NCBI RefSeq assembly: GCF_025244665.1
Contig: NZ_CP104205.1
Location: 1,423,001-1,487,000 of the forward strand
Length of the DNA: 64,000 nt
DNA from: Maribacter litopenaei
GTDB lineage: Bacteria; Bacteroidota; Bacteroidia; Flavobacteriales; Flavobacteriaceae
Direction of reading: 5' to 3'
Every line of letters starts with the position of its first letter. Position 1 is the stretch's first letter. Positions 1 to 64,000 of the stretch are shown here, piece by piece. The translations under genes were made by a program, and so were the position numbers. A model generated the notes under the pieces. That model saw nothing but the letters and a program-made list of their open reading frames with translations, did no database searches and was not told the DNA's origin.

Positions 1-679
1 CGTTATCGATACTTTCTCCAATGGCCGCCTTTACCAAATAGCTGCCCGCAAGGAAAATACTCCCTGTTTTATCCACAATAAGTGCCTCGTCACTCATAAT
101 GGGCAAGTAGGCCCCACCGGCCACACAACTTCCCATTACGGCAGCTATTTGGGTAATCCCCATGCTGCTCATGATGGCATTGTTCCTGAAAATACGGCCA
201 AAGTGCTCCTTGTCAGGGAATATTTCGTCCTGCATGGGCAGATACACCCCGGCGCTATCTACCAAGTAGATAATGGGTAGTTTGTTCTCTATGGCTATTT
301 CCTGCGCCCTTAGGTTCTTTTTTGCGGTTATCGGAAACCAGGCCCCAGCTTTTACAGTGGCATCATTTGCCACGACAATGCAAAGCCTCTTTTTTATATA
401 TCCAATCTTAATAACTACCCCGCCCGAAGGACATCCGCCATGTGCCTCGTACATCCCTTCACCAGCAAAGGCCCCAATTTCCAATTGTTCTGATTTTGGG
501 TCTAACAAATAGTCGATGCGCTCCCTTGCCGTTAGTTTTCCTTGATCGTGTTGCTTGGCTATTTTGGCCTTTCCTCCACCCAATTGTACATGGGCCAGTT
601 TCTTTCTTAATTCCGATAAAAGTAGTCTGTTGCTATCCTCGTTTTGATTGAACTTTAGATCCATTCTTTCCTGTTTCAT
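1..679 (-). CDS. Acyl-CoA (propionyl-CoA type) carboxylase, carboxyltransferase beta subunit, 3' end cut by window edge
   Basis: Reading the minus strand from ATG at 679 gives an open frame of about 226 codons that runs off the window start. It shows carboxyltransferase features: the N-terminal stretch ending TARERIDYLLD, then GGCPSGGVV, NDATVKAGAW, and an oxyanion-type region MGSCVAGGAYLP. Family knowledge: these biotin-dependent beta subunits transfer carboxyl from carboxybiotin to propionyl-, acetyl- or methylcrotonyl-CoA. The exact substrate cannot be told from this part; the closest feel is methylcrotonyl/propionyl-CoA carboxylase. A second in-frame ATG lies five codons downstream (664). 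It is divergent from the oxidoreductase at 738. Confidence 0.85.
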   Translation of the reverse strand, partial: MKQERMDLKFNQNEDSNRLLLSELRKKLAHVQLGGGKAKIAKQHDQGKLTARERIDYLLDPKSEQLEIGAFAGEGMYEAHGGCPSGGVVIKIGYIKKRLCIVVANDATVKAGAWFPITAKKNLRAQEIAIENKLPIIYLVDSAGVYLPMQDEIFPDKEHFGRIFRNNAIMSSMGITQIAAVMGSCVAGGAYLPIMSDEALIVDKTGSIFLAGSYLVKAAIGESIDN

Positions 680-702
680 TTCTTAGGCTAAAGATAAGGA
701 GT

Positions 703-710
703 TAAATTTG
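703..710 (+). promoter_or_regulatory. Possible -7 element (TAAATTTG) ahead of the oxidoreductase gene
   Basis: TAAATTTG matches the Bacteroidota -7 consensus TANNTTTG and lies 27 bases before the ATG at 738 in the 58-base divergent gap. No clear -33 TTG partner is visible, so this is tentative. Confidence 0.3.
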
Positions 711-737
711 GGTAAATTGTAAACAAAATATAAAAGT

Positions 738-1712
738 ATGGTACGATGGGGTATCGTGGGTGCTGGAAAAATTGCACACACTTTTTCAAAGGATTTGGCA
801 TTGGTTGCAGGGGGTACACTTACCGCTGTTGGTTCGAGAAGTCTTGAAAAGGCAAAGGAATTTGCTGCTGAATATGGGGCTGCCCATACCTTTGGAAGTT
901 ATGATGCCTTGTTTGAAAGTGATACCATAGACGTTGTTTATATAGCTACGCCGCATACCAATCATACCGAGCTGGCCATAAGGGCGATGCAGGCCGGTAA
1001 GCACGTACTTTGTGAAAAACCTATGGGCATAAGCAGGCCCGAGGTGGAAAGGATGGTTCGTGTAGCTAAAAAGGAAAAAGTTTTTTTAATGGAGGCCCTT
1101 TGGTCACGATTTAATCCCACCATAAATGCGGTAAAGGACTTAGTGGATTCAGGTGAAATTGGGGATGTGGGATATCTGTATTCAGATTTTGCTTTTTATG
1201 CTTTGGATCGGGACGAAAATGGAAGACTGTTAAACCCCGACTTGGCCGGCGGTTCTTTGCTGGACATCGGGATATACCCAATATTTTTATCCTATTTGAT
1301 GCTGGGAATGCCTACAGATATTATGGCAAATGTACATTTTCATAAGACAGGGGTGGAGAAGCAATGTAGTATGGTTTTTGACTACCCCAATGCACATGCC
1401 ATGTTGTACAGTGGGCTTACTACAAATTCTGAAATGAAGAGCGAAATTTCAGGAAGTAAGGGTTCTATTTATATCAATCCTAGGTGGCATGAGGCTACTA
1501 ACTATACCTTGGTAAAAGATGGTGAAACAAAAACTGTGGAATTGCCCAAGATAGGAAAGGGATATGGTCATGAGATAGAGGAAGTGCATGCATGTTTGCA
1601 GGAAGGAAAATTGGAAAGTGACCTGTGCACCCATCAGAATAGTTTAGACTTGATTTTTTTAATGGACACCATACGCTTGAAAACAGCTATTAAATTTCCT
1701 TTTGAACAATAA
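738..1712 (+). CDS. Gfo/Idh/MocA family NAD(P)-dependent oxidoreductase
   Basis: The 324-residue protein has an N-terminal Rossmann fold with the dinucleotide loop GAGKIA at residues 8-13 and the family's CEKP motif at residues 92-95, whose Lys is normally part of the active site. The C-terminal alpha/beta domain includes GGSLLDIGIYP, which carries the usual GxxxDxGxY-like signature. Length is typical for the family. Known members oxidise or reduce sugars, inositols or dihydrodiols; the substrate here is not deducible and no sugar operon surrounds it. The frame is intact, which is notable given how many neighbours are interrupted. Confidence 0.88.
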   Translation: MVRWGIVGAGKIAHTFSKDLALVAGGTLTAVGSRSLEKAKEFAAEYGAAHTFGSYDALFESDTIDVVYIATPHTNHTELAIRAMQAGKHVLCEKPMGISRPEVERMVRVAKKEKVFLMEALWSRFNPTINAVKDLVDSGEIGDVGYLYSDFAFYALDRDENGRLLNPDLAGGSLLDIGIYPIFLSYLMLGMPTDIMANVHFHKTGVEKQCSMVFDYPNAHAMLYSGLTTNSEMKSEISGSKGSIYINPRWHEATNYTLVKDGETKTVELPKIGKGYGHEIEEVHACLQEGKLESDLCTHQNSLDLIFLMDTIRLKTAIKFPFEQ

Positions 1713-1790
1713 TAATCGCTGGGAAAATTGGAAAGGCATTTTAAAAATTACGATATTTGATGTTCGCTTAAAACCAAAGGAAAGATGGGA

Positions 1791-1967
1791 ATGAATAAGA
1801 ATACTGTTTTGGCATGGGCCACATTTATTATGATTTTAGTGGGGTTGCTTTTAATCGGTGCGGGGGCCTTTCGATATGACGAAGTGGCGGGCTGGGGCTT
1901 CGCTTCTGTCGGTATCGGGTTTTTTGCCATTGCCTGGGTTTTTAATGCATTAAAGGGTAGGGTGTAG
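1791..1967 (+). CDS. Small two-helix membrane protein (flavobacterial CAL67264-like family)
   Basis: A 58-residue protein with two predicted membrane segments (about residues 8-27 and 34-53) separated by a short loop containing RYDEVAGWGF, ending in a basic tail. I recognise the sequence as resembling a small conserved flavobacterial membrane family named after CAL67264; its function is unknown. Two ATGs are in frame (1785 and 1791). AAGGAAAG lies right against 1785 but at a useful distance from 1791, so 1791 is preferred. Confidence 0.72.
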   Translation: MNKNTVLAWATFIMILVGLLLIGAGAFRYDEVAGWGFASVGIGFFAIAWVFNALKGRV

Positions 1968-2083
1968 GTGTTTTGTTTTAAGTTCTCAGTTAAAGGTAAT
2001 AGGGTATATTTCAACTATTTGTTGCCAACAACCAACTACCGACAAGCTTAATCTAATTGCTAACAACTAATTTCTAGATTTTT

Positions 2084-3774
2084 ATGTCTGACGATAAGAA
2101 GGTCATTTTTTCAATGTCCGGAGTTACCAAGACCTTTAAAACGGCAAATACGCCAGTTTTAAAGGACATTTATCTTAGTTTCTTTTATGGTGCCAAGATT
2201 GGTATTTTGGGACTTAATGGTTCCGGTAAATCTACCTTGCTCAAAATAATTGCCGGAAAGGATAAGAATTTTCAAGGGGATGTGGTCTTTTCACCGGGCT
2301 ACAATGTGGGATATTTGGAACAAGAACCAGAACTGGATGAGAACAAGACCGTTTTGGAGGTGGTAAAGGAAGGCGTTGCCGAAACAGTGGCCATCTTGGA
2401 TGAGTATAATAAAATCAACGATATGTTCGGTCTTCCGAAGTATATGAAGATGCGGACAAAATGCAAAAGTTGATGGACAAGCAGGCGGCACTTCAAGACA
2501 AGATAGATGCTTCCAATGCATGGGAATTGGATACCAAATTGGAAATTGCCATGGACGCACTCAGAACCCCGGAGGGGGACAAGAAAATATCGGTATTATC
2601 AGGGGGAGAAAGAAGAAGGGTAGCGCTATGTCGTTTGTTATTGCAAGAGCCTGAAATTCTCTTGTTGGATGAGCCCACCAACCATTTGGATGCTGAGTCC
2701 GTGCACTGGTTGGAACACCATTTGGCCCAATATAAAGGTACGGTCATTGCTGTTACGCATGATCGATATTTCTTGGATAATGTGGCTGGCTGGATTCGCG
2801 AATTGGATAGGGGAGAAGGTATACCATGGAAGGGGAACTATTCCTCTTGGTTAGATCAAAAATCCAAACGACTGGCCCAAGAGAGTAAAACGGCCTCCAA
2901 ACGACAAAAAACCTTGGAGCGTGAGTTGGAATGGGTACGGCAAGGTGTGAAGGGTAGACAGACCAAACAAAAGGCCCGTCTTAAGAATTATGACAAGTTG
3001 ATGAGCCAGGACTAGAAGCAATTGGATGAAAAGCTGGAAATCTATATTCCCAATGGATCTCGTTTGGGAACGAATGTTATTGAAGCGAAAGGTGTAAGCA
3101 AGGCGTATGGCGACAAACTCTTATATGAAGATTTAAATTTTAAGCTACCCCAGGCCGGTATCGTTGGTATTATTGGTCCTAACGGAGCAGGTAAGACCAC
3201 GATTTTCAGAATGATTATGGGTGAGGAAGCCCCGGACAAAGGAGAATTTGTTGTGGGCGATACCGCAAAAATTGCCTACGTGGACCAAAGCCACTCCAAT
3301 ATTGACCCGGAAAAAACAATCCGGCAAAACTTCAGTGATGAGCAGGAATTAATTATGATGGGTGGAAGACAGGTAAACTCAAGAGCTTATTTAAGTAGGT
3401 TTAATTTTTCGGGAAGTGAGCAGAACAAAAAAGTAAATATGTTGTCCGGTGGGGAACGAAACCGTCTCCATTTGGCCATGACCTTAAAAGAAGAAGGAAA
3501 CGTATTGTTGCTGGATGAGCCTACGAACGATTTGGATGTTAACACGTTAAGGGCCTTGGAAGAAGGTTTAGAGAATTTCGCCGGTTGTGCCGTGGTAATA
3601 TCTCATGATAGATGGTTCCTTGACCGAATCTGCACCCATATTCTTGCCTTTGAAGGTAACTCAGAGGTATATTTCTTTGAAGGATCTTTCTCCGATTACG
3701 AGGAAAATAAGAAGAAACGTTTGGGTGGTGATTTGATGCCAAAGCGGATCAAGTATAAAAAGTTAATCAGATAA
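2084..3774 (+). CDS. ettA: ABC-F ATPase EttA (energy-dependent translational throttle), interrupted twice
   Basis: Over its full span this encodes about 563 residues with two ABC ATPase domains: Walker [10 protein letters not shown] at residues 43-51, signature [16 protein letters not shown]; then [17 protein letters not shown] and DEPTNDLD, with the EttA-type arm and linker between. EttA binds the ribosomal E site and gates entry into elongation according to ATP/ADP ratio; it is soluble with no membrane domain. The frame breaks at about 2435-2439, where CCGAA stands for an expected CCGGAA ([11 protein letters not shown] is restored). An in-frame TAG at 3013 replaces an expected CAG inside a GGACC site. 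Both look like sequence errors rather than decay, because both halves remain well conserved. Confidence 0.88.
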
Positions 3775-3844
3775 ATACCAAGTAGGTATTATGGAAGGAA
3801 CATGTAATTCACCTTCCAAAATCAGATGCATTGAAAAATGGTAT

Positions 3845-3876
3845 AAAAAAAGGGCGGAAATTTCCGCCCTTTTTTT
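3845..3876. terminator. Rho-independent terminator, palindromic, probably bidirectional
   Basis: A perfect 20-base palindrome at 3851-3870 (agggcggaaa/tttccgccct) is preceded by an A run and followed by a T run. It sits between the convergent ettA and M16 peptidase genes. Confidence 0.85.
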
Positions 3877-3918
3877 GGTATCAGTAGTTCTTTAAATCCT
3901 TAAAGATTGTCTTGTAAA

Positions 3919-5307
3919 TTATTGCTTCAAAGGTTTTTGAACCGTTTCCATTACTTTAGTCCTGTATCTTGGCCTTATCGCCAACAACTATCAAGGTCAT
4001 ATTTTACTGGTCTGATGTATTTACGGGTCATTTCCTGAACCTTTTCAGGGGTTATGGCATGCATATTTTGCACCTTGTTGGTAAGGAAGGATTCATCCAA
4101 ATCATGGGTATCTAAAAATATCAATTGGCCTATAATTCCGTTAGGGGTAGAATTTTGTAACACATAAATACCCGATTCATAATTAATGATACCATCAAGT
4201 TCTTCCTGGGTAGGCGGTTCTTCTTGCAAACGCTGAATTTCCTTTTGTATTTCGGCTAAAGACGCGCCTGTATGCTCTGTAGTTACATCGGCGGATTCAT
4301 ACCAAACCCCACTTTTATAATTGGTGTCCAAACTGCTATAAGGGGAATACGTATATCCTTTATCCTCACGAATATTACTGGTAATCCTTGAAGCGAAAGA
4401 ACCTCCAAGAATGGAATTGGTGACGTCTAAGGCTACATAATCGTCATCCGAAGGCCCTACAGTAGGAAGCCCATAATAGATAGTAGATTGGGGGGCATCT
4501 CGGTCGATCAATGATTTTTATTTCATTGGAAGTGACCGGTTCTGCCACATTATACTGTGCTTCTGTGCCTTTTTTCCAATCGCCCAATGCACTTTCGACT
4601 GCCTCCCGTACAGCTTCCCTATTAAAATTGCCAGCGACATATACGGTGGTTCTTAACGCCCCGAAGTGACTCTCATAAAAGGATTTTATATCGGCAACCG
4701 TATAGGAATCGATCATCTCATCCGTTGGATAGACTCTGCCGTAGGGATGATTGGGATAAATAGAAGCATAAAAATCCCTATTGGCTTGTGCCTGCGGTCT
4801 TGATAATCGTACCGAAAGATCTCGTTTCATGTTATCCTTTAATCTTCCCAACTCACTTTCAGGGAATTTTGGGTTCTTAAGGACATCGGCCATAACCGAA
4901 ATAGCTTGCGGGGCAAATTCATAAAGTACGGAACTACTGATGGACGAAGTGTGTAATCCAACGCCAATATTTAGGTTTCCCCCCATTCCGGCCATTTCAT
5001 CCGCTATTTGCTTGTTGGTTTTGGTAGTACTGCCTTCCTCTAACAAATCCGCTAAAAGATCCGTAAGCCATACTTGGTTTTCGTTTTCATCGATATTACC
5101 TGTTTTGATACTGAATCGAATGGTAGCCTTTGGAATGGATCCGTATGGAATCATCACGAGAGTAAGTCCGTTGTCAAAGGAAACTATTTCCTTTTTTGGA
5201 AGGGTAAAGTTTTTGGGCTCGCCTCCTTTTGGGGGCATCTCTTTTTCCTGGGCCGAAACCCCTGTTAAAAAAGCTATCGCAATGATGTAAGGAATAAAAT
5301 GCTTCAT
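3919..5307 (-). CDS. M16 family zinc peptidase-like protein, non-catalytic partner subunit, frameshifted
   Basis: About 460 residues with a signal peptide (cleavage after GVSAQ) and the M16 clam-shell fold, but the zinc motif HxxEH is absent: the equivalent segment reads LLADLLEEGSTTK. In M16B pairs the second subunit typically lacks zinc ligands and supplies the R/Y motif; here GYTYSPYSSL in the C-terminal half fits that. Its ATG overlaps the stop of nothing downstream; its upstream partner's ATG/TAA overlap at 5307 indicates one operon. The frame is broken at 4499-4503 (CTCGG on the plus strand for expected CCGG), near 4003-4010 in an A run, and near 3954-3958 beside a GGACT; the natural stop then falls at 3919. 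The extreme C-terminus is uncertain. Confidence 0.8.
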
Positions 5308-6713
5308 TAGGATTGTGTTTTATCGTTATCTGCCAATAGAGGATTTACTGTTAAGACAGTTCTATTGGATTTAATTAGGAATTCGTCAATTGTTTTTTTG
5401 ACAATTTCCGGGTTAATTTCCTTAAAGGAATCTTCCAGTGTATTGATCCTTTCAGGATTGTCATCAAACAAGGCAAAGGAACAGAGTAAATCCGCCCTAC
5501 CCAATCCAAAGGTCCCACCAATATCATCATACAATTGAGACCTAATTTTTACGATTGCTTGATCGATCATAGATTGGCTGATCGAATCCTTAAGACCGAT
5601 CATAACTTCATCAATTGCGGTTAAGATTTCCTCTTCCGTGGTATCGTTGTCATATGTTAAATCATACATCCATAGCATAGGGCCTTGGTAATTGAACATA
5701 TTGCCCAAATAGTTGATACCACCACTTACGTTGGAGGTAAAACCTTTTTCCTTCTCGAGTTTTTGTGCCAATAGACTATTGTCTCCCTGTACCAAAATTT
5801 GGTCCAAAAGGCCCATGGCAAAATATTCCTGGGAATTTCTTTCAGGCATATGGTAGGCGAGGGCTATGGCCGGCTTATTTGCTAGAGGGTCGTCTTTTAC
5901 AAAGGTTTTTTCCTCTGTCTGCTTGGGTTCTGAAATATCGGGTTTGGCAGGTAATTCAGATGCTGGAATGTTTCCAAAATATTTCTCGATCCAAGCTTTG
6001 GTCTCTTCCAATTCAAAATCTCCTACCACGGAAAGCGCCGCGTTATTAGGTGCATAATAGGTTTTGAAAAAACTGGAGACATCCTCCAAATTAGCGGCAT
6101 CCAAATCTTCTAGATCCCCATAGAAATTATGCGCATTATACCAATTTGTATTGGCATACTGCGGCATATCCAACCATGGGAACCCACCATAGGGTTGATT
6201 GAGTACATTAACTTTCACTTCGTTCTTTACCACGCCTTGTTGGTTGGTCAGGTTATCTTGGGTAATATCCAGTCCTCGCATACGATCTGCCTCGGCCCAA
6301 AGCATGGTTTCCAGTTTGTGCGAAGGCACAATTTCAAAATAATTGGTAAAGTCGAATCTTGTGGAACCATTGAGTACACCTCCATTTTCTTGAACTAGCT
6401 TAATAAATTCCATTTTGCCCATATTCTTAGAACCTTGAAACATCATATGTTCAAAAAGGTGGGCAAAACCTGTCCTTTCCTGAGGTTCTATCCGAAATCC
6501 AATGTTGTAATATACAGCAACAATGGCGGTTGGCGAGGTATTATCCTGCGATAGGATTACCTTAAGTCCGTTATCCAAGGTGTAATATTCCACAGGCACC
6601 TTGAACTGAGCGATTTCCTGTTCCTCCGTATCGGTCTTTTCACATTGATTATTACAAGCAAGGATGAACAGAAATAATAGGGGAAGGAAAAACAATCCAG
6701 CTTTAAATTTCAT
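5307..6713 (-). CDS. M16 family zinc metallopeptidase lipoprotein (catalytic subunit)
   Basis: 468 residues with a lipoprotein signal (lipobox ending at Cys20, LFILAC) and the inverted zinc motif HLFEH at residues 85-89, followed by MMFQGSKNMG; the downstream Glu ligand region is also present. M16B enzymes degrade or process peptides and proteins in the periplasm or on the envelope. Its stop codon overlaps the ATG of the next gene by one base (TAATG at 5305-5309), so the two subunits are probably translated together and form a heterodimer. Intact frame. Confidence 0.9.
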   Translation of the reverse strand: MKFKAGLFFLPLLFLFILACNNQCEKTDTEEQEIAQFKVPVEYYTLDNGLKVILSQDNTSPTAIVAVYYNIGFRIEPQERTGFAHLFEHMMFQGSKNMGKMEFIKLVQENGGVLNGSTRFDFTNYFEIVPSHKLETMLWAEADRMRGLDITQDNLTNQQGVVKNEVKVNVLNQPYGGFPWLDMPQYANTNWYNAHNFYGDLEDLDAANLEDVSSFFKTYYAPNNAALSVVGDFELEETKAWIEKYFGNIPASELPAKPDISEPKQTEEKTFVKDDPLANKPAIALAYHMPERNSQEYFAMGLLDQILVQGDNSLLAQKLEKEKGFTSNVSGGINYLGNMFNYQGPMLWMYDLTYDNDTTEEEILTAIDEVMIGLKDSISQSMIDQAIVKIRSQLYDDIGGTFGLGRADLLCSFALFDDNPERINTLEDSFKEINPEIVKKTIDEFLIKSNRTVLTVNPLLADNDKTQS

Positions 6714-6784
6714 GTAGTTTTATTTAGGTTATAAAAAGGTTTTCATACAGTAAGACTACTAGTAATGAAAGATGTTACATTTTT

Positions 6785-7600
6785 TTAATATTCTTCGGTA
6801 GGGTACCAGTCCAATTGTACCACCTCAATGTTCTTGTCACCTTCATTGACCAGTTGTTTGAACTTAGCAACATCGCTAACATCTGGTCGTCCTCTATAGT
6901 GATAGGGATATACTTGGACAGGTTTAAAATCCAATACTGCAGAAGCTGCACTTTCTTCAGTCATTGTGTACGGCAGGTTCATACAAACAAATGCTTTGTC
7001 TATGTCTTGTAGATTTCGCATCTCCGTAATGTCCTCGGTATCACCTGAGAAGTATATTCTTTCATTACCTAAGGTAAGCACATAGCCGTTGCCTCTTCCC
7101 TTTACATGAAAATCTTTGGCCTCCTCTCTCAAATTATACATGGGTATTGCCTCTATTCCCACACCATTCATCTCAGTATTTTCACCATTATTTAAAATCT
7201 TAAGTTGGGAGTTGAATTCCTCGGGCATTTGGTCCGCAACCGCTTTAGGAACTACAATGGAAATAGAGCTCGTGTTGATCTCCTGTAATGTTTCTACATT
7301 GAGATGGTCCCCATGAATATCTGTGATGAGAATTAGGTCTGGATCATTTTGACCTTCAAAGGCCTTGGCTCCTCCTGTAGGATCTACATAAATGGTTACA
7401 TCGTTCCATTCCAATACGGTAGTGGCATGCTCAATAGGAATCACTTCTACGGAATTTGAATCCATCTGACCTTCCTTAGTATTCATTTCAGCAGATTCCA
7501 TTTGCACTGCTTCATTTTCAGTATTCTTTTTTTCTACATTTTTACATGAAAAAAAAATGGTAGTTGTAAATAACAGTAATAGTAAATTTCTCTTTTTCAT
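6785..7600 (-). CDS. MBL-fold metal-dependent hydrolase, lipoprotein (UlaG-like)
   Basis: 271 residues from ATG at 7600, chosen because it gives a clean lipoprotein signal ending in Cys19 (FFSC). A longer frame starts seven codons earlier but adds nothing signal-like. The metallo-beta-lactamase fold is shown by TDIHGDHLN, a variant of HxHxDH in which the first His is Asp, and by later SGDTED and YPYHYRGRPD segments that supply further ligands. Related proteins are predicted hydrolases of unknown substrate. It lies close behind the GNAT gene on the same strand. Confidence 0.8.
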   Translation of the reverse strand: MKKRNLLLLLFTTTIFFSCKNVEKKNTENEAVQMESAEMNTKEGQMDSNSVEVIPIEHATTVLEWNDVTIYVDPTGGAKAFEGQNDPDLILITDIHGDHLNVETLQEINTSSISIVVPKAVADQMPEEFNSQLKILNNGENTEMNGVGIEAIPMYNLREEAKDFHVKGRGNGYVLTLGNERIYFSGDTEDITEMRNLQDIDKAFVCMNLPYTMTEESAASAVLDFKPVQVYPYHYRGRPDVSDVAKFKQLVNEGDKNIEVVQLDWYPTEEY

Positions 7601-7613
7601 AATTTGATTTAGA

Positions 7614-8072
7614 TTAAACAATTAATTCCATTTTTATGTCAGATCTGGTATATGGGGAATTACCTTCCAATAGTATTTCCTTGAAGCCGTGTTTTCTATA
7701 TATGTGCAAGGCCGGATTTAATTTAGTACTTGAATACAATATAATTTTTTTCCATTGGTTGCCTTTTGCTAATTCTATGGCATGGGTAAGCATTCTTTGT
7801 CCTATTTGTAAGCCTTGATGGTTTTCATCAACGGCCATCTTGCCCAACTCAAAAATTCCTTCTTCAAGTTTTAGCAAAGCATAGCAACTTACGGGCTTTT
7901 GATTCCATAGTCCTATAAAAATAAAGCCACCCTTTTCCAGGATATGTGTATCAGATTCATTGAGTAGCTCGTGATCTTTTTCCTCTACATAGAAAAAATG
8001 TTGTAGCCACGCTAGGTTTAAATCCCTGAAAATATTCTTGTACTGGCCTTCATAAGCCACGATTTTTAGCAT
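7614..8072 (-). CDS. GNAT family N-acetyltransferase
   Basis: 152 residues of a single GNAT domain. The acetyl-CoA binding motif A is visible as LGKMAVDENHQGLQIGQRML around residues 75-94, followed by the motif B region LYSSTKLNPALHIYRKHGF typical of small-molecule acetyltransferases. The acceptor substrate is unknown. The stop lies 14 bases before the ATG of the MBL lipoprotein, so the two are likely cotranscribed. Confidence 0.85.
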   Translation of the reverse strand: MLKIVAYEGQYKNIFRDLNLAWLQHFFYVEEKDHELLNESDTHILEKGGFIFIGLWNQKPVSCYALLKLEEGIFELGKMAVDENHQGLQIGQRMLTHAIELAKGNQWKKIILYSSTKLNPALHIYRKHGFKEILLEGNSPYTRSDIKMELIV

Positions 8073-8241
8073 GGTAAATAGGATTGACCCGAACCTAAAA
8101 TTATTAAAAGAAGTTAGGCTTTTAAAAATGATTTAAAATAATTTAACATTAAAAAATCTAAAATCAGCTTACGTACGTATATAGATTGATACAAACAAAC
8201 ACTTTAGTTGAAAATCAACAAGATTAATTAAATATCACATT

Positions 8242-9129
8242 ATGACTGAAACAAAAAATAACAATGGTTTGAAGGTCCTAGCCGCATTACTAGGTGTAGT
8301 GCTTTTGGGTACTATTATTTACACTGTTAGTCTTTATCAGGATAAGAAAAAGACAGAAACCGTTCTTACAAAAGAAAAAGAATTGGTTGTTGAGGATTTG
8401 AATAGCTTGAAATCAGAATATGATAAGGCTATTTTGGAAAGTAATGCTACTAACGAAGAATTGGTTACGGCTAGGGACAACATTGCAAAATACATTGATT
8501 CCGTAAAAACAATGAAGGCTGATATCTCTGCTTTGTCAAGATACAGAAGACAAGTAGGAGTTCTTAAGGCTGAAAGAGAGCAGTTGTTAAAACAAGTGGA
8601 TTCCTTGACCCGTTCTAACACAATGATTGCCATGCAACGTGACAGTACTTATGTTGAGTTGGAAAAACAAACTGTCTTCAACGATTCACTAGTGGTACAA
8701 AATACTCAATTGGCTGATGCGGTTGCCAAAGGTTCTGCCTTAAACCTATCAAAGTTCAATGTAGACGCCGTTAAGGAGCGTAACAGTGGAAAATTGGTTT
8801 CTACTCAAAGAGCAAGAGCTACGGATAAATTTAAAATTTGTTTTACCGTTGCTGATAACGTAATCGCTCAGGCTGGTGACAGAGAGTTTTATTTAGAGGT
8901 GTTAGATCCCCAAGGAAATGTAATGGGCGAGAGTTTCTCTAAAACAAACGATGAAGGTGCTTCTATTACTTATAGCAAGGCAACTGAATTCTACTATGAA
9001 AACAAAGCTTTGGATGTTTGTGATTATATCAATAAACCTGCAAGTGATTTCCAAGATGGTAATTACATGGTAAATGTATATGATGATAAGCTTAAATTAT
9101 TAGGAACTTCCAAGTTCACTTTGAAATAA
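8242..9129 (+). CDS. Membrane-anchored coiled-coil protein of unknown function
   Basis: 295 residues. A single N-terminal membrane segment (about residues 10-28, LAALLGVVLLGTIIYTVSLY) is followed by a long charged heptad-rich coiled coil (about residues 33-165) and a C-terminal globular beta-rich domain of about 120 residues starting near KLVSTQRARATDKF. The topology suggests a periplasmic coiled coil tethered to the inner membrane. Similar proteins occur widely in Flavobacteriaceae without an assigned role. Intact, standing alone with its own terminator. Confidence 0.75.
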   Translation: MTETKNNNGLKVLAALLGVVLLGTIIYTVSLYQDKKKTETVLTKEKELVVEDLNSLKSEYDKAILESNATNEELVTARDNIAKYIDSVKTMKADISALSRYRRQVGVLKAEREQLLKQVDSLTRSNTMIAMQRDSTYVELEKQTVFNDSLVVQNTQLADAVAKGSALNLSKFNVDAVKERNSGKLVSTQRARATDKFKICFTVADNVIAQAGDREFYLEVLDPQGNVMGESFSKTNDEGASITYSKATEFYYENKALDVCDYINKPASDFQDGNYMVNVYDDKLKLLGTSKFTLK

Positions 9130-9150
9130 GAACACTATCCATTAAATACA

Positions 9151-9184
9151 AAAGGGCGGTCTATGTTGAATCGCCCTTTTTTAT
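9151..9184. terminator. Rho-independent terminator between convergent genes
   Basis: Stem aaagggcg (9151-9158) pairs with cgcccttt (9172-9179), followed by a T-rich tract. It serves the coiled-coil protein on the plus strand and lies just past the stop of fumarase on the minus strand. Confidence 0.8.
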
Positions 9185-9200
9185 TTTCTAGAAACTCTTT

Positions 9201-10597
9201 TTATTTAAGACTTCCTACCATATCCTCAGGTTTTACCCATTGATCATATTCCTCGGCCGTTACATAACCTAAATTGACGGCTTCTTCCTTTAAAGTAGTT
9301 CCATTTTTGTGTGCCGTATTGGCTATCTCCGCGGCTTTGTAATATCCTATTTTAGTATTTAAGGCGGTAACCAACATTAAGGAATTGTTCAAGAGTTGTT
9401 TAATTACACTGTGATTAGGTTCAATTCCAGCGGCACAGTGCTCCTCGAAACTTACACAAGCATCTCCCAATAATTGGGCAGATTGCAGGATGTTGGCCGC
9501 CATTAAGGGCTTAAAAACGTTTAACTCGTAATGCCCTTGGGTTCCTCCAACCGTTATGGCTACATCATTCCCCATCACCTGTGCACAGACCATGGTCATA
9601 GCCTCACATTGTGTTGGGTTTACTTTACCTGGCATAATGGAGCTTCCTGGCTCGTTTGCGGGAATAATAATTTCCCCGATACCGGATCGGGGCCCGGAGG
9701 CCATCATTCGGATATCATTTGCAATCTTGTTCAATGAAACGGCTAATTGTTTTAATGCCCCATGACTTTCAACAATTGCGTCGTGGGCTGCAAGGGCCTC
9801 AAATTTGTTTTCAGCCGTTTTAAATGGTAATCCTGTAAAATCGGCAATATATTTTGCAACAAGTATATCATACCCTTCAGGAGTGTTCAATCCGATCCCA
9901 ACGGCAGTTCCGCCCAAGGCTAACTCGCCCAAATGTTCCAAAGTGTTTTGTAGCGCCTTTAAACCATGATCCAATTGGGAAACATATCCCGAAAATTCCT
10001 GACCTAGGGTTAGGGGGTGGCATCCATCAAATGGGTCCGACCTATTTTTACCACATCCTTAAAATCTTTGGCTTTTTTGTCCAAAGTATCCCTTAATTGC
10101 TTAACACCAGGAATAGTGGTTTCTACTATTTTTTTATAAGCAGCAATATGCATTCCTGTGGGAAAGGTATCGTTCGATGATTGGGATTTGTTCACATCAT
10201 CGTTGGGCTGAATGGTCTTTTCTCCTTCTCCAATTACCTTTCCAGCAATTTCATGTGCCCTGTTTGCAATTACCTCGTTCACATTCATATTACTTTGAGT
10301 TCCGGAACCTGTTTGCCAAATAACCAATGGGAATTGATCGTCGTGCTTTCCATCTAATATTTCATCGCAGACCTGGGCGATTAGATCTCTTTTAGCCTCT
10401 GACAAAACGCCGAGCTCACAATTGGCATATGCGGCCGACTTTTTTAAAAAGGCAAATCCGTACACAATATCCAGTGGCATGGAGGCAGACGGACCAATCT
10501 TGAAATTGTTTCGTGATCGCTCGGTTTGTGCTCCCCAATACTTTTCCTTGGGCACTTTAACCTCGCCCATGGTGTCTTTCTCTATTCTATAACTCAT
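9201..10597 (-). CDS. fumC: Class II fumarate hydratase, interrupted by one frameshift
   Basis: About 465 residues. The N-terminal part holds [13 protein letters not shown] and [10 protein letters not shown]; the C-terminal part holds the class II fumarase/aspartase signature [11 protein letters not shown]. It interconverts fumarate and malate in the TCA cycle in the cytoplasm. ATG at 10597 is chosen over a longer in-frame start because [13 protein letters not shown] is the usual family beginning. The frame is lost at about 10011-10016, where a run of five C is one short; restoring a base gives [19 protein letters not shown] across the break. A core metabolic gene is unlikely to be truly dead, so sequence error is favoured. 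Confidence 0.9.
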
Positions 10598-10681
10598 GAT
10601 TTTAAATGTTTTGGAAAACAAATTTAGGGGTTTGCCCAGTTTTTTAGACTTGAAAGCGAATTAAATATTTTTTAATTTTGA

Positions 10682-10714
10682 TTTGCAAAATGTATGTTTT
10701 TCAAAGTATCTTTG
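10682..10714 (+). promoter_or_regulatory. Bacteroidota-type promoter (TTTG ... TATCTTTG)
   Basis: TATCTTTG at 10707-10714 matches the -7 consensus TANNTTTG, with TTTG at 10682-10685 spaced 21 bases upstream as the -33 element. The downstream ATG of the 57-residue protein is at 10734. Confidence 0.55.
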
Positions 10715-10733
10715 AAGCGTAAAAATTAATATT

Positions 10734-10907
10734 ATGTTCGAGTTTGACCAATATTTAGGATTTTTAGCTTTTTTGACCATACTTACCATTGGTTTTTGGT
10801 TGATGATATTCCTTTTGACTTTTGTAGTTCCATATTGGTTATTCGGAAACATTAGGGAGCTTTTAAAGGAAAGACGCGAAAAGAAAAGGGCTGCTAGACA
10901 AGCTTAA
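10734..10907 (+). CDS. Small single-pass membrane protein with basic tail, 57 aa
   Basis: A short gene with ATG at 10734 and TAA at 10905-10907. It encodes MFEFDQYLGFLAFL, a hydrophobic core of about 30 residues, then a strongly basic tail RREKKRAARQA. It is flanked by a good promoter (10682-10714) and a strong terminator (10926-10956), which supports a genuine gene despite its size. Function unknown; the basic tail should face the cytoplasm. Confidence 0.7.
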   Translation: MFEFDQYLGFLAFLTILTIGFWLMIFLLTFVVPYWLFGNIRELLKERREKKRAARQA

Positions 10908-10925
10908 AAAAATATATATCAATAA

Positions 10926-10956
10926 AAAAGGGAAGCATTTTGCTTCCCTTTTTTAT
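10926..10956. terminator. Strong bidirectional terminator
   Basis: Stem aaaagggaagca (10926-10937) pairs with tgcttccctttt (10941-10952), with a three-base loop and A/T runs on both sides. It ends the 57-aa gene and, on the minus strand, the TonB-type receptor. Confidence 0.85.
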
Positions 10957-10975
10957 TTTCTTAATCACCCGATGA

Positions 10976-13499
10976 CTAGAATGCCTCTCCTTCACCATCA
11001 TCATCATCTCTTCCTGGACGTCCTCTTTTCTTTTGTTCGTTAATACGGTACATAAAAGAAGCCGTAATTTGGCGTACCCGCCACTGGAACTCATTGTCTG
11101 AGGTAAAGAATGGCGTATCTGTATAGGATTGCCTTTTAAAAGTATTGAACAAATCCCTTACGTTGAGGGAAACGGTTCCATTTCCTTTTAGTATATCCTT
11201 ACTGAATGCTAAATTAAGGCCATAAATGGATTTGTTTTCGGTCTGTGCATTGGCACTTGGCCCTCTATAAAAGAAATTGGTCTGCCAATCTATTTTTGCC
11301 GGTAGAGTGATTTTGGAATTGAACCTAGCAAACCAACTTGTATTTGTAGTACCAAGTTCCCTTCCGTTAAAACTACCATCTGACTTAAATTGAAAAATAT
11401 TGAAACTACCGGTGAACCTCATTTTTCTGTTCGGGTTGTACATAACACTTCCTTCCGCACCAGTACGTATGTTTGTCGCCAAGTTGAACGGTATAGATCT
11501 AATAATTTCAATACCATCAGTTGTAAAAAGTCCTGTGTTTTCTTGAACTCTTTCAAAAGAGTTGGTTTCATGTTGATAATAGATTGAGGAGGTAAGGGTA
11601 AGCTTATCCCATCTTTTTAAATATCCCAAGTCGAATGTATTGGAATAAGCAGGGTCCAAATCTGGATTTCCTTGGAAGACATTGGTTCTACTTGTAAGGG
11701 AAGGAAATGGATTTATAAACCAGCCTCTAGGCCTATTAATACGTCTGTTATACCCTAAGGTGATATTTTCCCGTTCTGCTATTTCAAAGGTCAAATTAGC
11801 GGTGGGGAACAATCCAAGATAATTTTTTTTGAAGTTAAGGTCAACCTCTCCGGAAAACTCCTGTAAGAAGTCACTTTGCGTGTTTAGAATACCGGTTAAC
11901 CTCGTATTTTCCAATCGAAGACCGGCCAAGAAGGAGAGTTTTTTGCCCAATTTATTTCCGTATTGGGTATAAAAGGCATTAACGTCTTCATAGTAGGTAA
12001 AATCGTTAGATAAATCCGTGTTTGGAATGAAACCGCCTACCGTTTCATTGAAGTCTTCTAAATCATAGGTTGTAATTTCATCTTCAAATGTACCTCTATA
12101 CCCAGCCTCGAATTGTGAGTCTTCTCCAATAGGCAATACATAATCCATCTGAAGCAGTATATCTTGTTGTTTCTCCGTTTCAAAAAGATTTTGTCGGGAA
12201 ATTAAATCTGTAGTAGGTGAGGTAACACTTTCGTCCAAAGTAGTAAGCACGTCCTCAAATCCTTCGGAGTATTGAAATGCGGCTGTTAATTCCTCCCCTT
12301 CATTATCAAATTTATTGAGGTAGTTTAATGAAAATTGCCAGTTCGTATCATCTTCATTCTCAATTTCTTGTCTAAAAGTTTCATCATCTAAGGCAGACTT
12401 GTAGCGCTCGGAAAATATATTTGTAATATCAGTTCCGTCTGAAACTCTTCTAAAGTAGGTTGCTGTTACGGATGAAGTTTCAGAAAAGAAATATTCCGAT
12501 CCTATGTTAATATTGTAACCTTCATTTTGCCTATCAATGTCGCGATCTTCAATAATCCTTGAAAATTCCGGGTCTACTATGGAATCGTTTCCATTTTGGT
12601 CAGTTAGGGTTCTAGGAAAATAGCTATTGTCAAAAAAACCATTTCCTGGTCCAGTTCTTTTTCTATACCCAATGGTAGTAAAGAAATTGAATTTATCCGT
12701 TCTTAGGTTCGCATTTACGGTTGCACCGGCATTGGTCGGATGACCGGCATACAGATTTACAGAACCATTAAACCCTAAAGTTTTTTCACGTTTTAAAATG
12801 ATATTTAAAATACCTGCAGTTCCCTCAGCATCATATCTCGGCAGAAGGACTTGTAATGACCTCTACTTTTTCAATGGCATCTGCTGGTAATTGTTGTAAG
12901 GCCTCGGTAGAGCCGAATCCTGCCAATGCGGAGGGCCTTCCATTTATTAAGATTCTAACATTTTCATTTCCTCTAAGGCTAATGGCACCATCAACATCAA
13001 CATTTACTGAAGGTACATTGTTTAGGGCATCACTCACGGTGGCACCACTTATGGTAAGGTCCTTACCAATATTGTAGATTTTTTTGTCCAATCTAACCTC
13101 TACGGTGGTGCGTTCGCCCACAACATCTACTTCATTTAACTGAGCAACATCCAGAGCAAGTTTTATGGTTCCCAAATCTGTGGACTGCGAAAAGTTTTGA
13201 TTTGGAAGTTGTATGGTCTTATACGATATATATTCAACCCTAGCATTGTACCGGCCAGGAGAGACCTCTACGGAAAATTTACCATCTAAATCAGTAATAC
13301 CACCAGTAACTCGATCTGGGTTGTCTACACTTTGAAGAACTAATGTAGCATATTCTAGGGGCAGGTTGTTTTCTTGATCTAGTACAGTACCTGTAACTGT
13401 CACAGTACCTGAGCCGTTCCCTGGGCCTCCTTCTGGTCTTTGACTTAAAATAGGTTGTAAAGTAAATAGTAGTAGGAGTAGAGGGAAAAGTTTTCTCAT
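10976..13499 (-). CDS. TonB-dependent receptor-like outer-membrane beta-barrel protein, one frameshift
   Basis: About 841 residues. Order: signal peptide (LFTLQPILSQ), CarboxypepD_reg-like domain (VTGTVLDQENNLPLEYATLV), plug domain (KNL-type region with NVPSVNVDVDGAISLRGNENV and INGRPSALAG), then a long beta-barrel of the outer-membrane OMP_b-brl_3 type to a terminal aspartate-rich tail. It probably imports a large substrate or siderophore-like ligand using TonB energy; the ligand is unknown. The frame breaks at 12837-12841 (CTCGG on plus strand, expected CCGG). I translated the whole stretch 12830-12250 by hand in the second frame and found no stop, so the gene is otherwise continuous. Confidence 0.87.
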
Positions 13500-13509
13500 A
13501 GGTTTAGTT

Positions 13510-14019
13510 TTAGTTCTTCTTCTTTTTTTGTTTCTTTTTTTGCTTTTTATTTTTCTTTATGGTTTTGTCAACTCCATTTTTTTGAAGTTCAACAAATGCC
13601 TCATATTTTTCCAAAGGAAGGCTAGCCTTTAATTCCTCATCTTGTCTAAGCGTGATATTTTCATAAACCTCACGCATTTTTTCAGGTTCAAGCTTGAGAA
13701 TTCTTGCTTCTATCCTTTCTTGTACGTACTTTTTCAGTATTGAGCTCAAAATGGCCGTTTCAAAATCATTGAGCTGTAATGCCTCTTTAATACCGGGCAT
13801 TTCGCCATCAACTAATTCTTCCGCCGTTTTGGGCTCTTCTTCCTTAGGAGTCGCTTGAGCTTGAGGTATGGCAGCTCTTTGACTTCCATATCCATAACCC
13901 CTTCCGTATCCGTAACCACCATTTCCATAGCCATATTGACTATAAACTTCAGCTCCTAAAAAAAGGAAAAAGCACATTACCAATACATTGAAAAATCTAA
14001 ATTTCATAGTACTTTTCAT
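13510..14019 (-). CDS. Exported Gly/Tyr-rich, Lys-tailed protein of unknown function
   Basis: 169 residues: signal peptide (to EVYSQ), a Gly-Tyr repeat patch (YGNGGYGYGRGYGYG, about residues 29-45), a helical middle region with regularly spaced Leu/Glu (MPGIKEALQLNDFETAIL, then two further helices), and a C-terminal tail of almost pure Lys/Gln. The helical part loosely recalls periplasmic Spy/CpxP-like metal or misfold sensors, but no diagnostic LTxxQ motif is seen. It lies 10 bases before the TonB-type receptor start, so the two probably form one transcription unit. An alternative ATG is four codons in (14007). Confidence 0.72.
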   Translation of the reverse strand: MKSTMKFRFFNVLVMCFFLFLGAEVYSQYGYGNGGYGYGRGYGYGSQRAAIPQAQATPKEEEPKTAEELVDGEMPGIKEALQLNDFETAILSSILKKYVQERIEARILKLEPEKMREVYENITLRQDEELKASLPLEKYEAFVELQKNGVDKTIKKNKKQKKKQKKKKN

Positions 14020-14109
14020 AACGTTAGATTGTAAAATTAGACTTTGGTTTAAGCCGCTTTGGTTAATTATTTGTTAATAGTTTCAGTGATTTATTATAAT
14101 CTTAAGAAA

Positions 14110-14446
14110 TTATTTTTTCAATGATTTCTCGGAGGTCTACCAATAACGGCTTTATTATTTTTTATAACTATAGGTCTTTCAATAAGTTTTGGGTTTTCAA
14201 TCATGGCATCGAGTATTTCTTCATCTGTCATAAGACGATTTCTATACTTTTCCTTCCATACCGACTCATTTTTCCTAACTAAATTTTCGGCCGATATACC
14301 CAGGCATTCAAGAATGTGTCGCAACTCATCTTTTGTGGGTATATCTTCCAAATATCTTCGTACTTCAAATTTCTTGCCGAAGTCTCCAGGATTTGAAGTC
14401 CCTCCCTTGATTTTCTGCACCTTGGATTATGATAAATTTTAATCAT
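14110..14446 (-). CDS. arsC: ArsC/Spx-family arsenate reductase (glutaredoxin type), frameshifted
   Basis: ATG at 14446 begins MIKIYHNPRCRKSREGL, in which the single Cys of NPRC is the catalytic residue of ArsC-family reductases; the C-terminal half carries the family's ending KLIERPIVI...AVIGRPP. About 112 residues, the usual length. The enzyme reduces arsenate with glutathione/glutaredoxin or acts as an uncharacterised thiol oxidoreductase. The frame breaks at 14387-14390 (CCGA for expected CCGGA) and again at 14129-14132, after which the natural stop would be at 14110; if that second break is not real the stop is at 14118. Confidence 0.8.
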
Positions 14447-14465
14447 TTTTAGAAAGTATTATATT

Positions 14466-15567
14466 TTACTCTTCATCTTTTTGACCCATCATCATTAGAT
14501 ATGCCTTTAAGAAAGCGTCTATTTCCCCATCCATTACCGCATCCACATTACCGGTTTCTTCGGATGTCCTAACGTCCTTCACCAATTTATATGGGTGCAT
14601 TACATAATTTCTGATTTGTGACCCCCATTCAATTTTCATTTTGGAGGACTCTATTTCCTGCCTTGCTTCCATTTTTTTACGGAGCTCAATCTCATAAAGC
14701 TGGGACTTTAACATTTTCATGGCGGTGGCCCTATTGTCATGCTGACTTCTAGAATCTGAACAAGAAATCTGTATTCCTGTAGGATGATGAACCAACTGTA
14801 CCTTGGTTTCCACCTTGTTGACATTTTGCCCTCCTGCGCCACTCGACCTTGCAGTAGTAATGGTAATGTCCGCAGGATTGACTTCAATTTCAATACTGTC
14901 GTCCACTAAAGGATACACATATACGGAAACAAAGGAGGTATGTCTTTTAGCATTACTGTCAAAAGGGGAAATCCGTACCAATCTGTGCACACCATTTTCA
15001 CCTTTAAGCCAACCAAACGCATATTCACCATCAATTTCAAGGGTAACCGTTTTTATACCGGCAACATCTCCTTCCTGAAAATTCAGCTCTTTTACTTTGT
15101 AACCGTTTTTTTCCGCCCACATCATGTACATTCTCATCAACATGGAAGCCCAGTCACAGCTCTCCGTACCACCGGCACCCGCGGTAATCTGAAGAACGGC
15201 CGGAAGTTCATCCCCTTCTTCGGATAGCATATTCTTGAATTCCATCTTTTCCAAGGAATTCAGGGCTTTTTCATATTGACTTTCTACTTCTTCTTCAGAA
15301 ACTTCACCTTCCTGTAGAAATTCGATAAGTACTTCAAGGTCATTTACTTGGGTTTTGGCGGCATTAAAATCATCAACCCATTGTTTTTTGGATTGTATAT
15401 ATTTCATATGTGCCTGAGCTTCTTGTGGGTTGTCCCGTAAATCAGGTGCCAAGGTTTTTTCCTGCTCGTTCTCTATTTCAATAAGTTTGGCATCGATGTC
15501 AAAGATACCTCCTTAACGCACCAAGGCGATCAATAAGACCTTTATAATGGTCTGTGGTTACTATCAT
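14466..15567 (-). CDS. prfB: Peptide chain release factor 2 with programmed +1 frameshift
   Basis: RF2 terminates translation at UGA and UAA. Seen here: codon-recognition motif SPF in [13 protein letters not shown] and the peptidyl-hydrolysis motif GGQ in [13 protein letters not shown]. The start is ATG at 15567, giving a 22-codon leader [20 protein letters not shown] followed by tat ctt tga. The ribosome must shift +1 at ctt-t to enter the main frame ([13 protein letters not shown]). Unlike the other interrupted genes in this window, this break is the well-known RF2 autoregulatory site and should not be corrected. Full product about 366 residues. Confidence 0.95.
15499..15516 (-). promoter_or_regulatory. 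RF2 programmed +1 frameshift site
   Basis: On the minus strand the sequence ttaaggaggtatctttgac contains a Shine-Dalgarno-like AGGAGG, the slippery CTT codon (15502-15504) and an in-frame TGA (15499-15501). This is the classic arrangement by which low RF2 promotes frameshifting and RF2 synthesis. Confidence 0.93.
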
Positions 15568-15629
15568 CTGAGATTTTTTTTGGTAAAAATACTATTCTTT
15601 TTTACCAATTTTTAATTAGTGGGTTGGCA

Positions 15630-16495
15630 TTATTGCTGAATTTGTTGCTGCTGATTTTTTACAACGACAGAATGGGATGTTTTGTGGTTGCCATGGGAAT
15701 AGACGATACCTTTTAGGGGAGAACAATCATTATAATCTTTTCCATGGCATACCTTAATATGATTGATGTTTGCTAATATATTATTGGTAGGGTCAAAGCC
15801 TAGCCATCCGAACCTGGAACAAATGCTTCTACCCATGCGTGCATTTGTGAATTTCCCAAATACCCACTTTCATGGTTAAGGTAACCAGCCACATATCTAC
15901 AAGGTACCTGGTTATGACGGCAAACGGCGCAAAATAAATGGGCGAAGTCTTGACAGACACCGGAGCGTTGGTTTAGGATGGTTTCCAAGGTGGAAGCGAT
16001 GTTTGTTACCCCCGCAATATATTTTAAATGCGAATGGCTCCAATGGTTTAAACCTAAAAGGTTTTCAAAGATACCCGTATTGCTTTCAAATTTGAATATT
16101 CCTTTATTTTGTTTAGGTAACGCGGTCAATGATGTTTCCCTTAGATATCGCTCAAAATCAATTTTGAAGTTTAGAGAATTAATTTCGTTTAATGAAGTTT
16201 CAATTTTGGCAAAATTATTTTCATTAGGGGTGCTCTCATTTGATTTAAGTACTTTAAAGGTGGCTTCAAAAGATATCTGTTTGAATTTTTTCTTTGGATG
16301 TACTTTAATGGTATCAAATCCAAATCCATTTATGGAATATTGATTGATACAATGTATGGAGTTCGCAAAATCAAACTCTAACAGTTTTTGGGTTTCGTTT
16401 TCGACAGGAATTATCAAAAATTGCCAATAAGCGTCATGAACCCAATTATCATAAACATTATCAGATTTGTAAGTAACCGTATATTCTTTCCACAT
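15630..16495 (-). CDS. Transglutaminase-like cysteine protease-fold protein, frameshifted near C-terminus
   Basis: About 288 residues. An N-terminal bacterial transglutaminase-like beta domain (WVHDAYWQFLIIP) precedes a transglutaminase core with catalytic Cys in RSGVCQDFAHLF, His in SQMHAWVEAF and Asp in GFDPTNN. It is the last of a three-gene unit with the alpha-E and ATP-grasp genes, a conserved association thought to act in peptide ligation and cleavage. The frame breaks at 15808-15811 (CCGA for expected CCGGA); restored it reads VPGSGWLGFDPTNN, and ends at 15630. A Gln-rich tail follows. Confidence 0.85.
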
Positions 16496-16526
16496 CTCGG
16501 ATGCTAAAATAGAACATTTGGCAACA

Positions 16527-17474
16527 TTAATAATTAAAAAACTCCTCGTCTACTTTGTTGCTGATTTCGTCTAAGCTACGAAGGATGTTCTCAATGAAGG
16601 ATTTTATGTCCTGCTCAATTTCTTCTATATATTTAAATTCATATTCCGCCCTAACCCTACCAATTAGAAATGCCGTCGATTCCTTATTATAACGCCGCTC
16701 CGGATTAAGGATTTTTACATGTTTGTAAAACTGGTTCAAGGAATTCATTACCGATCTTGGGCAGTTGGGGTTGAGGATCAAAAATTCCAAGGTTGAAATA
16801 CTTGTGGGCGTTTTTTTATAGTACCTCCGCATCATATCGTAAGATTCGGCACATTTTAAAAGCGTAGTCCACTCAAAACTTTTTGTAAAAGCATCATCAT
16901 AACTTCCTTGGGCCAAAAGGGCATCATTGTATTTTGAGTTTATCATTCGCGTAATCTGTGTAGACCTTTCAATATTTACGCCCATCATAATTATGGCATA
17001 TACAGAATCGTGTAATAGAGTACCTCTTATTTTTCCTCTAAGAATGGCACTCATTTCCGTGACGTTAGTGGTGAAATCATGGAGTCCACTCTTAACGAAG
17101 ACCTCCTTCGGATAATTTAGGACAAAATGGTAAAACTTATTGATGGACTCATACAATTCCGTAGAAATTAAATCCCGGGCACTATTTGCATTTTCCCTAG
17201 CATATCTTACGTTATTCAGTATAGAGGATGCAAAATCGGTATCGACTCCTATCCTGAACAGAACGTCTTCCTCGATTAAGGTTTTATTGGAATCCTTTAC
17301 AGGTTCTCCTACCATGAATAACATGAATCTAAGCACAAATTGCCGATCCTGAGAAATTTGATTAGGTGCATCTAAAGATGAAAAATAATTGACGTTCATA
17401 TAACGTGCAATGTGTTCGGAACGCTCTATATATCGCCCCATCCAAAAAAGATTGTTGGCTACTCTTGCTAGCAT
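16527..17474 (-). CDS. Alpha-E domain protein (DUF403)
   Basis: 315 residues of a single all-helical alpha-E domain, beginning with the family hallmark MLARVANNLFWMGRYIERSEHIAR. No catalytic residues are known in the family. In many bacteria it is encoded with a circularly permuted ATP-grasp protein and a transglutaminase, as here, and is thought to be a scaffold or partner in amide-bond formation. It starts three bases past the stop of the ATP-grasp gene, so translation is probably coupled. Confidence 0.9.
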   Translation of the reverse strand: MLARVANNLFWMGRYIERSEHIARYMNVNYFSSLDAPNQISQDRQFVLRFMLFMVGEPVKDSNKTLIEEDVLFRIGVDTDFASSILNNVRYARENANSARDLISTELYESINKFYHFVLNYPKEVFVKSGLHDFTTNVTEMSAILRGKIRGTLLHDSVYAIIMMGVNIERSTQITRMINSKYNDALLAQGSYDDAFTKSFEWTTLLKCAESYDMMRRYYKKTPTSISTLEFLILNPNCPRSVMNSLNQFYKHVKILNPERRYNKESTAFLIGRVRAEYEFKYIEEIEQDIKSFIENILRSLDEISNKVDEEFFNY

Positions 17475-17477
17475 GTA

Positions 17478-18944
17478 TTATTTATTTTTTAAGACCCAAG
17501 TGTCTTTAGAACCGCCCCCTTGGGAGGAGTTCACGATTAAATTTCCTTTTTTAAGGGCCACTCTTGTTAAACCACCTTTCAATACAAATTCCTTGTCCCT
17601 TCCCAATATGGTAAAGGTTCTTAGATCCACATGGCGCTGTTCAAAGGATTCCGTATCGTCTATGTAAGTAGGATGTACGGACAAAGACATTATGGGTTGT
17701 GCTACATATTTCCTGGGATTCTCCTTCACTTGTTTTTTCACTTCCTCTATTTCTTCCTTCGTTAGACGATTCCCAATGGAAATGCCATATCCTCCAGCTT
17801 CATCCACTGGTTTTACAACCAATTCCGGTATGTTTTCCAAGACGTATTTTAATTCATCTGGTCTACTGCAATGGTACGTATGTACATTGTTCAAAATTGG
17901 GTCTTCATTCAAGTAGTATTTGATAATATCCGGCATGTAGGTATATACGGCCTTATCATCTGCAACGCCGGTACCAGGAGCATTGGCGAGGGTTACATTT
18001 CCTTTTTTATAGGCAGCAAATAATCCGGGAACACCAAGGGCTGAATCGGGTCTAAATTCCAAAGGGTCTAAGAAAGCATCGTCTATTCTTCGATAGATTA
18101 CATCGACCTTCACGGGACCTTTTATGGTCTTCATATACACAAAATCGTTCTCAACAAACAAGTCCCTGCCCTCAACCAATTCAACACCCATGGTCTTGGC
18201 CAAATAGGAATGTTCATAGAAAGCGGAATTATACATGCCTGGTGTAATCACCACGCAATTTGGAATGTCCACCCCTTTGGGCTTAACGGATTCCAATTGT
18301 TCTAACAGGTTTTCCGCGTAATCCGTAACTGTATGGGTTTGATAATGATTAAAGACCCCAAAAAGAGCCCTTTTTAAGGCAGTTCTGTTACAAATGACGT
18401 AACTCACACCGGATGGGCATCTGATGTTGTCCTCCAATACATAATATTGTCCATCCTTGTGTTTAATTATATCCGTACCCGATATGTGATTATAAATTCC
18501 ACCGGGGGGATTAACGCCGTTCATCTGATCCAAATAGTTGGCAGAGGAAGTAATAAGTTCCAATGGTACTACCTTATCCTTCAATATTTTTTTATCGTGA
18601 TAGATATCCCATAGGAAAAGGTTTAAGGCCTTGGCCCTTTGTATGGATCCCCTCTCAATTATGTCCCACTCTTCTTGGTCAATAATTCGAGGAAATAGGT
18701 CAAAAGGAAAAATCTTTTCCTGAACATTATCTTCCCCGTAGACCTGAAAAGTTATGCCTTGATTGAAAAAGGATGCTTTTGCCTTAGAGTTAAGATTGAT
18801 GTAATCCTGAATGGAATGCTCTCCATATATATCGAAAAGCTTTTGATATATATCTTTTATATTTCCATTGCTATCATAGATTTCATCATATAAATCAGGG
18901 TTTCTCTGGTAGGAGGAGAAAATTTGACTCTCAATATTCGACAT
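17478..18944 (-). CDS. Circularly permuted type 2 ATP-grasp protein
   Basis: 488 residues. Features include GVDIPNCVVITPGMYNSAF, the Arg-containing YRRIDDAFLDP, NAPGTGVADDKAVYTY, and the nucleotide-binding segment ELVVKPVDEAGGYGI. The family forms amide bonds using ATP, with carboxylate and amine substrates unassigned for this subgroup. It heads the operon ATP-grasp, alpha-E, transglutaminase. Intact frame; about 190 bases of AT-rich sequence separate it from the divergent metalloprotease gene. Confidence 0.9.
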   Translation of the reverse strand: MSNIESQIFSSYQRNPDLYDEIYDSNGNIKDIYQKLFDIYGEHSIQDYINLNSKAKASFFNQGITFQVYGEDNVQEKIFPFDLFPRIIDQEEWDIIERGSIQRAKALNLFLWDIYHDKKILKDKVVPLELITSSANYLDQMNGVNPPGGIYNHISGTDIIKHKDGQYYVLEDNIRCPSGVSYVICNRTALKRALFGVFNHYQTHTVTDYAENLLEQLESVKPKGVDIPNCVVITPGMYNSAFYEHSYLAKTMGVELVEGRDLFVENDFVYMKTIKGPVKVDVIYRRIDDAFLDPLEFRPDSALGVPGLFAAYKKGNVTLANAPGTGVADDKAVYTYMPDIIKYYLNEDPILNNVHTYHCSRPDELKYVLENIPELVVKPVDEAGGYGISIGNRLTKEEIEEVKKQVKENPRKYVAQPIMSLSVHPTYIDDTESFEQRHVDLRTFTILGRDKEFVLKGGLTRVALKKGNLIVNSSQGGGSKDTWVLKNK

Positions 18945-19142
18945 ATAAAATGTTTTTCTAAAAGATAAAAATTTTTACAGAGAATACAGGTGTTATTATC
19001 ATATTAATGTGCCCTGATAATTGGCTTTTCAATAAAAAATAAGTGCCTTTTTTATTTATAACGTGTTTCGTAATTTGTGGGATTACGAGTTGAGAATTTA
19101 ATCGTAAATTCTATATTTTTAACTCCAAACTAATTTCAGAAA

Positions 19143-21546
19143 ATGAAAAATGCATCCCACTTATGGCTATTATTGGTCGTATTCTCTCTATCGCAAGTTT
19201 ATGGTCAGTTTTCAGAGAAAAAAAAGGACTATGAAAAGTTCGAAGGTCTCTTTGATTTTTACTACGACTCCAAAACAGATAAAATCTATTTGGAGGTTCC
19301 TGATTTGGAAAAGGAATTTCTATATGTTTCTTCATTGAGCAGTGGCATAGGAAGTAACGACATTGGTCTCGGATAGGGGACAACTTGGAAATGAACAAGT
19401 GGTCTTTTTTAGAAAAGCAGGTAATAAATTAATGTTGGTGCAGCCCAATTTAAAATTCAGGGCGCTTACGGATAATGCTCTTGAAAAGAAATCGGTGGAG
19501 CAGGCTTTCGCTAAATCAATATTGTATGGTTTTCCAATAGAAGAGGAAAAGGACGGAACCTATATAATAGACATTTCTGGATTTTTAATGCAGGACACCC
19601 ATGGTGTAATAGGCAGGTTGCAAAGGGCGACCAGGGAAACTATAGCTTGGACAAGGAAAAGAGTGCCATGGCCATGGATAGGACAAAGGCTTTTCCCAAA
19701 AATATTGAATTTGATATCACACTAACATTTAAAGGTAGTCCAAAAGGAAGTTATGTAAGAAGTGTAGTGCCAAATCCTGAACTTATTACCGTGGCCCAAC
19801 ACCATTCTTTTGTGGAACTTCCGGATGATGGGTTTGAAAAACGGGAATTCGATCCGCGATCCGGGGCATATCCTTTTTCTTATTATGATTATGCAACCCC
19901 GGTGGAGGAATCTTTGATCAAACGGTTTATTCCCGGACATCGATTGGAAAAAAAGAATCCTGATGCCGAAGTTAGTGAAGCAGTAGAACCTATTATTTAT
20001 TATTTGGACAATGGTACTCCGTGAACCGGTGAGAAGTGCTTTGTTGGATGGTGGTAGATGGTGGAATCAAGCCTTTGAGGCCATTGGTTATAAAAATGCC
20101 TTTCAGGTAAAGATGTTGCCGGACGATGCGGATCCCCTGGATGTACGGTATAATGTGATACAATGGGTACATAGGTGCACGAGGGGATGGAGCTATGGTG
20201 CTAGTGTAGCTGATCCAAGAACAGGTGAGATTATTAAGGGACATGTAAGTTTGGGAAGTTTACGTATACGACAGGACTTTTTAATTGCACAAGCACTAAT
20301 GAACAAACCCTTTGAGGAAAGGGATGACAATTATCAGCCTATGCTGGATTTGGCCTTGGCGAGAATACGTCAATTATCGGCACACGAAATTGGCCATACC
20401 TTAGGCTTTAGTCACAATTTTGCGGCAAGTACCAATGGTAGAGCTTCAGTAATGGATTATCCACATCCGCAATTCTCGGTCAAAAATGGTGAAATTGATT
20501 TCTCCAATGCCTATGATACAGGTATTGGTGAATGGGACAAAGTAATTGTGGCTTATGCTTACAGCGATTTTCCCGAAGGTACCAATGAAAGGGATGCTTT
20601 GAATGAAATTTTGGAAAAGGCAACTTCCGATGGATTACGATACATATCCGATCAAGATGCCGGACCGCAAGGTGGCGCCCACATGTACGCACATCTTTGG
20701 GACAATGGTCAGTCCATCAGCAGCGAATTATTGGATATGTTAAAGGTTAGGGAGACGGCCATTGCAAACTTCTCTATTGATAATATTCGCACCAACGAAG
20801 CAAATTCGGTTTTAGAAGATGTTTTTGCACCTTTATATTTTTTCCATAGATACCAAACTGAGGCCGCTACAAAAGTCATAGGCGGCTTGGATTATAATTA
20901 TTCCGTGAAGGGGGACGGCCAATTGACGGTTGCCCCAGTTGACAAAAGAACGCAGGATCAGACTTTAAAGGCAATTTTACTGACTTTGGATGCCAATGAA
21001 ATCGCCATTCCAAAAGACAAGTTGAGTTTGTTTCCACCTAGGGCAATAGGTTTTGGAAGTACAAGGGAATCTTTTAACGGAAAGACCGGTGTTTCTTTCG
21101 ATGCACTTTCTGCTCCGGAAACGGCCGCAGATATGACCCTGGGTCTATTGCTACATCCGAGAAAGGGCTTCAAGATTGATACAGCAAAAGGCCATGGATC
21201 CAAACAATATTGGTTTGGAAGAAGTTTTGGGTGAAGTGGTTTCCAATACTTTCGGTAAGAATCAAAAAGATTCCTACAGCAATGAAGTTCAGCAAAACAT
21301 CAATTTCAGGGTACTTTTTCATTTGATGAACTTGGCAGCAAGTGACGCCGTTCATCCTCAAGTAAACGCCATAGCTAATATGCAGCTAAAAAAATTGAAT
21401 TCTATGAGTATGGACAATGCGATCATACAAGGAGAGATAAATCGAAGAATCAATGATTTTTATGAACATCCGAGATACCTTTAAGGTAGTTCCTGCTCCA
21501 AAATTGCCGAGATGGTTCTCCTATCGGAATGGATTGTTTCCATTAA
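19143..21546 (+). CDS. Zinc metalloprotease of the DUF5117/DUF4953 type, multiply frameshifted
   Basis: Following the best frame gives about 800 residues: signal peptide (SLSQVYGQ), the DUF5117 region (IGSNDIG, RGQLGNEQVVFF), then the DUF4953 region with zinc motif HEIGHTLGFSHNFAAS, matching the extended HExxHxxGxxH of metzincin-like peptidases, and a terminal SPIGMDCFH. Probably a secreted or periplasmic protease. The frame is lost at about 19368, 19630, 20019, 21190, 21470 and 21507. Four of these are CCGGA/TCCGG sites, and 19630 reads GACC where GGACC would restore the frame. The stop at 21544-21546 is inferred after these corrections. It is the most damaged gene of the window. Confidence 0.82.
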
Positions 21547-21565
21547 TTCTCAGCATTAATTTCCT

Positions 21566-22587
21566 ATGATAATAAATTTAATCAGTGATACGGTCACAAA
21601 GCCAACTGCGGGAATGTTGGAAGCGATGATGACCGCCGAGGTAGGGGACGATGTTTTCAAAAATGATCCTTCTGTAAATGCTTTGGAAGAAAAAGTAGCG
21701 AAGATGTTTGGAATGGAAGCGGCCCTTTTTTTTCCAAGTGGCACAATGACCAACCGGACCGCTATTAAATTACATACCCAACCAGGGGAGCAATTGATAT
21801 GTGACAAATATGCGCATGTTTTTAATTACGAAGGTGGCGGTGTTAGCTTTAATAGCGGAGTTTCCTGTCGGTTATTGGATGGTCATCGCGGAATGGTGAG
21901 CGCCCAACAGGTTGAGGAAGCGATTAATCCTCCTGATTTTTATCATAGCCCTTTAACTTCATTGGTTTGTATTGAAAATACAACGAATAAGGGAGGTGGA
22001 GCCTGTTGGGATTTGGAGGAGTTGAAAAGGATTAAAAAAGTTTGTGAAAAACATGGTCTACATTATCATTTGGATGGAGCTAGGTTATGGAATGCCATGG
22101 TGGCAAATAATGAAAATCCAAAGGAGTATGGGGCGCTTTTTGAGACCATTAGTGTTTGCCTAAGCAAAGGCTTGGGTTGTCCAGTTGGTTCTGTTCTTTT
22201 AGGGACAAAGGAGCATATTCATGATGCCCTTAGAATTCGGAAAATTTTAGGTGGTGGTATGCGTCAATCCGGATTTCGGCAGCCGCGGGGATTTATGCCT
22301 TGGACCATCATGTGGAACGACTAGCTGAGGATCATAGAAAAGCTACCGAAATTGGAAGGGAACTCAATTCGTTGCCATTTATAAAGAAAGTGGAACCTAT
22401 TGAAACCAATATTATCATTTTTGAAATAGATGATAAACATATGTCTAGTGAAGACTTTAATTCACGATTGGTTAAAAAGGATATACATATTATTAGTATG
22501 GGACAGGGTAAATTAAGAATGGTTACCCATATGGATTATACAGATAACATGCACGACTATTTTTTGGGAATACTGAAAAAATTATAA
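21566..22587 (+). CDS. Low-specificity L-threonine aldolase (GntG/LtaE type), frameshifted
   Basis: About 341 residues, PLP-dependent fold type I. Seen: SDTVTKPT at the start, FFPSGTMTN, the aspartate of HLDGARLWNA and the PLP-binding lysine in VCLSKGLGCPVGS. It cleaves L-threonine or allo-threonine to glycine and acetaldehyde. The frame breaks at about 22277-22279, where TTTCGGC stands for an expected TTTCCGGC; repair joins RQSGF to AAAGIYALDHHVERLAEDH. It follows the metalloprotease by only 20 bases and is probably transcribed with it or from its 3' end. Confidence 0.88.
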
Positions 22588-22606
22588 GTGTTAAAAATTG
22601 ATGGCC

Positions 22607-22909
22607 TTATTGAATCAAAATATTCTTTAGGTTCTTAATTCCATTTTCCATACCGGCTTCGGAATTATATAGTCCACTACTTCCTACTACAGACCCATGG
22701 TCGTTTTTTAGGTTAAAAAGAAACTTACCTTCGAAATTTGTTTTTCGCTCAAATCTTTTTAAGGGTAGATTTACGTCTTTTATTTCATTGAGTGTGGTTT
22801 CCAAAGATTTGGTGTCAGGAAATTCGACACTTTCTAATAATATCTTTCCGGATGCCGATTTTACAACAAACTGGTAGAATTTATCCTCCTTGTTCTTAAC
22901 CTCGATCAT
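22607..22909 (-). CDS. DUF1508 (YegP-like) protein
   Basis: 100 residues with the YegP-like beta-beta-alpha motif visible as KFYQFVVKSASGKILLES and again, more divergently, as EGKFLFNLKNDHGSVVGSSGLY, i.e. two copies of the domain. Family function is unknown. It lies about 57 bases downstream of the YbaB gene on the same strand, convergent with the aldolase. Confidence 0.82.
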   Translation of the reverse strand: MIEVKNKEDKFYQFVVKSASGKILLESVEFPDTKSLETTLNEIKDVNLPLKRFERKTNFEGKFLFNLKNDHGSVVGSSGLYNSEAGMENGIKNLKNILIQ

Positions 22910-22966
22910 ACCAATTCTTTCTTTTAAAGATAGGTAATTTGAGAGAATGAAATTATATAAAGTTGC

Positions 22967-23293
22967 TTATTTAAAAAGTGAGTCCATTCCTGGAATATTG
23001 GGCATACCTTCCTTTGCAACAGCCGCCAATTCAGTTTCGTTAACACTGGTTGCCCTATTTATCGCTTTGTTCAGTGTCAAGATCAGATAATCCTCTAATT
23101 GTTCTTTGTCCGAAAGCAATTCTTCCGAAATATCAATCTTTTTAATTTCCCTATTGGCGGTAATGGTTATCGAAACGGAACCATCCGAAGATTTTTCATC
23201 AATTAGAACCGTATCCATTCGTTTTTTGGTTTCCTCCACTTTTTCCTGGGTTTCCTTAAGTTTGCCCATCATACCCATCATATCTCCGAACAT
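22967..23293 (-). CDS. YbaB/EbfC family nucleoid-associated protein
   Basis: 108 residues: an N-terminal Met/Lys/Glu-rich helix ([19 protein letters not shown]), a central beta strand region ([17 protein letters not shown]) and a C-terminal helix ending [13 protein letters not shown], matching the YbaB fold and length. Family members bind DNA as dimers and shape the nucleoid. In many bacteria the gene neighbours dnaX/recR, which is not the case here. Confidence 0.88.
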
Positions 23294-23399
23294 AGGTGAA
23301 TTTTATTTTTGATTATAAATCAAATTTAGTGAAATGTTCAAATACTATCGAATTAATAATTCCCTTCTGCAAAATCTGGATGCTCCTGATATTTAGTTT

Positions 23400-23407
23400 T
23401 ATTTTTG
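23400..23407 (+). promoter_or_regulatory. Possible -7 element (TATTTTTG) of the S9 peptidase gene
   Basis: TATTTTTG matches TANNTTTG and lies 30 bases before the ATG at 23438. No convincing -33 element is seen at the expected spacing. Confidence 0.35.
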
Positions 23408-23437
23408 CGACCATCTTAAAAATGAAAAGTGTTACAC

Positions 23438-25498
23438 ATGACAAATAGGAAAGCGCCCGTTGCTAAAAAGGAACCCAAAGAATTGGTAGCCCATAATGAT
23501 GTGCGAATCGATAATTACTATTGGCTCAACGAAAGAGAAAATCCTGAGGTCTTGTCCTATTTGCAAAGTGAAAATGACTTTTACAATGAAATGACCGCAC
23601 ACACCAAACCCTTCCAAGAAGCGCTTTTTAATGAAATGAAGGCGCGAATAAAGGAAGATGATGCGTCTGTACCTTATAAACTTAATGGCTATTGGTACAA
23701 AACCGGATATGAAGTCGGAAATGAGTATCCTATCTATTCCCGGTTCAAGGAAGTCCTAGAGTCTAAGGAGGAAATCATGTTCAATGGAAACGAAATGGCA
23801 GAAGGACACGATTATTTCAGTATGGGCGGAATTGCGGTGAGCCCTAACAATTCAATGGCTATTTTCGGTGTGGATATAGTTTCAAGACGGGAATATTCAC
23901 TGCAAGTGAAAAATTTGGAGACTGGTGAAATATATCCCGATAAAATTGAGAATACTACAGGTGGGGGTGTCCGATTCAACGATAATAAAACATTTTATTA
24001 TACGAAGAAGGATCCTGTTACCTTACGATCGGACAAAATTTATAAGCATATACTTGGCACCTCAGTATTGGAGGACGAGTTAATTTTCCATGAAAAGGAC
24101 GATACATTTAGCACCTTTGTGTATAAGACCAAATCAAAAAAATATATTGTAATAGGTTCCCATAGCACATTAACTTCGGAATTTCAGATCTTATCCTTGG
24201 AAAGACCGGAAGAGGGATTTAAAATGTTTTCTCCCAGGGAAAGGGGAATGGAATATTCCATTTTACATTACAAGGACAATTTTTATGTGTTGACCAATAA
24301 AGATGGGGCTTTCAACTTTAAATTGATGAGGGTAGGAGAGTCCAATACCAGTTCTGAACATTGGAAAGAGTTCATTGAACATCGAGAGGATGTGTTGTTA
24401 GAAGATGTGGATATTTTTAAGGAGTACTATGTGCTCTCTGAAAGAGAAAATGGACTCAACAAAATCCGTATAATCAGATGGGATGGCTCGGACGCCTATT
24501 ATTTACCTTTTTCGAGCGAAACCTATACGGCACACGTAGGTAATAATCGAGACTTTGACACCCATATTTTAAGATATTCATATAATTCATTAACGACTCC
24601 AAGCTCGGTAATTGACTTCAATATGGTTACCAAAGAGGAAACCGTTATGAAGGAGCAAGAGGTTTTGGGTGGAAATTTTGATAAGGAAAACTATCTTGAA
24701 AAACGTATTTGGGCACCTGCAAAGGACGGTTCCAAAATACCTATTTCTTTGGTTCATCATAAAGATACCGATCTTACTAAGGACACTCCGCTCTTACAAT
24801 ATGCCTATGGTTCATATGGGTATACTATTGATCCTTATTTTTCAACGGTCAGATTAAGTTTATTGGACAGAGGATTTGCCTATGCCATTGCCCACATACG
24901 GGGAGGTGAATATTTGGGTAGACAATGGTACGAGGACGGAAAGCTTCTAAAAAAGATGAACACCTTTACGGACTTCATCGACTGTTCTAAATATCTTATT
25001 AAACAGAATTTAACAAGTGCTCAGCATCTCTATGCCATGGGTGGTTCCGCTGGAGGCCTCTTAATGGGCGTTATTGTGAATATGGCTCCTGAACTCTATA
25101 ATGGGGTCATTGCTTCGGTTCCTTTTGTGGATGTAGTGACAACCATGTTGGATGATTCTATACCACTTACTACGGGTGAATATGATGAATGGGGAAATCC
25201 AAATGAATTGGACTATTATAATTATATCAAGTCGTACTCCCCTTATGACAATGTGATAGCACAAAACTACCCTAATTTATACGTAACTACTGGGCTACAT
25301 GACTCCCAAGTACAGTATTTTGAGCCCGCAAAATGGGTTGCAAAACTAAGGGAATTGAAAAAAAATGATAAACTTTTGTACTTTGACATTAACATGGATG
25401 CCGGTCATGGTGGGGCTTCCGGAAGATTTGAGGCACTTAAGGAAGCGGCCAAGGAATATGCTTTTTTGTTGGATTTGGAAGGAAAAATAGTACTGTAG
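23438..25498 (+). CDS. S9A prolyl oligopeptidase family (oligopeptidase B-like) serine peptidase
   Basis: 686 residues from ATG at 23438. The N-terminal part is a seven-bladed propeller (starting with the family's DNYYWLNERENPEV) and the C-terminal part an alpha/beta hydrolase domain with catalytic Ser in GGSAGG, Asp in TGLHDSQVQYFEP and His in DAGHGGASGR. No signal peptide, so cytoplasmic. Oligopeptidase B cleaves short peptides after basic residues. Intact frame. Confidence 0.92.
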   Translation: MTNRKAPVAKKEPKELVAHNDVRIDNYYWLNERENPEVLSYLQSENDFYNEMTAHTKPFQEALFNEMKARIKEDDASVPYKLNGYWYKTGYEVGNEYPIYSRFKEVLESKEEIMFNGNEMAEGHDYFSMGGIAVSPNNSMAIFGVDIVSRREYSLQVKNLETGEIYPDKIENTTGGGVRFNDNKTFYYTKKDPVTLRSDKIYKHILGTSVLEDELIFHEKDDTFSTFVYKTKSKKYIVIGSHSTLTSEFQILSLERPEEGFKMFSPRERGMEYSILHYKDNFYVLTNKDGAFNFKLMRVGESNTSSEHWKEFIEHREDVLLEDVDIFKEYYVLSERENGLNKIRIIRWDGSDAYYLPFSSETYTAHVGNNRDFDTHILRYSYNSLTTPSSVIDFNMVTKEETVMKEQEVLGGNFDKENYLEKRIWAPAKDGSKIPISLVHHKDTDLTKDTPLLQYAYGSYGYTIDPYFSTVRLSLLDRGFAYAIAHIRGGEYLGRQWYEDGKLLKKMNTFTDFIDCSKYLIKQNLTSAQHLYAMGGSAGGLLMGVIVNMAPELYNGVIASVPFVDVVTTMLDDSIPLTTGEYDEWGNPNELDYYNYIKSYSPYDNVIAQNYPNLYVTTGLHDSQVQYFEPAKWVAKLRELKKNDKLLYFDINMDAGHGGASGRFEALKEAAKEYAFLLDLEGKIVL

Positions 25499-25509
25499 AA
25501 AAAAAATAG

Positions 25510-25548
25510 TAGATTTGTAGCAAATTTTAACAAATCTGTGATTTGCTA
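25510..25548 (+). promoter_or_regulatory. Promoter -7 element and interleaved inverted repeats in the leader of the cysteine-synthase-like gene
   Basis: TAGATTTG at 25510-25517 matches TANNTTTG. The following bases hold two interleaved inverted repeats: AGATTTG (25511-25517) with CAAATCT (25531-25537), and TAGCAAAT (25518-25525) with ATTTGCTA (25541-25548). Within them, neighbouring segments can also pair (ATTTG-tag-CAAAT, CAAAT-ctgtg-ATTTG). Either an operator or alternative RNA structures are possible. Confidence 0.45.
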
Positions 25549-25573
25549 AAAATAAACAAAACATATCCCCCTT

Positions 25574-26613
25574 ATGGAAAATAAGATAAAGGCTAACAAC
25601 AATATCTTAGAATTAATTGGGAAAACACCTTTGGTAAAACTAAATAGGATTACCGAAAACTTTAAAGGTGACTTTTATGCCAAAGTAGAGGCATTTAATC
25701 CAGGACATTCCTCCAAAGACCGTATCGCAATCCATATAATTGAAGAAGCCGAACGTAAAGGCCTTTTAAAGGAAGGCAGTACCATAATTGAAACTACCTC
25801 TGGTAATACTGGTTTTAGTATTGCTATGGTAAGTATTATAAAGGGATACAAGTGCATCTTGGCGGTTAGTTCAAAATCTTCTGCCGATAAAATAGATATG
25901 CTACGTTCCATGGGAGCGGAGGTTTATGTATGTCCAGCTCACGTAAGCGCTGATGATCCTAGATCTTACTATCAGGTCGCAAAGCGTTTACATAGCGAAA
26001 CAAAAAATTCCATATACATCAATCAATACTTTAATGAATTGAATATGGAGGCTCATTACAGTTCTACCGATCTAGAAATTTGGGAACAAACTGGAGGACA
26101 AATAACGCATTTGGTAGCTTGTAGTGGAACCGGGGGAACAATATCAGGAACAGCGAGATATTTGAAAGAACAAAACCCTAGTATTAAAATTATAGGGGTG
26201 GATGCTTATGGTTCCGTATTGAAGAAGTATCATGAAACAGGAACTTTAGATACTAATGAGATTTATCCTTACAGGATTGAAGGCCTAGGAAAGAATTTGA
26301 TTCCTACGGCCACAGATTTCGATGTTATTGATGAGTTTATAAAAGTAACCGATGCGGAAAGTGCCCATACGGCCGGAGAAATTTCCGAACAGAAGGAATT
26401 TTTGTAGGTTATACCAGTGGTGCAGTTATGCAAGCCGTGAAACAACTGGACGAATTAAATACATTTGATAAGGATAGTAAGGTAGTGGTCATTTACCCAG
26501 ATCACGGTTCAAGATATATGAGCAAAATATACAGTGATCAGTGGATGGAAGATCAAGGATTTCTTGAGGCTAATCCTGTTGAAGCAAAGCAAGAAATTCA
26601 ATTTATAAAATAA
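25574..26613 (+). CDS. PLP-dependent cysteine synthase-family enzyme, candidate cysteate synthase, frameshifted
   Basis: About 346 residues, fold type II. The PLP lysine is in [11 protein letters not shown], the substrate loop is [10 protein letters not shown], and the phosphate-binding loop is [14 protein letters not shown], followed by EGLG. Such enzymes replace the beta substituent of serine derivatives; known products are cysteine, cystathionine or cysteate. The immediate neighbour is an alpha-oxoamine synthase, which is the pairing used for capnine synthesis, where the first enzyme makes cysteate from O-phosphoserine and sulfite. That role is inference; ordinary cysteine synthesis is the alternative. 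The frame breaks at 26385-26388 (CCGA for CCGGA), and repair gives [15 protein letters not shown]. Confidence 0.85.
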
Positions 26614-26635
26614 TAATCCTTTGGATTCGATTAAA

Positions 26636-26664
26636 AAAAGCGGGCATCAGGCCCGCTTTTTTGT
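26636..26664 (+). terminator. Rho-independent terminator
   Basis: Stem aaagcgggc (26637-26645), loop atcag, stem gcccgcttt (26651-26659), then T run. It lies 24 bases after the stop of the cysteine-synthase-like gene. Confidence 0.85.
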
Positions 26665-26701
26665 GTATTTAAATTATTTATGAATGCTGTCCAAAAATTT
26701 T

Positions 26702-26709
26702 TACTTTTG
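26702..26709 (+). promoter_or_regulatory. -7 element (TACTTTTG) of the oxoamine synthase gene
   Basis: TACTTTTG fits TANNTTTG and is 23 bases before the ATG at 26732, directly after a terminator, so this gene probably has its own promoter. Confidence 0.45.
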
Positions 26710-26731
26710 CAGGCAGAATCAAAATTAGGCA

Positions 26732-27992
26732 ATGAGAGACTTATTTGAAAGAATCATAGAGAATAAAGATCCTTTGGGAAAATGGGCTTCACAAGCAGAA
26801 GGATATTTTGTATTTCCAAAGTTGGAAGGTCCTATTTCCAATAGGATGAAGTTCCAAGGTAAGGATGTTATTACTTGGAGTATAAACGATTATTTAGGTC
26901 TCGCCAATTTACCGAGAGATAAAGAAGGTGGACGGTGAAGCAGCAGCCGAGCACGGTGCTGCGTACCCAATGGGAGCAAGAATGATGAGTGGCCATACGG
27001 ATTTCCATGAGCAGTTGGAAAAGGAATTGGCAGAGTTCTCGCAAAAGGAAGCTTCCTACTTATTAAATTTTGGATATCAAGGTTTTATGTCCGTTATCGA
27101 TGCCTTGGTTACTAAAGATGATATCATTGTCTACGATGTAGATTGTCATGCTTGTATTATTGACGGGGTACGCTTGCATATGGGGAAGAGATTTACTTTT
27201 ACCCATAACAATGCGGAAAGCTTGGAAAAGAACCTGGAAAGGGCGACCAAAATGGCCGAACAAACCGGAGGAGGTATTTTGGTTATTTCCGAGGGTGTAT
27301 TTGGGATGCGCGGTGAGCAAGGTATTCTGAAGGAGATTGTAGCCTTAAAAAAGAAATTTAGTTTTAGGTTGTTGGTAGATGATGCTCATGGTTTTGGTAC
27401 TTTAGGTAAAACCGGAGCCGGTGCCGGTGAGGAACAAGGGGTGCAAGATCAGATTGATGTGTATTTGGCGACTTTTGCTAAATCTATGGCAGGTATTGGG
27501 GCGTTTGTTGCCGCGGATAAGGAAATTATAGATTACTTAAAATACAACTTGCGTTCTCAAATGTTTGCAAAATCCCTTCCCATGGTTTATGTAAAGGGTG
27601 CTTTAAAACGTTTGGATATGTTGCGTACCATGCCCGAACTTAAAGCCAAGCTTTGGGAAAATGTAAATGCGCTTCAAAACGGTCTAAAGGAAAGAGGTTT
27701 TGATATTGGGACTACTACAAGTTGTGTAACCCCGGTGTATTTAAATGGAAGTATACCGGAGGCTATGGCTCTTGTCAAGGATTTGAGGGAAAATTATGGT
27801 ATTTTCTGCTCAATTGTAGTATATCCGGTAATCCCTAAAGGTTTAATTTTGTTGAGATTGATTCCAACGGCTACACATACGATGGAGGATATTACCGAAA
27901 CTTTAGATGCTTTTTCAGCTATTAGAGACAGGTTGAAAAATGGAACCTATAAAAGACTTTCCGCAGCTGTTGCTGCGGCTATGGGAGAGTAA
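26732..27992 (+). CDS. Alpha-oxoamine synthase family enzyme, candidate cysteate/serine C-fatty acyltransferase, frameshifted
   Basis: About 420 residues, PLP fold type I of the serine palmitoyltransferase/2-amino-3-ketobutyrate-CoA ligase family. Seen: YLGLAN, GARMMSGHTDFH, LVDDAHGFGTLG with the PLP Asp, and the Schiff-base Lys in TFAKSMAGIGAF. These enzymes condense an amino acid with an acyl-CoA and release CO2. With the neighbouring cysteine-synthase-like enzyme, the likely product is 3-keto-capnine (cysteate plus fatty acyl-CoA) or 3-ketosphinganine if serine is used. The frame breaks at 26912-26916 (CCGAG for CCGG); repair gives LPEIKKVDGEAAAEHG. Confidence 0.87.
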
Positions 27993-28024
27993 TATTTTAT
28001 ATGTTCTTCAATTCAATAGAAAAT

Positions 28025-28056
28025 AAAAGCCCGAGACGTTAAGTTTGGGCTTTTTT
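28025..28056. terminator. Terminator between convergent genes
   Basis: Stem aaaagccc (28025-28032) pairs with gggctttt (28047-28054), with a 14-base interior and T run. Serves both the oxoamine synthase and, on the other strand, the end of the large GNAT-like gene, whose stop is at 28055-28057. Confidence 0.75.
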
Positions 28057-29173
28057 ATAGGCTCTTTCTATAGGTCCTTCTTCTTTTGTAAACCTCGGGG
28101 CTGAAATGTTTCCACATTTGTTTAATAGCGATATTTTCCTCCAGTTCAGGTGTTCTGTAACACATTAGAACACCTTTTTTCTTAAATACTTTATAGTATT
28201 CATTGAATATGATGGCCGTGACACCTTTATTTTGGTATTCAGGATGTATACCAATTAAATAAAAGATGGCATCCTTACTATTTCTTTTTGCTGACAATAA
28301 ATGAAAAATACCAAGAGGGAACAATTTACCCTTTGCTTTTTGTAACGCTTTCGAATAAGAGGGCATTACGATAGCAAATGAAATTAGTTTATCGTTTTTG
28401 TCCAGGATAAACTTTATATACTCTGGATTAATAAAGCTGATATACTTTTTCTTGAAATACTCCTTTTGTAATTCCGTAATAGGAACAAAGGAAGATAGCT
28501 TTGCATAGGTTTCATTAAATAGGTCGAACATTTCGTCGACATACGGCATGACCTCTTTGGTACTATTGAAGTTCATTTCTTTTAGACCGTATCTTTTTTT
28601 AACAATATCATTGAGTTTGGTAAAGAGGGCAGGGTCTGCGTTACTTACCGGAAACTTATTTTCCATGTATTCCTTCTCCTTAACAAATCCTAAGTCGGTA
28701 TAATGTTTTTCATAATAGGGGTGATTATACCAAGTTACCATGGAACCGATATGGTCAAAGCCCTCAACAAGTACCCCAACCTTGTCCAAATTGGAAAAAC
28801 CAACGGGGCCTTCCATAAATTCGAGAAAATGCTCTTTTCCAATCTCTGCGACCTTATCCAATAAAATCTTGGAAACATTTATGTCATCGATGAAATCGAA
28901 CCAACCAAAACGCATCTTTTTTATGCCCTGGTGACCTATTTCCAATCGATTGACAATAGCGGCTACTCTTCCCACAATAGCACCGTCCTTAAAGGCAAGA
29001 AAAAAGCGAGCATCGGCATCTTTAAAAACCGGATTTACATCTTTGTTAAAAGTGGCAAGTTCGTCTTTGATAATTGGAGGAACCCAATATTTTGAATTTT
29101 TATAAAGGGAAAAAGGAAAGGTTACAAATTGCTTCAGTTCCTGTTTATTACCAACTTCTTTTAGTGTAATCAT
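28055..29173 (-). CDS. Large GNAT-fold acyltransferase-like protein
   Basis: 372 residues. Opening FVTFPFSLYKNSKYWVPP and FFLAFKDGAIVGRVAAIVNR resemble a widespread Bacteroidota GNAT-like family often mislabelled as GTP cyclohydrolase; a second GNAT-like half includes FYLIGIHPEYQNKGVTAIIF with the acetyl-CoA-binding pattern. Cytoplasmic, no signal. Its convergent position beside the oxoamine synthase recalls that bacterial N-acyltransferases for sphingoid bases are GNAT-related, so an N-acyltransferase for capnine is conceivable, but this is only context-based inference. Confidence 0.75.
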   Translation of the reverse strand: MITLKEVGNKQELKQFVTFPFSLYKNSKYWVPPIIKDELATFNKDVNPVFKDADARFFLAFKDGAIVGRVAAIVNRLEIGHQGIKKMRFGWFDFIDDINVSKILLDKVAEIGKEHFLEFMEGPVGFSNLDKVGVLVEGFDHIGSMVTWYNHPYYEKHYTDLGFVKEKEYMENKFPVSNADPALFTKLNDIVKKRYGLKEMNFNSTKEVMPYVDEMFDLFNETYAKLSSFVPITELQKEYFKKKYISFINPEYIKFILDKNDKLISFAIVMPSYSKALQKAKGKLFPLGIFHLLSAKRNSKDAIFYLIGIHPEYQNKGVTAIIFNEYYKVFKKKGVLMCYRTPELEENIAIKQMWKHFSPEVYKRRRTYRKSL

Positions 29174-29260
29174 TGATGCTTCTTAGAAGCATCAATATTA
29201 GGAATATTAATCAATATCGAAAAATTAGGGAAAGTTAAAAGTGAACCTATTCATTCCTTT

Positions 29261-30345
29261 CTAGAAGTCAATTTCACTATCCTCCCTATTTCCTTTCTTT
29301 TGGGCCTTTTTGAGTTTTCTCAATTGTTTTTTGGAAGGTCCTAAATCTATATCTTCTGCACCGTTTCCACTAGATCTTCTGTTTTTTCGCTTTTCCTTTT
29401 TCATGGAATTTTTCTTGATAGGCCCTCCGGATCCAACGGCTTTTTGATCATCGATTGGTATAAGGGTATCTTTGTGGAAATCAAATCGGTAAGACCCTCC
29501 AGCATTTACAAATACCCTTGAAGGTGTATTTTTAAAGCTGGCACCAAGTCCCAAATCCACTTGGATTGGGTCATTTACCAAATAGGCGACACCTCCCCTA
29601 AGCAATAAATCGGCATATCTGTCACTTTGTATACCCTGATGCTCCAAAAAGGTACTCCATTTAGGATTTCTAAAGGCATGGGATATAGATATCAAATAAC
29701 TGAATTCGGGATCATCGGTACCGATTCTATCATAAGCAGTATTCGTAATCATTACCATTCGGGGGTCATTCTGCTTTGGGTCGCAATCATCACTCTTGGT
29801 GAAACTGTGGGCTCAGTTGGATAATAAGGATTATCGCCCAACACGAAATTTGCGCCCGCGTATAGGGATACCGCGGGTAACAGGTTTTTAAAACGAAACT
29901 TGTGGTTGGCTCTCCAGCTATATAGATTAGGCTTATTACGCTCTGGGTTTTTGTATGGATCATAGATTAAATATTTTAATCCCAGTCTATTCCTTGAAAA
30001 ATCCCTTCTTTTGGCCTTTAGGTCAAAGTACTCGTAGACAATATCCTGATCCTGAAAAGTACCTTCATAATTAAGTTCCAATTGTTCAAAAAGTAGCCCA
30101 TACCGTAATGAAAAGTTGGTTCCCCAAAGATTGGATTGCGTGTTTAATCGAGTATGGTCACTTTGTTCGTAAAATAGCCCCATCTCCAGCTGTAGAACAT
30201 TTTTTCCTACGGCATAGGCGCTAACGGAGAGCCCTGGCCTATTTGAGTTGATGACATCCGTATATTGAGCAGTTGCCAAGAAAGGGCCAAACAATAAAAG
30301 TATAAGCTGGAAAAGGAGTCTTTTGGTAATAAGGGGCTTACCCAT
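29261..30345 (-). CDS. Outer-membrane beta-barrel transporter-like protein (Phenol_MetA_deg type) with basic C-terminal tail, frameshifted
   Basis: About 361 residues: signal peptide (GPFLATAQ), then alternating amphipathic strands typical of a small outer-membrane barrel (RPGLSVSAYAVGKNVLQLEMG, LRYGLLFEQLELNYEG), and an unusual Lys/Arg-rich tail of about 60 residues (KKNSMKKEKRKNRRSS, KKQLRKLKKAQKKG). The barrel half resembles putative MetA-pathway/transporter proteins; substrate unknown. The frame breaks at 29759-29762 (TTCGGGGG on the plus strand for expected TTCCGGGGG). Confidence 0.72.
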
Positions 30346-30431
30346 GGAAACGACTTTATAATTATTTTAATACTTTGAATCTAGTAATACAACGTGATAA
30401 TTGTATTTTTGATATATATCAATCCAAATAA

Positions 30432-30695
30432 ATGGCATTTTTAAAAACAATATTGATAATTCTTTTGGTGTATTATCTGCTGAAGATTTTGGCAAGGATG
30501 TTCGCACCCAAAATATTGAATTATGCTGCCAAGAAAACGGAGTCCCATTTTCGGAAGACATATGAGGGATTCAATCAGGAATCCAACCCACAAGAAGAAC
30601 AAGTAGGTGATGTTATCATAAATAAGAAATCTACCAAGAAAAAAAACAATTCCGAAAAAGTTGGGGAATATATCGATTTTGAAGAAGTAGACTAG
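30432..30695 (+). CDS. DUF4834-like small membrane protein
   Basis: 87 residues: one N-terminal membrane segment (FLKTILIILLVYYLLKILARMFAP), then a charged Lys/Glu-rich soluble part (KKSTKKKNNSEKVGEYIDFEEVD). This arrangement and its position directly before YfhO match the flavobacterial DUF4834 family, whose function is unknown. The stop is 28 bases before the YfhO start. Confidence 0.75.
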   Translation: MAFLKTILIILLVYYLLKILARMFAPKILNYAAKKTESHFRKTYEGFNQESNPQEEQVGDVIINKKSTKKKNNSEKVGEYIDFEEVD

Positions 30696-30723
30696 TTATC
30701 TTTGTCTCACCAACCACCGGAAC

Positions 30724-33160
30724 ATGAAGAAAGGTCTAAAATTTTTTTTCACCCATTTTTTTGTCACCGTATTTTTTATCATCGCCGCCCTGGCATATTT
30801 TCATCCAGTACTTCAAGGAAAGGTAATTTTTCAAAATGATATTGCCCAGTACACAGGTATGGCCAAAGAGCAAAACGATTTTAGAAAAAGAACGGAAACC
30901 GAACCTTATTGAACCAACAGTGCTTTTGGCGGGATGCCTACCTATCAATTAGGCGCAAATTATCCCCATAATTATATAAAGGAATTGGATAGGGTTATTC
31001 GATTTCTGCCAAGGCCCGCAGATTATCTATTTCTTTATTTTATTGGTTTTTACATCTTGCTTTGTTGCTTAAAAGTCGATTACAAATTGGCTATAGTTGG
31101 AGCATTGGCTTTTGGTTTTTCCAGTTATTTGATAATCATTATTGGTGCAGGGCATAATGCCAAAGCCCATGCCTTGGGGTACTTGCCAATTTTACTGGCC
31201 GGTATTGTATTGGTATTCAGGAAAAAATATCTCTCCGGATTTTTGGTTGCGGCATTGGGGATGGCCTTGGAGATAGTGGCCAACCATTACCAAATGACCT
31301 ATTACTTTATGTTATTGGTATTGATATTGGGAATAGCGTATTTAATCGATGCCATAAAGAGAAAGGAAGTAAAGCATTATTTTATTTCAGTAGGAATTTT
31401 GGTGGCAGCGGTAGCATTAGGCATAGCGGCCAATGCTACAAGTCTCTTGGCCACTAAGGAGTATGCTGATTGGAGTACCAGAGGGAAAAGTGAATTGACC
31501 ATTAACCCTGATGGTTCCCCTAAGGAGAGTACCGATGGGCTTAGCAAGGAATATATTACCCAATGGAGCTATGGAATAGTCGAATCCTTTAATTTATTCG
31601 TACCAAGACTTTTTGGTGGTGCTAGTCAAGAAAATCTAGGAGAGGAATCCAAATCTTTCAATTATTTAATCGACAAAGGTTTGCCTAGATCCAGTGCCTT
31701 GGATTTTGTAGGCGGGCTACCTCTTTATTGGGGAGAGCAACCAGGAGTGGCAGATCCGGCATATATCGGGGCTATTATATTTTTCCTGTTTATATTGGGG
31801 TTGTTTCTGGTCAAGGGTAAGCACAAATGGTGGTTGCTGTTCGGAGTGTTGTTGTCGCTTTTGCTTTCTTGGGGAAAGAATTTTAGCGGTCTTACCAATT
31901 TTATGATCGATTATTTTCCGCTGTATGACAAGTTCAGGGCGGTTTCCTCCATCCAGGTTGTGTTGGAATTATGTGCGCCCATATTGGCCATCTTAGCATT
32001 GAAAAAGATTTTTTCCCAAAGAGTCCCTCAAACCGACAAACTGAATTCTTTAAAATATGCAGGTGCCATAGTTTTGGGTCTTGGCGTTTTATTGTTCCTA
32101 GTCAAAGGAATGTTTGATTTTGTGGGGCTTTCAGATGAGCGATTGCGCATGACCGGTTTAGAGGAACTCCCTGAAATGCTACGTTTGGACCGAAAAGCTG
32201 TCTACACTAATGACCTTATTAGGTCGCTCATATATGTCTTAATTACTGCCGGTTTGGTTTGGTTTTATCTCAAAGGTAAATTAAAGGAGAATCTAGTAGT
32301 AGTAGGTATTGGTTTCCTCGTAGTGTTTGATTTGGTTGGGGTAAACCTACGTTACGTAAATGCCGACAGTTTTGTCGCCAAACGTAGGATGCTTGAACCT
32401 TTCCAGGCAACTAGTGCCAATAAGCAAATTATGGAAGACGATGGGGTTTACCGCGTTTTTGACCGGACCGATGGTTTTGATTCGGCAAAAACAGCATACT
32501 TTCATCAAAGCATAACTGGATACCATGCCGCGAAACCAGCGGGAATGCGGGACCTTTATGAATTTCATATTTATAAAGGGAATCTCTCTGTGTTTAATAT
32601 GTTGAACATAAAATATGTGATTAGGCAGGATCAGGAAGGAACTATTTTTCCTATCGAAAACCCCAATGCCAATGGAAATGCTTGGTTTGTTGAGGAATTG
32701 AAGGGTGTAAGTTCCGCAAATGAGGAAATACTTGCCTTGGATAGTCTAAATACCAAAAATGTCGCCGTCTTCAACTCTACCAGTGTGAGTAATATTAACC
32801 GATTGGAGTATCAAGTGGATTCAACGGCATCTATCGTGCTAACAGATTATGAGCCTAACCATTTGACCTATATGATCCAATAACCCCAATGCAGGTATCG
32901 CAGTTTTTAGTGAGATGTACTACCCAAATGGATGGAAAGCGTATATTGATGGACAATTAACAGACCATTTTAAAGTAGATTATGTCTTGAGGGCTATGAG
33001 AGTACCTGAAGGGAATCACACTATCGAGTTCAAATTTGTTCCTGAGGTAGTTGAACAGGGAAGCAAGATTACTCTTGCAAGTACTATTTTACTAGGTTTA
33101 GTGCTTTTGGGAGGAATCGGTTATTCTTTTTGGAGGACAAAAAAAGAAGAAACATCCTAA
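30724..33160 (+). CDS. YfhO family multi-pass membrane protein, interrupted
   Basis: About 812 residues. An N-terminal membrane segment, periplasmic loop with HNYIKELDRVIRF, about a dozen hydrophobic segments, then a C-terminal soluble domain (FSEMYYPNGWKAYIDGQ) and a final membrane helix, as in YfhO proteins, which are GT-C-like and implicated in glycosylation of lipoteichoic-acid-like or surface polymers. TGA at 30910-30912 replaces TGG within a GGACC (restoring EPYWTNSAFGG). A frameshift near 32876-32884 interrupts LTY...NNPNAGIAVFSE. The stop overlaps the glycosyltransferase ATG by one base (TAATG at 33158-33162). Confidence 0.85.
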
Positions 33161-34431
33161 TGAAAAAGGTTTTGGTCATCACGTATTACTGGCCTCCGGC
33201 GGGTGGCCCCGGTGTACAGCGATGGCTAAAATTTGTAACGTATTTTTCGGATTTTGGTGTGGAGCCTGTTGTATACATTCCTAAAAATCCACATTATCCT
33301 TTAAAGGATGAATCCCTGTTTGAGGATGTTCCAAAGGATATCAAAATCATTAAACATAAAATCTTTGAACCCTACGGACTCTCAAAGTTGATATCCGGTA
33401 GGAAGACCGAAAGGATAAGTTCTGGAGTCATTACCCAAAAGAATCAGTCCGTATTGGAACGGATAATGCTTTGGATACGGGGAAATCTTTTTATTCCCGA
33501 TGCCCGGAAATTTTGGGTGAATCCATCGGTAAAGTTTTTAGGGCCTATTTTGGAGAAGGAAGGCATTAAAACAATTATTACCACGGGACCCCCGCATAGT
33601 GTACATCTAATCGGCCTTAGATTAAAGGAAGAATTTAGAATTCAATGGATAGCCGATTTTAGGGATCCTTGGACTTCAATTGGCTACCACAAAAAATTGA
33701 AGTTAACCTTACCTGCCCAAAAAAGACATAAACAACTCGAACATATAGTTTTGAATACTGCCGATAAGATTGTTGTTACGAGTAAAACTACCAAGCAAGA
33801 ATTTCGAGCTATCACCTCAAAGCCAATTAAAGTAATAACCAATGGTTTTGACCAGCAAAAAAGTGTACAAACATCATTGGATGAAAAATTTACCATTGCC
33901 CATATCGGTTCGCTGCTTACCAATAGAAATCCAATAAATTTATGGAAGGTCCTTAGTGAACTGATTGACGAAAATGAGGATTTTAGAAGGCAGATACAGC
34001 TTAATTTTGTGGGTGTTGTGGGGCAGGATATATTGGATTCCCTAGAAGAATTCGGATTAAGGGAGTATGTAAATATTATGGGGTATGTATCCCATGAAGA
34101 GGCTGTTTCCTATCAGCATAAATCGCAAGTATTACTTTTGGTTGAAATCGACTCTAAAGAGACCATGGGCATCATTCCAGGGAAGTTTTTTGAGTATTTG
34201 AAAGCTGGGAGACCCATATTAGGAATTGGATCAGATGGTTGGGAGGTGGCAGAAATGATACGTGAAACTGCATCGGGCGAGGTCTTTGATTATTTAGAGC
34301 TTTCCCAACTTAAAAATGTACTTTTAAATTGGTTTCAACTTTTTAAGAACAATTCCTTGGCCATTTCTTCTACCAACATTGACCAATATAGTAGGCGCGA
34401 ATTAACCGGACAATTAGTGGAGTATATTTAA
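33160..34431 (+). CDS. Glycosyltransferase family 4-like protein
   Basis: 423 residues from ATG at 33160, selected because it overlaps the YfhO stop and gives MKKVLVITYYWPPAGGPGVQRW, the usual GT4 opening. GT-B fold: N-terminal acceptor domain (TTGPPHSVHLIGLRL, IADFRDPW), C-terminal nucleotide-sugar domain with HIGSLLTNRNP and LLLVEIDSKETMGIIPGKFFEYLKAGRPI, whose EYLKAGRPI is the donor-binding segment. Probably builds a surface glycan with its neighbours. Intact. Confidence 0.88.
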   Translation: MKKVLVITYYWPPAGGPGVQRWLKFVTYFSDFGVEPVVYIPKNPHYPLKDESLFEDVPKDIKIIKHKIFEPYGLSKLISGRKTERISSGVITQKNQSVLERIMLWIRGNLFIPDARKFWVNPSVKFLGPILEKEGIKTIITTGPPHSVHLIGLRLKEEFRIQWIADFRDPWTSIGYHKKLKLTLPAQKRHKQLEHIVLNTADKIVVTSKTTKQEFRAITSKPIKVITNGFDQQKSVQTSLDEKFTIAHIGSLLTNRNPINLWKVLSELIDENEDFRRQIQLNFVGVVGQDILDSLEEFGLREYVNIMGYVSHEEAVSYQHKSQVLLLVEIDSKETMGIIPGKFFEYLKAGRPILGIGSDGWEVAEMIRETASGEVFDYLELSQLKNVLLNWFQLFKNNSLAISSTNIDQYSRRELTGQLVEYI

Positions 34432-34432
34432 T

Positions 34433-35889
34433 ATGGGCATCGTACTAAAGCAATCCTTGAACAACACCATTGTTACCTACGTTGGTTTTGCCATAGGAGC
34501 TGTTAATACACTTTTTCTATATACGAACTTTATGCAGCCTGAGAATTATGGGCTCGTACAATTGATTCTTTCTGTTTCAGGGGTATTAATGCCCATATTA
34601 GCTTTTGGAGTACCTAATAGCTTGGTGAAGTTTTACAGTGGTTTTAATACGGAAAGGGATCAGGACAGGTTTTTGGGCATGATGCTTTTTTTACCCCTAT
34701 TTTTCATTTTTCCAATTGGTATTATTAGTTATTTTTCCAATGAGGCTATTGGGAATTTTCTTTCTAGGGAAAACCCTGTGATTCGAGACTATGTATGGCA
34801 AATATTCATTATTGGAATTGCCATGGCATATTTTGAGGTGTTTTATGCATGGGCAAGGATTCGGATGAAGTCGGTCTTTGGAAATTTTATGAAAGAGATT
34901 TTTTGCAGGGTAGGGCAAAGCATTTTATTGGTTCTGTTATGGCTGAGGGTTTTGGATGTCCCGCAGTTTATTAATGCCCTAGTTGGGTTTTATATCATAA
35001 GGCTGGCTATCATAAAGTTCTATGCCTATCGCCTTCGTTTTCCAAAATTCACAAAGGATTTGCCCGATAACTGGCGAGAGATTCTGCAATATAGCGGGCT
35101 TATCATTTTAGGTGGTTCCACGGCAATCGTGCTTATGGAAGTGGATAAGGTGATGCTCAATAATTATTTACCCATTGAAAATGTGGCCTTTTATGCCGTT
35201 GCCGGATTTATGGCCACCGTAATAGCGGTACCTACTAGGGCTATGCATCAAATTACCTATCCAATGACCGCAGAATATATTAATAGAAATGAAATTAATG
35301 CCTTAGAAGGATTATATCGAAAAAGTTCTTTGACCCTATTTATAGTGTCGGCCTTACTATTGGTTCTAATACTCTTGAATTTACAAGATTTATATAGGCT
35401 TCTGCCCTCGGATTATAGCGAAGGTTACAGTATTGTATTCGGATAGGTCTAGCGAAGGTCTACGATTCGTTATTGGGCAATAATAATTCTATTCTCTATA
35501 ATTCTAAATATTATACATCAGTATTATTTTTTGGAGTGCTACTGGCTATATTGGCCATAGGTTTTAATCTTTGGTTAATTCCGAAATATGGATTGCAGGG
35601 TGCTGCAATTGCAAGTTTTTCGGCTTTTTTTATATATAACTCCTTGAAGTTGTATTATGTAAAATCCAAGTTTGGACTTCAACCTTTCACAATCGGAACG
35701 TTAAAGGTATTCCTATTAATTGTGGTTATTGCGATTATCTTCTCGATAGTCCCATTTTCCTTTCAGCCTATTATTAATATAGGGGTTAAGAGTATCTTAA
35801 TAACAACACTCTATTTTTATTTGTTGTACAAGTGGAAGATATCAGTGGATATTAATGCAGTAATTCACAAATACCTTGGCAGAAAATAA
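34433..35889 (+). CDS. Polysaccharide biosynthesis flippase (Wzx-like), frameshifted
   Basis: About 485 residues with 12-14 hydrophobic segments of the MATE/MOP flippase fold. N-terminal AIGAVNTLFLYTNFMQPENYGLVQ is the family hallmark; the C-terminal part includes FNLWLIPKYGLQGAAIASF. It moves undecaprenyl-linked oligosaccharide across the inner membrane. It starts one base after the glycosyltransferase stop. The frame breaks at about 35438-35444 (TTCGGAT for expected TTCCGGAT); repair gives VFRIGLAKVYDSLLGNNNS. Confidence 0.85.
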
Positions 35890-35890
35890 A

Positions 35891-36921
35891 TCAGGCACTT
35901 TGAGCCCTCTTCGATTTTTGACCACCGTACTGCTTTTTATATATTTTAATTAAAATCAAAAATAGGTTTATTATGAGTGGATCGAATATCAAGCCGACAA
36001 AACCGAATAATGGGATACCGAGAAGTACCCCAATTAAGGTTATTAATGGATGTATACTATCCATTTTTTGAAGCAAAAATAACCTAATAAGATTGTCTGT
36101 AGAGCCCACAACTACCAAACCATAAATTAATATTCCCCAAGCCTGAAAATCATTTCCGCTAGCAAGACTCAAAACAAAAACGGGAAAAATGCCAATAAAG
36201 GTACCTATGAAGGGAACCATAGATCCAATGGTAACTATAACGAACCAAAACCAAGGATTGTCAATATCAAAAATATAGAACCCGATAAGGGCTATGATTC
36301 CTTGGGCCGAGCTACCAAGGGAATGGCAATGGCATTGGATCGTACTACATGATCAATTTCCTTGCCCAGGGTAACCAGTGTTTTGTTGCTCAGGGGTATG
36401 TATTCCATTAACGAATCCTTCATTTCCCGCGGGCTTATTAACATATAATAAAGGATAATGATCAAAACACCCAAGGAAATCACTATGTTTAAAGTGCCAC
36501 TTGCAAATCCTGAAAGGTTTTCTGTAATCCATCCGGATGCCTGTTGTGGATCTATGGCGTTGGAAATGTCATAGCCTAAATGCTTTTCCATAACAAAGAC
36601 CTCCTCTTTGAAAGCACTGATGACTTGTTCTGATTTATCCGCTAAATTTCCTATTTTAAATCCTAACATATATACCGCTCCGGTAAGGGGTATGCATATA
36701 CCGATAGTGGCCAAAATAATTAGGATAATCGCAGACCAAGTTTTCCCAAATCCCGTTTTTTGAAGTTTATGCATCCATTTTCTTAGTATTACGTATAAGG
36801 TAAGAGCACCCAAAACTCCTGAAATATAGGGAATCATGGAATCTATAATGAGCCCTCCAAAAAGAAGTATCAGTGTAAGTAATAAAATTTGTCTTAGTAG
36901 GCTTGGATGTATTTTTTTCAA
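35891..36921 (-). CDS. AI-2E family transporter-like membrane protein, frameshifted
   Basis: About 344 residues with the paired hydrophobic segments of the AI-2E/PerM family: N-terminal segments (LLFGGLIIDSMIPYISGVLGAL), a long amphipathic stretch, then VPFIGTFIGIFPVF and GILIYGLVVVG, and the C-terminal GIPLFGFVGLIFDPLI signature. Members transport autoinducer 2 or ions, or act in biofilm; assignment by homology alone. The frame breaks at 36307-36310 (GCCGAGC for expected GCCGGAGC). It converges on the flippase with a one-base gap. Confidence 0.82.
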
Positions 36922-37099
36922 TAGTTTTTTAAAAAGTGTTATTGCGGCAAAGTAGAAGTTTTCTTTCTGATGGATTGATGCACACGATTAAATAAGTAAT
37001 CGAATTCGAACTTGAAACGGATCTACTCAGTCAGAAATGAAGAATGTCAGAATACCAAACTTTATGTTATGTACAAGGTTTTTTTAAGGCTTTTACCAA

Positions 37100-37138
37100 T
37101 AAAAAAGCCCTGTGGTAAATGAATCTACCACAGGGCTA
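37100..37138 (-). terminator. Rho-independent terminator of the basic exported protein gene
   Basis: Stem gccctgtggta (37107-37117) pairs with taccacagggc (37126-37136); on the minus strand the hairpin is followed by a T run, 40 bases past the stop of the preceding minus-strand gene. Confidence 0.85.
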
Positions 37139-37176
37139 AACAACTAACCAACCTAAAAACTAACTTTACTATCTAA

Positions 37177-38376
37177 TTAATTACTTCTCCTAGAAGCTGA
37201 TCTAGAACTGCTGCTTCTTGTAGTGCCTCTAGAAGGTGATTTACTAACGGACCTAGCAGATCTATTTACCGTGCTCCTGTTGGTAGAAGGTGCTTTGGTA
37301 ACTGTTCTTTTTACGCTTCTTTGGGTAACGGTTCTACCATCATTACTACGACTGGCCGTATTCCTATTCGTAGGCTTTTTATACGTGGTGGTACTTCTTT
37401 TCACCGTTGTACTCCTTGGGGTTCTAGTAACTTCCCTAGAAGTTACCACCTTTCTTTTGTCATTCCCTCTTACCGCATTATTACCATTATTTCGTCTTAC
37501 CGTTGTGGAACTACTTCTATTTACTGTTGACGACCTTCTTACGGAATTATCGGTTTTTCTTCCAATATTGTTTGAGGCTGTACTTCTTCCGGATTTAAAA
37601 TCATCACTTCTTCTAGCCGTGTTGTTATTGGAACGGACTCTGTCATTATCTCTATAAGCCGTACTCTTGTTTCCTCTATAAGAATTTTCCCTAACAGCTA
37701 CTCGATTATCGTTTCTATAAATGTTCGCTCTTTCACGTCTTACTTTATTGTATCGATGTTCTCTACCAATTTTTACGTATGCTCTACGGGTGTTGTACCT
37801 GTAAGGGCTGTAATAGGTATATCTAATCGGTGTATAATACCTTCTGTAAGGTCTGTTGAAAACCAATGAGAAACCTATGGCAGGTCTTATGAAAAATCCG
37901 TGAAATGGACGATACACATAATGTCTGTTATATATATTGATGAAACCGGTGTGGTAGTCGTAGAATCCCCTATTATTATAGAAGACAAACATTCCACCTA
38001 CACTACGTACCCTATTGTTTCTATATCTAATATCCACATCACCAATTTGAGTAACTCTACCGTAGTAGTCGTAATAGATAGGAACATTTTCTACTTGGAT
38101 AACAGCACCATAATCATCATATTGCGCGTAGGGACTGTAATCATACCCTGAGTTGAATGTAATCCCATTTCTTCTTCCAGTTACATAATCCTCGATATAG
38201 AAGTCAAACTCCCCATCTGGATATACTGAAAACGTAATGCCATTTTCAACAAAAATAAATGAGTTGTTGTACCTATAAGCATTGCGCATTGCAACCTTAT
38301 CTTCTACCGTACTTTTGGCCAAGACACCTGTTGTGCCCAAAATTACTGCCGCAAAAAAGAGTACTAAATTTTTCAT
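37177..38376 (-). CDS. Exported protein with extremely Arg/Ser/Thr/Asn-rich disordered tail, function unknown
   Basis: 399 residues: signal peptide (GTTGVLAKS), a folded N-terminal part of about 170 residues rich in Tyr/Gly/Phe beta-type repeats (NNSFIFVENGITFSVYPDGEFDF and repeated Y-D-Y/RY motifs), then about 200 residues of low complexity dominated by Arg, Ser, Thr and Asn with many RRS, NRS and TVK repeats and almost no acidic residues. The very basic tail suggests binding to DNA, lipopolysaccharide or an acidic polymer outside the cytoplasm. It stands alone with its own terminator; no domain name is offered. Confidence 0.72.
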   Translation of the reverse strand: MKNLVLFFAAVILGTTGVLAKSTVEDKVAMRNAYRYNNSFIFVENGITFSVYPDGEFDFYIEDYVTGRRNGITFNSGYDYSPYAQYDDYGAVIQVENVPIYYDYYGRVTQIGDVDIRYRNNRVRSVGGMFVFYNNRGFYDYHTGFINIYNRHYVYRPFHGFFIRPAIGFSLVFNRPYRRYYTPIRYTYYSPYRYNTRRAYVKIGREHRYNKVRRERANIYRNDNRVAVRENSYRGNKSTAYRDNDRVRSNNNTARRSDDFKSGRSTASNNIGRKTDNSVRRSSTVNRSSSTTVRRNNGNNAVRGNDKRKVVTSREVTRTPRSTTVKRSTTTYKKPTNRNTASRSNDGRTVTQRSVKRTVTKAPSTNRSTVNRSARSVSKSPSRGTTRSSSSRSASRRSN

Positions 38377-38397
38377 GATATAAGGTTTTAAATTCTA

Positions 38398-38415
38398 AGT
38401 GCAACTATTTGCACT
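38398..38415. repeat. Short inverted repeat in the leader of the basic exported protein
   Basis: AGTGCAA (38398-38404), four-base loop CTAT, TTGCACT (38409-38415), 22 bases before the ATG at 38376. No T run follows, so an operator or an RNA stem near the ribosome site is more likely than a terminator. Confidence 0.5.
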
Positions 38416-38524
38416 CGACCTATAGAAAACAAACAGCGTGCCAAAAATTGAAGAATATATTTAATATACTGGAAATCAATATATTAAAATTTTTTTATTA
38501 AAAAGAATAATGAGAACTATATGT

Positions 38525-41307
38525 TTATAATTTTTCCTTAAGATATTTAGCCGTGTAGGATTTGGTGTTCTTAGCCACTTCCTCGGGTGTGCCCTCTGCT
38601 AAAAGTTGTCCACCGTTCTCACCGCCATCCGGATCAAGATCAATAATATAATCGGCACATTTAATAAGGTCTATATTGTGTTCGATAACCACAATGGAAT
38701 GTCCTTTTTTAATGAGTGCATTAAATGATTTTAGAAGTTTTTGGATATCATGAAAATGAAGTCCGGTGGTTGGTTCATCAAATATAAAAAGTGCTTTGTC
38801 CTTGGTAGCTCCCTTTACCAAAAAAGAGGCTAATTTAATTCGTTGCGCTTCGCCACCGGATAGGGTAGAGGAGGACTGCCCCAAGGTTACATAACCTAGA
38901 CCTACATCCTGTAAAGGTTTCAATTTGGCAACTATCTTATTTTGCAGGCCTGCTTCAAAGAAATATATGGCATCGTCAATGGTCATGTTCAAAATGTCAT
39001 CAATATTGCTGTCGTTAAAGGTGACCTCCAAAACATCTTTTTTAAATCGTTTTCCGGCGCACGTATCACATTCTAAATGAACATCGGCCATAAACTGCAT
39101 TTCTACAGTTATTTCTCCTTCTCCCTTACATTTCTCACATCGGCCTCCATCCACATTGAAGGAGAAATGTTTGGCCTGATAATTTCTGATCTTACTCAGT
39201 TTTTGACTAGCAAAAAGGTTTCGAATTTCGTCATAGGCCTTAATATAGGTAACTGGGTTGGAGCGTGAAGAACGACCTATAGGGTTTTGGTCAACGAATT
39301 CTACATGTTTAATATGTTTGTATTTTCCATTTACAGAACTAAACTGACCCGCCTTCTCACCATACCCCCCGGTTTCTTTAAGAATTATAGGATACAATAA
39401 CTTTTTTACCAAAGTGCTCTTACCACTTCCTGATACTCCAGTAACAACAGTGAGCATATCCAAGGGAAAGGTTACATTGATATTTTTTAAGTTATTGGCC
39501 CTGCAACCAATAATTTCAATATGGTTTTTAGAGGTTCTTCTTTCATTTGGCACTTTGATTTCTTTGGTACCATTTAAATAGCTAGCTGTTAGGGATGTGG
39601 ATTTTAAGATGTCTTCCATGGTACCCTGTGCTACAATATTTCCACCATGTGTTCCAGCTTCGGATCCTATATCGATAACTTCATCCGCAGCCTTCATGAT
39701 ATCCTCATCATGCTCCACTACAATGACGGTATTTCCCAAATCTCTGAGCGATAACAATACCTCAATGAGATTTTCGGTATCTTTTGGATGCAAGCCAATA
39801 CTGGGTTCGTCCAAGATGTACATTGAACCAACAAGGCTACTTCCCAATGAGGTTGCCAAATTTATCCGTTGGCTCTCACCCCCTGATAGTGTATTGGATT
39901 TTCTATTTAGGGTAAGGTAGCTAAGCCCTACTTTGTCCAGGAAACCCAATCTAGTATTTATTTCTTTTAAAAGCCTATTCGCTATTTTGGTATCGTGTTC
40001 GGAAAGGTCCAAATTTTCAAAAAATGGAGTCAAGCGCTCAATAGGAAGACCGACTAAATACGAAATAGATTTTCCACCAACTTTCACGTAATCCGTTTCA
40101 GTTCTTAGTCTCTTTCCATTACACAGATTACATTTTGTCTTTCCTCTGTAACGGGAGAGCATCACCCTATTTTGAATTTTATAGCTTTTTTCTTCAAGGG
40201 TTTCAAAGAATTTATGCAAACCAATAAAGTGTTTGTTTCCATCCCAAACTAATTCTTTTTGTTCTTCGGACAGTTCAAACCATGGTTTGTGAATGGGGAA
40301 ATCAAATTTATAGGCAGCATTTACCAATTGATCCCTATACCAGCTCATACTTTCACCGCGCCAAGGGAATACGGCATTTTCATAAATGGAAAGCGCAGTA
40401 TTAGGAATGACAAGGTCTTCATCAATACCTATTACATCGCCATAACCTTCGCATTTTGGGCAGGCCCCATAGGGATTGTTGAAACTGAATAGGTGAACAT
40501 TGGGTTCTAAAAATGTCATTCCATCCAATTCAAACTTATTGCTAAAAAGGCGTTGCTTGGAGTTAGACAACTCCTCAATGATACACTGTCCCTTACCTTC
40601 AAAATAAGCCGTATCCACTGCATTTGCCAACCGATTATAAAAATCTTCGTCATTCTTTGTTATTATCCTATCTATCACAAGATCAAATTCCTTTCCTATA
40701 TTTTCAGGCGCTTGGTCTATCCTTATGACTTTCCCTTGGTATTTGATTCGGCGTACCCCTGTTTGGAAAACAATTGAAGGGATTTTAGCGAATCCCTATC
40801 CTCTCGTATGGTAATGGGGGCAAGGAGCAACAATTTGGTATCCAACTCAAATGATTTAACATATTCAATGACATCGGATACGGTATTTTTTTTCACCTCA
40901 TTACCGTAAATTGGGGAAAAAGTCTTTCCAATGCGGGCATACAGCAGCTTTATATAATCATAAATTTCGGTTGTTGTGCCAACGGTAGACCTTGGATTGG
41001 TAGAATTTACTTTTTGTTCTATGGCAATCGCAGGAGCAATACCCTTTATATAATCGACTTTGGGTTTGTCTAATTTACCTAAAAACTGGCGTGCATAAGA
41101 CGATAGACTTTCTACATATCTACGTTGTCCCTCGGCAAATAATGTATCAAAGGCCAAACTTGATTTCCCCGAACCCGAAAGACCGGTGATGACCACTAAT
41201 TTATTTCTAGGAATTACCACATCAACATTCTTAAGATTGTGCAACTTGGCACCTTTTATAATGATGTTTTTTTTGGGGTCGACCTTTGATATTGTAGTCA
41301 TATTCAT
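38525..41307 (-). CDS. uvrA: Excinuclease ABC subunit A, frameshifted
   Basis: About 928 residues: two ABC ATPase modules ([15 protein letters not shown] near the N-terminus and [10 protein letters not shown] in the second half), two zinc fingers ([12 protein letters not shown] and [16 protein letters not shown]...CDTCAGKR) and signatures [16 protein letters not shown] and [15 protein letters not shown]. UvrA is the damage sensor of nucleotide excision repair. The frame breaks at 40748-40751 (TTCGGC on plus, expected TTCCGGC); repair gives [22 protein letters not shown]. Not essential in general but a real gene, so sequence error is favoured. Confidence 0.92.
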
Positions 41308-41395
41308 AATTAAAGCTGCAAAGATACAATATGGTATTCAGCTAAAAATTTAATTGGGACAATTCTAAATTATGGCTGTATTTTTTCACATTTTT

Positions 41396-41424
41396 TTTGG
41401 AGTATTTATTTTTTTATATATTTG
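41396..41424 (+). promoter_or_regulatory. Promoter of the first sigma-factor gene (TTTG ... TATATTTG)
   Basis: TATATTTG at 41417-41424 is a perfect TANNTTTG element; TTTG at 41396-41399 is 17 bases upstream as the -33 element. The gene starts at 41545, leaving a leader of about 115 bases. Confidence 0.55.
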
Positions 41425-41544
41425 AAACTTAATAAAAATGAAGAGCCTATAGCCTAAAATTACTTTTGCAGTTAGAAAAGAATTAAAAATCCAAGCGCTG
41501 GAAAGGCGTTCGGATTCAAATTTTAACCCACAAAAGTAAGGCTT

Positions 41545-42126
41545 ATGATACAGGCACTTGAAGACTCCCAACTAGTTAAGGACTATATGAACGGTAATGA
41601 AAGGGCCATCGAGGTTCTTATCAACCGTCACAATGCACGCTTGACCGGTTTCATCTATTCCAAAGTAGGGGACTGGGAATTAACCGAAGATATTTTTCAG
41701 GATACTTTCATGAAAGTAATACGTACGTTAAAACGTGGAGCGTATAATGAAGAGGGTAAATTTTTACCATGGGTAATGCGTATTGCCCACAATCTCATTA
41801 TAGACCATTTTAGAAAAAGCAATAGAATGCCCATGTGTGATGGTTCGGATTCCTTTAATATCTTTTCTTTAATGGGGGATGAAAAACTGAATGCCGAAAA
41901 GCAACTGATAAAGCAACAAATCGATACCGATTTGGTACGTATGATCAAGGAGCTACCGGAAGATCAACAAGAGGTACTACAGATGCGTCTATACAAGGAT
42001 ATGAGCTTTAAGGAAATTTCAGAAAATACTGGTGTAAGTATCAACACCGCCTTAGGTAGAATGCGCTATGCATTGATCAATCTTAGAAAACTGGTAGAGG
42101 CCAATAGTATAGTTTTAACGAATTAA
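41545..42126 (+). CDS. RNA polymerase sigma factor, sigma-70/ECF type, copy 1
   Basis: 193 residues. Region 2 is seen as LTEDIFQDTFMKVIRTLKRG...FLPWVMRIAHNLIIDHFRK and region 4 as LPEDQQEVLQMRLYKDMSFKEISENTG...RMRYALINLRK. It should direct RNA polymerase to a special promoter set. No FecR-type anti-sigma gene is adjacent; instead a 47-residue protein follows 73 bases downstream. The next sigma gene is a close paralogue of identical length, so the pair arose by tandem duplication. Confidence 0.92.
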   Translation: MIQALEDSQLVKDYMNGNERAIEVLINRHNARLTGFIYSKVGDWELTEDIFQDTFMKVIRTLKRGAYNEEGKFLPWVMRIAHNLIIDHFRKSNRMPMCDGSDSFNIFSLMGDEKLNAEKQLIKQQIDTDLVRMIKELPEDQQEVLQMRLYKDMSFKEISENTGVSINTALGRMRYALINLRKLVEANSIVLTN

Positions 42127-42199
42127 TTGGTAACAGGTCGAGTGGATCTACTATATTGAACCCGTTGACGTTTCTTAAGTGAAACAAATACGGAAGAAT

Positions 42200-42343
42200 A
42201 TGGAAAAAATTTACTCAACCAAGATTAATAAAGCAAAAGAAGTATCCGCAAAACCGGAAACCATTAAATTTTTGTTGGACTACTCAAAGTCACTCAAGAT
42301 TACGGAAGCAAAAGGCATCCAATTTGAAAGTAACTTGAACTAA
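42200..42343 (+). CDS. 47-residue protein downstream of sigma copy 1
   Basis: ATG at 42200, TAA at 42341-42343: MEKIYSTKINKAKEVSAKPE... ending KGIQFESNLN. It has no Cys, no membrane segment and is helical-looking (TIKFLLDYSKSL). The copy after the second sigma gene is also exactly 47 residues and shares 20 of 47 positions without gaps, including MEKIYS, TI-FLL, SK-L and the terminal F-E--LN. Such conservation in two copies shows that this is a real coding gene. Function unknown; a sigma-regulating peptide is a reasonable hypothesis. Confidence 0.78.
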   Translation: MEKIYSTKINKAKEVSAKPETIKFLLDYSKSLKITEAKGIQFESNLN

Positions 42344-42367
42344 AACATTTTCAATTATAGAATTTAG

Positions 42368-42402
42368 ACCCCGGGGAATTTTTTCCCGGGGTTTTGTTTT
42401 TT
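42368..42402 (+). terminator. GC-rich rho-independent terminator after the first sigma unit
   Basis: Stem accccggg (42368-42375) pairs with cccggggt (42385-42392), followed by tttt and a further T run. Confidence 0.87.
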
Positions 42403-42671
42403 ATCGATTAGCCTAACGGTAATTGAAGTTTGCGCCATCTTCATTTTATTCCAGCCTTTTTTTAATGGGCACAGGCAACTTATAAAATGTGCATTTATTG
42501 CATAGAAAATAGGTTTTCATGTTTTCACATCAAAAAAAGGCGTTTTTACAACATACTTTTTCCTACAGGGGGTGATTTATCTAGTTTTATATCACAATTG
42601 AACGACTAATTACAATTAATTAATAACCAAAATCAGGATCCCCACCCTGTCACCTAATGAAAGTAACTAAT
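42403..42671 (+). other. AT-rich gap before the second sigma gene
   Basis: No open frame of note was seen in these 269 bases. The region must carry the promoter of the second sigma gene, but no clear TANNTTTG/TTG pair could be picked out. It does contain the run tcaaaaaaaggcg and a G-rich caggggg. Confidence 0.4.
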
Positions 42672-43253
42672 ATGGAATTACAGATTGAAGATTCAGAACT
42701 AGTAAGAGATTATATCAGCGGCGATGAAAAAGCCTTGGAGATCCTTATCCATAGACATAATCAACGTATTACAAGCTTTATTTATTCAAAAGTTTTAGAT
42801 AGGGATATCACGGAGGATATTTTTCAGGATACCTTTATTAAGGTTATTAAGACTTTAAAAAAGGGCACCTACAGTGAAGAAGGTAAGTTTTTGCCTTGGG
42901 TGATGCGTATAGCTCATAACCTTATTATAGACCACTTTAGAAAAAACAAAAGAATGCCCATGTTCGAGGGGAACGAGGATTTTAATATCTTTTCTGTAAT
43001 TGGGGATGACAAGTTAAATGCTGAAAAGCAATTGATAAAAGATCAGATCGATACTGATTTAAGGGAATTAATTGAAGAATTACCTGATGATCAAAAAGAA
43101 GTTCTTGTAATGCGTATCTACAAAGATATGAGCTTCAAGGAAATTTCAGAAAATACAGGAGTGAGCATCAATACAGCTCTTGGAAGAATGCGATATGCGC
43201 TGATCAATCTTAGAAAGATTATTGAAAAACACAATATTGTCCTTACGAATTAG
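42672..43253 (+). CDS. RNA polymerase sigma factor, sigma-70/ECF type, copy 2
   Basis: 193 residues from ATG at 42672; a longer in-frame start five codons upstream is possible, but this one aligns with copy 1. Same region 2 (DITEDIFQDTFIKVIKTL...FLPWVMRIAHNLIIDHFRK) and region 4 (LPDDQKEVLVMRIYKDMSFKEISENTG). It differs from copy 1 mostly in the N-terminus and in the linker between regions 2 and 4, suggesting that the two sigma factors have diverged somewhat. Followed 69 bases later by its own 47-aa partner gene. Confidence 0.92.
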   Translation: MELQIEDSELVRDYISGDEKALEILIHRHNQRITSFIYSKVLDRDITEDIFQDTFIKVIKTLKKGTYSEEGKFLPWVMRIAHNLIIDHFRKNKRMPMFEGNEDFNIFSVIGDDKLNAEKQLIKDQIDTDLRELIEELPDDQKEVLVMRIYKDMSFKEISENTGVSINTALGRMRYALINLRKIIEKHNIVLTN

Positions 43254-43322
43254 TCTTCTTTAAATAAGATAAACAATATTTCCTTTTGAGTTACGTTAAT
43301 TTAATGTAACAACAATGGAAAT

Positions 43323-43466
43323 ATGGAAAAAATTTACTCTAATTATCAGGAAAGAACCGAGTTTAAAAAGGTTTGCCCCAAGACAATCAATTTTTTGTTG
43401 AGTTTTTCAAAGGCATTATACGATGTCAAGTATAAGGACTTGGAGTTCGAAACTTTTTTAAACTAA
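43323..43466 (+). CDS. 47-residue protein downstream of sigma copy 2
   Basis: ATG at 43323, TAA at 43464-43466: MEKIYSNYQERTEFKKVC... ending KDLEFETFLN. Paralogue of the 47-aa protein at 42200 (same length, 20 identical positions). It lies in the same order and spacing behind its sigma gene. One Cys, no membrane segment. The conserved core is TI-FLL-(Y/F)SK-L. Confidence 0.78.
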   Translation: MEKIYSNYQERTEFKKVCPKTINFLLSFSKALYDVKYKDLEFETFLN

Positions 43467-43472
43467 AATATT

Positions 43473-43497
43473 GACCCGCTTAGCGGGTCTTTTTTTT
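43473..43497 (+). terminator. Terminator of the second sigma unit, overlapping the end of nth
   Basis: Stem gacccgc (43473-43479) pairs with gcgggtc (43483-43489), then a run of T. The minus-strand nth stop codon (43480-43482) lies in the loop, so the hairpin is shared with nth coding sequence. Confidence 0.85.
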
Positions 43498-44142
43498 ACT
43501 TAAATATTCGTCAATTACAGATTTCCTTCCAATGGTTTTGGTAATTATATCCTTTTCCAAATCCCAACCTCTTGCAGGCGAATAGTCCCTACCATACCAA
43601 ATGATTTGCAAGTGGAGGTCGTTCCATAACTCTTTGGGGAATAACCTCTTAGCATCTTTTTCAGTTTGGGCTACATTCTTTCCGTTAGAAAATCCCCAGC
43701 GGTACATCAACCTATGGATATGTGTATCCACAGGAAAGGCAGGCATACCAAATGCTTGGGAAACCACTACACTTGCAGTTTTATGGCCAACTGCGGGTAA
43801 CTCTTCTAAAAGATGAATATCCTTGGGAACTTCACCATTATATTTTTCAATCAAGATTTTTGAAAGTCCATGTATCCCTTTGGATTTCATAGGCGATAAC
43901 CCAACAGGTTTAATGATTTCCCTGATTTCCTCCACACTCATTTTTACCATTTCAAAAGGATTATCAGCCCGTTCAAAGAGAAGAGGGGTTATTTGGTTGA
44001 CCCTTACATCCGTACTTTGTGCGGACATCAATACCGCTATCAAAAGGGTGTACGGGTCTTTATGTTCCAGGGGAACCGGAATTGTTGGGTAGAGTTCCCG
44101 TAATTTGGAAATTGCAAATGATACTTTTTCCGCCTTCGTCAT
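43480..44142 (-). CDS. nth: Endonuclease III (Nth) without the iron-sulfur cluster cysteines
   Basis: 220 residues. The helix-hairpin-helix with catalytic Lys is LEELPAVGHKTASVVVS, and the catalytic Asp is in FPVDTHIHRLMYRWG. It removes oxidised pyrimidines in base excision repair. The C-terminus (WYGRDYSPARGWDLEKDIITK...) lacks the four Cys that hold the [4Fe-4S] cluster in E. coli Nth; similar cluster-less forms occur in flavobacteria as far as I recall. Intact frame. Confidence 0.9.
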   Translation of the reverse strand: MTKAEKVSFAISKLRELYPTIPVPLEHKDPYTLLIAVLMSAQSTDVRVNQITPLLFERADNPFEMVKMSVEEIREIIKPVGLSPMKSKGIHGLSKILIEKYNGEVPKDIHLLEELPAVGHKTASVVVSQAFGMPAFPVDTHIHRLMYRWGFSNGKNVAQTEKDAKRLFPKELWNDLHLQIIWYGRDYSPARGWDLEKDIITKTIGRKSVIDEYLSKKKTR

Positions 44143-44194
44143 TTTTGTTTAATTTTATAAAAATAATATTGAACAAAATATAAGATAATTGACT

Positions 44195-44647
44195 ATGAAA
44201 ACACTAAAAGAGGGGGATAAAGTTCCCGAATTTTCTGCCAAGGATCAAGATGGCAATACTATTAATTTATCTGATTATAGCGGAAAGAAGTTGATTGTTT
44301 TTTTCTATCCAAAGGCAAACACTCCTGGTTGTACTGCGGAAGCATGTAACTTAAGGGATAACTACAAATCATTGCAAGATGCTGGTTATGAGTTGCTAGG
44401 GGTAAGCGCGGATTCACAAAAAAAGCAGTCGAATTTTAAAAACAAATATGAATTTCCATTTCCCTTACTTGCAGATGAAGACCATACCGTCTTAAATATT
44501 TTTGGCGTTTGGGATCCGAAGAAATTTATGGGCAGGGAATACGATGGAATACACAGAAAAACTTTTGTTATAAACGAAGAAGGCAAAGTTTCCAAGGTTA
44601 TAGATAAAGTAAAGACTAAAGATCACGCCTCCCAATTGTTAGATTAA
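44195..44647 (+). CDS. bcp: Thioredoxin-dependent peroxiredoxin (Bcp/PrxQ)
   Basis: 150 residues from ATG at 44195 (an upstream TTG is in frame but unneeded). The peroxidatic Cys is in NTPGCTAEACNLRD together with the resolving Cys five residues later, which is the PrxQ pattern; the fold is thioredoxin-like with KEGDKVPEFSAKDQDG. It reduces peroxides in the cytoplasm using thioredoxin. Intact; the start is about 50 bases from the divergent nth start. Confidence 0.92.
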   Translation: MKTLKEGDKVPEFSAKDQDGNTINLSDYSGKKLIVFFYPKANTPGCTAEACNLRDNYKSLQDAGYELLGVSADSQKKQSNFKNKYEFPFPLLADEDHTVLNIFGVWDPKKFMGREYDGIHRKTFVINEEGKVSKVIDKVKTKDHASQLLD

Positions 44648-44651
44648 AATA

Positions 44652-44679
44652 TGCCCCCTAATAGGGGGTTATTTTTTTT
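44652..44679 (+). terminator. Probable terminator of bcp
   Basis: Stem ccccc (44654-44658) pairs with ggggg (44664-44668), with loop taata, followed by ttattttttttc. The stem is short, and its 3' part overlaps the 3' end of the opposing gene. Confidence 0.6.
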
Positions 44680-46148
44680 CTATTTCCTTTTCAATTTCTT
44701 CAGGTTTCGATAGTCCTTTTTTGTTGAATAGGTTTTTTTCCTTTATTATTTCTGCAATTCCTTCCGGTAGCATTTCTTCCCAACCATCTTCACCGTTCAT
44801 GATTTTTCTCAATACATCCCTGGAGAAAATATCCATGATTTCGGGCTCATAGTCAATAATGTCCATGACCTTACCATTGTATTTGAAGAACTTGTAAAGC
44901 TCCTTCATTCTTGGATGAACTTTTACATTGTTACTGGTCATTACTTGGCCAGTATCCGGATTTTTCATAGGATAGAGGTATACTTGAAGATCCTTGAAGA
45001 ACAATTTACCAAAGGCTTCCAATATGCCCCCACTTAAGTGGCGATAGTATTTCTCATCAAAAATATCCACAAGGTTGTTAACCCCCATGGTAAGTCCGAT
45101 TCTGTTCTTGGTATAATTATTAAAATATTCTACCAATTTATAGTATTCCTGAAACTTGGAAATCATTACACAGTGTCCTAAAGAGCATAATAACTCTGCC
45201 CTGTCCATAAAGTCTTCTTCATCAATTTCTCCGGAAGCCTTTAGGTTGGATAATGTAATTTCAAAAATGACAATGCTGTTTTCCTGATCCACTTGGGGGT
45301 CTCGGACAAAAATGTCATAGGATTTATGGAACATATCCATGTTGACCTTGGTAACCGGCCTAAAACTTCCCCTGAGTGCTAAAATGTTTTTCTTGTAAAG
45401 AACGGCCGCTGGCAATAGGTTGTTACCATCCAGATCGAACATTACGGCGTCGGTCATATCGTTTCTGATCAATTGAAGGCTCATAAGCCTATTATCTACC
45501 TCCTTAAAATTAGGGCGGAAAAATTGATCATATCTATTTCCAAGGTATCCTTATCTATATGGTCATATAGATATTTCAACATTTTCTTTGGCTTATGGTA
45601 CTTATAGAAGGCACCATAAATAAGGTTAACACCTAAAATGCCAAGCGTCTCTTGCTGAAGCCTGGCTTCGTTCTGCTTAAATCGAACGTGCAATACTATT
45701 TCATCGTATTCCTTACGGGTAGGGTCAAGTTGATACCGGATACCAACCCAGCCATGTCCTTTGTAACGTTTTGAAAAATCTATGGTCGCAACGGTATTGG
45801 CATAGGAAAAGAAAACCCTATTGGGGTGGGCCTCACGACTGATTCTTTCTTCCATGAGTTGCATCTCATACTTGAGCATGGTTTTTAATCGTGCCTGACT
45901 TACATAACGTCCGTCCGATTCTACACCATAGATTGCATCACTAAAATCCTTGTCATAGGCGCTCATGGCCTTCGCTATCGTTCCTGATGCACCACCGAGA
46001 CCGAAAGAAATGTCTCGGCTGTCTCCTGTCCGGCTCCAATCTCGGCAAAAGTGCCATATATATCGGGATTCAGGTTTATTCGTAAAGTTTTGGCTTTGAT
46101 CGATGGGATATTCTCGAAAACACTTTCTCTCTTTAAAACTGAGGCCAT
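44669..46148 (-). CDS. Conserved cytoplasmic protein of Bacteroidota, about 490 aa, function unknown, three frameshifts
   Basis: Assembling the frames from ATG at 46148 gives about 493 residues starting MASVLKRESVFENIPSIKAK and containing INLNPDIYGTFAEIGAGQET, GGASGTIAKAMSAYDKDFSDAIYG, FSYANTVATIDF, LGVNLIYGAFYKYHKPKK, NILALRGSFRPVTKVNMDM and RMKELYKFFKYNGKVMDIIDYEP. There is no signal peptide. I recognise it as a well-conserved family in flavobacteria that is frequently carried under misleading names; no motif lets me propose a reaction. Frame breaks at 46014-46018 and 45995-45999 (CTCGG and CCGAG) and 45516-45519 (GCGG) all fall at expected CCGGA/TCCGG. Confidence 0.8.
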
Positions 46149-46315
46149 TCTAGTAGTTTATTTCAACAAAGTTATAAAGAAAGGGCAACCTAATAGCCAA
46201 TAGAATTAAAAAATTCCCGATTGTGATATTAATTACTCTTTAAAGATTCAATTGGAATTAACCTAATTTACATATGGGCCTTTCTTTTCTTAAATAAGGA
46301 GTAAATTTGAGGTCT

Positions 46316-47091
46316 ATGGAAGAAGGCTTAAGGATTACTTTTCTTGGAACGGGTACATCGCAAGGAATACCAATTATTGGTAGTTCACATCCCGTCTGTT
46401 TAAGTGAGGATTCTAGGGATAAAAGGCTTAGGGTTTCCGTACTTCTTTCCTGGGGAGCCTATAATTTTGTAATTGACTGCGGTCCGGATTTTAGGCAACA
46501 AATGTTAACAAATCAGGTAAATAGGTTGGATGGGATTCTATTTACACATGAACATTCAGATCATACAGCTGGTATAGATGACATTCGACCTTTTTTTTCA
46601 GGCAGGGCGACATTCCCATTTATGCCCATAAAAGGGTGGTAAAATCATTGAAAAGACGTTTTGATTATATATTTCAGGAAAAAGATCGGTACCCAGGCGC
46701 TCCGTCCGTAGCGATCAATTATGTAGAAAAAGATAAAAATTTTGAAATAGGTGACCGGTTGGTAACCCCAATTCAGGTAATGCATAATCGGCTAAAGGTT
46801 TTTGGATATCGCATTGGAGGCTTTACCTATTTGACTGATGTTAAATCAGTTGAGGAGGAGGAATTCGAAAAAATTGTGGGCACTAAGGTATTGGTAGTGA
46901 ATGCCTTGCGCATAGAGCCCCATCATTCCCATTTTAATTTAGAAGAGGCACTGACCTTTGTTGAAAGAGTAAAACCGCAAAGGGCCTATTTTACCCATAT
47001 CAGCCATCTGCTGGGATTTCATGCCGAAGTTGAAAAGAGTCTTCCGGAAAATGTACATTTGGCCCATGATAATCTTAGCATATCATTATAA
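46316..47091 (+). CDS. MBL-fold hydrolase (PhnP-like phosphodiesterase), one frameshift
   Basis: About 259 residues from ATG at 46316. The first half ends in the zinc motif FTHEHSDHTAGIDD; the second half carries VVNALRIEPHHSHFNLEEAL, YFTHISHLLGFH and further ligands. Members act as 1,2-cyclic phosphate phosphodiesterases (PhnP) or related hydrolases. The frame is lost in a run of eight T at 46591-46598 where nine are expected; repair gives RPFFFRQGDIPIYAHKRVVKSL. This is a homopolymer error rather than a CCGG-type one. A TAAATTTG element overlaps 46302-46309 just before the ATG. Confidence 0.82.
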
Positions 47092-47094
47092 CAC

Positions 47095-47613
47095 ATGAAA
47101 AAGAACATCTATCTATACCTATTTATTTTTACTGCTTTGATATGTTTATACCTGGCCGTAAGTGGAAGTAAAATGTCCACTGCTAGCAACAGTAGAATTC
47201 AAAGTTTGGAGAACAAGGTCGATGCTTTGAAGGATTCCCTACAGCAATCGGAATTAAGAGCTTTGGAAATGCAGTATTTTTCTTTGGAGAACAATGATGA
47301 TGCCTTGGCCTACTATGACCATTTGGAGCTTGAAAACCCAACCAGGTACATTTCAGACAAATTATTGGAAACGAATGAGTCCAAGGGAGATAATCCACTG
47401 GTGCCTTATGAGGGCATGGAGAACGACTTTAAGATAAATAAAATTAAGATACTCAACCATAAATGGATTTTGGCCGATTTTTCTGATGGTAAATATTGGG
47501 GGGAAATTTTGATCCGTTATGAACTAAAGGATGATTTGGGTGTTGACTTTACACTAATGGACCATCTTTTATATACCGAAGTAACTAACGGTTGGCTATC
47601 AACCACTTTTTAA
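47095..47613 (+). CDS. Membrane-anchored protein with short coiled coil, unknown function
   Basis: 172 residues: a single N-terminal membrane segment (IYLYLFIFTALICLYLAVSGS), a short coiled coil (RIQSLENKVDALKDSLQQSE), then a compact soluble domain with FSDGKYWGEILIRYEL. It starts four bases after the MBL gene stop, so cotranscribed. Similar small proteins follow this gene in other flavobacteria as far as I can recall; no role is known. It ends inside the 3' end of the convergent esterase gene. Confidence 0.65.
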   Translation: MKKNIYLYLFIFTALICLYLAVSGSKMSTASNSRIQSLENKVDALKDSLQQSELRALEMQYFSLENNDDALAYYDHLELENPTRYISDKLLETNESKGDNPLVPYEGMENDFKINKIKILNHKWILADFSDGKYWGEILIRYELKDDLGVDFTLMDHLLYTEVTNGWLSTTF

Positions 47614-48244
47614 ACGAGTAAAAATTCGGGGTGCTACCCCATGCCCAACGGGGAACTCTTCAAAAATATTACTAACACCTAATTTATCCAGGATTTTTGG
47701 GGCTTTTTGTGCCCATTCCATGGGGATTACTTGGTCTACCTGTCCGTGAGAGGCATAGATTTTCAATGAATCAAAATTGTTATTGGCATAACCTTTCTTT
47801 AGAATTCTTTCATTGATATAACCGCTAAGGGCTACGACCCTTTTAATTTTTTCAGGGTAGGAGAGTGCAACCGCATAACTGAGAATAGTACCTTGGCTAA
47901 AACCAAGTAACGTAACATCTTTACTGGTCAAGTTGATAGGTGTTACAGGCCTCTTCTATAAAGGAGACAATTTTATCTCGGGATTCAATGGCTTGCTGAT
48001 CATCACTCCATTTCCCTTGTTCATTATCAAAATGAATGGCATACCATGCATAACCAAAAGGTTGCAGTGTATATGGCGCCCTTACCGAAATAATACAATA
48101 CTCGTGGGGCAATTCATCGGCAAATGAATAAAGGTCCTCCTCATTGCTTCCGTAGCCATGTAACATAAATAGCACCGGAGCTTTACCCTGTCTAATTGAG
48201 GAAGGTCTAATGATATGTTCTAAGGATAGGGGAGCAGTGGTCAT
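47585..48244 (-). CDS. Alpha/beta hydrolase, phospholipase/carboxylesterase family, two frameshifts
   Basis: About 220 residues. The nucleophile Ser is in LLGFSQGTILSYA, the Asp in ASHGQVDQVIP and the His in EFPVGHGVAP, with HGYGSNEEDLYSFAD near the oxyanion hole. Cytoplasmic, short-chain esterase or lysophospholipase expected. Frame breaks occur near 47925-47935 (one extra base; repaired QLTSKDVTLLGFSQG) and at 47626-47629 (TTCGGGG for TTCCGGGG), after which the C-terminus becomes APRNFYSFKKWLIANR and the stop is at 47585. That end overlaps the opposite gene by 29 bases. Confidence 0.83.
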
Positions 48245-48247
48245 GTC

Positions 48248-48574
48248 TTATTGAATAAATGTAAACCATTTTTGAAAATGGGTTCCCAGTAAAGGTACAA
48301 GTTGTTTCTTGTTATTTAGTGCGCCTAAAAAACCATAGAACCAAAGTGCCGGATAACAGATGTAAAGTCCGTAAAGGCCATATTGGTTGTACCAAACACT
48401 GGAAAACAGGGCAAAGGCATGAAATAGAAGATGAATACCAAAAGCTTGGCGTGTATGAAAGCGGGCATAATCATGTTTGGGTTCCGCATTCATGGTAATG
48501 GCTATAATGGCTCCCACCAAGGTCAAATAAGCAATAATTGCCGTATTTTTTCCCTCTATTGTTTTTTCGGCCAT
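48248..48574 (-). CDS. Small multi-pass membrane protein (DUF4870-like)
   Basis: 108 residues with three or four hydrophobic segments (IIAYLTLVGAIIAITMN, FGIHLLFHAFALFSSVW, YGLYICYPALWFYGFLGAL) and the conserved-looking HDYARFHTRQAFG. This pattern is like the DUF4870/TIM-barrel-unrelated small membrane family found in many bacteria. It sits between the esterase and the dihydroorotase-like gene with gaps of only a few bases. Confidence 0.7.
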   Translation of the reverse strand: MAEKTIEGKNTAIIAYLTLVGAIIAITMNAEPKHDYARFHTRQAFGIHLLFHAFALFSSVWYNQYGLYGLYICYPALWFYGFLGALNNKKQLVPLLGTHFQKWFTFIQ

Positions 48575-48579
48575 ACTAT

Positions 48580-49839
48580 TTAGTCGTTTAAGTACACTTG
48601 GTCATTAGCAATAGTGCCCAACACTTTCCCCTTTAACATATGGTTCAGAAATAGGCTGTTTTTAGAGCTACTGGTGATATGGGCTTCGGTAAAGGTATAT
48701 TCGACAGTTGGGTCGAAAAATGTCAAATTAGCTTTGACACCCTCTTTCATTTCAGGAACTTCAATACCAAAGGTTTTCCTTCCACGGGTTAGCATATCTA
48801 TGGTTTCCTCCGTTGAAAAAAGTTGGTTCAATGCCCCGAAACTACTTTCGAGACCAATGGTACCATATTCAGCGTGGTCAAATTCCACTTTTTTAAGTTC
48901 AATATTTAAGGGTGTATGGTCTGAAGTCACAAAGTCTATGATCCCATTTTTAACCCCCTTAATTAGTTCCTTTGCATCCTTGGAAGTTCTTAAAGGTGGC
49001 AATACCTTGAAATTAGTCTCAAAATCCTCCAATACCTCGTCCGTCTTAAATATATTATGAATCGCTACACTGCAGGTTACATTAAGGCCCTTTTTCTTGG
49101 CGGCTGCTATAAGTTTTACAGAATCAGCCGTACTTACTGTAGGAATGTGCAGTTTGCCACCGGTGTATTCCAAAATAAAAAGATCCCTTGATACCTGAAG
49201 TTCTTCGGCCATGGACGGTATTCCTTTTAGTCCCAGCTTTGTGCTTGTAACTCCCTCGTTTACGATTCCTTTTCCAGCGATTTGATGGTCCAATGGAAAA
49301 GAAAGAATCATACCGTTGAAGTTTTGTGCGTATTGTAGAGCGATTTTTAGCAGATTGGCGTTGGCAACGGCTTGTTTAAAATCGTAGAATCCTACCGCTC
49401 CAGCATTTCTCATGTCATAAAGTTCAGCCAATGTTTCGCCCTTGCCGCCAACTGTCAGGTTTCCTAGTGGATGTAGATTGGTAACCTCGCCTTTGCCGGC
49501 ATTTTTCAAGAAAACGATATCTGAACTGCTATCGGGAAGCGGAAGACTATTCGGATTTAAAATAACATCCGTAAACCCACTTCTTGCTGATGTCCGAAGA
49601 CCATTTTCAATAGTTTCCCTTTCCTCATAACCAGGTTCGCCAAAACTTACTCCGGTATCTATCCAACCCAAGGAAACATGTAGATTCTTGTTTTCAATGA
49701 TTTTTGTCTTCGGCGGTGCATCTATAGATGTGCTAATTTTTTCTATAATGCCGTTCTTAATTAAAATATCTCTCTTCTTAAGATGAATTTCCTTGGTTGC
49801 CCCATTTACAATCTTTGCCGATTTTAGAAGTATGTTCAT
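48580..49839 (-). CDS. Dihydroorotase-like protein lacking key metal ligands (PyrX-like)
   Basis: 419 residues of the amidohydrolase fold in the class I dihydroorotase family. Where active enzymes have a HxH followed by REPG, this protein reads LGWIDTGVSFGEPGYE, losing both His; the later HVST is TVST (LHIPTVSTAD), and the His of SDHAPH is SDHTPL. Thus the binuclear metal site is probably absent, as in the non-catalytic PyrX that assembles with aspartate carbamoyltransferase. Automatic annotation would call it PyrC. It lies in an operon-like row with BatA-VWA upstream and the DUF4870-like gene downstream. Intact. Confidence 0.82.
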   Translation of the reverse strand: MNILLKSAKIVNGATKEIHLKKRDILIKNGIIEKISTSIDAPPKTKIIENKNLHVSLGWIDTGVSFGEPGYEERETIENGLRTSARSGFTDVILNPNSLPLPDSSSDIVFLKNAGKGEVTNLHPLGNLTVGGKGETLAELYDMRNAGAVGFYDFKQAVANANLLKIALQYAQNFNGMILSFPLDHQIAGKGIVNEGVTSTKLGLKGIPSMAEELQVSRDLFILEYTGGKLHIPTVSTADSVKLIAAAKKKGLNVTCSVAIHNIFKTDEVLEDFETNFKVLPPLRTSKDAKELIKGVKNGIIDFVTSDHTPLNIELKKVEFDHAEYGTIGLESSFGALNQLFSTEETIDMLTRGRKTFGIEVPEMKEGVKANLTFFDPTVEYTFTEAHITSSSKNSLFLNHMLKGKVLGTIANDQVYLND

Positions 49840-49846
49840 GTAAGAA

Positions 49847-51766
49847 TTATTTTAAGAACCTTTGAAGGATGGATTCCAATAGCACAAAAACCAGTGCTAA
49901 AATAGCAAACCATTTCCAAAATTCGTTGACGCTATTCTTTTTTTGGACATCCTCGAAAAAGTCCGAAATGGAGGCAAAAACCTTGTCGTTTTCTACTTGG
50001 CTTAAATCCATAAACCTAAGGTCGCTTTCCTTTCGGTCATAATTAAAGCTAATTTTCCCCAAAGTTTCTTCTCCATTGATTATCTGAAAAATACCATCTT
50101 CGGTAGGGTTTTCGTCAAATGTCAATTGAACTTTCTTAGGTTGTGAAATTTGTGCAGGAATAAATTCGTAGTCATCCTTTGAGATCTTTAAAATATGGTC
50201 TTTGGATAAGGAGACAGGTATTTCCAATTCTTCATAGATTCCCAGGGTTTGATACAACTTTGGCAATTTTAAACTATTGCGGGCCATGTTATAAAATGTC
50301 GGTACAATAAGGGGTGAATTCTTAAAGTTCGAATTTTCTTGGTTCAGGGCAGATGAAAAGAAATAGGAATTCTCATTGCCAACAAGAAATGGATTCCCGT
50401 TTTGAAAAGTAAGTGCTTTTTGACTCGCGGAATTTAGATTATAATAACTATTTACACCAGGATATTGAAAATTTGTTACGCGATTATTGAAGACATTTCT
50501 ATATAAAGGATGCTCAAAGGAAATGTTGGAAATAGCTGCCTCCTGCAATATGTACTGGCCATATTTTGTGTTGAAATAGGGAGAGGCAAACCTGTTGTAA
50601 GAAACAAGGTCACTATTTGGAGCCGGTATTACTACAAATGACCCTCCATTCCTAACAAAAGAGTGTATCGTGTTTTCCAATCCCCCAGGAATAGCTTCCA
50701 ATTCGTTTAAAACCATTAGGTTGAAGTCTTCTATACCACTATAATTGACCTGGCTCAATGGTGTAGCGGTAAAATCAAATTCTTCAGGGTCGTATATTCT
50801 TCTCAAAAAGCCAGTATCAATATCAGAAATGGCTAGCACTTTTATCTTTTTAGGGCTTTCTACGTTAAAATAGAATTCGTTATCATAAGGAAGTCCCATA
50901 TCTGCAATGACCAACCTACCGTCAATGGGTTCGTTTGCAGGAACCGAAAAAGTGACATCGGCGGTTGTTCCATCATTAAACGCTGCAGAGGTCTTTGCTA
51001 TCAACCGATCTCCATTGTATAGGGAAACGGCGTGCGTTTCAATGTTAACACTTGAAGATAATAAAGTGGTCAATTCAATTACCTCGTTGTCTGAATCGGA
51101 GATATAAACGGAATCGATAGAAACGTTCGTTAAGTCTTGTGGCTCTTGTTTTATAAAATATATTTCAGAATCCTGACCTATTATTGGCAAAGGTCCCAGT
51201 ATTTCCTGGAAGTCTGAAATAAGTACGGTTCTTTTAATGCTTTCTTTGTCGTTGGCAAACATAGTAGCACTTCTTAAAAGTACCTGATCCAACGTTAATT
51301 GGTTGGTACTGGGTGAGAGGTCGATCAGCTCATTTTGAATGTCCTCAATTTCCACATCTTCAAACGTCTTATCATTGGTCATCAAAGTGAAGGAATTGTT
51401 CTTAGGAACGTTCCTAATAATTTCCTGAACCATATTTTGTAATTGGGTACCATTGTCCAATTTAGCTTGCATGCTAAAGGAATTGTCCAAATAAATGACC
51501 GTTTCTTGACTTTTTAAGGCATTCTCGTTCGCACTAAATGGCTGGGCGAATGCAAAGATCAAGCCCGCAAAAATGCCCAATCTTGCCAAAAGGATAAGCC
51601 ATTTTTTTAAAACACTGCTCTTTCTCGGATTCTGAAACTACCCTTTTTAGCAGTTTTACATTGGTAAAGGGAGTTTTTTTAAAACGGCGAAGCTGGAAAA
51701 GATGAATAATTATTGGAATCGCGAGTAGCAAAAGGGCCCAAAGAAGTTCGGATATTTAAACTGCAT
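49847..51766 (-). CDS. BatA-domain/von Willebrand factor A-type membrane protein, two frameshifts
   Basis: About 640 residues. Starting at ATG 51766: MQFKYPELLWALLLLAIPIIIHLFQLRRFKKTPF, a typical BatA N-terminus with two membrane segments, then a VWA-type domain with the MIDAS pattern LDNSFSM, and long beta-rich extracytoplasmic domains, ending in a C-terminal membrane helix (FWKWFAILALVFVLLESILQRFLK). It resembles the aerotolerance Bat family, periplasmic with stress or envelope roles. Two expected CCGGA sites are corrupted: 51748-51751 (TTCGGAT) and 51624-51628 (CTCGG). Confidence 0.8.
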
Positions 51767-51855
51767 TCCTTATCGTGATTGGTCAAAGATAGGTATTTTG
51801 TTCTTAGGAGTGGATGAGGTTTTTTATTCTTCCATTAGAAATTTGTAGGGAAAAA

Positions 51856-52863
51856 TCAGCAGAAAAAGAAATAGTCGGTCATGGGTTGCAAATGTCTTTT
51901 TTTAAAATAGTTTTTAATTTCCTTTTGCGCCCTCTCATTGGCCACGGTTACGATACTTTGGGAGTTTTCAATAGTATCCAATTCTTGAAACGGCTGCAGG
52001 GTCTTACCATAGATTTCCTTTCCAATTTTTTTTGGGTTATCGCAAATCCATGAGAATGCGATATTTTTATTTTTTAAGGACTTGGCTATTTTTTTTCCTT
52101 TAAAACCCGCGCCCCGGATAACCAAGGATCTTTTCGGGTCATAGTCTAACTTTAAAAAATAATGAAGTTTAATGTCCAAAAAATAATTTTGGGCGTAATG
52201 CTCACTAGTGCGGGACGTTCTGTTATCATAGTCTCTCCAATGGAGTAGGGTCTTATCGCATGGTATAATGCGTAATTTTTTTTCGTAAAAGCGGAAGGTA
52301 AGGTCGTAATCCTCTCGGATACCTATGGGGATTAAAACCATCGCAAGCCTCAAAATCTGCGCGGTAGACCATCCAACAAGGGGAGGGGATAACGCACTCT
52401 TTGTAAATTTCGTTAAAATTAGTCCCCAACTTGGTTAAACCATTTAACCATTTTTCATAACGTTCATACCCATTACTAATTCCTCGATGAGAAAAATATT
52501 GAACCTGTCCTACAGCTATGTTTCCCTTTCCATGTTGTAGTAAAGAATCCGTCATCACCTGAAGACGGTTTGGAGCCATGATGTCGTCCGAATCCATTCG
52601 GAGATAAAGGTTCCATTACTATGTACATAAGCAGTTTGGAGGGCCGGAATAACTCCAGCACCCTTATTTTTATATACCTTGATGCGAGGGTATCCATCGG
52701 CAAATTCTTGTACAATTTTAAGGCTATTATCTCCGGAATGGTCGTCGACCATTATGACTTCCCAATGTGGATAGGTTTGGGTTACAACGGAGTTTAGGCA
52801 TTCTCTGAGATAAGGCTCGGTGTTCTTAAAAGGAATGATAATGCTCACCAGTGGGTCTAACAT
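51856..52863 (-). CDS. Family 2 glycosyltransferase with C-terminal Rossmann-like domain, two frameshifts
   Basis: About 335 residues. GT2 N-terminus MLDPLVSIIIPFKNTEPYLRE with DXD-type MDSDDIMAPNRL, VIMVDDHSGDNSLK and the YPEDYDLTF acceptor-site segment. After the GT domain comes SLVIRGAGFKGKKIAKSLK and SWICDNPKKIGKEIYG, an NAD-like Rossmann motif, which is unusual for a GT2. ATG at 52863 is preferred; a frame open to 52902 precedes it. Breaks at 52598-52601 (TTCGGAG) and 52314-52318 (CTCGG) are both expected TCCGG. Donor and acceptor unknown; probably surface glycan or capsule. Confidence 0.75.
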
Positions 52864-52975
52864 AGGAAGCAATTTAGGAAAATGTTTGTATCCAATAGTC
52901 AAAGGGCAACCAATGGATTAAATGAAAAGATGAGAATAATAGCAGAAAAGTTTTTAAAAGAAATAAAATCCTTTC

Positions 52976-52983
52976 TATATTTG
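52976..52983 (+). promoter_or_regulatory. -7 element of the tRNA-Ser promoter (TATATTTG)
   Basis: TATATTTG fits TANNTTTG perfectly and ends 11 bases before the tRNA 5' end. The -33 region is AT-rich without a clear TTG. Confidence 0.5.
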
Positions 52984-52993
52984 CACCCGCTTA

Positions 52994-53078
52994 GGAGGAA
53001 TGGCAGAGTGGTCGAATGCGGCAGTCTTGAAAACTGTTGAGGGTCACACCTCCGGGGGTTCGAATCCCTCTTCCTCCG
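52994..53078 (+). tRNA. tRNA-Ser (anticodon UGA)
   Basis: 85 bases. Acceptor stem GGAGGAA pairs with TTCCTCC, with G at the discriminator. The anticodon arm is CAGTC-TTGAA-AACTG type with anticodon TGA reading UCA. A long variable arm (about 13-14 bases) is typical of class II tRNA-Ser, and the T arm contains GGTTCGAAT. CCA is not encoded. Confidence 0.95.
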
Positions 53079-53079
53079 C

Positions 53080-53108
53080 AAAACCCGTAACATTTGTTAC
53101 GGGTTTTT
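53080..53108 (+). terminator. Terminator of the tRNA gene
   Basis: Stem aaacccgtaac (53081-53091) pairs with gttacgggttt (53096-53106), followed by a T run, directly after the tRNA 3' end. Confidence 0.87.
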
Positions 53109-53112
53109 TTAT

Positions 53113-53312
53113 TTTTATCCGACATTTTAGTTTCTAACTATTAGTTCTGCCATAACCAGAATTTGATTATTTCCTAAATTTTACCATTTCAAATTATGTA
53201 TTCAATAACAATGGGTACTAACGCGTGTTAAATAAAACATAAGTTTTTTTTAAAAATGGGTTTAAGACCTAGCTTTGAGAGACCAAGAAAAACAAACTAC
53301 CATCTTTACCCT
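53113..53312 (+). other. AT-rich gap between tRNA and efflux operon
   Basis: About 200 bases without a supported gene. It must hold the promoter of the efflux operon. A frame is open from 53256, but its first 19 codons look non-coding. Confidence 0.4.
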
Positions 53313-54393
53313 ATGAAATTCAAGTATATAATCTATTTGCTGCTTGCGGTGGGTTTGGGAGGCATGATCGTATACCGCATTAATGCCAATGCCAATATTG
53401 GAAAGCCTGCAAAACCCTCTACAGAAATCAAAAAAACTACCGTTAAGGGGGTAGTTCTGACCCCCAGGAAATTTGATGATAACATCTCGCTTTCTCGGAA
53501 CGTTGGAGGCAAACGAACAAATTGACATCCGAAGTGAGGTCTCCGGAGTAGTTAAGAGTATCAACTTTCAGGAGGGTAGTAAGGTCAATCAAGGGCAGGT
53601 ACTTTTTAAGGTTGATGATATAGAACTTCAGGCCCAGCTTTCAAAAGCAAAAACTGCAGAAAAATTAGCGGCAGAAAATGAAAGAAGGGCTCAACTATTA
53701 TTAGACAAGCAAGCCATTAGTCAGGAGGAATATGATATTGCAAGTGCTGATTTTCAGTCGGCAAATGCGGAGGCATCCCTGATATCCGCCCAATTATCAA
53801 AAACCATAATTCGGGCTCCTTTTACTGGAACCATCGGACTCCGTTCCATTTCAGTGGGAACCTATGTAACACCTTCCACCCCTGTGGCCAAACTTGTAAA
53901 CACCAGTAAATTGAAAATCACTTTTTCCATTCCGGAAAAGTATGCATCCCGGATAAGAGAAGGCTCTAACTTTACCTTTAAGACTTCTGATGCCTCCAAA
54001 GATTATTCTGCGACTATCTACGCCATAGAACCTGAGGTTGAGATTGCCACTAGAACATTAAGAATGCGGGCCGTTGCCGACAACTTGGACGGAACGTTAT
54101 ACCCAGGCGCCTATGCGAATGTGGTTTTACCCCTACAGACGGTAAATGATGCCCTCTTGGTTCCTTCGGAAGCTTTGATACCAGTACAAAATGGAAAGAA
54201 AATTTTTGTAGCAGAAAATGGTAAGGCCAAAGAAATAGATGTGGAAATTGGTGCACGCACGGGATCCGAGGTTCGCGTATTGAATGGATTGAACGTTGGG
54301 GATACCGTATTGACATATGGGGTAATGGCCTTAAAGAACGGGGCCCCTGTAACCGTTGAGATTGAAGAAACTGTACTAAAGCCAGCGGAGTAA
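53313..54393 (+). CDS. RND efflux periplasmic adaptor subunit (HlyD/MexA family), one frameshift
   Basis: About 360 residues from ATG at 53313 (MKFKYIIYLLLAVGLGGMIVY, a membrane anchor). Barrel-sandwich/lipoyl half: GTLEANEQIDIRSEVSGVVKSINFQEGSKVNQGQVLF, coiled-coil hairpin (KAKTAEKLAAENERRAQLLLDKQAISQEEYD), and lipoyl/beta-barrel IIRAPFTGTIGLR, then SEALIPVQNGKKIF. It links the inner-membrane pump to the TolC channel. The frame breaks at 53494-53498 (CTCGG for CCGG). Its stop overlaps the pump ATG by one base (TAATG at 54391-54395). Confidence 0.9.
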
Positions 54394-57300
54394 TGAATCT
54401 ATCTACCCTAAGTATTAAGCGACCAGTACTGACTATCGTAATGAACATTACCATAGTACTGTTTGGTATCATTGGGTATACTTATTTAGGAATTAGGGAG
54501 TTCCCATCCATAGATCCAGCACAAGTATCCGTAAGAACAAGTTATTCCGGGGCCAACGCGGATATCATCGAGTCCCGGATTACGGAACCCTTGGAAAAGG
54601 CTATCAACTCCATTGATGGTATTCGTAATATTACTTCCTCTAGTGTTCAAGGTTCCAGTTCTATAAGTATTGAATTTAACCTCGATAAAAATTTAGAGGA
54701 TGCCGCTAATGATGTGCGTGATAAGGTTTCACAGGCTATACGTAGTCTGCCCGAGGATTTGGATGCTCCCCCGGTTGTTTCTAAATCTGATGCAGATGCC
54801 CAACGTATTCTTTCAATGACCGTACAAAGTGATGATAAGAATATATTGGAGTTGTCCGATTATGCGGAGAACGTTATCACCCCAAGAATAGAAACCATTC
54901 CAGGGGTGAGTAGTGTACAAATTTGGGGTCAAAGAAGATATGCGATGCGTTTATGGATAGACCCCATAAAATTGGCTTCTTATGGATTGACCGTGGCCGA
55001 TGTACGAAGTGCCCTTCCGGCACAGAATGTGGAATTACCTTCCGGAAAATTGACAGGGGACAATACAGAACTTGCTGTTAAAACTATTGGAAATCTTCAA
55101 ACCGAGGAACAGTTCAATAACATCATTATTAGGGCCGAAGGTGAAAAGTTGGTACGTCTTAGCGATATTGGAAAGGCCTCACTGGAAGGTGAAAATATGG
55201 AGACCAAGATGAGCGATTCGGGTCAGCCCATGGTGGCAACGGCGGTCATTCCGCAACCTGGAACCAATTATCCGGAGATCGCCGATGCCTTTTATGAGGA
55301 GTACGAAAAATTGAAAAAGGACTTACCTGAGGGATTTAAGCTCAATGTGGTTATTGACGATACCGTTTTTGTAAAAAAGGCGGTAACAGAAGTAGGGGAA
55401 ACACTATTGATTTCCATAATACTGGTAATCCTTGTCATTTACTTTTTCTTTAGAGACTGGTCAATGGCCTTGCGGCCCTTGATCGATATTCCGGTTTCAT
55501 TGATAGCCACTTTTTTCATTATGTGGTTGTTTGGTTTTTCTATCAATGTACTTACCCTTTTGGCCATTGTTTTGGCGACTGGTCTTGTTGTGGACGACGG
55601 AATTGTGGTCACAGAGAACATTTATAAGAAGGTAGAAGAGGGGATGAGTCCCATTGAAGCGGCCATAAAAGGATCTAATGAAATTTTCTTTGCCGTAATT
55701 TCCATATCCATTACCCTGGCAGCGGTTTTTCTTCCGGTTATATTTTTGGAGGGTTTTGTGGGTAGGTTATTTAGGGAATTTGGGGTTGTACTAGGCGCTG
55801 CGGTGTTGGTGTCCGCTTTTGTTTCGCTTTCTTTGACACCAATGCTGAATGCCTACTTAATAAAACCCGGGAAACAAAAACAGTCCAAATTCTATCATTT
55901 TACGGAAAAATATTTTGTAAAAATGAATGATTACTATGCCGAGACTTTAAGAGGGTTTATGAAAAAGAAATGGCTTAGTTTCCCCATACTGATAGGATGT
56001 TTGGGTCTTATTGCACTTTTTTACACCCTTTTACCAAAGGAAACTGCCCCTTATGATGATCGAAGTTTTGTCCGTTTGAACGTGACCGCTCCGGAAGGTT
56101 CTTCTTATGAGTACATGGATCGGTTGATGACGGATATTACAGAATTGATCAACGACTCCATTCCGGAAAAGAAAGTAAGCCTCGTCTTGACTTCTCCAGG
56201 TTTTGGAGCTTCCTCGGTCAATAGCGGAAGGGCAAATGTGGCCCTTGTGGATCCTAGTGAACGGGAACGTTCCCGAATGAAATAGCCAATGACCTCGGTA
56301 GATGGGCCAAGGCCTATGTGGGTGGAAAATCCAATGTGTCGGAGAGACCTACCATATCCGTAAACAGAAGGGGAGGACCTCCAATCCAATTTATAATTCA
56401 GGCACAAAATTTTGAAAAACTTGAAGAAAAAATTCCTGAGTTTATGGCAGAAGCTGAACAGGACGAAACGTTCTCCTTTGTAGACGTTAACTTAAAATTC
56501 GACAAGCCTGAAATTTATGTGAACATCAATCGTGAAAAGGCGGAGAGCCTCGGGGTTTCGGTGCGTGATGTTGCCCGGACCTTACAATTATCCTTGAGCG
56601 GACAACGTTTTGGATACTTTTTAATGAACGGTAAGCAATATCAGGTAATTGGTCAGTTTGACAAAAAGGATAGGGATGCTCCAATGGACCTAACATCCAT
56701 TTTTGTGAAGAACGATGATGGATTATTGATTCAGTTGGATAATTTGGTGGAAACTGTTGAGCACAGTAGCCCACCGCAATTGTATCACAACAACAGATAT
56801 ATGTCCGCAACCGTTTCTGCTAATTTGGCCCCGGGTAAAACTATCAACGACGGTATCGAGGCCATGGAGGCAATTAAGGACAAAGTTTTGGACGATTCAT
56901 TCACAACGGATTTGGGTGGTGAGTCCCGTGATTTCGTGGAAAGTAGTTCCAATACCCTTTTTGCTTTTGGGCTGGCTTTATTATTGATATTTCTGATTTT
57001 GGCCGCTCAATTCGAAAGTTTTATAGATCCCTTTATTATTATATTGACCGTACCTATGGCAGTTGCCGGCGCTATGTTTTCTTTATGGCTTTTTGGTCAA
57101 TCCTGGAATATATTCAGCCAAATTGGAACCATCATGTTAATTGGATTGGTGACCAAAAATGGAATATTGATTGTAGAGTTCGCAAATCAACTTAGGGAAC
57201 AGGGTATGTCCAAACACGAGGCTATTTTCAAGGCCTCTGAATCTCGATTGAGGCCTATTTTAATGACAAGTTTAACCATAGCTCTTGGGGCTTTGCCAAT

Positions 57301-57472
57301 TGCCCTGTCATTAGGAGCGGCATCTACCAGTAGAATTGGGATGGGAGTGGTTATCATTGGAGGAACCATGTTCTCATTGGTATTGACCCTCTTTGTTATT
57401 CCTGCTTTATATTATTTATGATCCAAGGAAAGAGTGGAAAGGCCTGAATTCAAAGTATTAGAAACGTATTAA
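54393..57472 (+). CDS. RND efflux pump inner-membrane subunit (AcrB/HAE1 family), interrupted
   Basis: About 1027 residues, the normal length. Twelve membrane segments are present; the proton-relay aspartates are in TGLVVDDGIVVTENIYKK in segment 4, and periplasmic porter loops include YSGANADIIESRITEPLE. It should export organic compounds such as drugs or bile-like substances with proton motive force. The frame breaks at 56273-56276 (CCGA for CCGGA); repair gives RERSRNEIANDLGRWAKAYVGGK. An in-frame TGA at 57419-57421 replaces TGG inside a GGTCC; read through, the C-terminus becomes WSKERVERPEFKVLETY with TAA at 57470-57472. Confidence 0.92.
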
Positions 57473-57473
57473 A

Positions 57474-58781
57474 ATGCCATATCGAATACCTATAAGTTCA
57501 TTATTTATTGTTTTGAACATTTTTATAATTACTGCACAGGAGGTGCTCACTATTGATGAGTCAGTAAAGTTGGCCTTAGAAAATAATTTTCAGATACGTA
57601 CGGCCAAGAACGATTTGAAAGTCGATGAATATGGAGTTAGTTTGGGTTATGCAGGAATGCTGCCCTCTGTTCAAGCTAATATCACTGACAATAACAGGAC
57701 TACTAATCTTTCCCAAGTGCGATTGGATGGAACCGTACAAGAACTGGACAATGCCGTAAACAATAGCCTAAATTATGGTGTAGCACTGGATTGGACACTT
57801 TTTGATGGTCTCAGAATGTTCGCGAATTACGAGCAACTAAAAGAAAACAGAAAATTAGGCGATGCGGAATTGAAACAGGTCATATTGACCACTGTAGGGG
57901 AGGTGATGATTACGTATTATGATTTGGTACAGCAACAGCAGCAACTTACCGCTTTGGATAGTACTATTTTGATTTCAAAACAACGGGTGGAATTGGCACA
58001 AAATAGGTTTACCATTGGGAAGGCCTCCAAATTGGAAGTTTTGAACGCCCAAGTGGATTTGAATACGGATGAAACCTTAATGCAGCGTCAAAAGGAACAA
58101 TATGCCAATACAAAAATTCAATTGAACCAGCAATTGGCCCGTGACCTAGAGACCGATTTTAAGGTGGTACCTGAAATTTTTGTAGATGAATCCCTGCTTT
58201 TGGATGAACTTCAAACTATGGTCTTGAGCCAAAATCCCCAATTGTTGGCCTCTCAGATTAACAAGCGAATTTCGGAATTGGAATTAAAACAGATTAAGGC
58301 CGCTAGGTTGCCCACTATTACCGCTACCACGGGATATATTATTAGCGAATCTGAATCAAGTTTGGGATTTATCACTTCTTCCAATTCCAAAGGTTTCAGC
58401 TATGGCTTTGGCGCCACCTTGAACCTATTTGACGGCTTTACTCAAAACAGGGACGAGAAAATAGTGAAATTGCAGATAGAAAACTCGGAAGTGGCCATCG
58501 CCCAACGGAAGCAGGATTTATTGGCGACCTTGGGAACTACCTACCAAACCTACCTCACCAATGTGAGCCTTATCGAGCTAGAGGGAAACAATGAGGCTAT
58601 TGCCAAGGAGAATTTGGACATTACTGTGGAAAAATATAGAATCGGTATTATACCTACCATTGAGTTTAGGACTGCCCAGTTAAATTATATCAATGCTAAG
58701 GTCAGGTTCAGTAATGCCAAATTTCAAGCAAAACTATCTGAAATCATCCTAAAGCAACTAGCAGGGAATTTATCCATTTAA
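57474..58781 (+). CDS. TolC family outer-membrane efflux channel
   Basis: 435 residues with a signal peptide (IFIITAQE) and two TolC repeat halves, each with long helices and a beta-strand pair. The N-terminal half opens LTIDESVKLALENNFQIRTAKNDLKVDEYGVSLGYAGMLP. It completes the adaptor-pump-channel operon, starting one base after the pump stop (corrected). Intact. Confidence 0.92.
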   Translation: MPYRIPISSLFIVLNIFIITAQEVLTIDESVKLALENNFQIRTAKNDLKVDEYGVSLGYAGMLPSVQANITDNNRTTNLSQVRLDGTVQELDNAVNNSLNYGVALDWTLFDGLRMFANYEQLKENRKLGDAELKQVILTTVGEVMITYYDLVQQQQQLTALDSTILISKQRVELAQNRFTIGKASKLEVLNAQVDLNTDETLMQRQKEQYANTKIQLNQQLARDLETDFKVVPEIFVDESLLLDELQTMVLSQNPQLLASQINKRISELELKQIKAARLPTITATTGYIISESESSLGFITSSNSKGFSYGFGATLNLFDGFTQNRDEKIVKLQIENSEVAIAQRKQDLLATLGTTYQTYLTNVSLIELEGNNEAIAKENLDITVEKYRIGIIPTIEFRTAQLNYINAKVRFSNAKFQAKLSEIILKQLAGNLSI

Positions 58782-58802
58782 ATACTTGGCTTTTTTATAG
58801 TA

Positions 58803-60113
58803 CTAGTCCATTACAAACTTAAACCCTCCGGTAATGATATAGGAGCTAAAGGTAGTATCACGGTCGTATTTGTAAAATTTAAGGTCGATACTTTTTAGTC
58901 CGAATTCCCAAATATGCATTTGGGTGAAAATGTCCGTATAGGAAACACCAAAGCCTAATTGATTGGCTTTGTATTCAGATAAATCATAGTCGGATGTATA
59001 GAACTCCTGAGTGGATAGGTGTGTTTCGTACCCACCAAAATAGTCCGCTGCGCTTTGATTGTAGAAACGATAGGAAGGATACAAGGTAAACTTATCAGAA
59101 ATTTTGATAGGAACTTCCAAACTGGCGGTGTGTGAGTTAATGCCCCAATCATCAAAATAATACCGATAGAAAGTGCGAACCGTAATCAATTCATTCACAA
59201 ACCAATTTAGCCTACCTCCCATAGCTACCTTAAACCTACTGTCAGGTAGTCTTTCCACATCATCTGCCAATTGAAAATCTTCGATGAAGGAATCCGCTAC
59301 ATCAATGAAATAAACACGTTGAAATGGGGTAGAAAGCAGTCCTTGCTGTTTTACAAAATCTAAAGCGAGCGAACCTTGAAGGTTTTTATGTAATATTTGG
59401 GAAAAGCCCAATCCTATCGAATAAGAGTTTCTGTTTGTTTTGTCGAATTCAGTAAAATTTGGATTATAATTTACGTTGCCGGTAATTTCAGTAGGTCTAA
59501 AAAAGCCAATCCCGTTGTTTCCAAAAGCTCTCAGCTCAAAGGGATAAATGGTGTTCCAAGAATCCAAATACACATTTGCGTTAACGCTTATCTCTGTATT
59601 CTTTTCATTGAAAAGCCTAGAGTAACTTCCTCCAAAGCCAAAAGAAAAATAATCATATTCAGAGGATACGGATAGCTTCCCGGAAACGATATTATTTCGG
59701 TCATCCGAACTATGCGAATAGGAACCGGTTAGATTGACCCATACATCCCCACTGGAAGCCCCGGAACTGGCCACAAATGGGTCTGCCCTTCGACCGCCAT
59801 CGAAAGGATTAATATTACTTGATGATGCTGAAGTATAGGCGGATACACCGGCATCTATGGTAAGTACATCGTCGTCATTCAATGGGATGGAGACTACAAA
59901 GGTTCCAGTAGCATCGGTCAATTTTTCAGTACCAATACCCCCACTGACTGCGGCATTGTCCCCATCTTGGGAATAGTAGCTGGTAAGGAAATCAACTTCG
60001 GTAGTTTCCAAAACCCGCTTCTTATAGGTACTATGGTCACTTTGATCTTGGGCATTGGCAATAGCTGCACATAACGATAGGAATATGATCAAATAATTTC
60101 TAAGACTCGTCAT
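58803..60113 (-). CDS. DUF3570 outer-membrane beta-barrel protein
   Basis: 436 residues from ATG at 60113 (an upstream TTG is in frame). Signal peptide ends AAIANAQ. Repeated amphipathic strands (SVSSEYDYFSFGFGGSYSRLF, FTLYPSYRFYNQSAADYFGGYETH) and a final aromatic-ended strand FKFVMD suggest an outer-membrane barrel. It is the last gene of a four-gene unit with thioredoxin, ApbE and DUF4266, and could be a conduit for the redox lipoprotein. Confidence 0.82.
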   Translation of the reverse strand: MTSLRNYLIIFLSLCAAIANAQDQSDHSTYKKRVLETTEVDFLTSYYSQDGDNAAVSGGIGTEKLTDATGTFVVSIPLNDDDVLTIDAGVSAYTSASSSNINPFDGGRRADPFVASSGASSGDVWVNLTGSYSHSSDDRNNIVSGKLSVSSEYDYFSFGFGGSYSRLFNEKNTEISVNANVYLDSWNTIYPFELRAFGNNGIGFFRPTEITGNVNYNPNFTEFDKTNRNSYSIGLGFSQILHKNLQGSLALDFVKQQGLLSTPFQRVYFIDVADSFIEDFQLADDVERLPDSRFKVAMGGRLNWFVNELITVRTFYRYYFDDWGINSHTASLEVPIKISDKFTLYPSYRFYNQSAADYFGGYETHLSTQEFYTSDYDLSEYKANQLGFGVSYTDIFTQMHIWEFGLKSIDLKFYKYDRDTTFSSYIITGGFKFVMD

Positions 60114-60135
60114 AATCAATGTTGTCCGTTTTCAA

Positions 60136-60348
60136 TTAGTTGCACCCGCAACCCCCTCCTGTTTTTCCACCATTGGCACCTGCCGCCGCTTCCCTGTAAG
60201 AATGCATGGTCGTAACATTGCGGTCACAGGGCTTGTCCGCCAAAATCATATCCGGGTCGTTGATATTTACTTTCTCGTATTCCTTAACCATTACACAGCT
60301 GCTAAAGGAGACAACCATTAAGGTCATCAACATCAATTTTTTTATCAT
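60136..60348 (-). CDS. DUF4266 small Cys-rich lipoprotein
   Basis: 70 residues with a lipoprotein signal (VVSFSSC, Cys18) and conserved core YEKVNINDPDMILADKPCDR, ending GGKTGGGCGCN, the Cys-rich tail that marks DUF4266. Function is unproven. Its ATG overlaps the ApbE stop (ATGA at 60345-60348), so the two are translationally coupled, and the tail or core may be a redox or flavin-bearing site. Confidence 0.85.
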   Translation of the reverse strand: MIKKLMLMTLMVVSFSSCVMVKEYEKVNINDPDMILADKPCDRNVTTMHSYREAAAGANGGKTGGGCGCN

Positions 60349-61327
60349 AATTTATCTATTTCGATATTATCGGATTTTGAAATGTTTCCATTGTCATCAA
60401 TTATAATACATTCCACTTTGGGCAGTTGATTGATTCTGTCCGGACCAATTTCTTTTCCCATGACAAAAACAGAGGTAGCCAAAGCATCCGCCAATTCGGC
60501 CTTGGGGGCAAATACGGTCACACTAATAATGCCCGTAGCCGGATATCCGGTTCGTGGGTCAATAATGTGAGCGTACCGTTTTCCTTTGAAGTTTACGTAA
60601 CGTTCATAATCTCCTGATGTTACCACAGCACCGTCCGTTATAGGCAACAGGGCAAACACCTTGTTTTTGTCCATTGGGTTCGTAATGGCCACTTTCCGAA
60701 ATTCCCCATTGGCCTGTTTTCCCCAAGTATTCATATCCCCGGAAGCATTTATGATACCCGCCACCACACCATGTTCCATCAACAATTGCTTTGCTTTGTC
60801 CGCGGCAAATCCTTTTCCTATTGCCCCAAAACCGATTTTCATGCCTTCCATTTTCAGAAAAACAGTCTGTTCTTCTCGGATTCAAAATAATATTTTGAAA
60901 ACCGACCTTCGCTACCGATGCTGTTATTTCTTCTTCAGGCGGCATTTCCTTCATGCTGCCATCGAATTTCCAAATACGGTCCATAGAAGCATAACTGATA
61001 TCAAAGGCACCATCCGTTAATTTTGAAATACCGATAGTTCTCTTGATCAATTCATATAGCTCCGATTCCACTTGCACAGGTTTAATCCCTGCATTTCTGT
61101 TAATCTCGGAAGTCTCGGGAATTTGGGTCCCAAGAGGATATCAATTTTTCTATTCGTGATATTTCATTGACCGCTAGATCAATATACTTATTTGCGTTGG
61201 CCGAATCATTTGCCACCACGGTAATGTCAAAACGGCTTCCCATCAACTTAAGCGTACGTTGATAGTTCTGCTGTGAAAAAATTACAGTAGAAGTCAAAAG
61301 AGCCCAAACAAAAATTATATTTCTCAA
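60345..61327 (-). CDS. apbE: FAD:protein FMN transferase (ApbE), two frameshifts
   Basis: About 327 residues with a signal peptide (STVIFSQ). ApbE hallmarks: LMGSRFDITVVAND near the N-terminus, LTDGAFDISYASMDRIW, FGAIGKGFAADKAKQLL, and HIIDPRTGYPATGIISVTVFAPKAELADALATSVFVMG, which carries the divalent-cation and FAD sites. The enzyme attaches FMN covalently to Thr/Ser of exported redox proteins. Breaks: about 61105 (an extra C near TTCCCGAG) and 60875-60879 (CTCGG for CCGG). The start is a TTG at 61327, one base after the thioredoxin stop, so possibly a coupled start or an error in this short stretch. Confidence 0.87.
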
Positions 61328-61328
61328 A

Positions 61329-61772
61329 CTATTCCATAAAGGAATCCAAAAGCTGTATATATTCTTTTGGACTCATTTTTTTATAACTGGTCTCTCCCTG
61401 TACGTTGCCTTGCTCATCTAAAACAACCACAAAAGGAAAAATACCATTTTTGTTATATTGTTCGGCAAGCTTGGCATTTGCCTTGGCTTGGTCTTCAGGA
61501 AGGGCATTCAGTTTTTTTCTAGGAAAATCTGCCTGAAGCATTACATAATGGTCCTCGGCATATTTTTGAAATTCATCCGTACTCCAAACTTCCCGGTCCA
61601 ATTTAATACAAGGGGCGCACCAATCAGAACCCTGGAATACCAAAATAATCGGCTTGTGATTCTCTCTAGCTATTTGTTGCGCCTTGCCAAAATTGGTTTG
61701 CCATTCTTGCGAAAGGGCCGATGTTATACCCACAAAGAAAAAAATGGAAAGCAAGTTTATTTTCAAGTTCAT
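61329..61772 (-). CDS. Periplasmic thioredoxin-fold protein
   Basis: 147 residues from ATG at 61772, giving a signal peptide (FFVGITSALSQ). The active site is SDWCAPCIKLD, a CxxC of the thioredoxin family, with DFPRKK and IFPFVVVLDEQGNVQGETSY typical of DUF255/thioredoxin_7 exported forms. It likely reduces disulfides for the neighbouring redox system. One base separates it from the ApbE gene. Confidence 0.87.
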   Translation of the reverse strand: MNLKINLLSIFFFVGITSALSQEWQTNFGKAQQIARENHKPIILVFQGSDWCAPCIKLDREVWSTDEFQKYAEDHYVMLQADFPRKKLNALPEDQAKANAKLAEQYNKNGIFPFVVVLDEQGNVQGETSYKKMSPKEYIQLLDSFME

Positions 61773-61836
61773 CTCTATTTTTATTAATCGCTTAGTCAAT
61801 TAGTGTACCAAAAGCTTTCAATTAAAACCCAATTTT

Positions 61837-62973
61837 TTACTCCCCGATAAGGTTGTAGGTTCCTTTGGTTAAGAATTGGGTTTTTGGTGCAAAACTATCC
61901 GCCTCCTGTATTATGGAAAATCCATCATGCTCATCAGATACAGTAACTACTTTTTGTGAAAAATAATATGTGTCCCCTTCCTTTTTTTCCAGTACCAATA
62001 CATTGGGGCTATCCTCAATGGTTACGATGGCCGTATTTGGCAAGGCCTTTTCCTGAATGTCTTCCGTTATAATGTTTGCTTCCACGAACATTCCCGTCAG
62101 GAAGTTTTCCTTTCCTTCCTCCTCTAAATGTCCATGTACCTTTATAGTCCTATTTTCGTCGATGGAGGTGCCTACCAAATGCACTTCAGCTTTAAAGGTC
62201 TCTTGAGAGGCCTCCGGTATAGTAAAGGTAATGCGTTGGCCCTTTTTCACTTTCATGATATCTTTCTCAAAAACAGAAAGTTCTAAATGAACATGGTCAT
62301 TATCAATAATTTCCAAAATGGCCGAAGCTGGGGAAACATATGCTCCTTTTGTCACGTTTACCTTCGTAACACTTCCTGAAATGGGAGCCTTAACTGATAC
62401 AGTTGAAACGATATTTCCATTTTTAACTTGTTCAGGGGAGATGTTTAGCATAATCAATTGCTTTTGCAATCCGGTATGCTTCGCCAAGGCAGATTTATAT
62501 TCGCTTTCCGATTTCAAAAAATTCTTTTGTGATGTAATGTTCTCTTCGGACATGATCTTGTGTCTTTCATATTCAGCCTTTAAGTAGGAGAGCTGTTCGT
62601 TTACCTCCAAATACTGCTGCTGAAGGTTTACAAATTCGGATTCTCCAGGGTTACCAAGGTCTGTCCTTTGCTTACCTTGTCACCAATTAAAAATGGGGTT
62701 GTTTTAATATAACCTCCCATAGTGGCATTTACGACCGCTCTATTTTCCTGGTGGTACATCGATCATGCCGTTTACGCTTACACTAATTGGAAAAGACATT
62801 TCTTTAATACTTCCCATTTCCATGGCAAGTTGATCAAATTGTGCCTGTGATACTTCAATAAAGGGGGAACCTTCGGTATCCCCTTGGTTTTCTGCGGAGA
62901 TTGTTCCTTCACCACAACTGGCAATGCCCAATAAAAGGGCAAACGATAGAAAATAATATATAAATGACTTCAT
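61837..62973 (-). CDS. CusB/CzcB-type RND efflux adaptor lipoprotein, two frameshifts
   Basis: About 378 residues. Lipobox LGIASC at Cys20. Adaptor features: NATMGGYIKTTPFLIGDKVSKG, a helical hairpin (EVNEQLSYLKAEYERH, SQKNFLKSESEYKSALAKH), the lipoyl part VKAPISGSVTKVNVTKGAYVSPASAI, and beta-barrel/membrane-proximal parts. It carries no typical metal-binding Met pair, so copper, silver or another cation cannot be told apart. Breaks at 62749-62755 (CCTGG on plus for CCGG) and 62636-62639 (TTCGGAT for TTCCGGAT) are in the CCGGA/TCCGG class. Confidence 0.85.
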
Positions 62974-62983
62974 GGTTTTCTGT

Positions 62984-64000
62984 TTATAAGGTTAAGTAAT
63001 TAATGGCAATTACCGTGGAATTATATTCTTGTAGTTTATTCAGATATTCTAGCTTTACATCATAAGCACTCTCCAAACTCTGTATGTATTGGTAAAAGTC
63101 TATTTCTCCATTCTGAAAGCTACTATTGGCCATTTTCAGAATTTCATCGGATAATAGACCTCCCTCGTTCTCATAGTATTCCAAAGAATTTGAGAGCACT
63201 TGAAGTTGCTTTTTCAAAGTTGACAATCTTGTACTGAGCTGTATCTCGTAATTGGTATAAGCGGCTTCCGCACTTAGTTCCGCGATTTTAGCCGACTTCA
63301 TCCTTGAAGCTTTGCCGCCAAACAACAACGGAATCTTTAGCCCTAACTGGTAACCATGAAGGTTTCCGTTGAGGCCATCATTGGTACCTTGAAAATATTC
63401 CACGCCAATGTCGGGAAGCAGTTGTTGATTTTCCGGATTTTTTTCGGCCCTTTTTAAGTCGATTTGATTTTGATAAAAAGAAATTTCCGGGCTCGATGAA
63501 ACAGTTATATCTTCTAAAGGCACCTTTAAAATAGGCTCTTCAGCAATAGCAATGCTATCTTGTGATTGTACTATCTTCATCAAATTCTGATAGTTTATAT
63601 CTACATTCCTCAAAGCCTCGGCATATTTAAGTTGTACTTGCCGCTGTTTTGACGTTGCCGTTATTTTTTCGAGATAATTGGTTTCACCTAATTCAAATCG
63701 CCTATCGGCTATATTGGAAAAGTTACCATAAAGACTATCCAATATTTGAAAAACATTGGCCATCTCCCTAGCTACCTGGTATTGGTAATAACCTGAAACT
63801 ACAGACCTTTCCAAATTCTTTAATTGGATGTCATAATTGCTTTTGGAAATGTTATAATGCTCTTTGTTCACCCTTCTTTTGGAAAAGTAAACAGTTGGAA
63901 AACTGAAACTTTGGGCAACTCCAAAAACCTTTAAAGGCAAATTGTTTATTGCTAGGTTGTTCTCATCATAGGCATAGTACACATCAGTTTTATCGAAATC
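62984..64000 (-). CDS. TolC-type outer-membrane channel protein or C-terminal TolC domain of a CusA fusion, 5' end beyond window
   Basis: At least 339 codons, open to the right edge. Helical repeats and the ending YLNKLQEYNSTVIAINYLTL are TolC-like. The first visible stretch (VYYAYDENNLAINNLPLKVFGVAQSFSFPTVYFSKR) resembles the junction seen in flavobacterial CusA/CzcA proteins that carry a C-terminal TolC domain, so this may be the end of a much longer pump gene. It ends 10 bases before the CusB-like gene. Confidence 0.8.
   Translation of the reverse strand, partial: DFDKTDVYYAYDENNLAINNLPLKVFGVAQSFSFPTVYFSKRRVNKEHYNISKSNYDIQLKNLERSVVSGYYQYQVAREMANVFQILDSLYGNFSNIADRRFELGETNYLEKITATSKQRQVQLKYAEALRNVDINYQNLMKIVQSQDSIAIAEEPILKVPLEDITVSSSPEISFYQNQIDLKRAEKNPENQQLLPDIGVEYFQGTNDGLNGNLHGYQLGLKIPLLFGGKASRMKSAKIAELSAEAAYTNYEIQLSTRLSTLKKQLQVLSNSLEYYENEGGLLSDEILKMANSSFQNGEIDFYQYIQSLESAYDVKLEYLNKLQEYNSTVIAINYLTL

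Follow-up and report, generated by a model that had tools for sequence, protein, structure and literature searches.

Two ECF sigma factor genes, each followed by a small gene for a protein of 47 residues, stand in tandem in the genome of Maribacter litopenaei. Each of these units is probably a negative-feedback loop that is activated by the sigma factor and carries a minimal anti-sigma factor. At the sequence level, this reading is supported by conservation, selection, synteny, a promoter-like element, a leader RNA, and a homology series of the small protein. An earlier note on this DNA had not noticed the ECF-type promoter element in both gaps, the structured leader before sigma gene A, or the larger forms of the small protein elsewhere.

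Two sigma factor units in the window

The window is a stretch of 64,000 nucleotides and is part of a single-contig genome of 3.86 Mb. Both units lie on its forward strand. In unit A, the ECF sigma factor A is encoded at 41545..42126 (Sigma70_r2 6.8e-15, Sigma70_r4_2 1.2e-10) and the small protein a at 42200..42343. In unit B, the ECF sigma factor B is encoded at 42672..43253 and was recognized by its open reading frame (ORF), its sigma domain matches, and its likeness to sigma A; the small protein b follows at 43323..43466. The two small genes were recognized as ORFs by their likeness to each other and their dN/dS values, and small b also by a family-wide sequence search. The start of sigma B was set at the ATG at 42672; with an alternative ATG at 42657, the protein would have 198 aa.

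The main observations of the earlier note were confirmed. Both sigma genes encode 193 aa, and the 47-residue ORF, placed by the note 69-73 bases downstream, begins 73 nt after the stop of sigma A and 69 nt after the stop of sigma B. The small proteins are identical at 20 of 47 positions without gaps (E = 5e-11 in a single comparison), and the sigma factors at 143 of 189. The terminator claimed for each unit was found as well: a 13-bp stem with a T tail at 42366..42394 in unit A (fold z -3.4 against shuffles) and a terminator-like hairpin at 43473..43489 in unit B (z -4.3).

Both sigma factors are members of the ECF group, with PF04542 and PF08281 above gathering and TIGR02937 at 87-89 bits (cutoff 42.9). 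The NF058625 (GFO_1088) family, which we take to be linked to SigP of the PorXY pathway, is likewise one of Bacteroidota ECF sigma factors; it was rejected for the window sigmas, which reach 66-67 bits where the cutoff is 130.

In a sigma tree of 33 rows, the separation of copies A and B was weak (support of 42/0, seen in 62% of bootstrap trees), so that a single duplication of the whole module is a likely origin of the A/B pair. The two-unit block lies between a uvrA-like gene on one side and an endonuclease III-like gene on the other. The uvrA-like gene (window 38525-41307, reverse strand) is broken into two ORFs of 194 and 717 aa. This break may reflect assembly indel errors: the assembly is a single contig, yet its completeness is just 81.68%. 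A second split gene is suggested by a pair of overlapping ORFs at 46307-47091.

Conservation and selection of the small gene

Purifying selection acts on the small ORFs, as the earlier note had proposed from their shared residues. Within the genus, the median dN/dS was 0.137 for small a (98 pairs) and 0.025 for sigma A, and 0.061 for small b (141 pairs) and 0.017 for sigma B. These values cover pairs with dS of 0.05-1.5 only, from 28 and 29 small-gene sequences of 29 loci.

Absence or non-conservation of the ORF beside orthologous sigma genes had been named in advance as the observation that would count against the proposal. The ORF was found next to 147 of 157 related sigma units of the family Flavobacteriaceae (143 loci), counting small-protein profile matches at E < 1e-5 with a start 20-170 nt past the sigma stop, and 123 of these 147 proteins end in LN. 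It is present in 89/89 units of the 80 named loci, which are the nearest 80 of 570 confirmed candidates (L and G numbers denote loci and genomes). Among the ten exceptions in the family, four hold a weak version (L154, L158, L197, L199) and one is doubtful (L201). At the remaining five (L162, L163, L164, L202, L203), which are the lowest-scoring sigma relatives, the profile search downstream detected no small ORF. L202 and L203, two extra sigma relatives in one genome (G151), have downstream a different protein, which is about 200 aa long and contains a hydrophobic segment.

With small b alone as the query, 131 of 149 family genomes gave a match at E <= 1, some weak chance matches included. 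Of 146 further genomes, taken as one genome per genus, 141 had the sigma factor at E <= 1e-40. In 11 other families of the order, the small ORF passes the E < 1e-5 threshold in 9 of 17 units. L214 and L216 (in G041 and G054), both from a single family of the order, have in place of the small gene TTG-start ORFs of 66 and 49 aa that show neither the LN tail nor the core motif. The class-wide sigma profile matched in 177 of 198 genomes and 111 of 121 genera, own family counted in.

A chance ORF is ruled out by selection and synteny. A known Pfam or NCBIfam family for the two 47-aa proteins was rejected, as no model reaches its cutoff. Small b gave two Pfam matches below cutoff (E 0.036 and 0.072), neither of them to an anti-sigma family. 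The curated anti-sigma models of Pfam and NCBIfam gave no match to the 47-aa proteins. The earlier note knew of no description of the protein; in agreement, no account of the small protein, the promoter, or the leader was found among the matches listed in a search of open-licence PMC papers.

Longer relatives, some of them similar to anti-sigma factors

In other families of Bacteroidia, longer relatives of the small protein are encoded at the same place next to the same sigma factor. They form a length series that runs from 47-50 aa through 55-70 aa to forms of 70-90 aa, which have an anti-sigma-like N-terminus, and of about 174 aa, which have a membrane segment. Of 104 loci examined class-wide, 60 units were parsed, three of them from Flavobacteriaceae. 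The small protein has up to 50 aa in 10 of these units, 51-70 aa in 41, and more than 70 aa in 9; 48 end in N. Several of the 44 unparsed loci have other starts or an overlap with the sigma gene (L208, L211, L213, L375, L377, L378, L382, L385, L389), and L217 carries a weak small form. No such ORF was seen at other unparsed loci, such as L346, L360, L366, L369, and L372.

The forms of 55-70 aa have the common core P..TI..ILNYSKAL. Those of 70-90 aa start like M.KTFT..DLI.YIYNE and carry the core at their end. The two forms of about 174 aa (L375, L377) have a membrane stretch, and their start codon lies ahead of the sigma stop. When 11 long forms were scanned with NCBIfam, four gave anti-sigma matches, all below the curated cutoff. 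The membrane form L375 and the soluble L389 and L385 matched the anti-sigma factor model NF052375 (5.4e-8, 7.6e-4, and 6.8e-3, respectively), and L207 matched PRK13920, 'putative anti-sigmaE protein' (3.3e-3). These matches sit near the N-terminus of the models. L389 also touches zf-HC2 at 0.022, below cutoff. The other 7 of the 11, L377 included, gave no anti-sigma match, and Pfam gave no match of any kind above cutoff in ten long forms or in five more.

The 13 long and 23 shorter forms were joined end to end by hhalign (probability 97.4, E 1e-11), with a score helped by the LN tail common to some long rows. When they are aligned together with the longer forms, the 47-aa proteins are seen to retain the start, the helix-4 segment, and the C-terminal tail, and to be without the middle, the region of helices 1-3. 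The long and short profiles matched no solved anti-sigma structure among PDB sequences. The 47-aa protein thus aligned looks like a shrunken relative of an anti-sigma factor, and we infer that the Flavobacteriaceae form arose by loss from a longer form. The remark in the earlier note that no recognized anti-sigma gene is nearby holds in that no model reaches its cutoff; it needs amending in that the small protein itself has the look of a shrunken anti-sigma factor.

Couplings and fold models

The strongest couplings between the sigma factor and the small protein were R60-Y28, I26-L25, and Y14-S29, with z of 6.5, 6.4, and 5.5 (328 pairs, effective 121; rows restricted to small ORFs no longer than 92 aa with a final N, Q, D, or S). 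They tie the helix of the small protein to sigma region 2. Twelve full partner shuffles gave couplings of at most 3.9, and shuffles of partners within clusters gave up to 5.2 (34 clusters) and 6.3 (66 clusters). Since couplings survive the shuffling within clusters, relatedness explains part of the signal. Across ten settings, I26-L25 and Y14-S29 are always among the first eight, and R60-Y28 is in all but one. First place goes to other couplings in six settings (P96-A31 in four, A81-K13 in two), and Y14-S29 depends on 4 of the 328 rows. Judging by the helix spans of the L283 fusion model described below, sigma positions 26 and 60 would lie opposite one another on the 2.1/2.2 hairpin; their own coupling is not strong. 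The coupling evidence for a contact of the helix with sigma region 2 is suggestive.

Fusions of the sigma factor and the small protein were modeled for two pairs. The fusion of window pair B reached a pLDDT of 68 and a pTM of 0.37, with the small protein at about 50, and therefore gives no confident docking in the window's own pair. The Ichthyenterobacterium fusion (L283) reached a pLDDT of 72 and a pTM of 0.50, with 92 in the block of the small helix and 77-85 in the hairpin, values that concern the fold and not the docking. In both models, the small protein is one helix plus a hairpin, confidently so in the L283 model only. When the L283 fusion was searched with Foldseek, the top listed matches were the sigma chains of the AlgU-MucA, sigmaE-RseA, and SigW-RsiW complexes. 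Binding of the small protein to the sigma factor is therefore proposed on the region 2 couplings and one of the two fold models. The description of the 47-aa protein as a candidate sigma-binding or sigma-modulating peptide fits the couplings to sigma region 2 and the anti-sigma likeness of its positional relatives.

An ECF-type promoter element before the small gene

The gap between the sigma gene and the small gene carries a putative promoter element. It is ACAATA-N15-CGTTA before small b (43273..43298) and CTATA-N13-CGTT before small a (42151..42172), the latter with a variant spacing that occurs in 9 of 91 family units. By its letters, the element has the two boxes, the fixed spacing, and the CGT in the -10 box of an ECF promoter. 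The pattern [CT][AT]AT.-N13-17-CGTT was found in the gap of 83 of the 91 units, compared with 1.9% of mononucleotide shuffles. Its spacing is N15 in 72 of the 83, N13 in nine, N14 in one, and N16 in one. CGTT alone is present in 90/91. Class-wide, CGTT stands within the final 60 nt of the gap in 58 of 60 units (7.6 expected), and [CA]AATA-N15-CGTT in 36 of 60 (0.02 expected). The element is kept in the high-GC locus L331 and across the 358-nt gap of L338. Because a terminator-like hairpin stands between the sigma gene and this promoter in 7 of the 60 class-wide units, the small gene is probably transcribed separately from the sigma gene, from a putative promoter of its own.

A GGTCGAG block lies soon after the stop of sigma A (window 42136-42142) and in the A units of L251-L263. 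GGTCGA or CGTCGA is present in the single-copy units L259-L262, and the block was not seen in the B units examined.

In 12 genomes, ACAATA-N15-CGTTA was matched 39 times and its reversed control 32 times, and 8 of the 39 belong to the small gene. As the strict element is hardly above control elsewhere, no wider regulon was found. Thirty of the 39 matches were examined as loci, among them a set of near-identical matches inside one long ORF, and no gene but the small one recurs at promoter distance. The regulon is therefore very small, unless its other targets have sites of a looser form.

These data bear on two other readings. The small protein could be one of the products of the sigma regulon, acting as an effector or regulating something else, and stand beside the sigma gene by chance. 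In favor of this, the small gene has an ECF-type promoter element of its own and, in some units, a terminator-like hairpin before it, and the window fold model leaves the small protein undocked on the sigma factor. This reading is nevertheless unlikely: anti-sigma-like proteins are encoded at the same position in other families, the couplings map largely to sigma region 2, and the search for the strict promoter turned up no further target. It is quite unlikely that CAATA-N15-CGTT is read by another ECF sigma factor, so that the module is cross-wired and not self-regulating. In favor of such cross-wiring, an element of this type occurs upstream of the sigma gene itself at chance level (4 of 90 against 3.6 expected), and in F. 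psychrophilum, with 7 ECF sigma factors, a class of CGT-box promoters is given as one that the authors could not assign, in the cited part of PMC9723704. Against cross-wiring, the element accompanies the sigma-small pair class-wide at near-constant spacing.

Comparison with known anti-sigma factors

The feedback loop with a minimal anti-sigma factor was compared with known systems. As with the class I anti-sigma domains (ASDI: RseA, ChrR, RsiW), the gene adjoins an ECF sigma gene, an anti-sigma likeness is seen in some of the long forms encoded at this place, and the conserved helix of the small protein stands in the position of helix 4, with suggestive couplings to sigma region 2. Helix 4 of class I domains binds the sigma 2.1/2.2 area, as described in the cited part of PMC7406223. 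Unlike class I proteins, the 47-aa form lacks helices 1-3 and a membrane segment, and has a promoter element apart from the sigma gene. In place of a three-helix bundle with helix 4, the two models show one helix and a hairpin.

The minimal class II anti-sigma factors CnrY and NepR are likewise short and without the three-helix bundle (PMC7406223 and PMC8103513, in the parts cited). The 47-aa protein differs from them in having one helix and a predicted hairpin, not two helices that embrace sigma2 and sigma4, in being traceable to ASDI-like forms, and in giving no sequence match to them among PDB sequences. In EcfO-Reo of Bacteroides/Phocaeicola, a Bacteroidota ECF sigma factor also has a non-classical partner; Reo is said, in the cited part of PMC13114119, to span all compartments from the cytoplasm to the surface, and the partner here has 47 aa and no membrane segment.

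The missing part is the one that contacts sigma4 in class I domains, and the unusually constant LN tail could be a protease or chaperone signal. Both features would suit a small protein that binds the sigma factor and yet helps it, as a co-activator, a stabilizer, or a degradation tag. We regard this as improbable, as some homologs look like inhibitors and class I helix 4 covers the polymerase-binding face (PMC7406223, in the part cited).

A structured leader RNA on the sigma A transcript

Upstream of sigma gene A, a putative housekeeping -7 box lies at 41417..41424 (TATATTTG at 41417), of the sigmaA type whose consensus is given as TAnnTTTG in the cited part of PMC9723704. Boxes like TATATTTG were seen, without a count, upstream of many among 90 sigma genes. 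The box is followed at 41445..41547 by a conserved structured leader RNA, with the 3' arm of its outer stem just ahead of the start codon. The pattern, GCCTATAGCATAA-ATTACTTTT...AAAAGTAAT right before the ATG, is found in copy A and in single-copy relatives.

The fold of the window leader has a z of -3.6 against shuffles. The covariance model, partly built from the window sequence itself, gave 52.4 bits for the window leader (E 3.4e-8 by cmsearch) and one strong copy in the window. In 35 sequences, picked because they carry the leader, 93.1% of the cells of the outer stem are paired and both sides have changed in 6 of 10 pairs; the covariation score was reached by 0 of 500 shuffles. By pattern, the leader is absent from 11 of 88 named units. 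Nine of these are B copies, and L268 and L304 look like pattern misses; copy B of the window is without the leader by the same pattern. Each of 9 Maribacter genomes gave a single match to the leader model, as did G037; G040 gave two weak matches, and G038 and G039 gave none. On 81 further loci, it gave 50 matches at E <= 0.1, some of which are the opposite strand of the same site. Rfam gave no match over the leader at E <= 1 (window 41000-44200). An Rfam identity was rejected: the weak hits in 8 loci and window 41000-44200 were below gathering, the best (E 0.0028) over the terminator of unit A and none on the leader.

Because the leader stem abuts the start codon, translational control of the sigma gene is the natural reading. 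The single-copy relatives L259-L262 hold the leader, the GGTCGA-like block, and a CAATATTTCC-like box together, and the Maribacter copies A and B share these out between them. This suggests that the duplicates have split the control features.

The small ORF is short and the elements around it act at the RNA or DNA level, but that the ORF is untranslated and its conserved stretch works as RNA is hardly credible, given dN/dS of 0.06-0.14 and amino acids conserved across families.

Proposed mechanism and significance

In the feedback loop that we favor, the sigma mRNA would be made by the housekeeping polymerase. In copy A and the single-copy relatives, the hairpin leader beside the start codon would hold back sigma translation. 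Once made, the sigma protein would use CAATA-N15-CGTT as the promoter from which to transcribe the small gene. The 47-aa protein would act as a minimal anti-sigma factor, its single helix docking on sigma region 2.1/2.2, where RNA polymerase would bind, and inhibiting the sigma factor. Higher sigma activity would thus lead to more inhibitor, and the sigma factor would limit itself. The small protein may descend from a soluble class I anti-sigma domain or have a common ancestor with one; helices 1-3 would have been lost, and the MxKx[YF][ST] N-terminus, the helix-4 segment, and the C-terminal LN tail kept.

In the cited part of a 2020 survey (PMC7406223), a class I anti-sigma neighbor was reported for 6% of Bacteroidetes ECF sigma factors, compared with 32% overall. 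The same part gives ECF03, one RpoE-like group of Bacteroidetes, as having no conserved anti-sigma factor, and states that anti-sigma domains under 50 aa were dropped from the set. Taken as a whole, the picture has somewhat less than an even chance of being right, and is put forward tentatively: a Bacteroidia-wide ECF sigma factor regulated by an overlooked, shrinking family of anti-sigma factors, of 47 residues in Flavobacteriaceae, which are made from a promoter of their own driven by the sigma factor and coupled to a leader RNA of a new kind that controls translation of the sigma mRNA.

If true, the 47-residue form of Flavobacteriaceae would be among the smallest anti-sigma factors, and the graded series from a membrane anti-sigma factor to 47 aa would show a domain pared to a single sigma-contacting helix. 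The leader and the promoter would serve as ready-made assays. The family would also fill part of the reported anti-sigma gap in Bacteroidota. Should the 47-aa family have this regulatory role, that gap would become testable with one peptide, and part of it would be due to partners that are too small and too worn to be recognized.
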